Assembly (NCBI GenBank): GCA_030037755.1
Contig: JASHQD010000643.1
Span: 1 to 38,442 of the forward strand
Source: Terriglobia bacterium
Lineage (GTDB): Bacteria; Acidobacteriota; Terriglobia; UBA7540
Reading direction: 5' to 3'
Length of the DNA stretch: 38,442 nt
Positions 1 to 38,442 of the stretch are shown piece after piece (the stretch's first letter is position 1; each line of letters opens with the position of its first letter). Under the pieces are notes generated by a model. That model did not search any database and was not told the origin of the DNA. It was given only the letters and a program-made list of their open reading frames with translations. The translations under genes and the position numbers were made by a program.

Positions 1-159
1 GTGGAACATATCTGGGGCTATCTCAAGCAAAACGAACTGCCGAACCTCTGTCCGCGCGACCTGAGCGAACTGAGTACGGCCGCTTGTGCGGCCTTGCGGC
101 GCATGCGGCGTCGGCCCACGCTGGTCACGGCATTCTGGAAGCAGGCCGAGCTGTTTTAA
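1..159 (+). CDS. IS630-type transposase, C-terminal end (cut by window edge)
   Basis: An open frame enters from the left edge and stops at 157-159, giving 52 residues. The start (VEHIWGYLKQNELPN, then CPRDLSEL) matches the end of DDE transposases of the IS630/Tc1 group: the 'ER-W-YLK' stretch carrying the last catalytic acidic residue region, followed by a basic helix. Only the tail is in the window, so I cannot say whether the gene is intact. The AT-rich stretch just after the stop (160-200) is where the insertion sequence's right inverted repeat would be expected, but without the left end I cannot define it. This suggests that the left border of the window is a mobile-element boundary. Confidence 0.7.
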   Translation: MEHIWGYLKQNELPNLCPRDLSELSTAACAALRRMRRRPTLVTAFWKQAELF

Positions 160-280
160 ATGTCACTATATTATGTAATTCTCTTTAAGTCTGGCGCGTC
201 TGCCAATTCCGCCGCTTTCGCCTACGATCCTGCTTCATTGAATAGCCGATTAACGGAGGTTTGTCTATAGGTCCCAGCGT
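160..280. other. AT-rich spacer between transposase end and FmdE-like gene
   Basis: This 121-bp stretch is more AT-rich than its surroundings (ATGTCACTATATTATGTAAT near 160-179). It probably holds the right end of the insertion sequence and perhaps a promoter for the next gene. A GGAGG lies at 255-259, about 21 nt before the TTG at 281 and farther from the GTG at 308, so it does not settle the start of the next gene. Confidence 0.3.
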
Positions 281-904
281 TTGACCGGACCAAGTTATAA
301 TCGTCGCGTGAAGTCCCTCGAGGAGTACCTCACCGTCGCGGCCGAGCGACACAAGCATCTATGTCCCGGCCAGGTTCTGGGTGTGCGGATGGCGATGCTG
401 GGGCTCGCCTCGCTGGGCATCGCCGATCCCGAAGCGAATGCCAGATACCTGGTGACTTTTGTGGAGATCGATCGCTGTGCCACGGACGCGGTCAGTGTTG
501 TGACCGGATGTTCGCTCGGACGCCGGTCGCTCAAGTACGTGGATTACGGCAAAGTGGCGGCGACTTTCGTCGATCTCAAGACGGGCGCGGCCGTGCGCGT
601 CTCGGCGCGTGATGACTCGCGTCTGAAGGCCAAGTCGATGTTCCCCGGGATCGCCCAGCCGCATCGCCAGCAGCTCGAAGCCTACAAAGTAATGGACGAC
701 GGCGACCTGTTCACCGTGCAGAAGGTGACGGTGCAGGTTGCGCCGGAGGATCTGCCCGGCGGGCCGCGGTCGCGCGTGGCGTGCGACTCCTGCGGTGAAG
801 GCATCAACAACGGACGCGAAGTGCGCCGCGAAGGACGTGTGTTGTGCCGGGCCTGCGCCGGGGAAGCGTATTACAAAATAGTGCCCCCTTCGCAACCTCA
901 ATAG
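281..904 (+). CDS. FmdE-family protein with C-terminal zinc ribbon
   Basis: Resembles FmdE, a protein first named from molybdenum formylmethanofuran dehydrogenase operons but widespread in bacteria without that enzyme; its reaction is not established. The N-terminal domain has the family signature HKHLCPGQVLG followed later by TGCSLGRRSLKYVDYGK. The C-terminus carries a zinc-ribbon-like pair, CDSCGEG and LCRACAG (two CxxC). No methanofuran or molybdopterin gene is visible nearby, so the role is open. The reading starts at TTG 281. An in-frame GTG at 308 (VKSLEEYL) would give a start closer to typical family members, and neither has a well-placed Shine-Dalgarno sequence. Length (about 200 aa) suits the family. 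Family is fairly sure, function unknown. Confidence 0.8.
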   Translation: MTGPSYNRRVKSLEEYLTVAAERHKHLCPGQVLGVRMAMLGLASLGIADPEANARYLVTFVEIDRCATDAVSVVTGCSLGRRSLKYVDYGKVAATFVDLKTGAAVRVSARDDSRLKAKSMFPGIAQPHRQQLEAYKVMDDGDLFTVQKVTVQVAPEDLPGGPRSRVACDSCGEGINNGREVRREGRVLCRACAGEAYYKIVPPSQPQ

Positions 905-959
905 TAGCCACGATCTCTCCGTCGCGATTCTCTCCAAGCAAGCTGCACAATCTCACGCT

Positions 960-965
960 TACAAT
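960..965 (+). promoter_or_regulatory. -10-like TACAAT close to the rhomboid start
   Basis: TACAAT ends only 7 nt before the ATG at 973. If used, transcription would begin at or next to the start codon. No good -35 is visible upstream. One of several such arrangements in this window. Confidence 0.35.
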
Positions 966-972
966 GTAAGTG

Positions 973-2484
973 ATGGAATTTGACGCTCAGCAGCCGGTTC
1001 CCGCGTCCGAATGGCCTGGCGCCGAGGTCCGATTGCCCGGTCGCGAGCCTCGACAGATTCCCGTCGCTACCCTGACCATCGTTGCGCTCTGCGTCATAGT
1101 CTTTGTTCTGCAGACGCTGGCCGGCGGTTCGAAGAACACCGACATCCTGCTCAATTTCGGCGCGTCCTACAAGCCTTCTTTCCAACAGGGGCAATACTGG
1201 CGCGCGGTGATGCCGCTGTTTCTGCACATCGGGTTCTGGCATCTCGGCGTGAACATGTTCACACTGCTGATCATCGGACCGGTGCTGGAGCGCATGTACG
1301 GCTACGGGCGCTATGCGGTCATCTACCTCGGCGCGGGAATCTGCGGGTCGCTCCTCTCGATGTTTCACGGTCATGTGCTCGCGGCCGGCGCATCGGGCGC
1401 GATTTTCGGGGCGGCAGGCGCCATCGTGGTGGGCGGCTGGACGCATCGCGACGCGCTCCCTCACGAGTTGGCGCGCGTGTTCCGGCGCGGCCGTTTCACC
1501 CTGATCCTGGCGATCTTCATCGTCATACAATTGGCGGCCGGGCACCTGGTCTCCAACATCGACAACTGGGGACACCTCGGCGGATTAATCGGCGGCGCGC
1601 TGTTGGCTTTTCTGATTCCACCGCTGCGCTCGACAGAAGTCACTACGGAAGCTCCGGCCACCGACGCGCAGGCTCCGCAGCGCGTCGCAAGCTGGGAGCC
1701 GGTGCCGCGTTCCTTCCAGTACATTGTGCTGGTGCCGGCGGGCATTGTGGCGATTGCCATGGTGGCGGCAGCCAGACACTATCCGGTCGCTTCCGAAGTC
1801 AAGCGGCTGGTGGATGAGGGACAGCGCCTCGAAGCAGCGCACCAGGCCGGCCAGGCTTTTGACCGATACCAGCGCGCGCAGGAGCTCGACCCTCGTGACG
1901 AGCGTCCCGTCCTCGCGATCGGTCAACTCGAGTTGCGCCAGCATGATCCTCAGCGCGCAGTCGCGGAATTCCAGCAGGCGCTCAAGCTCGACCCCGACTC
2001 GCCGGTGGCGCGCTACGGGCTGGCTTCCGCCTACCAGGAGAGCGGCAACCCGGCGGCGGCGGAGAAGGAATTCGAGGCGCTGGCGAATGAGGACCCCGGC
2101 GCGCCCGACGTCCAGGAAGCCGTCGCCGACCTGATGGCCGGGCAGAAGCTTTATGCGCAGGCGATCCAGCGCTATCAGACCGTGCTGCGGCTCAGCCCGA
2201 ATGCGGCCGTAGCGCACAACAATCTGGCCTGGCTCTACGCCACCGCCGACGATCCCAAGTTTCGCGATCCCGCCGGCGCGCTCGATCACGCCCGGAAGGC
2301 AGTGGCTATTTCGAGCTGGCGGCAGCCTGAGTACATCGATACGCTGGCCGAAGCGCTCTACGTTAACCGGCAGTACGCCGAAGCGGTGAAGGTCGAAACG
2401 CGGGCGCTGCAACTCCAGCCCAGCAATCGCGAGTATCAGGAGCACATGGCGCGATACCAGAGCAAGGGTGGGGCTTCACAATAG
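973..2484 (+). CDS. Rhomboid-family intramembrane serine protease with TPR tail
   Basis: Membrane protease of the rhomboid family (S54), which cuts transmembrane substrates inside the bilayer. Residues 30-220 contain about six to seven hydrophobic segments. The catalytic serine lies in GASGAIFG (Ser about 141) and the catalytic histidine in NWGHLGGLIGG (His about 201); the oxyanion-side HLGVNMF (His 90, Asn 94) is also present, so the active site looks complete. After a further hydrophobic stretch near 255-275, residues 285-500 form tetratricopeptide repeats (for example the LDPRDERPVLAIGQLEL and LKLDPDSPVARYGLASAY units), probably a soluble protein-binding arm. Start: ATG 973 is chosen over the GTG immediately before it at 970; there is no Shine-Dalgarno, and TACAAT at 960-965 suggests a leaderless mRNA. 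Substrate unknown. Confidence 0.9.
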   Translation: MEFDAQQPVPASEWPGAEVRLPGREPRQIPVATLTIVALCVIVFVLQTLAGGSKNTDILLNFGASYKPSFQQGQYWRAVMPLFLHIGFWHLGVNMFTLLIIGPVLERMYGYGRYAVIYLGAGICGSLLSMFHGHVLAAGASGAIFGAAGAIVVGGWTHRDALPHELARVFRRGRFTLILAIFIVIQLAAGHLVSNIDNWGHLGGLIGGALLAFLIPPLRSTEVTTEAPATDAQAPQRVASWEPVPRSFQYIVLVPAGIVAIAMVAAARHYPVASEVKRLVDEGQRLEAAHQAGQAFDRYQRAQELDPRDERPVLAIGQLELRQHDPQRAVAEFQQALKLDPDSPVARYGLASAYQESGNPAAAEKEFEALANEDPGAPDVQEAVADLMAGQKLYAQAIQRYQTVLRLSPNAAVAHNNLAWLYATADDPKFRDPAGALDHARKAVAISSWRQPEYIDTLAEALYVNRQYAEAVKVETRALQLQPSNREYQEHMARYQSKGGASQ

Positions 2485-2548
2485 GATTGCCCCTATTCTG
2501 GAACTCACCTCACGAAGGTTCGAGCCGGATCAAAGCTAAGGCGACTGA

Positions 2549-2563
2549 ACCGCTGAATGCGGT
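2549..2563. terminator. Small hairpin between convergent genes
   Basis: ACCGC-TGAAT-GCGGT makes a 5-bp stem between the ends of the rhomboid gene and the RND pump gene. There is no T-run on either side, so this is only a weak candidate for a bidirectional terminator. Confidence 0.25.
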
Positions 2564-2564
2564 C

Positions 2565-5500
2565 TCATACCTGCAGGACGTCTCCCTCGCGCGCCACCAT
2601 CTCATAGAGAACCGGGTTCACGAAAAAGCCCAGAAAGAGGCGGGAAATCAGTCCAGCAACCACCACGATGGCAAACGGACGCTGGGTGTCGGACCCGATG
2701 CTGTGGGAGAGGGCGGCAGGCAGCAGCCCGAGACAAGCGACCAGCGCGGTCATCATGATGGGACGCAATCGAAGCAGGGCAGCTTCGTAAGTGGCTTCGC
2801 GGATTCCCTTGCCTTCGAGGCGCAGCTTGTTGATGTAAGAAACCAGGATGACCGCCGTTTCCACCGAGACGCCCATCAGTGCGAGCAGGCCGAGGGCCGA
2901 GGAAACACTGAAAGGTGTATGCGTCAGCTTCAAGGCCAGCAAAGCGCCGACGGGTTCAGTGATTAACACCCCGATAGCGATGGTGACGGGGAATTTGAAA
3001 TTCCCGTAAAGCGCGAACAAGATCAGAAAAATCACAACGACGGCGAGCGGACCGATGACCGAGAGTTGCGAGCGCGCAGCCAGGTACTCGCTGTATTCAC
3101 CGCCCCAGTCCATCCAGTAGCCCGACGGCAACGAGACCACGCCATTGACGGCCCGCTGCCCGTCGGCCACGGCGCGGGCCAGATCCCGGCCCTCGATGCT
3201 GTATTGAATCCCGATGTAGCGCGAGTTGTTTTCGCGGTAAATGAAAGAAGCGCCGTTTCCCTGCCGGATATCCGCGAGCGCGCTCAGAGGTATCTGCTGG
3301 CCGCTGGGAGTTCCCACCAGCAGTTCGCCGATCTGATGGGCACTCGAGCGAAACTGGGGTTCTTCGCGCACCACAAGATCGAAAAGCTTTTCACCCTGGA
3401 TCACCTGGGTGGCCGCCTGGCCGCCCACGGCAGCCTGAACCACCGCCTCCACGTCCGCGACGTTGATGCCGTAACGGGCGATCTCCTCACGATTGACGTC
3501 CACGAGCAGGCTTGGCTGTCCCAGTTCGCGCACGACGGTCAACTCCGTAAAGCCCGGGACGTGACTCAGAATCTGCTTGATCTGCAGCGCCTTGTTCTGA
3601 AGCACGTTCAGGTCAGGTCCATACACCTTGACCGCGAGCGCGCTCTTCAAGCCGGTCAAGGCCTCGTCGACCGCGTCTTCAGCGGGCTGAGTGAAGTTGA
3701 AGATGATGCCGGGATAGGATGCCAGGCGGTCACGAATGGCGTCGGTGAGTTCCTCCTTGGTGCGCAGCTTGCCTGTCCACGACCGGTCCTTGTACGGCTT
3801 GAGCCCGACGTAAAACTCCACATTGAAGAACCCGGTGGAATCGGTGCCGTCGTCGGGCCGTCCGAGCTCGGAGGCCACTTCGGTGACCTGGGGATAGGAC
3901 ATCAGAATGTCGCGGATCTGCGGCGCGATCTTGCTGGCTTCGTCAAAGGAGATCGTATAGGGCATCGTGGCCCTCACCCAGAGCGCGCCCTCGTCGAGAT
4001 GAGGCATGAATTCGCCGCCGATGGATGGGACCAGCAGCAGCGTACCTGCGAAGATCAGTACCGCGACGATCAGCGTCAGCTTGGGACGGTTAAGACACCA
4101 GTTGAGCTCACTGCCATAGACTCTCTTCATCCATTCAAAGGGCCGGTTCACGCGCTCCCGGACTCCCTTTTTGAACCAGTAAGAAGCCAGCACCGGAACG
4201 AGCGTCAGTGCCAGGATCAAGGCGCCGACCAGTGCGAAAGACATGGTGTCGGCCATGGGATCGAAGAGCTTGCCCGATGGCCCAGTCAAGGCATAAATCG
4301 GGACGTAACCGGCGATAATCACGGCCACGGCGTAAAAGACAGGCCGGTCAACATCGCGTGACGCCGCCAGGATCACCTGCTTCAGGTTGTAGTCGCGGCC
4401 CTCGCGGAGCCCCAGTTCGCGGTAGATGTTCTCCATGATCACCACGGTGCCGTCGATGATGATTCCGAAATCGACGGCGCCGATGGAGAGCAGATTCGCC
4501 GAGACGTCGTGGAGGCGGAGGAAAATGAAAGCAAAGAGCAGAGCCAGTGGAATGGTGAGCGCGGTGATGATGGCGGCGCGCACGCTGACCAGGAAGAACA
4601 TCAAGACGACCAAAACCAGGATCATGCCGCGCAGCAGGTTCGCTTCCACGGTGTCGGTGGTCAAGGCAACCAGAGCGCTGCGGTCATAGAAGGGCCGGAT
4701 CTTCACGTCGGGCGGCAGCACCTGGCGGTTGAGCTGCTCGGTTTTCTCTTCCACGCGCTTCAGGACATTTTGAGTCTGCTCGCCGCGGCGCATCAGGATG
4801 ACGCCTTCAACCGCGTCGTCGTTCTTTTCGAACCCGAACTCGCCCAGTCGGGGAGCGTGCCCGATCGTGACCTGGGCAACATCGCGAACGCGCACAGGCG
4901 CGCCATTATTGCTCGCCACCACGATATTGCCGATATCGGCGGTATCCTTCACCAGGCCCAGCCCGCGCACGTAATAGAACTGGCCGCCCTGCTGGTAGAA
5001 TCCGCCGCCGGCGTTGCCATTATTGGCAGCCAGCGCCTGGATCACCTGAGGTACGGTGAGATGGTAGGAGTAGAGTCGGGCGGGATCAAGCAGCACCTGG
5101 TATTGCATCACGGTGCCGCCGAATCCGGAATCGTCCGCCACGCCGGGGACCGACTTGTAGGCGCGCTCCAGCACCCAGTCCTCAATCGTCTTCAATTCCT
5201 GCGGCGTGTGATCCGGGCTCTCGATCACGTAGCGGTAGACCAGCCCGCTGGGGCTGAAGAGCGGCGCGAGCGACGGCGTTACGCCGCTCGGCAGGGTAAC
5301 ATCGCTCAAGCGTTCGAACGCCACCTGTCGGGCGAAGTAGTTGTCCGTCTCGTCTTCGAAAGTCAGGATGACGTCCGATAGCCCATAGAGGGAGATGGAT
5401 CGCATCACCACGAGCTGCGGGATGCCATTCATTTCGACTTCAATAGGCAGGGTGACGAGGCGCTCGATCTCTTCGGCCGCGTGACCATCCCACTGCGTAA

Positions 5501-5648
5501 TGATCTCCACCATGGGAGGCGAGAGGTCAGGGTAGGCGTCGACCGGCATGCGTTCAAACGACAAGATCCCCGCCGCCGTGATGAAAGCGACCAGCATCAA
5601 CACCAGGAATCGCTGGTTGAGCGCGAACTGGACGATTCGATGAACCAT
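2565..5648 (-). CDS. Heavy-metal efflux RND transporter (CzcA/CusA family)
   Basis: Inner-membrane proton antiporter of the HME branch of the RND superfamily, exporting metal cations through a tripartite complex. At 1027 residues it has the full family length. It starts with MVHRIVQFALNQRFLVLMLV (TM1), followed by the DAYPDLSPP and ITQWDGHAAEEIERLVT signatures typical of CzcA/CusA. The TM4 motif DFGIIIDGTVVIMEN (Asp about 393) is of the DFG-x3-DG-x5-EN type found in the CzcA-like (Zn/Co/Ni/Cd) branch rather than the Cu/Ag CusA type, so divalent metals are the more likely substrate (inference). Two large periplasmic loops and 12 TM segments are evident. The adaptor gene lies directly upstream, 90 bp away on the same strand. 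No clear Shine-Dalgarno precedes ATG 5648. No outer-membrane factor gene is seen in the window. Confidence 0.93.
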   Translation of the reverse strand: MVHRIVQFALNQRFLVLMLVAFITAAGILSFERMPVDAYPDLSPPMVEIITQWDGHAAEEIERLVTLPIEVEMNGIPQLVVMRSISLYGLSDVILTFEDETDNYFARQVAFERLSDVTLPSGVTPSLAPLFSPSGLVYRYVIESPDHTPQELKTIEDWVLERAYKSVPGVADDSGFGGTVMQYQVLLDPARLYSYHLTVPQVIQALAANNGNAGGGFYQQGGQFYYVRGLGLVKDTADIGNIVVASNNGAPVRVRDVAQVTIGHAPRLGEFGFEKNDDAVEGVILMRRGEQTQNVLKRVEEKTEQLNRQVLPPDVKIRPFYDRSALVALTTDTVEANLLRGMILVLVVLMFFLVSVRAAIITALTIPLALLFAFIFLRLHDVSANLLSIGAVDFGIIIDGTVVIMENIYRELGLREGRDYNLKQVILAASRDVDRPVFYAVAVIIAGYVPIYALTGPSGKLFDPMADTMSFALVGALILALTLVPVLASYWFKKGVRERVNRPFEWMKRVYGSELNWCLNRPKLTLIVAVLIFAGTLLLVPSIGGEFMPHLDEGALWVRATMPYTISFDEASKIAPQIRDILMSYPQVTEVASELGRPDDGTDSTGFFNVEFYVGLKPYKDRSWTGKLRTKEELTDAIRDRLASYPGIIFNFTQPAEDAVDEALTGLKSALAVKVYGPDLNVLQNKALQIKQILSHVPGFTELTVVRELGQPSLLVDVNREEIARYGINVADVEAVVQAAVGGQAATQVIQGEKLFDLVVREEPQFRSSAHQIGELLVGTPSGQQIPLSALADIRQGNGASFIYRENNSRYIGIQYSIEGRDLARAVADGQRAVNGVVSLPSGYWMDWGGEYSEYLAARSQLSVIGPLAVVVIFLILFALYGNFKFPVTIAIGVLITEPVGALLALKLTHTPFSVSSALGLLALMGVSVETAVILVSYINKLRLEGKGIREATYEAALLRLRPIMMTALVACLGLLPAALSHSIGSDTQRPFAIVVVAGLISRLFLGFFVNPVLYEMVAREGDVLQV

Positions 5649-5655
5649 AAGTAGA

Positions 5656-5682
5656 GCCGGCCGTCAGGCCGGGCATGCCCGG
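5656..5682. repeat. GC-rich palindromes between pump and adaptor genes
   Basis: CCGGGCATGCCCGG (5669-5682) is a perfect 14-bp palindrome. It is preceded by a second imperfect one, GCCGGCC-GTCA-GGCCGGGC (5656-5674). They sit in the 90-bp gap between two genes expected to be co-transcribed, so they may act as an RNA hairpin tuning the relative amounts of adaptor and pump, or be a REP-like repeat. Confidence 0.5.
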
Positions 5683-5738
5683 GACTTAAAGAGTCATGCC
5701 GCAAGTTCCCACACAGACGATAAAGCCCTGCGCTACGC

Positions 5739-6929
5739 CTAACGCTGCAGCGAGTTGGCGAATTGCAGGAACAGACTGCCGTCGGCCACCACGCGCTCGC
5801 CTTCCCCGAGGCCGGAGAGAATCTGCGTCCGTCCGCCCTCGCTTTCCCCCACGGACACCGGCCGCTCGCCAAACTGGTTCTGCCCGGCCTCGACGTAGAC
5901 GAACGGCTGATTCTCAGCGTTTCGTAGCACCGCCGCGTCGGGAACTGTAATCGCGTGCGCGATGGAACTCGCCCGTACCAGAGCGGTGACGTACATGTCC
6001 TTCTTCAGCTTGTCTCCCGGATTCTCGGTCACAATGCGCACTTGCAGCGTCCGCGTGGTCGCGTCGACGGACGGCGCAATGTAGGAAATGCGTCCGCGGA
6101 AAGTGTCCGGATAGGCGTCCGTCCTGATCTCCACCTCTTCGCCGTTGCGAACGTACGCCAGATCCTGCTGGTAGACATTGGCCAGCACCCAGACGGTCCT
6201 CATGTTCGAGATGGTGAAGCACTGCGTCGCGCCCGCCTGCAGCACCTGGCCGGGCGCGACCAGCCTTTCCACGATCTCGCCTCCGATCGGCGCGAGCAGA
6301 GGAATTTGTGCCGATGACGGACCGGCGGCGAGGGAATCCAGGCTTGAGATTCCGAGCACTTTGAGCGCCTGTTCCGCGGCCTGGAGGTCGGCGCGCGCCT
6401 GATCGCGGGTCGTCTCTGCCTGCTCCAGGTCAGCCTGGGCAATGGCCCCGTGTTGATAAAGAAGCTCCGCGCGCGCGTAAGCTTTGTCGGCGAGCGAAAG
6501 CGCCTCAAGAGCCTTGAGATAATTGGTGCGGTCCTGGGCGTAATCGGGGCTGGCCACATCCAGGAGTACCTGACCGGTGTTCACGACTTCTCCGGGCGAT
6601 ACCAGGATCCTCGAAACGGGACCTCCCACCTGGGTAATCACCGGAGTCGTTTCAAAGTTGTTGTATTCCACCGACCCCGTGAGACGCAGCACGCGCGGCA
6701 GCGGCGAGGCTTCAACCGTCACCAACTGGACGTGCCCCATCTGCTCTTGGGGTACGCTGAACAGTCGGGCCGTTGTGCTTTCCCCGCGATCGGTACCATA
6801 AGCGACCGACGGCGTGCCAGCATCCGTGGTGTGCTGTCCGCAGGAGCAGGCGCCGAGCACTGCCACGACGATCGAAAGCAGCATCATTCCCTCGCCGGCG
6901 TTTCTCCCCGATAACCACCTGTTCCTCAT
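5739..6929 (-). CDS. RND efflux periplasmic adaptor (membrane fusion) lipoprotein
   Basis: HlyD/CusB-type adaptor linking the inner-membrane RND pump to an outer-membrane channel. The ATG at 6929 is chosen because GAGGAG lies just upstream; the frame is open 87 bp further but that part is not protein-like. From this start (396 aa) the N-terminus is MRNRW..., a hydrophobic stretch and a lipobox VLGAC, so the mature protein should be lipid-anchored. The body has the barrel-sandwich half-motifs (GSVEYNNFETTPVITQVGG, then PLLAPIGGEIVERLVAPGQV) around an alpha-helical hairpin rich in Ala/Glu/Gln, then a beta-barrel and a C-terminal domain. It precedes the pump gene on the same strand. It lacks the Met/His-rich N-terminus of Cu/Ag CusB, in keeping with a divalent-metal pump. 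Confidence 0.9.
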   Translation of the reverse strand: MRNRWLSGRNAGEGMMLLSIVVAVLGACSCGQHTTDAGTPSVAYGTDRGESTTARLFSVPQEQMGHVQLVTVEASPLPRVLRLTGSVEYNNFETTPVITQVGGPVSRILVSPGEVVNTGQVLLDVASPDYAQDRTNYLKALEALSLADKAYARAELLYQHGAIAQADLEQAETTRDQARADLQAAEQALKVLGISSLDSLAAGPSSAQIPLLAPIGGEIVERLVAPGQVLQAGATQCFTISNMRTVWVLANVYQQDLAYVRNGEEVEIRTDAYPDTFRGRISYIAPSVDATTRTLQVRIVTENPGDKLKKDMYVTALVRASSIAHAITVPDAAVLRNAENQPFVYVEAGQNQFGERPVSVGESEGGRTQILSGLGEGERVVADGSLFLQFANSLQR

Positions 6930-7071
6930 GGCAAACTCCTCGTTCCTGTAAGAGCGCAACCTCCTCAGACGGCGTGCATCGGTCCACGAATGTAGCAGAC
7001 AGCCGCGGGCGGCCACTTCACGCCATCAGGGTAGGTCTAACGGTTGGAATCTGAAAAAAAGCGAACGCGCT

Positions 7072-7422
7072 TTAGGAAACGGGTGGCGCGCGGCCATGGA
7101 CCGCGGACGGGAGGTGAGAAATGCGGTGGACCGGCATCCGGCTGAGGACGAAGAAACAGTACGTTACCACCTGCGGAACCACGGCTATCGATACAGGCTG
7201 GGCGCCGGAGCGCATGACCTGGCATACAGGACATAGCATCCAGTCCGACGACGCTGGTCCCTGGTAAGCAGGCGCCTCGCGCGAGACGGCTGGCGCATGC
7301 CGGTCCGCCAGATTCGGATCGTCGTGGTAGTGAAACCCCGAAATCGTCAGCAGACTGAACTGCAGAAACAGCAATAAGCTTGTGAGAGGGCGGCGGAGAT
7401 TGCGTCGATGCCTGATCTGCAC
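7072..7422 (-). CDS. Small CxxC protein, DUF2946-like
   Basis: A 116-residue protein upstream of the metal pump on the same strand. It has a hydrophobic segment near residues 13-30 (LTSLLLFLQFSLLTISGF), then FHYHDDP and later LCPVCQVM, so a His/Asp cluster and a CxxC pair face the outside of the membrane if the segment is a signal or anchor. The layout recalls DUF2946-type proteins often found next to metal uptake or efflux genes; I infer a metal-handling role but cannot show it. Start is GTG 7422 with GAGG a few bases upstream. The gap to the adaptor gene start (6929) is 142 bp, so it could be the first gene of the pump operon. A chance open frame is possible but the composition argues against it. 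Confidence 0.55.
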   Translation of the reverse strand: MQIRHRRNLRRPLTSLLLFLQFSLLTISGFHYHDDPNLADRHAPAVSREAPAYQGPASSDWMLCPVCQVMRSGAQPVSIAVVPQVVTYCFFVLSRMPVHRISHLPSAVHGRAPPVS

Positions 7423-7431
7423 GTCCTCATT

Positions 7432-7462
7432 ATTGTAGCAAGCATTACCTTGATCGTGTCAG
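7432..7462 (-). promoter_or_regulatory. Possible promoter of the metal-pump operon
   Basis: On the minus strand, CTGACA (7462-7457) is separated by 19 nt from TACAAT (7437-7432), which ends 9 nt before the GTG at 7422. The -35 and -10 boxes each differ from consensus by one base, but the spacer is long. Confidence 0.35.
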
Positions 7463-7594
7463 TCAACTGTAGACTGGTGGGTCACTAGCCTAAAATCTGG
7501 AACGCGCGGAAGGCCGACGCGGAATCGCCGGCGTCGCGTCTTAAATCGTGGACAGGGCGCGCTGTTTTGGTTCGGCACCGCTGCCAGAAAGGAC

Positions 7595-7622
7595 TTGACA
7601 TTGAGCAAGTTGGGTGTATAAT
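7595..7622 (+). promoter_or_regulatory. Near-consensus sigma-70 promoter
   Basis: TTGACA (7595-7600) and TATAAT (7617-7622) are both perfect consensus hexamers with a 16-nt spacer. This is the strongest promoter in the window, yet no credible coding sequence begins downstream for about 800 bp. The expected transcript start is near 7629. Confidence 0.7.
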
Positions 7623-7904
7623 ATAGTAAATAAGAAGATGTTATCAAGGCTGTTAATCGCCCGGACGCGCTGTCATTCGACCTCTTCGACCAGCCCAACA
7701 AGCAGTTTTCGTCCTAAACGCCAAAGCCAACCAAACCCATTGCACTTAAGCCCCGCGCCGTCAGTAGGTTACACCCAAAATGGAAGCCGCCAAACCCACT
7801 TCGCCTATCCCGCTTGTTTTCAGCAGTTTAACCTCATAAAAAGGCTGTTTTTCAGCAAAAGGGTAGTGCAACGCTCTGGAAACCGCCGCTCGTCGCCCGC
7901 CCGT

Positions 7905-7918
7905 CACGACATGTCGTG
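7905..7918. promoter_or_regulatory. Perfect 14-bp palindrome, possible operator
   Basis: CACGACATGTCGTG reads the same on both strands. About 8 bp further, GTCACGACAGCCTGTGAC (7924-7941) shares the GTCACGACA half and has its own GTCAC/GTGAC ends. Two related dyads about 20 bp apart are what a dimeric repressor site looks like, but no regulator can be assigned. Confidence 0.4.
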
Positions 7919-8181
7919 CTCACCGTCACGACAGCCTGTGACGTGTCAGCGAGCGGAGCCCGAAAACATGCCTACAATCGAAGCTGGAAGGTCATTTGGA
8001 ATCAGCGGAGTGCCGGGAAAACCTCAGATCAGAGTGGCTGGACTAAACGACTCAGTTATAACGTGCCCAGACTACAGGGAGACGGAGGCCAAAGACGAGA
8101 GATTAAAGTGCGGTCCCGAACGCGGAAGCTCAAGGATTCGAGGACTGGATGGACGCTGACATTTCGGCACGCGGATTGGGG

Positions 8182-8227
8182 CGGCTGAGATTGGGCCATT
8201 GGGTTTATCGGGGTGATCGAGTGATTT
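8182..8227. repeat. Degenerate tandem repeat, 8-9 bp unit (ATTGGGYY type)
   Basis: Successive units ATTGGGCC, ATTGGGTTT, ATCGGGGTG, ATCGAGTG and ATTT run head to tail upstream of the Ku gene. The unit resembles the one at 21829-21860. Confidence 0.5.
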
Positions 8228-8333
8228 AAAGTTAGACAATTCGGCACTGGTGCAGGGAACGACGGAACCCGGGATCCGACCACCGGAAAATGTCAACCGG
8301 AAACCGGCAGCCGCCTTCCAGCAACCAAAATGC

Positions 8334-8362
8334 TTGCGTCTAGCCTCGATCTGTCATACACT
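8334..8362 (+). promoter_or_regulatory. Predicted promoter of the Ku gene
   Basis: TTGCGT (8334-8339), a 17-nt spacer, then TACACT (8357-8362). The expected start near 8369 leaves a leader of about 65 nt to the GTG at 8434. The same -35 hexamer is used in front of the DUF6922-like gene at 18.2 kb. Confidence 0.5.
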
Positions 8363-8433
8363 GCGCTGGGGATGCTTGCTGGCCACTGGCGGGTCGCAGG
8401 ACGCGGCCTGTGGGGAGGGAAAGGAATGGTGAC

Positions 8434-9282
8434 GTGGCAACCACTGTCTGGACAGGTTATCTGACCTTCGGGCTGATCTCGATTCCAATCCGGCTCTTCT
8501 CCGCCGCGCGCGGCGAAACCATCCACTTCAACCAGCTTCACGCCGAGTGCAACACGCGCATCAAGCAGCCGCAGTACTGCCCCACCTGCCAGCGCCAGGT
8601 GCCGCGCTCGGAAATCGTCAAGGGCTACGAGTACGAGAAGGATCGATACGTGCTCGTCGAGGAAGAGGAGATCAAGAAGATTGCTCCGCCCTCGGCGCGC
8701 ACCATGGAGATCCAGGAATTCGTCGATCTCAAGGACGTCGATCCGCTGTACTATGAGACCTCGTACTTCGCGGTCCCGGAGGATCCGGGACGCAAAGCTT
8801 ACCAACTGCTCGTGAAGACGATGGAGGAATCGGGACGCGCGGCCATCGCCAAAGTCGCCATGCACCAGCACGAGTACACGGTGATCATCCGGGCGCGCGC
8901 GCATGGGCTCACGCTGCACACCATGTACTATGCGAATGAGGTGCGCGAGGTGCCGGAGTACGGCCAGACGACGGACGTCGTGGTGAAGCCGGAAGAGATC
9001 AAGCTGGCCAAGCAGCTGGTGGATAGCCTTACGGGCGAGTTCGACCCGAAGCGCTATCGCGACGAGTATCAGGATCGGCTGAAGGAACTGGTGAACGCGA
9101 AGCTCGCCGGACAGCAGATCGCCGAGGCTCCTGAGCCGCAGCTCGCGCCCGTCATCGACATGATGGAAGCGTTGAAGAAGAGTCTGGCCGCGCGCGAATC
9201 CGCGCCCAAGAAGCCCCCAGTGCGGGCGACGGCGGAAGAAGAAGCGGCGCCCAAGCGGGGATCGCGAAAAGCGGCGAAGTAA
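8434..9282 (+). CDS. ku: Bacterial Ku, non-homologous end-joining DNA-end-binding protein
   Basis: Bacterial Ku forms a homodimer ring that binds double-strand DNA ends and recruits ligase LigD. The protein begins VATTVWTGYLTFGLISIPIRL, the standard Ku opening, and continues with VKGYEYEKDRYVLVEEEEI and the bridge region around LHTMYYANEVRE. The C-terminal tail is short, basic and low in complexity (KKPPV..., PKRGSRKAAK), as in many bacterial Ku proteins, where it contacts DNA or LigD. The start is GTG 8434 with AAGGA 8 nt upstream; the frame also opens at GTG 8410, which adds eight non-conserved residues. At 282 aa the length is normal. LigD is not in the window, so the ligase partner must be elsewhere. 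Confidence 0.95.
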   Translation: MATTVWTGYLTFGLISIPIRLFSAARGETIHFNQLHAECNTRIKQPQYCPTCQRQVPRSEIVKGYEYEKDRYVLVEEEEIKKIAPPSARTMEIQEFVDLKDVDPLYYETSYFAVPEDPGRKAYQLLVKTMEESGRAAIAKVAMHQHEYTVIIRARAHGLTLHTMYYANEVREVPEYGQTTDVVVKPEEIKLAKQLVDSLTGEFDPKRYRDEYQDRLKELVNAKLAGQQIAEAPEPQLAPVIDMMEALKKSLAARESAPKKPPVRATAEEEAAPKRGSRKAAK

Positions 9283-9290
9283 CGGCCGCG

Positions 9291-9367
9291 CTGTAGCGGC
9301 GGTGTCCTCACCGCCGAGACAACCGACGATCTGGAGGCGGCGGTCGGGACACCGCGGCCACAGCGCC
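9291..9367. repeat. Inverted pair of REP-like GC-rich repeats (hairpin)
   Basis: A copy of the motif GGCGGTGAGGACACCGCC lies in reverse orientation at 9298-9315 and a diverged copy in forward orientation at 9336-9367 (GGCGGTCGGGACACCGC core). Together they can fold into a long stem with about a 20-nt loop between the Ku and MerR-TPR genes. Further copies sit at 15561-15633 inside the GH38 gene and at 37117-37149. It may act as a transcription or RNA-stability barrier. Confidence 0.65.
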
Positions 9368-9423
9368 GTGCGTTTCAAGGAGCGGGCCGGCAATGCAAGA
9401 CGCGGCGCCGGCAAGGGGGAACG

Positions 9424-10317
9424 ATGACGACAGCCCTCCAGCAATTCAGCCGCAACGACGTGCTTCGCATCGTGGGCATCACCACCGCGCAGCTTAGCTA
9501 TTGGGAGCGCCTCCGGCTGGTGAACGCGCCGGAGACGCGCGAGCGACCGTACAGTTTCAGCGATCTGGTCCGGCTGCGCGCGGTAAAACAGATCACCGGC
9601 CAGCACATTTCCGCCCGGCGTCTGCTGGTGGCTCTCCAAGCCGTGCAGCGCCAGTTTCCTGCCGAAGCCCAAACCGCACTTACCGAATTACGTTTTGTTC
9701 CCGCCGGACGTCGCGTCGCCGTGGAGTACCAGGGCACCCGCATTGAGCCCGTCTCGGGCCAGCTTTTGCTCGACTTCGACGGTACCGGGCAGGCAGCGCG
9801 CGTGAGCGCGATGCCCGAGCGCAGCATGGAAGACTGGCTGGCGATGGCGCTCGACTGCGAAGGCGATCCCGGGATGCGCAAACAGGCGATCCAGGCCTAT
9901 CGCAACATCGTGGAGAAGGCGCCGCAGTGGCTCGAGCCGCGGCTGAATCTCGGAACGCTCTACTATGAGGAAGGCGATTGGCAAGCGGCCGCCGCAGAGT
10001 TCCGCCGAGCCGTGGAAATCGCGCCCGGGAATCCGCTCGCTCACTTCAATCTCGGCAGCGTCCTTGATGATTTGGGACAGCCCGAGGCCGCGGCGCATTA
10101 TTTCGACGAGGCCCTGACGCTGGCGCCGGGATTCGCGGACGCGCATTACAATCTGGCGCGCGTTTGCGAAAAGCTCGGCGCTTTCACGCGCGCGCGTTCC
10201 CACTGGCGCCGGTACGTCGAACTCGATCCTTCAAGTTCCTGGGCGGACTATGCCCGCAAACGGCTGGCGGAGCTCGACAAAAGCACTGTGTCAGTCACGC
10301 CAATCAGCGTGTCCTGA
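9424..10317 (+). CDS. MerR-family DNA-binding domain fused to TPR repeats
   Basis: Residues about 8-75 form a MerR-type winged helix (FSRNDVLRIVGITTAQLSYW, then PYSFSDLVRLRAVKQI). Residues 150-285 hold about three TPR units (for example LNLGTLYYEEGDWQAAAAEF and AHFNLGSVLDDLGQPEAAAH). There is no effector-binding domain of the usual MerR kind and no Cys triad for metal sensing, so the TPR arm may receive the signal through protein contacts (inference). AAGGGGG precedes ATG 9424. The next gene starts 11 nt after this stop, so the two are probably co-transcribed. Targets are unknown; the neighbouring Ku gene could be one but nothing shows it. Confidence 0.85.
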   Translation: MTTALQQFSRNDVLRIVGITTAQLSYWERLRLVNAPETRERPYSFSDLVRLRAVKQITGQHISARRLLVALQAVQRQFPAEAQTALTELRFVPAGRRVAVEYQGTRIEPVSGQLLLDFDGTGQAARVSAMPERSMEDWLAMALDCEGDPGMRKQAIQAYRNIVEKAPQWLEPRLNLGTLYYEEGDWQAAAAEFRRAVEIAPGNPLAHFNLGSVLDDLGQPEAAAHYFDEALTLAPGFADAHYNLARVCEKLGAFTRARSHWRRYVELDPSSSWADYARKRLAELDKSTVSVTPISVS

Positions 10318-10328
10318 GTTTTCCGCCG

Positions 10329-11273
10329 ATGCCTCGTTCGTTCATCCTCGTTCTGGTAGCCCTCGGAATCAGCGCCGGCGTGGCTGCCGCTCAGATTCCC
10401 GTCATCCTCTCCACCGACGTCGGCAACGAAATCGACGATCAATGGGCGGTGCTTTACCTGCTCACCAATCCGCAATTCCGGGTGCTGGGGATGGTGTCGG
10501 CGCATGCCCCAACGCTGCCGGATCCCTCCGCCCATTACACCTATCGCGTGCTGGTAGACGAAGTCGAGAATCACATGGGCCTGCAGGCTCATCCGCCGCT
10601 GTTCGAAGGATCGAGCCTGCCGCTCGCGGATGTGCACACTCCGCGCGGAAACGCCGGCGTGGATTTCATCGTCGGCGCTTCGCGCGGGTTTTCATCAGAT
10701 CATCGCCTTGATGTACTGACCATCGGCGCCGCTACCGACGTCGCCTCGGCGATTCTCGAAGATCCCGCGGTGACGGAGCGCATTCGCGTGGTCGCGATGG
10801 GATTCAACCGCTGGCCGGACGGCGGCGACGAGTTCAACGTGGCCAACGATCCGCGCGCCTGGCAGGTGATTCTCGATTCGCGCGTTCCGGTTGCCATCGG
10901 CTGCGGCGACGTGTGCCGCGCCTACCTCGCGCTCACGCCGGACCAGGCGAAGCACCTCGTGGCGAGCCACGGTCCGCTCGGAGCCTGGCTCTGGGAAGAG
11001 TACCAGGACTGGTACTATCGCAACGTGAAGCCGATGCGCCAGGATGATTTCTCAAAGCCCTGGATTGTCTGGGACATCATCACGGCCGCGTATGTCGAAG
11101 GTCTTGCAACCGGCGAGAGCAAGCCGCGACCACGGTTGCGCGACGACATGGTCTTCGAGCATCCGGCAACCAGCGACAACATCACCTGGGTGACCAGCGT
11201 CGATTCAAAACGGTTGTGGTCGGATTTTGTGGATCGTCTCGATGAGTTCACGCGCACACATGCGGTGCATTGA
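10329..11273 (+). CDS. Secreted nucleoside hydrolase-like protein (IUNH fold)
   Basis: Member of the inosine/uridine-preferring nucleoside hydrolase superfamily, which cleaves N-glycosidic bonds of ribonucleosides using a Ca2+ ion bound by an N-terminal Asp cluster. After a signal peptide (residues 1-21, ending in a GVAAAQ cleavage-like site) comes LSTDVGNEIDDQWA, the counterpart of the family DxDxGxDDA motif with Asp 30, Asp 36 and Asp 37. The insertion of Asn-Glu before the DD differs from classical enzymes and is typical of the secreted, less characterised branch. Start ATG 10329 gives 314 aa; the frame is open earlier, inside the MerR-TPR gene, but the signal peptide fixes the start. No Shine-Dalgarno is visible; translation may be coupled to the gene 11 nt upstream. 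Substrate not certain. Confidence 0.8.
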   Translation: MPRSFILVLVALGISAGVAAAQIPVILSTDVGNEIDDQWAVLYLLTNPQFRVLGMVSAHAPTLPDPSAHYTYRVLVDEVENHMGLQAHPPLFEGSSLPLADVHTPRGNAGVDFIVGASRGFSSDHRLDVLTIGAATDVASAILEDPAVTERIRVVAMGFNRWPDGGDEFNVANDPRAWQVILDSRVPVAIGCGDVCRAYLALTPDQAKHLVASHGPLGAWLWEEYQDWYYRNVKPMRQDDFSKPWIVWDIITAAYVEGLATGESKPRPRLRDDMVFEHPATSDNITWVTSVDSKRLWSDFVDRLDEFTRTHAVH

Positions 11274-11300
11274 TCCACGTTATTGATTCAAGGTACGGTC

Positions 11301-11323
11301 TGGCGCGGCTCGCGCGCGCGCCA
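11301..11323. terminator. GC-rich hairpin between convergent genes
   Basis: TGGCGCG (11301-11307) pairs with CGCGCCA (11317-11323) around a 9-nt loop. It lies between the nucleoside-hydrolase-like gene and the end of the M50 gene, so it could stop transcription from both sides; there is no T-run. Confidence 0.4.
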
Positions 11324-11334
11324 CGGGGCGATCA

Positions 11335-12471
11335 TCACGGCATCAGAACCTGCTTGTCCTTAACGTCGCTCGACGGCGTGGCGGCGCGCGGCTGCGATTG
11401 GCGCAGCGCGGACTGAATCATCATATACTCGCCGACATTCTCCATGTTCAGCAGCCCGACCAGATGGCCGTCGTGCTCGACCGGAATCGTGCGCACTTTG
11501 GTGGTTCCCAGCATCTTCAGCGCATGATCGAGCATGTCATGCGAGTCGGCGACCTGGAACTCGCGGCGCATGGCTTCGCGCACGTGCAGAGAGGAGCCGT
11601 GCGCGGCCAGCGCCTTCATCAGATCCTCGCGGGTCAGGATGCCGATCACGTGATCGCCGAACACCACGGGAAAGTCGTGCTGGAATCCCGCCAGAACATA
11701 ATCGGTGGCCTGCGCCAGCGTGTCGTCAGGCCGCAAGGTCCGGAAGTCAGTCAGCATCACGCGCTCGACCGGGACGCCGCCGAGCGAGGTCTGCATCTGC
11801 ACCGTGGCCGCTTCACTCTCGGCGCCCATCCAGACAAAGAGCGCGATGAAGAGCAGGAACGGGTCGCGGAACAGGCCGATGAAACCGAAGACGAACGCCA
11901 GCGCCTGGCCGATGTGCGCCGCTTTCAACGTGGCCTGCGTGTAATCCATGCGTGTGGCCAGCAGCGCGCGCAGCACGCGTCCCCCGTCCATGGGAAAGGC
12001 CGGAATCAGGTTGAATCCTGCCAGCCAGAGATTCACGGACATGACGCGCTCAAGGAAATCGCCGTTCACGAGTTCGAGCTGCGAAAACCGCGGATGAATC
12101 CGCAAAGCCGCCATCAGCAGAAAGAGCACGCCGGCGATCACCACGTTCACCGCGGGACCTGCAAGCGCGACCTTCAGCTCCTGCAACGGCTGGTCCGGCA
12201 TGCGTTCCAGTCGCGCCACGCCGCCGATGGGCAGCAGGATGATGTCGCGGGTGCGGATCCCGTAACGGCGCGCCGTCAGCGCGTGCCCGAGCTCGTGCAG
12301 CACGACGCACGCAAAGATCAGCAGAATAAAGACGACCGCAAGCAGTGCATCGTTCAGGTCGTGCTTTTCAGACCAGGACGCGAACAGGATGAATGCCAGC
12401 AGTAGCACGAACGTCGCGTGCATGTAGACGTTGATGCCCGCCAGCCGTCCGATCTTCCAAGACCACCGCAT
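11335..12471 (-). CDS. Site-2-type metalloprotease (M50B) with CBS domain pair
   Basis: Intramembrane zinc protease of the S2P/SpoIVFB group with a cytosolic CBS pair. From ATG 12471 (GAGGGTGG upstream) the protein has 378 residues; the frame extends 177 bp further upstream but without family similarity. HELGH at residues 59-63 holds the zinc ligands and catalytic Glu, and NLIPAFPMDGGR about 100 residues later gives the third ligand Asp. About six TM segments fill residues 15-220. Residues 235-360 form two CBS motifs (VERVMLTDFRTLRPDDTLAQ and VREAMRREFQVADSHD), which usually sense adenine nucleotides. This is the well-known M50-CBS architecture; its substrate, often a membrane-bound regulator, is unknown here. 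Confidence 0.92.
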   Translation of the reverse strand: MRWSWKIGRLAGINVYMHATFVLLLAFILFASWSEKHDLNDALLAVVFILLIFACVVLHELGHALTARRYGIRTRDIILLPIGGVARLERMPDQPLQELKVALAGPAVNVVIAGVLFLLMAALRIHPRFSQLELVNGDFLERVMSVNLWLAGFNLIPAFPMDGGRVLRALLATRMDYTQATLKAAHIGQALAFVFGFIGLFRDPFLLFIALFVWMGAESEAATVQMQTSLGGVPVERVMLTDFRTLRPDDTLAQATDYVLAGFQHDFPVVFGDHVIGILTREDLMKALAAHGSSLHVREAMRREFQVADSHDMLDHALKMLGTTKVRTIPVEHDGHLVGLLNMENVGEYMMIQSALRQSQPRAATPSSDVKDKQVLMP

Positions 12472-12514
12472 GAAACCACCCTCATTAATCTGATGCTCCG
12501 TCAACCTTCCGGAG

Positions 12515-13021
12515 TCAAGACACGCTGAAAGGCAGCTCGAATTCGACGGTACTGAGCGCCGTCTTTGGGCGGTGAAAATAATCCGGGAGTTCTGACGGGC
12601 TGCTAAAATGTACGGTCCGGCTCCTCTGCTTGTGCGCGAGAGGGGCAAGCCAGATGGGTATCAGGCGATCCTGGCCGTAGGGCAAGCCGAAGCGACGGTG
12701 CGCGGTGATCTCCAGTAGGAAATGACCGTTGCGGCGACTGTAGACAAGTTGGTTTGTAGCAGGCTGCCGTATTGGAAGTCCGCAGAGAACGAAAGGTCTG
12801 GCGTGGTAGGAGACCTCCTGAGCGCCGGTGTCCCGTTGGTCGCGGACAAGTTGAATTGCTTCCAGCCTCCTCAGCGTGTGAGTGCTGATGCCGATGCGCG
12901 GGAGCAGTGCCTTGACGGCCTCGGGGCCACGTTGTGTGGTTTCCTTGGCCCCGTCAGTTGAGGCTGGAACGGCAGTACAGCAGCAATAGGCCGATCCGGA
13001 GCGGGAGGCATCATTGTTCAC
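12515..13021 (-). pseudogene. Truncated plasmid RepA-like replication initiator
   Basis: A 168-residue frame whose middle part resembles the N-terminal half of RepA-type plasmid replication initiators: YHARPFVLCGLPIRQP, RRNGHFLLEITAHRRFGLPY and GQDRLIPIWLAPLA, then SRTVHFSSPSEL. From memory of the family, these segments should be followed by a longer winged-helix region (a YRRL-type stretch), but here the frame runs into LSTVEFELPFSVS and stops, so about half of the protein is missing. The start is GTG 13021 with AAGGG upstream, overlapping by 11 nt the end of another truncated frame. It lies between the M50 gene and a tRNA-Leu fragment, which fits a decayed integrated plasmid. The family call is from recognition of motifs only. 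Confidence 0.6.
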
Positions 13022-13160
13022 CGCCCTTTTCTGGATCGTCCTTCGGTCGTTTCCGCTTGGGAGTTTTCGGTTTGCGCTTGGGTTGCAGATTTTTCCGGGT
13101 TTGTTCGGAGGATGCCGACGTAAGTTGTTGATCTGCTGCAGAATCAGCTTCGGAATCTAA
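13011..13160 (-). pseudogene. C-terminal remnant of an unknown gene, cut at the tRNA fragment
   Basis: On the minus strand, directly upstream of and overlapping the RepA-like start, lies an open tail of about 49 residues ending in a strongly basic, Pro-rich stretch (KRKPKTPKRKRPKDDPEKGG). The frame continues only through the antisense of the tRNA fragment, where its translation is the familiar meaningless tRNA read-through. The tight overlap (the GTG of RepA lies inside the last codons) argues that both belonged to one operon. I do not recognise the family; the upstream gene of an integrative plasmid could be a partition protein, an integrase or something else. Confidence 0.4.
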
Positions 13161-13214
13161 ACTTAGGATCTGGTCCCGCAAGGGGTGGGGGTTCGAGTCC
13201 CCCCTTTCGCACCA
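13161..13214 (+). tRNA. 3' half of tRNA-Leu (TAG), probable attachment-site scar
   Basis: From the anticodon loop (ACTTAGGA, anticodon TAG) to the CCA end, the sequence follows a tRNA-Leu: 3' strand of the anticodon stem, a CCC-GCAA-GGG variable arm typical of class II tRNAs, the T arm with TTCGAGT loop and GGGGG/CCCCC stem, CTTTCGC acceptor strand, A and CCA. The 5' half is absent: the bases before the anticodon loop do not pair with its 3' stem, and no GCGAAAG acceptor strand is found upstream. This is what remains at the far end of an element that integrated by recombination in the anticodon-loop-to-3' part of a tRNA gene. An intact tRNA-Leu is expected upstream of the former element and is not in this window. 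Confidence 0.8.
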
Positions 13215-13249
13215 ATCACTGAGCCCAAAGGACACATGAGGTCCCAGTG

Positions 13250-16200
13250 ATGAGAACCCGGCGCGTTGTGTATCTCGGTTTGGCGCTGGCATTGCCGCTG
13301 ACGGCGCTTCTCGGAGCGAGAGCGATCGCTGCCGCCGAGCAGACGGTTTGGGAGATCGGTCGATTTGACCAATCGTCGGGGGAGTTTCACGCGCGCCCCA
13401 GTTTCCTGAACCCTCACGAGAACCCGATCTTCACCGTCGGCAAGAGCGATGCCTCCAAGGACTGGCCCGCGGAGCAGCCGGGCTCGGCGAACGCGGAAGC
13501 CGGCGGCCGGCCTCATCCCTACACCATCGACTTTGATCTGATGAATCCTCCGCGCGGGACCTTCACGCTGGTGGTTTCCGTGATCCTGCGACAGCCGCGC
13601 GTTCCACGTCTTCAGGTTGAAATCAATGGGCAAACGGGCCTGTTCTACTTTCACCGCAAGGTCAGCGATTACCCCGGTGACGATGGCTTCGACTCGCCGA
13701 TTTATGGCGGAGACGAGCTCGCGATGGTGATCCCCACCGCAGCGCTCCAGCGCGGCCAGAATCGCCTGGTGCTCACGGCCGCGGACGATCCGAAGGACGG
13801 CCCGGGCGACTCGTCCATTCGTTACGACGCCCTGCGGCTGGTGCATAACCCCGAGGCCCGGACTTCGCCCGCGCCTCAGGTTGAAATCGAGCCGACCATT
13901 TTTTACGTGAAGCGTGGCGGCGCGCTTTGCGAACTCGCGGAGGCTACCATAACGCACGACCAGCCCGCCCGCCGCGGAGAGGTGACGTTGACGGTCGCCG
14001 GCAAGAGCCTGAAAGCTGGCTTCGCCCAGGGGCACGATTTCGGCGAGGAGCGCATCGAGTTTGCCGTGCCTGAAGTGAGCGGTCCGACGCCAGTCGAGGC
14101 CGATGTCAGGCTCGACGGCCACGCTTCCAAGTCGCAATTGAGCTTTGTGCCCGAGCGCCACTGGACAATTTTCCTGGCGCCCCACGCGCACCTCGACATC
14201 GGCTTCACCGACTATCAGGCGAAGATCGCGGAGATTCACAACCGCAATCTCGACCGGCTGCTCGATGAGATCGACGCCCATCCCGAGATGCGGTTCAACC
14301 TGGACGGGTCCTGGATCGTTCAGCAGTACTTGTCGTCGCGGAACGAGGCGACCCAGGAACGCCTGTTGAAACTCGTTCGCGAGGGCAAAATCGCCGTCCC
14401 GGTTCAAGTGGCTAACCTGATGACAGGTTACCCGACCCTTGAGGAATTGCTCCGTTCCACCGACTACAGCCGCCATCTGCACGAGCAGTACGGCATTCCC
14501 TTCGACTACGCCAATATCACAGACGTCCCCAGCTACACCTGGTCTTACGCTTCCGTGCTGGCCGCGCTCGGAATCAAGTATTTTTCGGCGGCCGCCAACA
14601 GCGACCGTGGCCCCATCCTGCTCTATGGGCGCTGGAACACCAAATCGCCGTTCTGGTGGCAGGGGCCCGACGGTGAGAAAGTACTGATGTCCTACTCGCG
14701 CCAGTACTCGCAGCTCTGGTTTGTTTGCGGAATACCTCCCGATGAGGCGGGTTGCCGGCAGGCCTTGCCTGCTTTCTTCCAGCAATACGAATCGCCTTCA
14801 TACAAGCCTGACATCGTCTTGCTGTTCGGCAGCCAGTTCGAGAATACATATCTCGTGCCCGGTGAGCGGGAATTTGTCGAGAAATGGAACGCCGAGTACG
14901 CCTATCCCAGAATCCGGATATCCACCTTCCCCGACTTCATGCGCACCATCGACCAGCAGTACGGCTCGGAGCTGGAAACCGTGCGCGGCGACGGCGGCCC
15001 GTACTGGGAGGACGGGTACGGGACCGACGTCCACTACCTCAGCATCGATCGCGCAAATCAGCAGCGTGCGCCCTCCGCCGAGAAGCTTTCGACCATTGCT
15101 ACGTGCCTCGAGAAGAACGTTTCCGGCCCGGCGGAGCAGATTCGCGCCATGTGGAGCGACCTCGTGCTCTACGCCGAACACACCTTCACGTCGTGGGGAG
15201 GCTACTCGAGGCCGGAAAGCGAAGAGACGGTACGGCAGTTCGCGGTGAAGGATCACTTCGCGACCGACGGCCACCTGCGTGTTAACGCCATTCTGGAGCA
15301 GTCGCTCAGCCAGCTTGCGGACCAGATTCGTGTGCCGGCGCCGGCGTTTGTGGTGTTCAATCCTTTGAGCTGGGCCCGCAGCGGCCTTGTCGAGACGGAT
15401 TTGGACGATGGCGACGCCATCCTCGAATATCCGAGCAAGACTCCCGTGCCGTTTGACGTCGTCGCCAGGCACGACGGCTACAGTCGCGTCCGGTTTCTGG
15501 CTCGCGATGTACCTTCGCTTGGCTACCGATGCTATCAGGTGGTCGAGTCGCATGAGGCCGGCGGTGAGGACACCACCGGTACAGTCGCTCTGCCGGGCGG
15601 CGGTGAGGACACCGCCGCTACAGCCGCCCTACCGGCCACGAACGTGATCGAGAATGCGTACTATCGGATCACGGTGGATGCTGCGGCCGGCGGCATCGAG
15701 AGCATCTTCGACAAGCAGCTCAACCGCGAGATCGTGGACGCGTCGAGCCCCTATCGCTTCAACCAGTACCTTTACGTCTCGGGTGGCGATGGAGAGACGC
15801 AGCTCGTCTATCTGCGCAAGTCGCTTCCGCTCGCAAAACTCACCGTGACCGGCGCGGGCGGCGCCACAGACGGCGGACGTCTGGGAAGCCTTCGGCGCAC
15901 ATCCTACGGACAGATTCTGACCTATGAGACGAGCGGCCCCCACGCGCCATCGATCACGACCGAGGTCATTCTCTACGAGGGCCAGAAGCGCATCGACCTG
16001 GTGAACCGCTTGCACAAGGACCCGGTGGACGCCAAGGAAGCGGTCTACTTCGCGTTTCCCGTGGCCGCCGAGCATCCCGACTTCAGTTACGAGATTCAGA
16101 ACGGTTACGTCGATCCGGCGCGCGACCTGCTGACGGGCGCGAATGTCGCCTGGTTCACCGTCCAGCATTGGGTGCGCGTGGCGACGGCAGGGTTGAGTGT

Positions 16201-16789
16201 CGGCCTGGTGCCGGTGGACTCGCCGCTGGTCACGCTCGGCGATATCGTCCGTGGGACGTGGCCGGAGAAGTTCGATCCCAAAACCGGCACGATCTTCTCG
16301 TACGCGATGAACAACTACTGGCATACGAACTTCCGGCGCGTTCAGAACGGAGATTTCACGTTCCGTTATGCGGTAACGAGCGGTAGCGATCCCGGGCCGG
16401 CCGAGTTGTCGCGATTTGGGCGCGACGCGATGACTCCGCTCGAAATGGGCGAATTGGTCCCGAACGACAAGTTCGATAATCCGGAGCGCCCTCTGCAGCC
16501 GGACCCGGCAAGCTTCCTCGCGGTCGATACGCCGGACGTCGTGGTCGAGAATTGGAAAGCCGCCGACGACGGAAAGGGTACGATCATTCGCCTTCTGGAG
16601 ACGGGCGGCGTCGCGGCTACTGCACACCTGACGTTCCCCTTGTTCAACGTCGAGAGCGCCTGGCGGTGCAACGCGGCGGAAGAGAATCAGCAGGCCCTCC
16701 ATCTCTCCGGGCATTCACTCGCCGTTGATGTGAAGCCGTATGAGATCGTCACGCTGCGCGTGGCGGCCATGCTCTCCCGCCGGGAGTAG
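13250..16789 (+). CDS. Secreted GH38-type alpha-mannosidase-like glycoside hydrolase
   Basis: Large (1179 aa) exported glycosidase. A signal peptide (residues 1-30, LALALPLTALLGARAIAAAE) is followed by a beta-sandwich resembling a carbohydrate-binding or lyase-type domain, then the GH38 catalytic region starting near residue 305 with APHAHLDIGF (zinc ligands His about 314 and Asp about 316). TDVPSYTW (Asp about 425) sits where the GH38 nucleophile Asp is expected. The C-terminal half has the GH38 beta domains (NAYYRITVDAAAGGIESIFD and following). The GH38 family splits alpha-mannosidic bonds with retention; substrate here unknown. GAGG at 13238-13241 supports ATG 13250. Two in-frame 13-residue repeats near 770-796 (GGEDTTGTVALPG, GGEDTAATAALPA) come from REP-like DNA. 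The gene begins just after the tRNA-Leu fragment. Confidence 0.85.
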   Translation: MRTRRVVYLGLALALPLTALLGARAIAAAEQTVWEIGRFDQSSGEFHARPSFLNPHENPIFTVGKSDASKDWPAEQPGSANAEAGGRPHPYTIDFDLMNPPRGTFTLVVSVILRQPRVPRLQVEINGQTGLFYFHRKVSDYPGDDGFDSPIYGGDELAMVIPTAALQRGQNRLVLTAADDPKDGPGDSSIRYDALRLVHNPEARTSPAPQVEIEPTIFYVKRGGALCELAEATITHDQPARRGEVTLTVAGKSLKAGFAQGHDFGEERIEFAVPEVSGPTPVEADVRLDGHASKSQLSFVPERHWTIFLAPHAHLDIGFTDYQAKIAEIHNRNLDRLLDEIDAHPEMRFNLDGSWIVQQYLSSRNEATQERLLKLVREGKIAVPVQVANLMTGYPTLEELLRSTDYSRHLHEQYGIPFDYANITDVPSYTWSYASVLAALGIKYFSAAANSDRGPILLYGRWNTKSPFWWQGPDGEKVLMSYSRQYSQLWFVCGIPPDEAGCRQALPAFFQQYESPSYKPDIVLLFGSQFENTYLVPGEREFVEKWNAEYAYPRIRISTFPDFMRTIDQQYGSELETVRGDGGPYWEDGYGTDVHYLSIDRANQQRAPSAEKLSTIATCLEKNVSGPAEQIRAMWSDLVLYAEHTFTSWGGYSRPESEETVRQFAVKDHFATDGHLRVNAILEQSLSQLADQIRVPAPAFVVFNPLSWARSGLVETDLDDGDAILEYPSKTPVPFDVVARHDGYSRVRFLARDVPSLGYRCYQVVESHEAGGEDTTGTVALPGGGEDTAATAALPATNVIENAYYRITVDAAAGGIESIFDKQLNREIVDASSPYRFNQYLYVSGGDGETQLVYLRKSLPLAKLTVTGAGGATDGGRLGSLRRTSYGQILTYETSGPHAPSITTEVILYEGQKRIDLVNRLHKDPVDAKEAVYFAFPVAAEHPDFSYEIQNGYVDPARDLLTGANVAWFTVQHWVRVATAGLSVGLVPVDSPLVTLGDIVRGTWPEKFDPKTGTIFSYAMNNYWHTNFRRVQNGDFTFRYAVTSGSDPGPAELSRFGRDAMTPLEMGELVPNDKFDNPERPLQPDPASFLAVDTPDVVVENWKAADDGKGTIIRLLETGGVAATAHLTFPLFNVESAWRCNAAEENQQALHLSGHSLAVDVKPYEIVTLRVAAMLSRRE
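15561..15638 (+). repeat. Two in-frame 39-bp REP-like repeats inside the GH38 gene
   Basis: Two head-to-tail copies, 39 bp apart, share GCGGTGAGGACACC and a following CGG-TACAG-like part. The core is the same as in the intergenic copies at 9298-9315 (reverse) and 37117-37149. Because 39 is a multiple of three and the copies have no stop in this frame, the gene stays open and the protein gains two 13-residue units in a linker between domains. Confidence 0.75.
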
Positions 16790-17174
16790 TGTTGAGGCCG
16801 CCCCATTCACCGTGTAAGCACGCGAGGGTATAGGGCGGCTCTTGTATCCGCCCAAGTACCCATATCTCGACGACTAATCGGCTCGCGTCACGGCCGAGGT
16901 GGGACACCCCGCCAGCCCAACGCTATGCTATGATCTGCATCCTGGTTTTAAGCCACCCACAAATACACACGATAGAGCGGGACGGCAATGTCCCATCAGA
17001 CCATCTGGGGGCGGGGCGACGAGATTGACTCGCTGATCACGTGCCGGAGACTTAGTGGCGGTAGAAGCAGATCCTGCGCTGTCGACATAGAGCCTGGACG
17101 TACTTCCAGTCCGGTGCGAGATTCCTGCTAATCTGAATATCGGTCGATCGCACTCTGCCGATCGTCGCACCGCC
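16790..17174. other. 385-bp spacer between GH38 and EamA genes
   Basis: A hairpin GGGCGG-9 nt-CCGCCC at 16833-16853 lies 45 bp after the GH38 stop and could end its transcript. A TATGCTATGAT stretch near 16923-16933 could hold a -10 box. I see no gene, RNA or repeat otherwise. Confidence 0.35.
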
Positions 17175-18128
17175 ATGTCAACCGCCTCACATCCTCGCGC
17201 CTGGAAGACATTGCTGGCGTTCGCGATCATTTATCTGGTGTGGGGATCGACGTTTCTCGCGATTCGCGTCGGCGTGCGCGAGGTGCCGCCGCTGGTGCTG
17301 GCGGCCATGCGTTTCCTCGTGGCCGGCCTCGTTCTATACGGCTGGATGCTCCTGCGCGGCGAACGATCGCCGAGCCGACGCGAATGGACGTCCGCTTCGG
17401 TGCTTGCCGTCCTGATTTTCGTGCTCGACTACGGCCTGTTGTTCTGGGCCGAGCAGCGCGTGCCCTCCGGGATCGCCGCCGTGATGATGGCAACCATCCC
17501 GGTATTCATGTCGCTTTCGGAGATCATCTTCCTGCGAACTCAGCGGCTCACGATCCAGCTCGCCGTCGCGCTGCTGATCGGGATCGGCGGTGTGGCGGTA
17601 CTCATGAGCAGGTCTCTCAATCTCGGCGGCGCGCCGATCGACCGCGCCGGCGCCAGCGGGCTGATTATTGCGGCCATAAGCTGGTCGGTGGCGTCGTCGC
17701 TCACGCGGAAGCTGCCGCTGCCAAGCTCGAAAGTGATGAGTTCCGGAGCCCAGATGCTCTCCGGAGGCGTGCTTCTGGCGATCGCGGCCCTGGCGCTGGG
17801 CGAATTCCACGATTTTCATCCGCGCAGCGTATCGCCCGTGGCGTGGCTCTCGCTGCTTTACCTGATCGTGGCGGGGTCGATCATTGCGTTCACAGCTTAC
17901 GTCTGGCTGATTCATCGCGAATCGCCGACCCGCGTCGGCACCTACGCTTATGTGAATCCGGTCGTGGCGGTGTTGCTGGGGTACTTTCTGGGCGGCGAAG
18001 CGCTCGGCCTGAGGACGATTCTTGGGACGCTGCTGGTGTTGGTGAGCGTGATCGTGCTCACCGTGATGCGCGCCGAGAAGAAGCCCGCTCCCGGTGTGCC
18101 GGTGGAAGATACCGCCGATGTTGCATGA
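17175..18128 (+). CDS. EamA/DMT-superfamily transporter
   Basis: A 317-residue inner-membrane protein with ten hydrophobic segments arranged as two EamA halves (about residues 10-140 and 155-300). Signature parts are IIYLVWGSTFLAIRVGVREVP at the first helix (WGS-F motif) and YAYVNPVVAVLLGYFLGGEAL in the second half. Members export amino acids, nucleosides or other small metabolites and resemble YedA/RhaT; the substrate cannot be read from the sequence. The ATG at 17175 places the first helix at the right distance, though no Shine-Dalgarno is visible. A 6-bp hairpin follows the stop. It seems to stand as a single gene. Confidence 0.9.
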   Translation: MSTASHPRAWKTLLAFAIIYLVWGSTFLAIRVGVREVPPLVLAAMRFLVAGLVLYGWMLLRGERSPSRREWTSASVLAVLIFVLDYGLLFWAEQRVPSGIAAVMMATIPVFMSLSEIIFLRTQRLTIQLAVALLIGIGGVAVLMSRSLNLGGAPIDRAGASGLIIAAISWSVASSLTRKLPLPSSKVMSSGAQMLSGGVLLAIAALALGEFHDFHPRSVSPVAWLSLLYLIVAGSIIAFTAYVWLIHRESPTRVGTYAYVNPVVAVLLGYFLGGEALGLRTILGTLLVLVSVIVLTVMRAEKKPAPGVPVEDTADVA

Positions 18129-18140
18129 GTGGAGACGCTA

Positions 18141-18156
18141 GGCCAGCTCACTGGCC
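18141..18156. terminator. Hairpin after the EamA gene
   Basis: GGCCAG-CTCA-CTGGCC forms a perfect 6-bp stem with a 4-nt loop 12 bp after the stop codon. A T-rich run follows only about 15 bp later, so it is a plausible but not classical terminator. Confidence 0.45.
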
Positions 18157-18169
18157 GTGAAGACGATGC

Positions 18170-18198
18170 TTGCGTTTTCCACAATCCCCAGCTATAAT
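18170..18198 (+). promoter_or_regulatory. Promoter of the DUF6922-like/AbiEii pair
   Basis: TTGCGT (18170-18175), 17-nt spacer, TATAAT (18193-18198). The -10 ends 8 nt before the ATG at 18207, so the mRNA would start at or 1-2 nt before the start codon. Confidence 0.6.
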
Positions 18199-18206
18199 AC
18201 AAATGT

Positions 18207-18485
18207 ATGATTCCGAAGCACTTACATCCTCTATTTTGGGACGTCCGTCTTGACGATTTCAACCCCGGCGGCTATCCCGAGTACACCATCGGCCGCATCC
18301 TTGAGCTGGGTGATGAGGACGCCGTGAAGTGGATGAGGGAGACCTTCCCGGAGGCGGTCATCCGGCGAGTCATCGCGACTGACGGGTCGCTCTCGCGCAA
18401 GTCCGCGACCTACTGGGCATCACGATACCGGATAGCTCCCGACGAAGTGGCGGCCCTTCGTGTTGCGCGTCAGCCATTCCCGTGA
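18207..18485 (+). CDS. DUF6922-like small protein, putative antitoxin partner
   Basis: A 92-residue soluble protein beginning MIPKHLHPLFWDVRLDDFNP and containing YTIGRILELGDEDAVKWMRE and SLSRKSATYWASRY. These three blocks fit the DUF6922 family (phe/trp-rich start, 'ERILE-GD--A--W' middle, 'LS-KSA-FW' end), which commonly lies directly before AbiEii-type nucleotidyltransferases. I infer an antitoxin or partner role; the function is not established. It sits 46 bp upstream of the nucleotidyltransferase gene on the same strand under a strong promoter, with no ribosome-binding site, so it is probably translated from a leaderless mRNA. Confidence 0.75.
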   Translation: MIPKHLHPLFWDVRLDDFNPGGYPEYTIGRILELGDEDAVKWMRETFPEAVIRRVIATDGSLSRKSATYWASRYRIAPDEVAALRVARQPFP

Positions 18486-18490
18486 CGCCC

Positions 18491-18519
18491 GGTCAAAGGT
18501 CGAAAGTCGAAAGCCAAGG
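18491..18519. repeat. Degenerate heptad repeat (GGTCRAA type)
   Basis: Units GGTCAAA, GGTCGAAA, GTCGAAA and GCCAAGG lie head to tail in the short gap between the DUF6922-like and AbiEii-type genes. Confidence 0.45.
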
Positions 18520-18531
18520 TAATAGTGAAGC

Positions 18532-19170
18532 ATGGGAAATAAGGAGCCTACGTGGCACCGGGAAGTGCTCAATTCGGACGCGGAGCGCGCGCTCGAGAAT
18601 CTCCGGGCGCTGGGTATTCTTGACTCCTGTTACCTGGCCGGGGGCACGGGCCTCGCACTCCATTTCGGCCACCGCCGGTCCCATGACCTCGATTTCATGA
18701 GTGCCGGTCCTGTGGAGCCCGACGCGTTGATCCGCAAAATGCGCTCGCTTGCAAGGCTCGACGTGGTGGCAGTCGCTCCGGATACCCTGCACACGATCGT
18801 GGCGGGAACCAAGGTCAGTTTCCTTGCCTATCCTTATCCCGTGCTCTTCCCCTTTGCGCAGTTTCTCGGCGTGAAAGTCGCCGACCCTCGCGATATCGCC
18901 TGCATGAAGCTCTCGGCGATCGCGAGTCGCGGCGTCCGGCGGGATTTCATTGATCTTTACACGGTCGCCCACCAGCACGGTCTCGAGCAACTCCTTGCAT
19001 GGTTCGCCGAGAAGTACGCCAGCGTAAATTACAGCCGGACCCACCTGCTGAAGTCGCTGCAGTACTTCGAGGTCGCGGACCGCGAGCCGCTGCCTGACCT
19101 GATCACGCCTCTGGCCTGGAATGACGTGAAGCAGTTCTTTGCGAGCGCAGTGGACCGCCTCTCGCCGTAG
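18532..19170 (+). CDS. AbiEii/AbiGii-type (DUF1814) nucleotidyltransferase
   Basis: A 212-residue nucleotidyltransferase of the DNA polymerase beta fold, as in the AbiEii toxin of abortive-infection systems and in MenT toxins. Motif YLAGGTGLALHFGHRRSHDLDF has the GG-T/S and the Asp pair (Asp 52, Asp 54) that binds the metal-nucleotide; CMKLSAIASRGVRRDFIDLY supplies the conserved Lys 126 and the R-x-RD-DL stretch (Asp 138). All key residues are present, so it is probably active. Related toxins add nucleotides to tRNA or GTP-dependent targets; the target here is unknown. The partner is the DUF6922-like gene upstream, not an AbiEi-type winged-helix antitoxin, so this is a variant pair. ATG 18532 follows a weak GTGAAG. 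Confidence 0.85.
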   Translation: MGNKEPTWHREVLNSDAERALENLRALGILDSCYLAGGTGLALHFGHRRSHDLDFMSAGPVEPDALIRKMRSLARLDVVAVAPDTLHTIVAGTKVSFLAYPYPVLFPFAQFLGVKVADPRDIACMKLSAIASRGVRRDFIDLYTVAHQHGLEQLLAWFAEKYASVNYSRTHLLKSLQYFEVADREPLPDLITPLAWNDVKQFFASAVDRLSP

Positions 19171-19190
19171 CGGCTTGCGAGCGGCAACGG

Positions 19191-20342
19191 CTACTCCGGC
19201 TCCTTCAAACTGGCGTGATACATCGCTTCCAACAGATCCTGTGTGTGCCCGTCGTAATCCTCATCGAGAGCCCAGGCGAAGCTGCCGCCCAATCCCTGGT
19301 CCCAGTCCGAGTACCACACGCGATAGTAGGTTGAAAATCCGTCATCGTAGGTGATGTACCCGGGCTTGCCGTCGGAGCGCAGCATGTACGGCACCAGCGA
19401 CGAGGGATCGTAGAAAGTCTCCCATCCATGGTCGTTGATACGCTGCTTGATGAACGTGCCGTAGTTCTCGGAAAGCACGGTGTTCGCGCAGTTCGTGCAC
19501 GGTCCAAAAAGATGCGTCACGTTCTCGTAGAAGTAGCCGTAGAAGGGCGTTCCCATGTTCAACTGCGCGGGCGGAACGTGGTAGGTGTTCACCCAGACGC
19601 CGATCGTCTGCTCCACGCTGCCGCCGGGCTGGCATTCGTAAGGCTGCGGATTGTGGAGGTCAGGAAAGATGGGCGAATTGAGCTGGCCGTCGTCCGTCCA
19701 GGGTCCGGCGCAGTCGTACATCATGATGCTGAACTGATCGACGACCGGCATGAGGTCCGCGACGCCATAATAAGGACTCCCCCACGGCGCGAGGTACAAG
19801 CTGAGCACGTAGGTAGGGCTGGGAAAAATCGAGCGCAGGCCCGTCATGAGTTCGTAGAACGTGTGGCGGTCGGTGTCGCTCGCCGGATACTCCCAATCGA
19901 TGTCCACGCCGTCGTAGCCGTAAGTGGTGATGAAGCGCTGCAAATTCGCGAGCAGATTCGAGAGCACAATGGGCTTGGAAAGCGCTTCAAAATCGCCGCC
20001 GAGCAGCAGCAGGACCTTGTCGCCTGCGGCGTGCGCCCCGGCCAGAAGCGCCGGCTCCAGGAATCCCGAGGGTACATCCAGGTAGCCATTGCTGTTGAAA
20101 CTCACTCCGGCGTGATTGACCTGCGTCAGCTCGCGGAAGGGAATCTGGGCCGCGCTGTAAGGTGGAGTCTGCGTACGGCTCCAATACCCGTAATCGCCGA
20201 TGACGCGCTTGGTGAGCTTGGGGCTGTTCTCGGAACGTTGGGCCGACGCGCGCGGCGCGCTGGCGATAAGCATCAGGCTGATTAGAACCAGCGAATTCCT
20301 GAGAATGGCGAACCTCGCCGGGATCTGTTGGTGGTGCTTCAT
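19191..20342 (-). CDS. Secreted GH18-family chitinase-like protein
   Basis: From ATG 20342 (GGGAGG upstream) the protein has 383 residues; the longer open frame upstream is not protein-like. A signal peptide covers residues 1-35 (LVLISLMLIASAPRASAQ). YDGVDIDWEYP is the GH18 active-site motif DxxDxDxE with the catalytic Glu intact, and QFSIMMYD is the second conserved block; the end contains GGSFAWALDEDYDG with the late conserved Trp. GH18 enzymes cut chitin or related beta-1,4-GlcNAc polymers outside the cell. No chitin-binding domain is visible. The gene stands alone, convergent with the AbiEii-type gene and divergent from the GloVer-repeat gene. Confidence 0.88.
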   Translation of the reverse strand: MKHHQQIPARFAILRNSLVLISLMLIASAPRASAQRSENSPKLTKRVIGDYGYWSRTQTPPYSAAQIPFRELTQVNHAGVSFNSNGYLDVPSGFLEPALLAGAHAAGDKVLLLLGGDFEALSKPIVLSNLLANLQRFITTYGYDGVDIDWEYPASDTDRHTFYELMTGLRSIFPSPTYVLSLYLAPWGSPYYGVADLMPVVDQFSIMMYDCAGPWTDDGQLNSPIFPDLHNPQPYECQPGGSVEQTIGVWVNTYHVPPAQLNMGTPFYGYFYENVTHLFGPCTNCANTVLSENYGTFIKQRINDHGWETFYDPSSLVPYMLRSDGKPGYITYDDGFSTYYRVWYSDWDQGLGGSFAWALDEDYDGHTQDLLEAMYHASLKEPE

Positions 20343-20396
20343 AGCTGGACCTCCCTCGCGTTGCCGCGGCTCCCCGCCTCGAATTGCATCTGGGAG

Positions 20397-20402
20397 ATTA
20401 TA
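20397..20402 (-). promoter_or_regulatory. -10 box TATAAT for the GH18 gene
   Basis: A perfect TATAAT on the minus strand (ATTATA on plus) lies 54 nt before the start of the GH18 gene. No good -35 hexamer is seen at 16-18 nt spacing. Confidence 0.4.
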
Positions 20403-20471
20403 CGTCCGTTCGAGATCGTGAGTTGCCGGCCACAAGCGGCGTTGCGGCGCTCGGCACGCGTCGGATTTGAG

Positions 20472-20501
20472 TTGCACCCTGACGCTGGCCGCGTTTATGA
20501 T
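20472..20501 (+). promoter_or_regulatory. Predicted promoter of the GloVer-repeat gene
   Basis: TTGCAC (20472-20477), 18-nt spacer, TATGAT (20496-20501), leaving a leader of about 55 nt with GGGAGG before ATG 20564. Confidence 0.5.
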
Positions 20502-20563
20502 GCTGCCCGTTCGCCGGCGACGTTTTGCGCCGGGCCATCTGCGTGACAACAAGGGAGGCTTCA

Positions 20564-21817
20564 ATGAGCACGAGACGCCGATGCCCAAACCCAGTCTCAA
20601 GGAGACTATTCCGAGGCCCAGCCAAGCTGTTAGTGCTGACCTTGGCGTTGGGGACGGCCGCCACCCTCCACGCCCAATCCGCCGGACAATCAGCTGACAA
20701 ATCGCCGGCAGGAACGTATAGCCTGCTTTACTCATTTCAGTGCAGTCCGGATGGTCAGTTCCCGGAGGCCGGCCTGGTCCGGGACTCGTCGGGCAACCTC
20801 TACGGCACTACCGAGGCGGGCGGACAGTACGGCAACGGTACCGTTTTCAAGCTAGCCTCCGATGGCACTGAAACCGTGCTGCACAGCTTTGCCGGCTCCC
20901 CATCGGACGGGGACGGCCCCATCTATGGAAGCCTGACGCTGGACGATGCGGGCAACCTCTATGGAACTACTGTCTTCGGCGGGCAGTTTGGCCAGGGAGT
21001 GGTGTTCAGAGTAACGACGGCGGGTGCGGAGAGCATCCTGCACAGCTTCTGCCAGCGATCTGCCTGTACGGATGGCGCCGAACCGGAAGGCGGAGTGGCA
21101 CGTGATAGTGCCGGTAACCTTTATGGTACCAGCTCCCTCGGTGGCTCTGGCTGGGGCGTTATATTCAAGCGGACTGCTGGCGGCACATATAGCGTGATCC
21201 ACACATTCGATAACTCCTTGACCGACGGAGGAGATCCCACCAGCAATCTGACCTTGGACTCGCTTGGCAACCTGTACGGCACCACCTATGAGGGCGGGGC
21301 TGCTTCTGATGGAACGGTTTTCGAGGTAACTGCGACAGGCACCGAGAGGCTGCTTTACAGCTTCAAGGGCGATCCCGTCGATGGGGCGCTCCCTGTCGGT
21401 GGGGGACTCTTCGAAGACACGTCAGGCCTCTATGGTGTCACGAATGAAGGTGGCGCTGAAGGGTTCGGCGTCCTCTTCAAGCTGACGCCAGGCGGCGCAG
21501 AGAGTGTCCTACTCAACCTTAGTGGCGGGGCTGGCGGGAAGTATCCCATCGACAGCTTGGCCAGGGATGCCGCTGGTAACCTTTACGGCACCACGCTTTA
21601 CGGCGGCGGGCCCGGTTGTGCCGACGGCTGCGGAGCGCTGTTTGAGTTAACAACGACTGGCAGGGAAATACCGCTTCACGAGTTCACTCTCAACTCCTCC
21701 AGCGACGGTGCGTCCCCTTATGGCGGGGTGATTCGCGACCCGTCCGGCAACCTCTACGGCACCCTCAGACTCGGCGGTTTCCAGGCGTGCGGCGCCGTGT
21801 TCAAATACACGCCTTAA
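20564..21817 (+). CDS. GloVer-repeat (choice-of-anchor tandem repeat) exported protein
   Basis: A 417-residue exported protein made of about nine tandem repeats of roughly 40-45 residues, each with a core like GNLYGTTEAGG-x-GTVFKL followed by a VLHSF-type strand. This is the GloVer tandem-repeat family (named for the G-x-L-Y-G and V-F cores), common in Acidobacteriota and thought to form a beta-propeller; no enzymatic role is known. The start ATG 20564 is supported by AGGGAGG upstream; the N-terminus is a twin-Arg-poor signal peptide, LLVLTLALGTAATLHAQ. The last repeat ends at the C-terminus without an anchor. Divergent from the GH18 gene, with about 220 bp between them. Confidence 0.88.
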   Translation: MSTRRRCPNPVSRRLFRGPAKLLVLTLALGTAATLHAQSAGQSADKSPAGTYSLLYSFQCSPDGQFPEAGLVRDSSGNLYGTTEAGGQYGNGTVFKLASDGTETVLHSFAGSPSDGDGPIYGSLTLDDAGNLYGTTVFGGQFGQGVVFRVTTAGAESILHSFCQRSACTDGAEPEGGVARDSAGNLYGTSSLGGSGWGVIFKRTAGGTYSVIHTFDNSLTDGGDPTSNLTLDSLGNLYGTTYEGGAASDGTVFEVTATGTERLLYSFKGDPVDGALPVGGGLFEDTSGLYGVTNEGGAEGFGVLFKLTPGGAESVLLNLSGGAGGKYPIDSLARDAAGNLYGTTLYGGGPGCADGCGALFELTTTGREIPLHEFTLNSSSDGASPYGGVIRDPSGNLYGTLRLGGFQACGAVFKYTP

Positions 21818-22376
21818 CTTTTGTTAGGTCATCGGACGATCAGGCCATCGGGTCATCGCTCCCGGACGTAAGACTATTGTTCTTGGGGCTGTGCAGCGTT
21901 GAGAGTCTCGTGGCATTGACGAGATTTACCGAGGCCCACTTGACTTCTGATCCTTCCGGTATCACATTGTAAATATCAGCTCAATAAGCGACATGCGATC
22001 CTGCCCCGGCCCGCTCGATTGCCGCTCGTTCAAGGTGTGTACGGATGTCGTTTGACGACGAGCAGCCAATAGTCAGGCGTTCCAATGGTCAAATGACACC
22101 ACTAGTTCGAGGTGCCGGTATGTCTGTGCGATTCACCTCCATCACTCTCAGGTCTCTGGCTGGGCGCCCGGGGACCGGCAAGATCGCCCCGCGTGCCTGG
22201 TGGCTGACTTTGCGAACGCACCTTTCAGGAACAAAGCTGGAAAAGCCTTTGTTTTCTTGCCATAACAGACACCAGGTATCGTCCAGATGCGGATTCCCCC
22301 GTAAGTTCGGGATTCTCTGTTCGGGGTTCGGTGTTCGTACAAGGCTCAAGTTCCGGCGTCGCCGATCCGGCGTGAG
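21818..22376. other. Intergenic region with degenerate tandem repeats
   Basis: No convincing gene. 21829-21860 holds four 8-bp units (ATCGGACG, ATCAGGCC, ATCGGGTC, ATCGCTCC). 22304-22337 holds GTTCGGG/GTTCGGT units in the opposite sense to the GAACTCC array at 22377-22412. A long open frame that crosses part of the region (from 22045) lacks a ribosome-binding site and family similarity before residue 137. Confidence 0.4.
21829..21860. repeat. Tandem repeat of 8-bp ATCGGGTC-like units
   Basis: Four consecutive 8-mers sharing the ATCRG start with exact 8-bp spacing, right after the GloVer gene. Related to the ATTGGGYY units before the Ku gene. Confidence 0.5.
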
Positions 22377-22412
22377 GAACTTCGAACTCCGAACTGAGGA
22401 ACTCCGAACTCC
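22304..22412. repeat. Inverted arrays of GTTCGGG and GAACTCC heptads
   Basis: Left array 22304-22337 (GTTCGGG, GTTCGGT and related) and right array 22377-22412 (GAACTTC, GAACTCC, GAACTGAG, GAACTCC, GAACTCC) are near reverse complements with about 40 bp between them. They can pair as an imperfect long stem. They lie just before the promoter-like sequence of the next gene. Confidence 0.55.
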
Positions 22413-22413
22413 T

Positions 22414-22445
22414 TTGACGCCCGTGTCGCGCCGAAATGCTAGAAT
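22414..22445 (+). promoter_or_regulatory. Promoter-like sequence with -10 next to the start codon
   Basis: TAGAAT (22440-22445) ends 7 nt before ATG 22453, which predicts a leaderless or 1-nt-leader mRNA. TTGACG lies at 22414-22419, but the 20-nt spacer is long. Confidence 0.4.
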
Positions 22446-22452
22446 CGGGGTC

Positions 22453-23490
22453 ATGCGGAACATGCAGTCCGGGGATTCCAGGGGCCGCTACAGCGGAGGC
22501 TGGACGATTTTGCGTCCAAGGTTCGTTCCCGCAGCGCTGGTGCTGATTGGAATCGTGGCACAAGGACTCTCGCTCTCGCCAGGATGGCTCGCGTTCGCCG
22601 GCCCGGTCGCGCCAGGTGACCACGAATCCGGCAAGCACGAGACTCGAAAAGCGACTGGCCTTGTCGCCAACGTCGAGGCCGGGCAGATCACGATCCAGTC
22701 GAAGGACGGCGCTACCCTGGTGCTGACGACCTTTGAGGACTACCGCGACCGGGTGACCGTCGGGTCTGAGGTTACGGCTGTGTACTATCCGCAGGACAGC
22801 GGCAATCCCGTTCTGAAGTCGCTCGATTATCCTGCTGAGGTGATGTTTGTGCCGGGCGGAGCAATTTCCGCCCACGTCCATAAGATCGCCCTGCTGCCCA
22901 ACTCGCAAATTCCCGATGCCGACATGCTTTACGATTCTGTCACCGACTACCTGAAGTCCAGCATCGGCTGGTACGTGGCGCCGACTTATCTCACCGAGGA
23001 AGTCAGCAGGCGCGCCCAGGGCGGCTCGATGCTGAGCGCGATGGACCCGCGTACCGGCGACTTCGATATGGCAGCCTACCTTAAGCACTCGGACAGCGTC
23101 ATAGCCACGGTGGCTTCGGGGACCCGTTCGGACGCGGTGCTCGAGTTGGACGTGATCCGGGTCGAGGCGCAGGTCGATCGCCTGCTAGCCACGTGGGACG
23201 GAGTCGATGAGCCGGTCGCCGGTCGCGCGGTCCGGACGCTGGATCGGTTTTCGATGTTTCCACATCGCGGTGAACTGCCGGCCGCGACCGTGGAACTGAA
23301 GCTCTGGGACGCCAAGGGTAATCTGCTGTGGCGGAACCGGCGGGGCCTGGCGCTGCTCGAAGTGATGAACGGCAAAGGAACGCACCTGGAGGATCGTCCG
23401 CTGCCGGTGGCGCTCGGGGACAGCGAGCGCATGCAACACTGGATGGAGGCGGCTTTCAAGTCGATTGGGGCCGTTCCCGCGTCCCGGTAG
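22453..23490 (+). CDS. Exported protein of unknown function
   Basis: A 345-residue protein I do not recognise. Residues 24-50 form a signal peptide or anchor (VPAALVLIGIVAQGLSLSP). Residues 68-120 (TGLVANVEAGQITIQSKDG, ... VGSEVTAVYYPQD) look like a small beta-barrel of the kind used in DUF5666-like proteins. Residues about 140-330 (KIALLPNSQIPDADMLYDSV, ... VIRVEAQVDRLL, ... VELKLWDAKGNLLW) read like an exported alpha/beta domain resembling surface lipoproteins with a conserved 'VELKLWD' strand. ATG 22453 is chosen because the frame upstream runs through repeat DNA. No Shine-Dalgarno; TAGAAT lies just upstream. Two small exported paralogues follow on the same strand. Confidence 0.7.
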   Translation: MRNMQSGDSRGRYSGGWTILRPRFVPAALVLIGIVAQGLSLSPGWLAFAGPVAPGDHESGKHETRKATGLVANVEAGQITIQSKDGATLVLTTFEDYRDRVTVGSEVTAVYYPQDSGNPVLKSLDYPAEVMFVPGGAISAHVHKIALLPNSQIPDADMLYDSVTDYLKSSIGWYVAPTYLTEEVSRRAQGGSMLSAMDPRTGDFDMAAYLKHSDSVIATVASGTRSDAVLELDVIRVEAQVDRLLATWDGVDEPVAGRAVRTLDRFSMFPHRGELPAATVELKLWDAKGNLLWRNRRGLALLEVMNGKGTHLEDRPLPVALGDSERMQHWMEAAFKSIGAVPASR

Positions 23491-23587
23491 GAGCAGTCGT
23501 GAGACTCGGGCCCGATTTTGGAATATGATGGTTGACGTTGCTCCCGGAGTGGGGGACAGGCCGGGACAAATGGAAAGGTTACGATAA

Positions 23588-23950
23588 ATGATCAGGAAGT
23601 TCTTGTTGCTGCTGGCCTCAGTTCTCCTGGCGGCCGGCATTGCCTCTGCGGATACCGTGATTGGCGTGGTCAGCGACGCGATGTGCGGCGTCAAGCATCT
23701 GAAATCAACAACGGAGGACCAGACGTGCGTCAAAAGATGCGGCGACGTCGGTGAGGAATTGATGGTGGTCGGTCCCGGAGACAAGATGTACCGGACCGAG
23801 CAACAGGCGAAGCTGAAGGGATTCGAAGGCAAGCGCGTCAAGGTCACGGGAAAGTTCGAGCCGATGGCCAACGACATGAACATGACCATTACGTCGGTCG
23901 AGCTTGCGCCCGCCGCCGGCGATTCCAAGAGCGGCTCGGGGGACAAGTAA
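23588..23950 (+). CDS. Small exported Cys/His protein, DUF5818-like (copy 1)
   Basis: A 120-residue protein with a signal peptide (residues 1-21, cleavage after ASA) and the motif GVVSDAMCGVKH (Cys 33, His 37) followed by TCVKRC (Cys 47, Cys 51). The second half (KLKGFEGKRVKVTGKF) resembles a small OB-type barrel. The combination fits the DUF5818-like exported proteins of Acidobacteriota; function unknown. Cys/His spacing suggests a metal or haem site or a disulfide (inference). Its paralogue starts 93 bp downstream with identical positions of Cys 33, His 37, Cys 47 and Cys 51. Confidence 0.8.
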   Translation: MIRKFLLLLASVLLAAGIASADTVIGVVSDAMCGVKHLKSTTEDQTCVKRCGDVGEELMVVGPGDKMYRTEQQAKLKGFEGKRVKVTGKFEPMANDMNMTITSVELAPAAGDSKSGSGDK

Positions 23951-24043
23951 AGCGGGAGGCATCGCGCTTGGGGAGACGTGGGCCGCCCCGGCGCATGGTC
24001 GAGTCTGGGGGCTCATAATTAAATCCAACACAAGGAGAGCATC

Positions 24044-24364
24044 ATGCGTAAGAAACTTCTGATGTTTGTGGCGGCCATGCTGGTATTTGGATGCCTTTCC
24101 TGGGCCAAAACCATCACGGGCGTGGTTAGTGACGCGATGTGCGGCGCCAAACACTCAACCGCCAGCGCCGACGCTGCCGATTGTGTGAAGAAGTGCGAAG
24201 GGAACGGGTCCAAACTGGTGGTGGTGGCGGGCGGTAAGGTCTACAACTCCGACCAGCAGGACATGCTGAAGGGTCACGAGGGCGAGAAGGTGAAAGTCAC
24301 AGCGACCGTCAAGGGTGACGATCTCACCATCACCAACGTGGCCGCGGCAGCAGCCGGCAAGTAA
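24044..24364 (+). CDS. Small exported Cys/His protein, DUF5818-like (copy 2)
   Basis: A 106-residue paralogue of the preceding gene. It keeps GVVSDAMCGAKH (Cys 33, His 37), DCVKKC (Cys 47, Cys 51) and the LKGHEGEKVKVTATV barrel, but has a shorter Gly/Ala/Lys C-terminus. The signal peptide has an extra Cys at 17 (VFGC), a poor lipobox. AAGGAGAG 7 nt before ATG 24044 is a strong ribosome-binding site. The two copies differ enough in sequence that the duplication is old. A hairpin at 24410-24430 lies 46 bp past the stop. Confidence 0.8.
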   Translation: MRKKLLMFVAAMLVFGCLSWAKTITGVVSDAMCGAKHSTASADAADCVKKCEGNGSKLVVVAGGKVYNSDQQDMLKGHEGEKVKVTATVKGDDLTITNVAAAAAGK

Positions 24365-24409
24365 TCCGGCTTTGCCGTGGAACTGGAAGACCACAGAGAT
24401 ACAGCGCGA

Positions 24410-24430
24410 GGCCGCCCCGTCCGGGCGGCC
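24410..24430 (+). terminator. Strong GC hairpin before the M24 peptidase gene
   Basis: GGCCGCCC (24410-24417) pairs perfectly with GGGCGGCC (24423-24430) over a 5-nt loop. It lies 46 bp after the second small exported gene and ends 10 bp before the ATG chosen for the peptidase gene. There is no T-run, so it may be a terminator without a tail or a regulatory hairpin. Confidence 0.5.
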
Positions 24431-24439
24431 TTGGCGTCT

Positions 24440-25573
24440 ATGCACATGATTTCAGATCGTGCGGCAGATATCGCCTTTCCGGATTCGCTCTTCGACGAGC
24501 GCCGCGCACGATTGCGCGAGCGGCTGGATCGGATCAAGCTGTCGTATCTGCTGGTCACGAAGCCCGTCGATATCTTCTATCTGTGCGGATTCAAAGGCAG
24601 CGCCGGTGTGTTGCTGCTCGGCCCGCGCCAGGCGCGGCTATGGGTGGATCCGCGGTACACGCTCCAGGCCCGCGAGCAGAGCCGCGGGGCCGCCGTGATT
24701 GAGTCGCGTGAGGGGTTGAGCAAGGCAGTGGGAACCTGGCTGCGCCGGGCCCGAGTCGCGGCGATCGGCCACCAGGAGGCCCATCTGACCTGCGCCGAGT
24801 TTGCCAGGTTCCGTGAGCGAGCCAGGGGCAGGGGTTCAGGCCCGCGCTGGACTGCCGCCGGCCCGATCCTCGATGAGTTGCGCATGATCAAGGACCCGTG
24901 GGAGGCTGAACGTATCCGGCGCGCGGGGGCCTTGACCGCGAGCGTCTTTCGCGACGTGCTGCCGATGGTCAAGCCAGGCGTGGCCGAGTGCGATCTGGCC
25001 GCTGAACTCGAATATCGCATGAAGCGCGCCGGCGCCGAGAGTCCGGCTTTTGAGACCATTGTAGCCTCGGGGCCGCGTGGCGCCTGGCCACACGCTCGCG
25101 CGTCCGGACGGCGTCTCCAGGGCGGCGAGTTGGTGATCTTCGACCTCGGTGCTATACTCGCGAACTACGCGGCGGACATGACTCGCACCCTTTACCTGGG
25201 TACGCCAACGCGCCGGGCGCGCCGGTTGTATGAGTCGGTGGCGGCAGCCCAGCGCGCGGCCGTCGATGGACTGCACCCGGGAATGCAGGCCGGCCAGGCT
25301 GACCAGCTCGCTCGCGACGTGCTGACAAAAAACGGTTTGGGCGATTTTTTCACGCACAGCACGGGCCATGGTGTCGGGCTGGAAGTTCATGAGCGGCCTC
25401 GTCTCGCTCGCGGCGAACAGGCTCCGATGCCTGCAGGCTCGGTGGTCACCGTCGAGCCGGGTGTCTACGTGGAGGGCTACGGTGGCGTCCGCATCGAGGA
25501 TACCGTCCTGATCGCCGGCGATGGTCCCGAGGTCCTGACTCCGGCTGACAAGGATCCTTGGTTCACCAGCTGA
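24440..25573 (+). CDS. M24-family aminopeptidase (Xaa-Pro type)
   Basis: Metallopeptidase of the pita-bread fold that removes N-terminal residues preceding proline. The N-terminal domain (about 1-140) has the creatinase-like start SLFDERRARLRERLDRIKL; the C-terminal domain carries the five metal ligands: Asp in FDLGAILANYAADMTRT (two Asp), His in STGHGVGLEVHE, Glu in VTVEPGVYVEG, and Glu in GGVRIEDTVL. It therefore looks active. The frame opens at GTG 24377, but this would place the strong hairpin 24410-24430 in the coding part; ATG 24440 or 24446 is preferred (377 or 375 aa). accB follows after 86 bp, the neighbourhood seen in many bacteria. Confidence 0.9.
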   Translation: MHMISDRAADIAFPDSLFDERRARLRERLDRIKLSYLLVTKPVDIFYLCGFKGSAGVLLLGPRQARLWVDPRYTLQAREQSRGAAVIESREGLSKAVGTWLRRARVAAIGHQEAHLTCAEFARFRERARGRGSGPRWTAAGPILDELRMIKDPWEAERIRRAGALTASVFRDVLPMVKPGVAECDLAAELEYRMKRAGAESPAFETIVASGPRGAWPHARASGRRLQGGELVIFDLGAILANYAADMTRTLYLGTPTRRARRLYESVAAAQRAAVDGLHPGMQAGQADQLARDVLTKNGLGDFFTHSTGHGVGLEVHERPRLARGEQAPMPAGSVVTVEPGVYVEGYGGVRIEDTVLIAGDGPEVLTPADKDPWFTS

Positions 25574-25659
25574 ACGCCGTGCGGTGACGCCTGCGGCCGC
25601 CTGGAACCACTCCAGCATGCGGCGAGGGTTCCCCGAGAGAAGTCCGGAGAGAATGCTGA

Positions 25660-26241
25660 ATGGCTGAAAAGAGGGGCTCGACAGGCTCGGAGAACGGCTG
25701 GGAGCTCAAGGAAATCCAAAAGTTGATCGATCTCCTGATCGAGCGCGATGTTGCCGAGTTTGAGATGGAGAAGGGCGGCACGCGCATCCGCGTGCGGCGC
25801 GCTGAGAATCGCCCGGTGGCTCCGGCCCCGGCCGCGCCCACCATCATCTCGCCGGCCGTCCTTCCTCTCACAATCCCCGGCGTTACGTCCGCGCCGTCCG
25901 CGCCCGCGGCGGATATCACAACTGCGCCTGCTGCGCGGTCGGAGCCCGCGGCCCTTCCCTCCGAGACGGGGCCGTCAGAATCGACCGAGTCGCTCTACAT
26001 CATCAAGTCGCCCCTGGTGGGTACCTTTTACGGGAGCCCGTCGCCGAACGCGGAAGCCTTCGTCAAGCCCGGCGACGCTGTGCGTGTCGGCCAGGTCCTT
26101 TGCATCATCGAAGCCATGAAGCTGATGAACGAGATTGAGTCCGAAGCGAGCGGCGAAATTGTTCGCATCTACGTCGAGAACGGGCAGCCGGTGGAATACG
26201 GCCAGTCCCTGTTCGCCATCAAACCTTCACTGAAGCGTTGA
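25660..26241 (+). CDS. accB: Biotin carboxyl carrier protein of acetyl-CoA carboxylase
   Basis: Carries biotin between the biotin carboxylase and carboxyltransferase parts of acetyl-CoA carboxylase, the first step of fatty-acid synthesis. Residues 1-50 form the N-terminal domain ([20 protein letters not shown]), 55-105 an Ala/Pro/Thr-rich linker, and 110-190 the biotinyl domain with [12 protein letters not shown], Lys 154 being the biotinylated residue. Total length 193 aa is slightly longer than E. coli BCCP because of the linker. It lies 86 bp after the M24 gene and 28 bp before accC. ATG 25660 is preceded by GGAGAG. Confidence 0.95.
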
Positions 26242-26269
26242 CTCGCCGCGCGACGGTTGCGAACCGCGG

Positions 26270-27628
26270 ATGTTCAAAAAGATCCTGATTGCAAATCGCG
26301 GGGAAATCGCCCTGCGGGTGATCTGCGCCTGCAAGGAACTCGGCATTCCCACGGTGGCAGTGTATTCTGAGGCGGACCAGCATTCGCTGCACGTGCGCTT
26401 CGCCGATGAGGCTATCTGCATCGGGCCGGCGCGCAGCTCCGAAAGCTACCTGAACGTCGCCAGCATCATCTCCGCCGCCGAAATCACCAACGCCGAGGCG
26501 ATTCATCCCGGCTACGGATTCCTTTCTGAAAGCGCGCACTTCGCCGACGTCTGCCGCACGTCGCAGATCACGTTCATCGGGCCGAGTCCGGAGGCGATGC
26601 GCCTGATGGGCGACAAAGACTCGGCGCGCAAAAAGATGTCGGAGCTCGGGATACCGGTCCTGCCGGGCTCGGGCGTACTGCAGTCGGAGGCCGAAGCGCT
26701 CGAAGCGGCAGCCCGGATCGGCTATCCGGTCATGGTAAAGGCGTCGGCCGGCGGGGGCGGACGCGGCATGCGCGCGGTGGAATCGGCCAAAGAACTGCCG
26801 CGCGCCGTCGAGACAGCTCAGCAGGAGGCCAAGGCCGCCTTCGGCGTGCCCGACGTCTACCTCGAGAAGTACGTCGCCTCGCCTCGCCACATCGAGTTCC
26901 AGGTGCTGGCGGACGAGCATGGCAAGGTCGTACACCTCGGCGAGCGCGAGTGCACCATCCAGCGGCGGCATCAGAAGCTACTGGAAGAATCGCCTTCGAC
27001 GCAGGTCGATGCGGAATTGCGCCGCCAGACCGGACACCTCGTCGTGGAGGCGCTGAAGCAGGTGGGTTACACGAACGCCGGCACGGTCGAGTTCATCATG
27101 GACGAGAACCGGAAGCTGTATTTCCTGGAGATGAACACGCGCATCCAGGTGGAGCATCCGGTCACGGAGATGGTCACGGGCCTGGACCTGGTGAAGAGGC
27201 AGATCGAGATCGCGGCGGGCCTGCCGATCGATTTGCCCCATGAGACCGTGAATCTGCGGGGACACGCCATCGAGTGCCGGATCACGGCTGAGAATCCTGA
27301 GACCTTCGCGCCGTCGGCCGGCAAGATCACCGGATTCAATGCGCCCGGCGGCACGGGCGTGCGGCTCGATACGGCCGCTTACGCCGAGGCGGTCGTCCCG
27401 CCCTACTACGATTCGCTGATCGCCAAGCTGGTGGTGCACGGATCGAATCGCGCCGAAGCCATCAGCCGCATGAGCCGCGCGCTCGACATGTTCATTATCG
27501 AAGGGATCTCGACTTCGGTGCCGCTCCACCAGAAGATCATGGCGGACGCCGATTTCCGCGCCGGCAATTTCGACACTCATTACTTGATGCGCTTTGCGCG
27601 CAATGGCGCAAGGGCGCTCGAATTGTGA
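26270..27628 (+). CDS. accC: Biotin carboxylase of acetyl-CoA carboxylase
   Basis: ATP-grasp enzyme that carboxylates the biotin of BCCP using bicarbonate and ATP. The sequence (452 aa, usual length) starts [18 protein letters not shown], has the glycine-rich ATP loop [15 protein letters not shown] (about residues 156-170), the [16 protein letters not shown] and [14 protein letters not shown] catalytic blocks, and the C-terminal biotin-carboxylase domain with [11 protein letters not shown]. All core residues appear intact. It follows accB by 28 bp and should be in the same transcript. thiE follows directly. Confidence 0.96.
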
Positions 27629-27636
27629 GCAATCCC

Positions 27637-27660
27637 GGGAGCGCGGGCATCCCGCCCGCA
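27637..27660. repeat. GCGGGC-ATCCC-GCCCGC palindrome
   Basis: A 6-bp GC stem with a 5-nt loop, just after accC and immediately before the thiE start. Sequences of this GAGCGCGGGCATCCCGCCC kind recur between genes in several phyla (from memory), so it is likely a REP-like repeat that also attenuates read-through into thiE. Confidence 0.5.
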
Positions 27661-27665
27661 ACGAT

Positions 27666-28304
27666 ATGACCGGCGCCCGGGCCCTGTTGCCGCGATTGTA
27701 CGCGATTCTCGATGCCGATCACCTGCGCGGTCGGCCCGTCGAGAGCGTCTGCGAGGCACTGCTCGAGGCGGGAGCGCGATTGTTCCAATATCGCGACAAG
27801 CAAGGCTCGTCGCGGCGGATGTTCGAGGCGACAGCGCGAATCCTGCCCATGATTCGCGGCGCCGGTGGACGATTGATCGTGAACGACCGCGCCGATGTCG
27901 CGCTGGTCGCCGGCGCCGACGGCGTTCATCTCGGCCAGGACGATCTCGCGCTGGAGGAGGCGCGGCGGGTTCTCAAGCCGGAGCAGATTGTGGGCCGCTC
28001 GACGCATAATCTCGATCAACTCTATCAGGCCGATGCTTCCACGGCGGACTATCTCGCCTTCGGTCCGATCTTCGGCACCAGCAGCAAGGACAGACCCGAT
28101 CCGATCGTCGGACTCGAGGGATTGGCGCGCGCCCGGCAGGCAACGTCCAAGCCGCTGGTGGCCATCGGAGGCATTACGGTCGACAATGTGAGCGCCGTAA
28201 TCGGGCAGGGCGCTGACTCGGTTGCCGTGATTGCAGGATTGCTTGACGCCCCTGATCTCGGGGCGCGGGCACGGGAGTTTCTGAAGCGGTTGAATTCTCT
28301 GTGA
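27666..28304 (+). CDS. thiE: Thiamine-phosphate synthase
   Basis: Joins hydroxymethylpyrimidine diphosphate and the thiazole phosphate to make thiamine phosphate. The protein (212 aa) starts with LPRLYAILDADHL; then LFQYRDKQGSS (the family QxRxK motif), IVNDRADVALVAGADGVHLGQDDL and the phosphate-binding YLAFGPIFGTSSKD and AIGGITVDNV segments follow. The start is ATG 27666; the frame opens earlier, inside accC, but the family begins here. No TPP riboswitch is visible upstream. The last codons and the stop overlap a 9-bp degenerate repeat (28295-28322). Confidence 0.9.
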   Translation: MTGARALLPRLYAILDADHLRGRPVESVCEALLEAGARLFQYRDKQGSSRRMFEATARILPMIRGAGGRLIVNDRADVALVAGADGVHLGQDDLALEEARRVLKPEQIVGRSTHNLDQLYQADASTADYLAFGPIFGTSSKDRPDPIVGLEGLARARQATSKPLVAIGGITVDNVSAVIGQGADSVAVIAGLLDAPDLGARAREFLKRLNSL

Positions 28305-28322
28305 CCTCTGCGTTCTCTGGTG
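28295..28322. repeat. 9-bp degenerate repeat (TTCTCTGTG type) over the thiE stop
   Basis: TTCTCTGTG, ACCTCTGCG and TTCTCTGGTG lie head to tail; the first unit encodes the last residues and stop of thiE. A related CCACAGAGA stretch occurs near 24391-24399, in the opposite sense. Confidence 0.5.
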
Positions 28323-28374
28323 TTGGAAGATTTTGACGACAGGGCGCGCTGAGAATCGGCCGTACAGAGGATGA

Positions 28375-29856
28375 ATGGCGACTTCGACCAACGTCAGCAC
28401 CGCGGCGCGATCCGAGAGCGATCTCGTCACCGGCCTTGGCCTCTATGACGCCACCACCATCGTGATGGGATCGATGATCGGCTCGGGCATCTTCATCGTC
28501 TCGGCCGAAATCGGACGCGAAGTAGGATCGCCAGGGCTGCTGCTCGTCGCCTGGCTGCTCAGCGGACTTATGACGGTCATGGCGGCCGTCACTTATGGCG
28601 AACTTGCCGCCATGATGCCGCGCGCCGGCGGCCAGTACGTCTACCTTCGCGAAGCCTTCGGCCCCCTTTGCGGATTCCTCTACGGCTGGACGCTGTTCCT
28701 GGTGATCCAGACCGGCACCATCGCGGCCGTGGCCGTGGCCTTCGGCAAGTTTGTGGGCGTGTTCTTCCCCTGGGTTTCCGCGAGCAATATTCTGGTGAAT
28801 CTGGGCAGCTTGACAATCGGCGGGCACACCGTCGGGCTCACCGTTTCATCCCAGCAGTTGATCGCGATTCTTTGCCTGCTCGGGCTCGCGCTGCTGAACG
28901 TCTTCGGACTTCGCACCGGCGCCTGGGTGCAGAACATCTTCACCACTCTGAAAGTGGCGGCGCTGCTCGGCGTGATCGCCATTGGATTTGCCTGGCGCGG
29001 CGCTCACGAATCCGGTGCGGCGGCCGGACCAGGACTGGCTGCGGGCGGATCATCATCGCAGCCATTCTGGCAGGGTGCGCACTGGGATTTGGCCACGCTC
29101 ACCATCATTTCAGTTGCGCTGGTCGGTCCGCTGTTTTCGTCCGACGCCTGGAACAACGTCACTTTCACCGGCGCCGAGGTCATCAATCCCAAACGTAACC
29201 TGCCGCTCGCGCTCTTTCTCGGCACGCTGACGGTTTGCGGACTTTACCTCATCTGCAACTTCGCGTATTTTCACGTGCTCACGTTCAGCCAGATCATCCA
29301 CGCGCCCGAGGATCGCGTGGCCACGCTCGCGGCCCAGATGGTACTCGGCGCCAAGGGAGCAGGTCTGATGGCCGCCGCCATCATGATCTCGACGTTCGGC
29401 TGCATCAACGGACTTACGCTGGCGGGCGCGCGCGTCTATTACGCCATGGCGAAGGACGGCCTGTTTTTCTCTTCAGTCGGCCGCGTGAATCGCAAATATC
29501 ACAGCCCGGCAATCTCGCTGCTCTTCCAAGGTGTTTGGGCGGCGCTGCTCACGCTGACGGGAACCTACAACGAGCTGTTGAATTACGTCATTTTCGCGGT
29601 GATGCTGTTTTACATTCTCACCATCGCGGGGCTGTTCTGGCTGCGCCACACGCGTCCGGACGCGCCGCGGCCCTACCGCGCGGTCGGATACCCCGTAATA
29701 CCGGCCCTCTACGTTCTTTTCGCAGTCTTCGTAGAGTGGGCGTTGCTCACGCACAAGGCGGCGCAGAGCGTGACGGGATTGTGCATCGTCGCCGTGGGAA
29801 TTCCGGTGTATTACTTGTGGCGACGGCGGAGCAGGGGCCAATCCGACAATCAGTAG
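28375..29856 (+). CDS. APC-superfamily amino-acid permease
   Basis: A 493-residue membrane transporter with twelve hydrophobic segments. The first helix carries TTIVMGSMIGSGIFIVSAEI (the G-S-G-I-F substrate-binding loop of the APC fold) and the helix-6 region includes SSDAWNNVTFTGAEVINPKRN, which resembles LAT/SteT-type exchangers. Amino acids or related compounds are the likely cargo, moved by proton symport or exchange; the substrate is not determined. AGAGG lies 10 nt before ATG 28375. It stands after thiE with 70 bp between, not obviously in one pathway with it. Confidence 0.9.
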   Translation: MATSTNVSTAARSESDLVTGLGLYDATTIVMGSMIGSGIFIVSAEIGREVGSPGLLLVAWLLSGLMTVMAAVTYGELAAMMPRAGGQYVYLREAFGPLCGFLYGWTLFLVIQTGTIAAVAVAFGKFVGVFFPWVSASNILVNLGSLTIGGHTVGLTVSSQQLIAILCLLGLALLNVFGLRTGAWVQNIFTTLKVAALLGVIAIGFAWRGAHESGAAAGPGLAAGGSSSQPFWQGAHWDLATLTIISVALVGPLFSSDAWNNVTFTGAEVINPKRNLPLALFLGTLTVCGLYLICNFAYFHVLTFSQIIHAPEDRVATLAAQMVLGAKGAGLMAAAIMISTFGCINGLTLAGARVYYAMAKDGLFFSSVGRVNRKYHSPAISLLFQGVWAALLTLTGTYNELLNYVIFAVMLFYILTIAGLFWLRHTRPDAPRPYRAVGYPVIPALYVLFAVFVEWALLTHKAAQSVTGLCIVAVGIPVYYLWRRRSRGQSDNQ

Positions 29857-29904
29857 TCGACGGTCAACAGTTAACTGTCGACGGTCGACTTCCGACTTCG
29901 GACG
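29856..29904. repeat. Perfect-period heptad array of GTYRACN units
   Basis: Five consecutive 7-mers (GTCGACG, GTCAACA, GTTAACT, GTCGACG, GTCGACT) each contain the palindrome GTYRAC; two further heptads of TCCGACT/TCGGACG type follow. The centre is the 12-bp palindrome ACAGTTAACTGT. It overlaps the end of the permease gene and lies just before the end of the converging winged-helix gene. Confidence 0.65.
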
Positions 29905-29910
29905 CCAGTT

Positions 29911-31104
29911 TCAACTGCCGTCCGGATACCCGCCCCGATGCAGAACCATCGGAAAATGAGGCAGGACTTCAGGCTCGCGAACCGCCGCCCGCCAACTCCC
30001 GGGATAAGGTTCCAAGCCGCCGAATAAGGGTGAGCCTTGTCGCGTGCCGTCACCGGCCAGCGGCTCGAGCGACCCTCGAAGTTGCGCGATCGCCTCGCGG
30101 CCGAATTGCTCTTCCCATCGATGCTCGATCTCGCGGAGAAGGCGGTGGTACGCGTCCCGAGCGCGGCGCCCCTTCGGAGTCAGCACCATCGCCTTTACCT
30201 TGCTGTCCGCCGATTCCGATTGGATCTCCGCGTAACCGCGCTTGTTGAGGAATCCAGCGGCCATGGCGATCGACTCTTTCGACACGCCGGCCAGGCGCGG
30301 GAAATCGCGAATGCGGATCGATTGCCGCGCGGAATCGCCCGCCTCGTCGAACAGGCGCAGCACGTTCGCGCCGATCGCGAGCGAAACTTCCGAGTGGCTC
30401 TCGAATTCAACGGCGAAAGCAAGCAGCACTCGCGCGAGGAGCGCCGGCAGCGGCAGATGATGACCGGCAGATCCAATCACTTGGGCAGCGGCAGAAGCTG
30501 GGCTACGGTCGCGCACCGGCAGCACGCCGATGTCCCGGTTGGCTGCCTTCGATCGCGGGCCTTTAGCGAAAGGTCTGCTGGTAAAGAGCCCGTAACCGAG
30601 GATCGGAAGACAATCCGGCAATCCGGAATCGAGCTGGCCGGCGATTCGCGTCAATGAATCCCGAAGCTGGCGGATCTCGGGGTTGCCGAACCGCTCGTCC
30701 CAGCGCTTCTCGATGACTCCGAACAACGGGCGCCAGATCTGCTGCGCCATGCGGCCGCCGGGGGTGGGCCGAATCAGCCAAGCCGCCCGGGGCGGTTTGG
30801 GCCGGGGATCGGCGGGATCGGGAGTGAACGTGACGTATCGCCAGCGGATCATGCCGTTGAGATTCGTCGGTGTGCGGGCCAGCCGCTCCAGTTCGCGCTG
30901 CGTCACGCCTTCGTCGCCAACGTGCTGCATGCAGTTGAACCACATCGCCATCGAGACGAGCCAGGGCGCGGGCAGCATGCCGGGCGTCCGGCCGTGACCG
31001 GTGGTGGTGTGCGGAATCCGGCGCTCGGCTTCGTTGTCAAATTCGACGGTGTAAGCGACGAGCGCCTGCGAGAGCAGGGTGGATAGAGGAAAGCGGCCGA
31101 TCAT
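29911..31104 (-). CDS. Duplicated MarR-like winged-helix protein
   Basis: A 397-residue soluble protein with two related halves. Each begins with a helix containing LL-ALVAYTVEF / LLARVLLAFAVEFES, continues with a winged-helix domain (VTQRELERLARTPTNLNGM; and IRIRDFPRLAGVSKESIAM, KRGYAEIQSES) and ends with a helical WEE/WDERFG--I-QLR-SL segment. Such two-domain MarR-like proteins could bind DNA as internally duplicated dimers; target unknown. ATG 31104 has no Shine-Dalgarno but TAGAAT lies 8 nt upstream, another near-leaderless start. It converges with the permease gene. Confidence 0.75.
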   Translation of the reverse strand: MIGRFPLSTLLSQALVAYTVEFDNEAERRIPHTTTGHGRTPGMLPAPWLVSMAMWFNCMQHVGDEGVTQRELERLARTPTNLNGMIRWRYVTFTPDPADPRPKPPRAAWLIRPTPGGRMAQQIWRPLFGVIEKRWDERFGNPEIRQLRDSLTRIAGQLDSGLPDCLPILGYGLFTSRPFAKGPRSKAANRDIGVLPVRDRSPASAAAQVIGSAGHHLPLPALLARVLLAFAVEFESHSEVSLAIGANVLRLFDEAGDSARQSIRIRDFPRLAGVSKESIAMAAGFLNKRGYAEIQSESADSKVKAMVLTPKGRRARDAYHRLLREIEHRWEEQFGREAIAQLRGSLEPLAGDGTRQGSPLFGGLEPYPGSWRAAVREPEVLPHFPMVLHRGGYPDGS

Positions 31105-31112
31105 AATTCATA

Positions 31113-31118
31113 ATTCTA
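31113..31118 (-). promoter_or_regulatory. -10-like TAGAAT next to the start of the winged-helix gene
   Basis: TAGAAT on the minus strand ends 8 nt before ATG 31104. No -35 hexamer at a good distance. Confidence 0.35.
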
Positions 31119-31154
31119 CGGTGAATTGATTTCGCCGCTACCGCACGTGCGCGG

Positions 31155-34100
31155 TCAAGGTTTGGCGCAGGCGTTCTTCACGTCTTCGCCGGTGGTTTGG
31201 TCGGAGAGAAACTCGTATTTCTTGTTATCTTTCGTGGTGAGGTGGAACTTGCCCTTGCCCCGGTCGGCCTTCGCCTCCTTGATATCCGAACAGCTTAAAT
31301 CCACCTGTGGGGGTTGCCCCCCTGGGCCCGGCGACCAGACAAACTTCACGCGATGGCCAATCACGACGATGGTGCCGAAGAATTCGTAACCCTCCGCGAC
31401 GAGATTCGCGGGCTTACTGAGGACGGCCTTCGGCGGCGGCGGGGCGTGCGGCTTGGCCGCCTCCTCCGCCTCGGCTACGGTCTTCTGGAGGCTGGCCACC
31501 GCCGGATCGCCGGGTCGAAGCTGGGCCAGCTCGCCGAGGACGCGATCCGCGGTTGTGAAATCTTTGTTCTTGACGGCCTCGCTCACCTGGGTGACCACGT
31601 GCTCGAGGCTCCACTGCAGGATCTGGGGCGCGTAGCTGTTCTTAGGGTCAAGCTGGAGCAGTTGACTGGCGTAGTAAATCGCGTTGTCCTGATCGGGCTC
31701 GGCGAGCTTACCCGCCTGTTCGGCATCGAAAGCCTTCTTTTGCAGAGCCGTGATCTTCTGCTGCAGCTCGGCCTCCGCCGGATTCGGCACGGGCACGGGC
31801 GGAGGTTCGGGTGCGGGCCGTTTGACGTTCGCAAGGTGCGCGGAAGCCCGCATGAGAAAGATCGCGGCCGACGGATTCGAGCCTGTTTCGAACTCCCTTG
31901 AGGCCGCGCCGGCGCCGCTGTCCCACGACAGCGTATGAGTCGCACTCGCGAGATTGTTCACGGCAGGAGCCGCCGGGCTCAGGTCATAAGGCTGGCCGTC
32001 GACGGACGCCTTGCCCGGAGGAGAACTGAACTGCGCGCGTGCCTCTCCGCCGAAAGTCGTCAGCGTAACCAGGTCGAAATTTCCGGTCTTCGACTCAGAG
32101 GTAACCACGGGCGCGGCGCCCGCCGTCACCTGAACCGTCAATTTAGCGCTCGCGCCCGAAGCGTTGATTTCCAGCGTATGATCCTGGGATTGCGCGCCGG
32201 CGTCCACGTCGCGGTTCCACTCGCCGGTCGTGACCCGCAGCGGCGGCTCGTCATCCCACTTCAGTCTGACGTTCTTGAGGTCGCCGATGTCCAGCCGCAG
32301 CTTAACAGGCAAAGGCGTCAGAGTGAGCTCCGGAACGGGACTCATTCCCGGCGACACATCCAGTGAACGGGAAACGGGCTCGTAGCCAGGATGGCTGACC
32401 ACGAGTTGATGAGAGCTGAGGCTCAAGTTGAGGTTCACAGGACTCGGACCGAGATCCCGCCCGTCCACCGAAACCGTGGCCCCAGCCGGCGAGGTTGAAA
32501 TCGTGAGCGCGACCAGGGCAGGTGGCGGCGGCGGCGTATGGTGTTTGCGGACGATCTCAACGATCGTCACCACAGCAAGCAGAACAAATGCCACCGCAAA
32601 GACCAGCAAATATTTCGATCTCAGCCAATCGAACGGCGAGCTCGCGATGGGCTGAGCGTCTCTGACATCGGTTGAGACCGGCGGTTCCGTTGTTGGAACT
32701 GGAGCTGGGCCGGCAGCTTCAGCGCTCTCAACCGGTGAGGACGATATCGCAGAAGAAGGCTCTTCGATCAGGACAGGTGAGGGCAAGGCAGATATGTCCG
32801 CAGCTGAGAAAACCTGGGTGGCGCTATAGGTGCCGATGCTCGCCGGTTCGATTGGCGTCTCGACTGCAGCCATTGGCGTCTCGACGGTAGCCTCTGATGC
32901 GGCTGGGGCCCTGCTCTCGGCGAAAATGCTCTCGATTGATTTGTCCGCACCGCGAGTAGGTTCGTCGAAAGGGCTCTGGACGGGTGTCTTGGAAGTCGCC
33001 GGTTGACGAGTGGCTTCAAATTGGCCCCGGCGCGCGCGCACGAGCAACTGCACCAGTTGTGGACTACCCGGGTAGCGTGCGAGCTCCTGCTCTGCCTGTT
33101 CTGCGGCCTCATCGTAGCGGCCGGCGTCGAGTAGATTCTCGATTCGTTGGCAGGATGCGTGAAGTTGCCGCTCCAGTTCCTCAGCGAGCTTATGGCTCTT
33201 GGCCAGCACCGCCAGCCGATCGAGTTCGACGCTTTCAGGAAACTGCTGCTTTGACGTCTCGCACTCTTCGAGCGCCCTGGCGTAATCCTTCCCGTCGATC
33301 AGTCCCTGGATCCTGGCCAGGCTGGCGGCCAGCGCGTCTCGACGCTTGAGAAGGTCGGATTGCTTGGTGGCGAACTCGTAGAGTCCGGTGGCCTCCGGGC
33401 GCTGCGGGAACCGGGCCGCGAGTCTCCCCGCGCGCTCCACAGCCTCGCGGACTTTGCCGGCGGCGAGAAGAGCTTTGGCGTCCTGAAGCCCTGACTGAAA
33501 CTCTTCGGTCTTCTGCCGCGCCTCGATGACGAGTTTTCCAACCTCAATTTCCTTTGGAAACTCCGATTCGAGAGCGGCGAGGCGCGCCGTGGCACCCTCG
33601 TATTGCGCGCGATCGAGAAGATTCCGGACTTCCCAGAGGGCCTCGCCCAGCCGAAAACGCTTCTCCCTTTCCGCCCGCTCCTGTTGAATCTGAGCCAGAA
33701 TCGTTTGCGCGTCTGAATTGCTCCCGTCGAGTTCGAGCACCTGCTTGAGAGTGGCCTCGGCATCGGTGAGATCGCCGCTGCGGTAAGCGTTTTTCGCCGC
33801 CGTCAGGCTCTCGCGGATTTGACTGGCCTGAGCTTGTTTCTCTCTCGCGCCGGCCAGCAGATCAGCCGCTTGTTCGTGACGGGAATCGAGCTTGATGGCA
33901 TCTTCGAATCTCCTGATAGCGGCCTCATAATCGTGCCTTTCCAGGAATCCCTGCCCTTCAGAAACCAGGGCATCAACCTTGCCCGAGAGTTCGAGCCGCC
34001 TCATCTCCGAGACAACTTCACTCATCAGCGACTTCGCCTGAGGATGGCTGCTATCGAGCAGAAGCGCGTCGCGCAGCACGTCGCGCGCGCGGGAAAAATC

Positions 34101-35003
34101 GCGCCGGCCGATCAAGTCGGGAACTTGCGAGACCATCTCCTCGGCCAGATCGTGCTGCAGCGCGAAGGCAATCGGATCGAGTTCCAGAATCAGGTCCTGC
34201 AGCGAGGAATACCGGTTTTCCGGCTCCTTTCTGAGGCACCGCGACACGATCGCTTCCAATCCCGGGGGGATTCCGGGCACCAGTTTGCTCAGCGGTTCAG
34301 GATCTTTGATGAGAATTTGACCGATCACCGAGGCGACCGTCGGCGCATCGAAGGGCCGTTGATAGCTCAGGAATTCGTAGATCACCACGCCCACGGAGAA
34401 AATGTCCGACCGCTGATCGACGGGGCGCTCGTTGAGTTGTTCTGGCGACGCGTAATGGACGGTCCCCAGGAACATGCCTTGCCGGGTGAGCGCGGCCGCC
34501 TGCACGGCCGTCATATTGGACGACTCCACGCGAACGATGCCAAAATCCACCACCTTCGGCGTGCCGTCTTTCCGGATCAGAATGTTCGCGGGCTTGATAT
34601 CGCGGTGGACCAGGCCGTGCTCGTGCGCGTACGCAAGGCCTGAGCAGAATTGCCGGATGATCTTCAGCCGTTGCGCCAGCGGCATGGGAGCGCGCCGCGC
34701 GATAATATCGCGCAGGCTTTCCCCTTCCACAAACTCCATGGCAATGTAAGGCCGGCCTGAAGCCTCACCCAGATCGAAGATGGTGACGAGGTTGGGATGC
34801 TGCAGACTGCCGGCGGCCTGCGCCTCGCGGTAAAAGCGTTTCAGCAGGTCCGGATTGTCCGTCGACTCCAGGGTCAGCGTCTTCAGGGCGACAATGCGGC
34901 CCAGTACAGGATCGCGAGCCTTGTAGACTACTCCCATCCCGCCGCGGCCCTGCTCCGCAATAATCTCGTACTTACCGAGAGTCTGAATGACCTCTGAATC
35001 CAA
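31155..35003 (-). CDS. Transmembrane Ser/Thr protein kinase with TPR and PEGA domains
   Basis: PknB-type kinase of 1282 residues. The kinase domain (about 10-275) has the glycine loop GRGGMGVVY, Lys 41 in VALK, HRDIKPAN (Asp 135), DFG (153-155) and ASPE (185-188), all intact. Residues 290-680 form a long stretch of TPR-like and coiled helices (for example RHDYEAAIRRFEDAIKLD). One TM helix lies near 795-815 (LLVFAVAFVLLAVVTIVEIV), then a PEGA domain (829-885, TISTSPAGATVSVDGRDLGP), a beta domain and further helices outside the membrane. The start is the TTG at 35003 (AGGGGG upstream); the N-terminus fits the family. Likely senses an envelope signal; targets unknown. Confidence 0.9.
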   Translation of the reverse strand: MDSEVIQTLGKYEIIAEQGRGGMGVVYKARDPVLGRIVALKTLTLESTDNPDLLKRFYREAQAAGSLQHPNLVTIFDLGEASGRPYIAMEFVEGESLRDIIARRAPMPLAQRLKIIRQFCSGLAYAHEHGLVHRDIKPANILIRKDGTPKVVDFGIVRVESSNMTAVQAAALTRQGMFLGTVHYASPEQLNERPVDQRSDIFSVGVVIYEFLSYQRPFDAPTVASVIGQILIKDPEPLSKLVPGIPPGLEAIVSRCLRKEPENRYSSLQDLILELDPIAFALQHDLAEEMVSQVPDLIGRRDFSRARDVLRDALLLDSSHPQAKSLMSEVVSEMRRLELSGKVDALVSEGQGFLERHDYEAAIRRFEDAIKLDSRHEQAADLLAGAREKQAQASQIRESLTAAKNAYRSGDLTDAEATLKQVLELDGSNSDAQTILAQIQQERAEREKRFRLGEALWEVRNLLDRAQYEGATARLAALESEFPKEIEVGKLVIEARQKTEEFQSGLQDAKALLAAGKVREAVERAGRLAARFPQRPEATGLYEFATKQSDLLKRRDALAASLARIQGLIDGKDYARALEECETSKQQFPESVELDRLAVLAKSHKLAEELERQLHASCQRIENLLDAGRYDEAAEQAEQELARYPGSPQLVQLLVRARRGQFEATRQPATSKTPVQSPFDEPTRGADKSIESIFAESRAPAASEATVETPMAAVETPIEPASIGTYSATQVFSAADISALPSPVLIEEPSSAISSSPVESAEAAGPAPVPTTEPPVSTDVRDAQPIASSPFDWLRSKYLLVFAVAFVLLAVVTIVEIVRKHHTPPPPPALVALTISTSPAGATVSVDGRDLGPSPVNLNLSLSSHQLVVSHPGYEPVSRSLDVSPGMSPVPELTLTPLPVKLRLDIGDLKNVRLKWDDEPPLRVTTGEWNRDVDAGAQSQDHTLEINASGASAKLTVQVTAGAAPVVTSESKTGNFDLVTLTTFGGEARAQFSSPPGKASVDGQPYDLSPAAPAVNNLASATHTLSWDSGAGAASREFETGSNPSAAIFLMRASAHLANVKRPAPEPPPVPVPNPAEAELQQKITALQKKAFDAEQAGKLAEPDQDNAIYYASQLLQLDPKNSYAPQILQWSLEHVVTQVSEAVKNKDFTTADRVLGELAQLRPGDPAVASLQKTVAEAEEAAKPHAPPPPKAVLSKPANLVAEGYEFFGTIVVIGHRVKFVWSPGPGGQPPQVDLSCSDIKEAKADRGKGKFHLTTKDNKKYEFLSDQTTGEDVKNACAKP

Positions 35004-35124
35004 CTGGAATGCCCCCCTAGGGCCTGGCGATCGGCATAGTTTAGCACAGAGTTGATTTCCGTCGATGAATCAACCGGGAACTCTCCAGCGAACCATCACA
35101 TCAAAAGACTGAGGGGAGGTTCAG

Positions 35125-35868
35125 ATGACGAATTCTTCGCCGACAGCATTGATTACCGGAGGAACCAGCGGGATCGGCCGGGCCGCCGCGAACCAGCTCG
35201 CCCGGCTTGGCGTGCATGTCGTGGTCGTCGGACGCAACGAGGAGCGGGGCGAGAAGACGGTCGCCGGCATCCGCGCGGCGGGCGGCAAGGCGGATTTTAT
35301 TTCGTCCGACCTTCGGAGCGCCGCGAGCGCGCGCGAAGTGGCGAGAAAAGCGACGGAACTGGGAGGCGGCGACGTCGATATTCTGATCAACAGCGCCGGA
35401 ATTTTCCCCTTCGGACCTACGCACGAAACAACTGAAGACGTCTTTGATAGTGTGTATTCACTGAACGTCAAGGCGCCTTACTTCCTGGTCGGCGAATTGG
35501 CTCCGCGGATGGCGAAGAGAGGAAAAGGGGCGATCGTTAATGTCTCGACGATGGTGGCGGATTACGGAGTGCCGGGCATGAGCCTCTACGGATCGAGCAA
35601 AGCGGCCATCAACCTGCTTACCAAGTCGTGGGCGGCTGAATACGGGCCCAGCGGCGTTCGCGTGAATGCCGTGAGCCCGGGACCAACGCGCACGGAAGGC
35701 ACCGAAGTCATGGGTGAGGGCGTCGACCAACTGGCGGCCCAGGCGCCGGCGGGCCGTCCCGCTACCCCGGAGGAGATCGCTGAGGCCATCGTCTTCCTGG
35801 CAACGGATCGCGCGAGCTTCATTTACGGCGCGATACTCGCCGTCGATGGAGGGCGCACCGCGGTCTGA
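35125..35868 (+). CDS. Short-chain dehydrogenase/reductase
   Basis: Classical SDR (247 aa) with the NAD(P)-binding TGGTSGIG (residues 11-18), NSAG (89-92), Asn 114, Ser 141 and the catalytic Tyr 155-x3-Lys 159 (YGSSK). The C-terminal VNAVSPGPTRT and FIYGAILAVDGG blocks are typical. It probably reduces or oxidises a small carbonyl/alcohol; Arg 37 in VVGRNEE suggests NADP preference (inference). GGGGAGG lies 9 nt before ATG 35125. It is divergent from the kinase gene, with about 120 bp between the starts. Confidence 0.92.
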   Translation: MTNSSPTALITGGTSGIGRAAANQLARLGVHVVVVGRNEERGEKTVAGIRAAGGKADFISSDLRSAASAREVARKATELGGGDVDILINSAGIFPFGPTHETTEDVFDSVYSLNVKAPYFLVGELAPRMAKRGKGAIVNVSTMVADYGVPGMSLYGSSKAAINLLTKSWAAEYGPSGVRVNAVSPGPTRTEGTEVMGEGVDQLAAQAPAGRPATPEEIAEAIVFLATDRASFIYGAILAVDGGRTAV

Positions 35869-36434
35869 ACAGTGGGCAGCTGCGACCGGAGGCAAATCCG
35901 CCCCAGTTAACGGGGCCATGGGTGACCTCGCTGCGGAAGGCACTGTGGGCGTTCTCTCCACACTCACCACGCTCGCAGGGGAAATAACTTGCTCCAGCTG
36001 GGAAGTAGTGAACAGCGGGAAGCCCTGAATGGACGGGGCGGGGGAGTCTATCTGGCAACTTGCGGCTCTGCCGCCGTGCCTTGCGGAAAAGCTTCGCCTT
36101 TCCGGGCTCTGCTGCAAAAAACTCAAATAACTCCTCACTTGAATTCTGCGGCGACGATCTGGACAATCAGGCACAGACTTTGAGGGACGTGGAATCTGCG
36201 ACTTCCCGATCTTCTCGACGCCTCCCGCATTTTCGATCTGACCATCATTGAGTCTGGAGCCTCGGCTGGCGCACACCGCCTTCCGGGAACTCTCGGATGC
36301 TCGGTCATACGCGGCTTGGCGGATCCCGCTCGCTATCTCAGCTGCTGAGCGCAGTGGCCCACGCCGCTTGGTATGGCATCGCCGCTCGAGACATGCGCCG
36401 TCCAGTCCGGTGTCGCGACCGAATTAGCGTGGGA
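35869..36434. other. About 570 bp without a recognised gene
   Basis: Open frames exist on both strands (longest on the minus strand, 35458-36276, mostly antisense to the SDR gene), but none has a ribosome-binding site or a family I know. No tRNA, repeat array or insertion sequence is visible. It may be decayed coding DNA. Confidence 0.3.
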
Positions 36435-36440
36435 TATAAT
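36435..36440 (+). promoter_or_regulatory. -10 box TATAAT of the ECF sigma gene
   Basis: A perfect TATAAT ends 45 nt before ATG 36486; no consensus -35 is seen at 16-18 nt. If the gene is autoregulated, its -35 would not follow the sigma-70 consensus. Confidence 0.4.
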
Positions 36441-36485
36441 CGTCGGCGAGTTCATTGAAACGTCAGCTTCCAAGGGGGGACGTTG

Positions 36486-37061
36486 ATGGAATCGCCCGGA
36501 GACATCACCCTGCTGCTCGCCGGACTTCGTGCTGGGGACCGGTCTGCCGAGTCGAGGCTGATGCCACTGGTGTACAACGAACTGCGCCGGGTGGCACGAC
36601 GTTATCTGCGTAGCGAGCGCCCCGATCACACGCTGCAACCCACCGCGCTGGTCCATGAAGTCTATTTGCGTCTGGTCGGGCAGCATGAGGTTGCCTGGCA
36701 AAACCGTGCTCACTTCTTCGGTGTAGCCGCCCAACTGATGCGCCGCATCCTGGTGGATCACGCGCGTGCGCGCCAGGCGGAAAAGCGCGGCGGTCATCAG
36801 CAGAAAGTCCCCCTGAACGAAGTGCTGGAGTACGCTGCGGACAAAAGCGCGGAACTCGTCGCGCTCGATGGAGCGCTCGACAGGCTCGCCAAGCGCGACC
36901 CTCGCCAGGCCCGCATTGTGGAGTTGCGGTTCTTCGCGGGCCTCACCGAGAAGGAAGCCGCCGAGGTCCTGGGCATTTCCGTCCGTACCGTCAAGCGGGA
37001 TTGGGGTGTGGCACGAGCCTGGCTGTATCGGGAGATTAACGAGAACAGGGCGTCGACGTAG
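36486..37061 (+). CDS. ECF-type sigma factor, Acidobacteria/Planctomycetes class
   Basis: A 191-residue sigma factor. Region 2 spans about residues 20-95 (ELRRVARRYLRSERPDHTLQ, ALVHEVYLRLVGQ, FFGVAAQLMRRILVDHARAR), region 4 about 130-185 (RIVELRFFAGLTEKEAAEVLGISVRTVKRDW). The PTALVHEVYLRL and RILVDHAR segments are characteristic of the class that Acidobacteriota and Planctomycetes carry in many copies, usually beside Ser/Thr kinases instead of anti-sigma factors. AGGGGGG precedes ATG 36486; a TTG just upstream is also in frame. The kinase 250 bp downstream is its likely partner, perhaps controlling it by phosphorylation (inference). Confidence 0.93.
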   Translation: MESPGDITLLLAGLRAGDRSAESRLMPLVYNELRRVARRYLRSERPDHTLQPTALVHEVYLRLVGQHEVAWQNRAHFFGVAAQLMRRILVDHARARQAEKRGGHQQKVPLNEVLEYAADKSAELVALDGALDRLAKRDPRQARIVELRFFAGLTEKEAAEVLGISVRTVKRDWGVARAWLYREINENRAST

Positions 37062-37116
37062 TAAGGATTAGAGAATATTGGACAACGTCTGTTGTGCCTC
37101 AAGAACGAGCTCCCGA

Positions 37117-37149
37117 GCGGCGGTGAGGACACCGCCGCTACAGCGGGAA
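37117..37149. repeat. REP-like GC repeat (GGCGGTGAGGACACCGCC) after the sigma gene
   Basis: A further copy of the motif found at 9291-9367 and in the GH38 gene, here with the perfect palindromic arms GCGGCGGT/ACCGCCGC. Confidence 0.65.
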
Positions 37150-37208
37150 TCTATGAGCGCCGACTTTCCCAAGCTAACTAGATTAACAGGATGATAACGA
37201 CTCCAATT

Positions 37209-37291
37209 CATGTCATTCCGAGCGAAGCGAGGAATCGCATAAGTGGTTTACTTCCAAAGCGAGATTCCTCGTTTCGCTCGGAAATGATATG
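37209..37291. repeat. Long imperfect inverted repeat between sigma and kinase genes
   Basis: Left arm 37209-37236 (from CATGTCATTCCGAGCG to GAGGAATC) pairs with right arm 37263-37291 (from GATTCCTCG to ATGATATG) over a loop of about 26 nt, with only a few mismatches. The TCATTCCGAGCGAAGCGAGG arm is, from memory, a widespread intergenic palindrome. It ends 22 bp before the kinase start and may be a small non-autonomous element or a regulatory hairpin. Confidence 0.65.
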
Positions 37292-37312
37292 AATCGGGAA
37301 GGCTGACACCCA

Positions 37313-38442
37313 ATGATGGACGCCGACCGTTGGGAGCGCGCCAAGGAACTGTACGAGGCTGCGCTGGAGCGCGAGGAGCCTGATCGCTCTTCTTTCCTCA
37401 TCCAGGAGTGCCAGGGCGACGATGAACTGCGCCGCGAAGTCGAGTCGCTGCTCGCCGCCAACAAGAATGCCGGCGACTTCATGAAGACCCGCGGCGACCA
37501 CCTGCAGCCTGAGTCAACGGCGCTCGATATACCGGCCAGAGCGTTTTCTCCCGGCCAGATCGTTAACGGACGGTATGAGATCCTCCGATTCATCGCTCGT
37601 GGTGGCATGGGCGAGGTGTATGAGGCCAAGGACTTGGAACTCGGGACTCACGTGGCGCTGAAAACCGTCCGCCCGGAGATCTCCGCCTACCCGGAGACGT
37701 TAAAGCGCTTCAAGCAGGAGCTGAAGCTGAACCGTCGCGTCACCCACCCGAACGTCTGCCGCTTGCACCACCTGGAACCCTACCGGCCGCCCGCGGATAG
37801 CCAGGCGCCGGCGATCATTATCATCACCATGGAGCTGTTGGAAGGAGAGACGCTGGCCGCTTGCCTTCGGCGGCAGATCCGCATGACCCCTTCGGAGGCG
37901 CTGCCCCTCATCCGTCAGATGGCCGAGGGGCTGGCGGCGGCCCACGAGGCCGGTGTCGTGCATTGTGACTTCAAGCCGGGCAACGTGATGCTAGTCCCAC
38001 AGCGGCCGGCTGACATTGACTCTCAGCAAACCACTAAATCGCTCTCGGCAACAGCACTGCCCCGGGCCATGGCCCCCGTGGCCGTGGCACAGGCCGAACC
38101 TGGCCAACCCGACACCTCCGCGGGGTCATTGCGCGTGGTCATCACGGACTTTGGGCTGGCGCGAGCGATAGCGCCGTCCCCGCATGAGAGCATCGGCGGG
38201 TCCTCGGGTGGGGGCGGCCATTTCGTCGGAACCCCGGCCTATATGACACCGGAGCAGTTGGAAGGCCATAAGGTAACAGCGGCCACCGACGTGTATGCCC
38301 TGGGCTTGGTGATCTACGAGATGGTCGCGGGACATCAAGCGCTCCCCGGCGACCCCTGGCGGCGCCTCCGTGAGGCGCCTCCATCGCCGCGGGTCCACGT
38401 CCCTGAGCTTGACGAGGGCTGGGAGCGGGTAATCCTGAGGTG
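37313..38442 (+). CDS. Ser/Thr protein kinase, N-terminal part (runs off the window)
   Basis: Open from ATG 37313 (or 37316) to the right edge, 376 residues. Residues 1-60 are a short helical module (ADRWERAKELYEAALERE) common before kinase domains partnered with ECF sigma factors. Then come the glycine loop FIARGGMGEVYEA (96-104), Lys 117 (VALK), catalytic loop HCDFKPGN (217-224), DFG (279-281) and GTPAYMTPEQ. Two oddities: the Arg of HRD is Cys, so it is a non-RD kinase, and about 45 residues (230-273, Ala/Pro/Gln-rich) are inserted between the catalytic loop and DFG. Catalytic Asp, Lys and DFG are intact, so activity is likely. No ribosome-binding site is clear after the upstream palindrome. 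Confidence 0.88.
   Translation, partial: MMDADRWERAKELYEAALEREEPDRSSFLIQECQGDDELRREVESLLAANKNAGDFMKTRGDHLQPESTALDIPARAFSPGQIVNGRYEILRFIARGGMGEVYEAKDLELGTHVALKTVRPEISAYPETLKRFKQELKLNRRVTHPNVCRLHHLEPYRPPADSQAPAIIIITMELLEGETLAACLRRQIRMTPSEALPLIRQMAEGLAAAHEAGVVHCDFKPGNVMLVPQRPADIDSQQTTKSLSATALPRAMAPVAVAQAEPGQPDTSAGSLRVVITDFGLARAIAPSPHESIGGSSGGGGHFVGTPAYMTPEQLEGHKVTAATDVYALGLVIYEMVAGHQALPGDPWRRLREAPPSPRVHVPELDEGWERVILR

Follow-up and report, generated by a model that had tools for sequence, protein, structure and literature searches.

The window analysed here, a 38,442-nucleotide stretch from a Terriglobia bacterium that forms contig C474 of its genome (G000), very probably holds the repA-side border of a plasmid that was site-specifically integrated into the tRNA-Leu(TAG) gene of a soil acidobacterium of Terriglobia/Bryobacterales type and was later broken by reciprocal exchange. 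A tRNA 3' half is systematically paired with the plasmid replication gene in relatives, in which an integrase lies at the intact-tRNA end, and the window can therefore be read as the repA end of such an integrated plasmid.

The distal border of the element is marked by the att core, a tRNA-Leu(TAG) 3' half that occupies 13161..13214 of the plus strand and runs from the anticodon loop to the CCA. The preliminary description of this DNA had reported a 3' half with no 5' half here, and that was borne out, as ARAGORN detected no whole tRNA in the window and the 5' half is absent at 13161-13214. The same description had proposed a search for an intact tRNA ending in the same 54 nucleotides, and an identical 3' end was found. 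Counted back from the CCA, the half matches 54 of 54 nucleotides of a tRNA-Leu(TAG) located at one end of C627, a contig from this same genome; that copy extends into the anticodon stem before the contig ends. The intact tRNA-Leu(TAG) genes of the sister genome G001 and of G002 carry the same 54 nucleotides. The half diverges from the tRNA in the anticodon region, where it reads tctaa before the shared ACTTAGG and the tRNA reads gccag; the TCTAA directly left of the half is common to the Leu-site element of G033 (locus L153), not to the tRNA. In most other pairs of half and intact tRNA, 45-58 nucleotides are identical, with mismatches in two pairs.

Two minus-strand frames had been described to the left of the half, and both are present, at 12515-13021 (168 aa) and 13011-13292 (93 aa). 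The first is the N-terminal half of a repA pseudogene (about 12515-13021) that covers profile positions 8-158, has a frameshift near 12560-12580 and lacks the C-terminal half. It has strong homologues in family-level relatives (E down to 2e-51) and is 63% identical to the full-length rep of L138/L042. Full-length homologues measure about 300-400 aa, which bears out the earlier statement that the window copy is without its second half. The truncated protein itself matched neither the RepA nor the RPA families, its sole Pfam match being a sub-threshold one to MerR, so the full-length homologues were needed for the family assignment. These match RepA_C (PF04796; E down to 4e-12, 37-47 bits against a cut-off of 26) and RPA (PF10134; E down to 5e-7, up to 30 bits against a cut-off of 27), and share about 27% identity with the RepA of plasmids over 96% of their length. 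An AlphaFold model of a full-length homologue, built from 36 homologues (pLDDT 83), was compared with the PDB by Foldseek and displayed a replication-initiator fold, with hits to RctB (E 6e-6) and RepE54 (E about 1e-2) and TM-scores of 0.56-0.60 by target. A PHROGs search of rep gave no informative match. Judged by these homologues and the predicted fold, the window frame is the N-terminal half of a RepA-type plasmid replication initiator, as the preliminary description had suggested.

Matches to rep were found in 13 of the 61 genomes searched (the source genome and 60 relatives), often in several copies per genome. The source genome itself holds a second repA pseudogene (G000:C102:1259-1965, locus L045), which is spread over several frames and has no recognisable tRNA half. 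Two other loci, L229 and L234, are contigs of 15.1 and 13.7 kb with a 95-bp end overlap that carry repA and an integrase and have no tRNA half at repA; they are probably free plasmids of a sister lineage, outside the integrated clade.

The association of rep with tRNA halves was surveyed in GTDB genomes, at 55 named loci that contain 56 rep genes and belong almost all to Acidobacteriota, with 763 kb scanned. At 39 of the 56, a tRNA 3' half precedes rep by 100-450 bp, its CCA pointing away from the gene. The remaining 17 have no correctly oriented half of this pattern; three rep genes beyond the 39 have a tRNA end in the other orientation. Elsewhere in the 763 kb only a single half-like match was seen, and the pairing is far beyond chance. 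Read from the anticodon loop, the halves derive from Leu, Arg (several), Asp, Val, Gly, Thr, Gln and Lys tRNAs, and from Ala in G011. The only gene common to nearly all of the first 21 rep loci is repA (and its antisense). At three loci (L174, L179 and L181), a tRNA-Met 3' end is followed by repA some 240 bp further downstream, the opposite of all other arrangements, and in L174 and L179 the tRNA-Met gene is complete; these are perhaps inverted or represent a different type of integration.

The other end of the element is seen in relatives. A profile search of seven genomes placed integrases of the family on the 3' flank of intact tRNAs, namely those for Gly, Arg, Asp, Ala and Val, nearly always reading towards the tRNA; the source genome supplies one of these cases, at tRNA-Arg(ACG). 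No such integrase was detected beside the tRNA-Leu copy of C627, and contig C4 and the window yielded none either. Single contigs that bear a half, rep and an intact tRNA are L166 (6.6 kb apart), L176 (10.5 kb) and L177 (10 kb), in which the profile used found no integrase. The half and the intact tRNA are in direct orientation on one replicon in these three loci and also on contig C24 of G011. On the latter, an intact tRNA-Ala(GGC) at 151262 is followed on the same strand by three 3' halves at 348, 416 and 450 kb; a tyrosine integrase immediately follows the intact tRNA on its 3' side, a second one has the same position relative to the 348-kb half, and repA adjoins the last half on the left. 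This stretch (G011:C24:151262-450139, L086-L101) thus carries four directly oriented tRNA-Ala 3' ends, two integrases and a single repA across 300 kb, and is an array built by serial integration of elements at one tRNA. Smaller tandem units of 3.8-6.5 kb are present in L156, L158 and L165. Integrase, att and repA are contiguous and run in one direction in L133, L143, L151, L156, L165 and L168, an order that should be expected of a circle or of the junction between tandem copies. In L155, L169 and L172 the order is tRNA, integrase on the minus strand and rep on the plus strand, with int and rep sharing one element end.

Between att and repA, at 13011..13160 of the minus strand, an open frame leads out of the att core to a stop that overlaps the repA start. 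A frame of this kind on the rep strand was seen in the window, in L153 (Leu-TAG) and in L154 (Arg-TCG), the overlap being ATGA in the latter two. The window tail has the same frame and total length (67 codons) as that of L153, and its end is similar in L154. At the intact tRNA-Arg(TCG) of G006, an integrase frame (PF00589, E 2e-13) enters the tRNA in the frame of the L154 tail ('GAPGETRTPDLQIRSL'), and in L205 the integrase frame crosses the att core in that same frame. The window tail had been described as the basic C-terminal end of a protein. The frame is indeed there, but the comparison with L153, L154 and L205 suggests that it probably combines the integrase's C-terminal tail with the ribosome-binding region of repA. 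Once the element is circular, its integrase would then likely end beyond attP and overlap repA. The conserved end of the tail (GGAGGCGA...) is also likely to be the repA ribosome-binding site and may be simply that.

The att-to-repA interval and repA do not point to the same relatives. In the tree, the window repA groups with L138/L139 (support 100/99), of which L138 occupies an Arg-TCT site and L139 is without a half, while the other Leu-TAG element, L153, falls into another clade. The DNA of the interval, in contrast, is 62-64% identical to that of L153/L154/L146, compared with 53-57% for L138 or L134. Sister rep genes in the tree often use different tRNAs. It is possible, though we put it forward only tentatively, that att lies inside an int-repA transcription/translation unit, such that integration would switch replication off and excision would switch it on, and that the att/int module is freely exchanged between rep lineages, which would give one replicon family its many tRNA genes; the coupling of int and repA is read from frames and gene order only.

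The history of the locus after integration is recorded in its left flank. The gene at 11338..12471 (minus strand) encodes a site-2 protease (Peptidase_M50 + CBS), which is a core gene found in single copy in relatives, being present once in 28 of the 41 genomes searched (the source genome included), and is not part of the element. Homology to contig C59 of G001 reaches 12518 and stops where the repA homology ends, which sets the breakpoint at 12516..12518. The missing C-terminal half of repA was found on contig C4 of the same genome (5498-5859), where it picks up at profile position 158, the point at which the window copy breaks off; L042 is the nearest homologue of either half. The reciprocal junction lies at G000:C4:5859/5860, and the 11 bases at this junction, ATTAGCACTGC, equal the 11 bases that follow the window-homologous stretch in G001. 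Beyond these 11 nt the alignment of C4 with G001 is no better than that of shuffled sequences, and it is therefore the anchored position, and not a score, that carries the argument. A glyoxalase-like gene was predicted from G001 to follow the C4 junction; another gene is found there, which calls for a further rearrangement.

With the complementary half on C4, cut at the same codon and flanked as in G001, repA was split by reciprocal exchange and not by deletion, and both halves are now pseudogenes. The exchange partner was the region upstream of the M50 protease gene, and the event was most likely an inversion. The preliminary description had an element enter and later collapse: the entry stands, whereas a plain collapse does not agree with the reciprocal split. 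Its placement of the element to the left of the half agrees with the architecture of the family, but immediately to the left of the scar comes core chromosome. Two simpler candidates were rejected, namely a deletion scar, in view of the complementary half on C4, and a large element extending left through the window, since what flanks the scar on the left is a core gene present in one copy and in synteny with G001. The proposed comparison of related genomes showed that the sister genome G001 is without such an insertion at the same place. To the right of the scar, 13250-16786 encodes a GH38 alpha-mannosidase-like protein with a CBM-like domain, which is multi-copy in some relatives and absent from G001.

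A second piece of tRNA-Leu(TAG), a 5' half, lies at 186..221 of the minus strand (97% identical to the intact G002/G001 tRNA along 36 nt), 12.9 kb left of the 3' half and on the opposite strand. The tRNA expected upstream on the same strand thus has its trace to the left, but in reverse orientation, and the direct arrangement of half and intact tRNA does not hold in the window. A later inversion explains the opposite strand of this 5' half as well as the orientation of the half on C4. The genome is a MAG of 6.68 Mb in 802 contigs, and for that reason the linkage of the window contig, C627 and C4 is one that we infer. The tRNA-Leu copy at 186..221 is itself interrupted at TTA by the 3' end of an IS630-type transposon (1..185, plus strand), a terminal stretch that recurs on contigs C463, C368, C792 and C122 of this genome; the name IS630-type comes from a reading of motifs, the fragment having no Pfam match. 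Within 1-221 the 5' half is cut after GACTTA, and the uninterrupted copy on C627 shares 20 nt with it, which means that the population may be mixed for this insertion.

The integrase end, the repA end, a half and an intact tRNA on one contig, tandem arrays and the contiguity of int, att and repA can all be read from the sequences of relatives, and they suggest the following course of events. The circular form would carry int, attP (the tRNA 3'-half copy) and repA in one direction, and the integrase would act on attP and the tRNA, recombining them from the anticodon loop onwards. The plasmid copy would restore the tRNA on the int side, leaving the displaced 3' half beside repA at the far end, and integration would thereby place int and repA at opposite ends of the element. 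It would also uncouple repA from the int frame, and replication would presumably be active only in the excised circle. In the source genome, repA was afterwards severed at a single codon when it underwent reciprocal exchange with the M50 upstream region, most likely through an inversion.

A single crossover of a circle would produce the same two reciprocal junctions, and an attP-bearing circular plasmid could have entered the chromosome upstream of the M50 gene through illegitimate recombination within its repA, in which case the half would be an unused attP and no chromosomal scar, and plasmid sequence would continue rightwards from 13214. We regard this as unlikely: where att copies lie on an int side, the integrase gene is no more than about 200 bp away, whereas the GH38 alpha-mannosidase-like gene lies right of the half and no integrase does, and an inverted tRNA-Leu 5' half only 12.9 kb away would have to be a coincidence. 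An origin of the half through the IS630-type insertion, which would have cut the tRNA-Leu before a rearrangement brought it near rep by accident, is scarcely credible. Such an insertion did cut the tRNA-Leu piece at 186-221, but the TCTAA left of the 3' half is the context of the integrated Leu-site element in G033, and the pairing of rep and half recurs with many tRNAs in other genomes.

Tyrosine integrases and tRNA 3' ends are also typical of prophages and satellites, and the half and the repA fragment might on that account be the remnants of a prophage or phage satellite rather than of a plasmid. This reading is very improbable given that the initiator belongs to the plasmid families RepA_C/RPA and drew nothing informative from PHROGs, and that relatives occur as circular plasmid-sized contigs. 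The gene content argues in the same direction. The 83 genes on the element side of repA include the AbiE toxin-antitoxin (AbiEii in 6 of 83), HipA, Schlafen/AlbA and metabolic genes, and the commonest Pfam matches among these repA-adjacent genes include no phage structural family. Nor is a relaxase or T4SS family among them. On the opposite side of att, phage-type integrases are the most frequent (6 of 75 genes). Genes for AbiE, HipA and Schlafen/AlbA were noted downstream of repA in L156, L158, L165 and others, and elements as small as these may have a role as stability or defence islands.

The remnant in the window, best explained as the repA border of an integrated plasmid, apparently belongs to a widespread and so far undescribed acidobacterial plasmid family that uses many tRNA genes and keeps repA beside the insertion site. 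Acidobacteriota are among the commonest soil bacteria and, to our knowledge, little is known of their mobile DNA. Such elements can be recognised by a simple signature, a repA gene with a tRNA 3' half next to it, even where metagenome genomes are fragmented; the signature delimits the element ends and brings to light repeated accretion at one tRNA, as with the four att copies over 300 kb in G011. The natural int-attP-repA modules are candidate integrating vectors for hosts with few genetic tools.

The literature searched held no description of integrative plasmids in Acidobacteriota; islands that contain integrases and plasmid-like fragments and lie near tRNA genes have been reported for Solibacter, without such a structure (PMC3174227). 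Elements of this kind are nevertheless already known as integrative plasmids. The available part of the account of the pPDL2/pUT1-type integrative plasmids of Sphingobium (PMC3516476) describes a RepA with an RPA domain and an attP at the 3' end of int1 that recombines site-specifically at the 3' end of a tRNA-Ser, much as here. In contrast to that single tRNA-Ser site in another phylum, many tRNAs are used in Acidobacteriota, and the attP between int and repA and the tandem accretion seen here do not appear in that part of the account. The rep homologues are also only distantly related to proteobacterial plasmid RepA (about 27% identity to the best matches). The 11-kb pHS87b of Pseudomonas aeruginosa is likewise an integrative plasmid with an attP equal to a tRNA 3' end, its 45-bp attP being identical to that of tRNA-Thr, and its free and integrated forms coexist; it differs in its P4-type integrase, an unknown replication gene and an attP reported upstream of int (PMC4739549). 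The archaeal suicidal integrases of SSV1, pTN3 and pT26-2 have att inside the integrase frame, and inversions accompany their integrated copies (PMC8371274), two features that the present element probably shares. Integration in the archaea splits int into two inactive parts, whereas here only the C-terminal tail beyond the catalytic domain would be exchanged. What is new, set against these systems, is the Acidobacteriota family itself, with its attP between int and repA, its wide range of tRNAs and its accretion.
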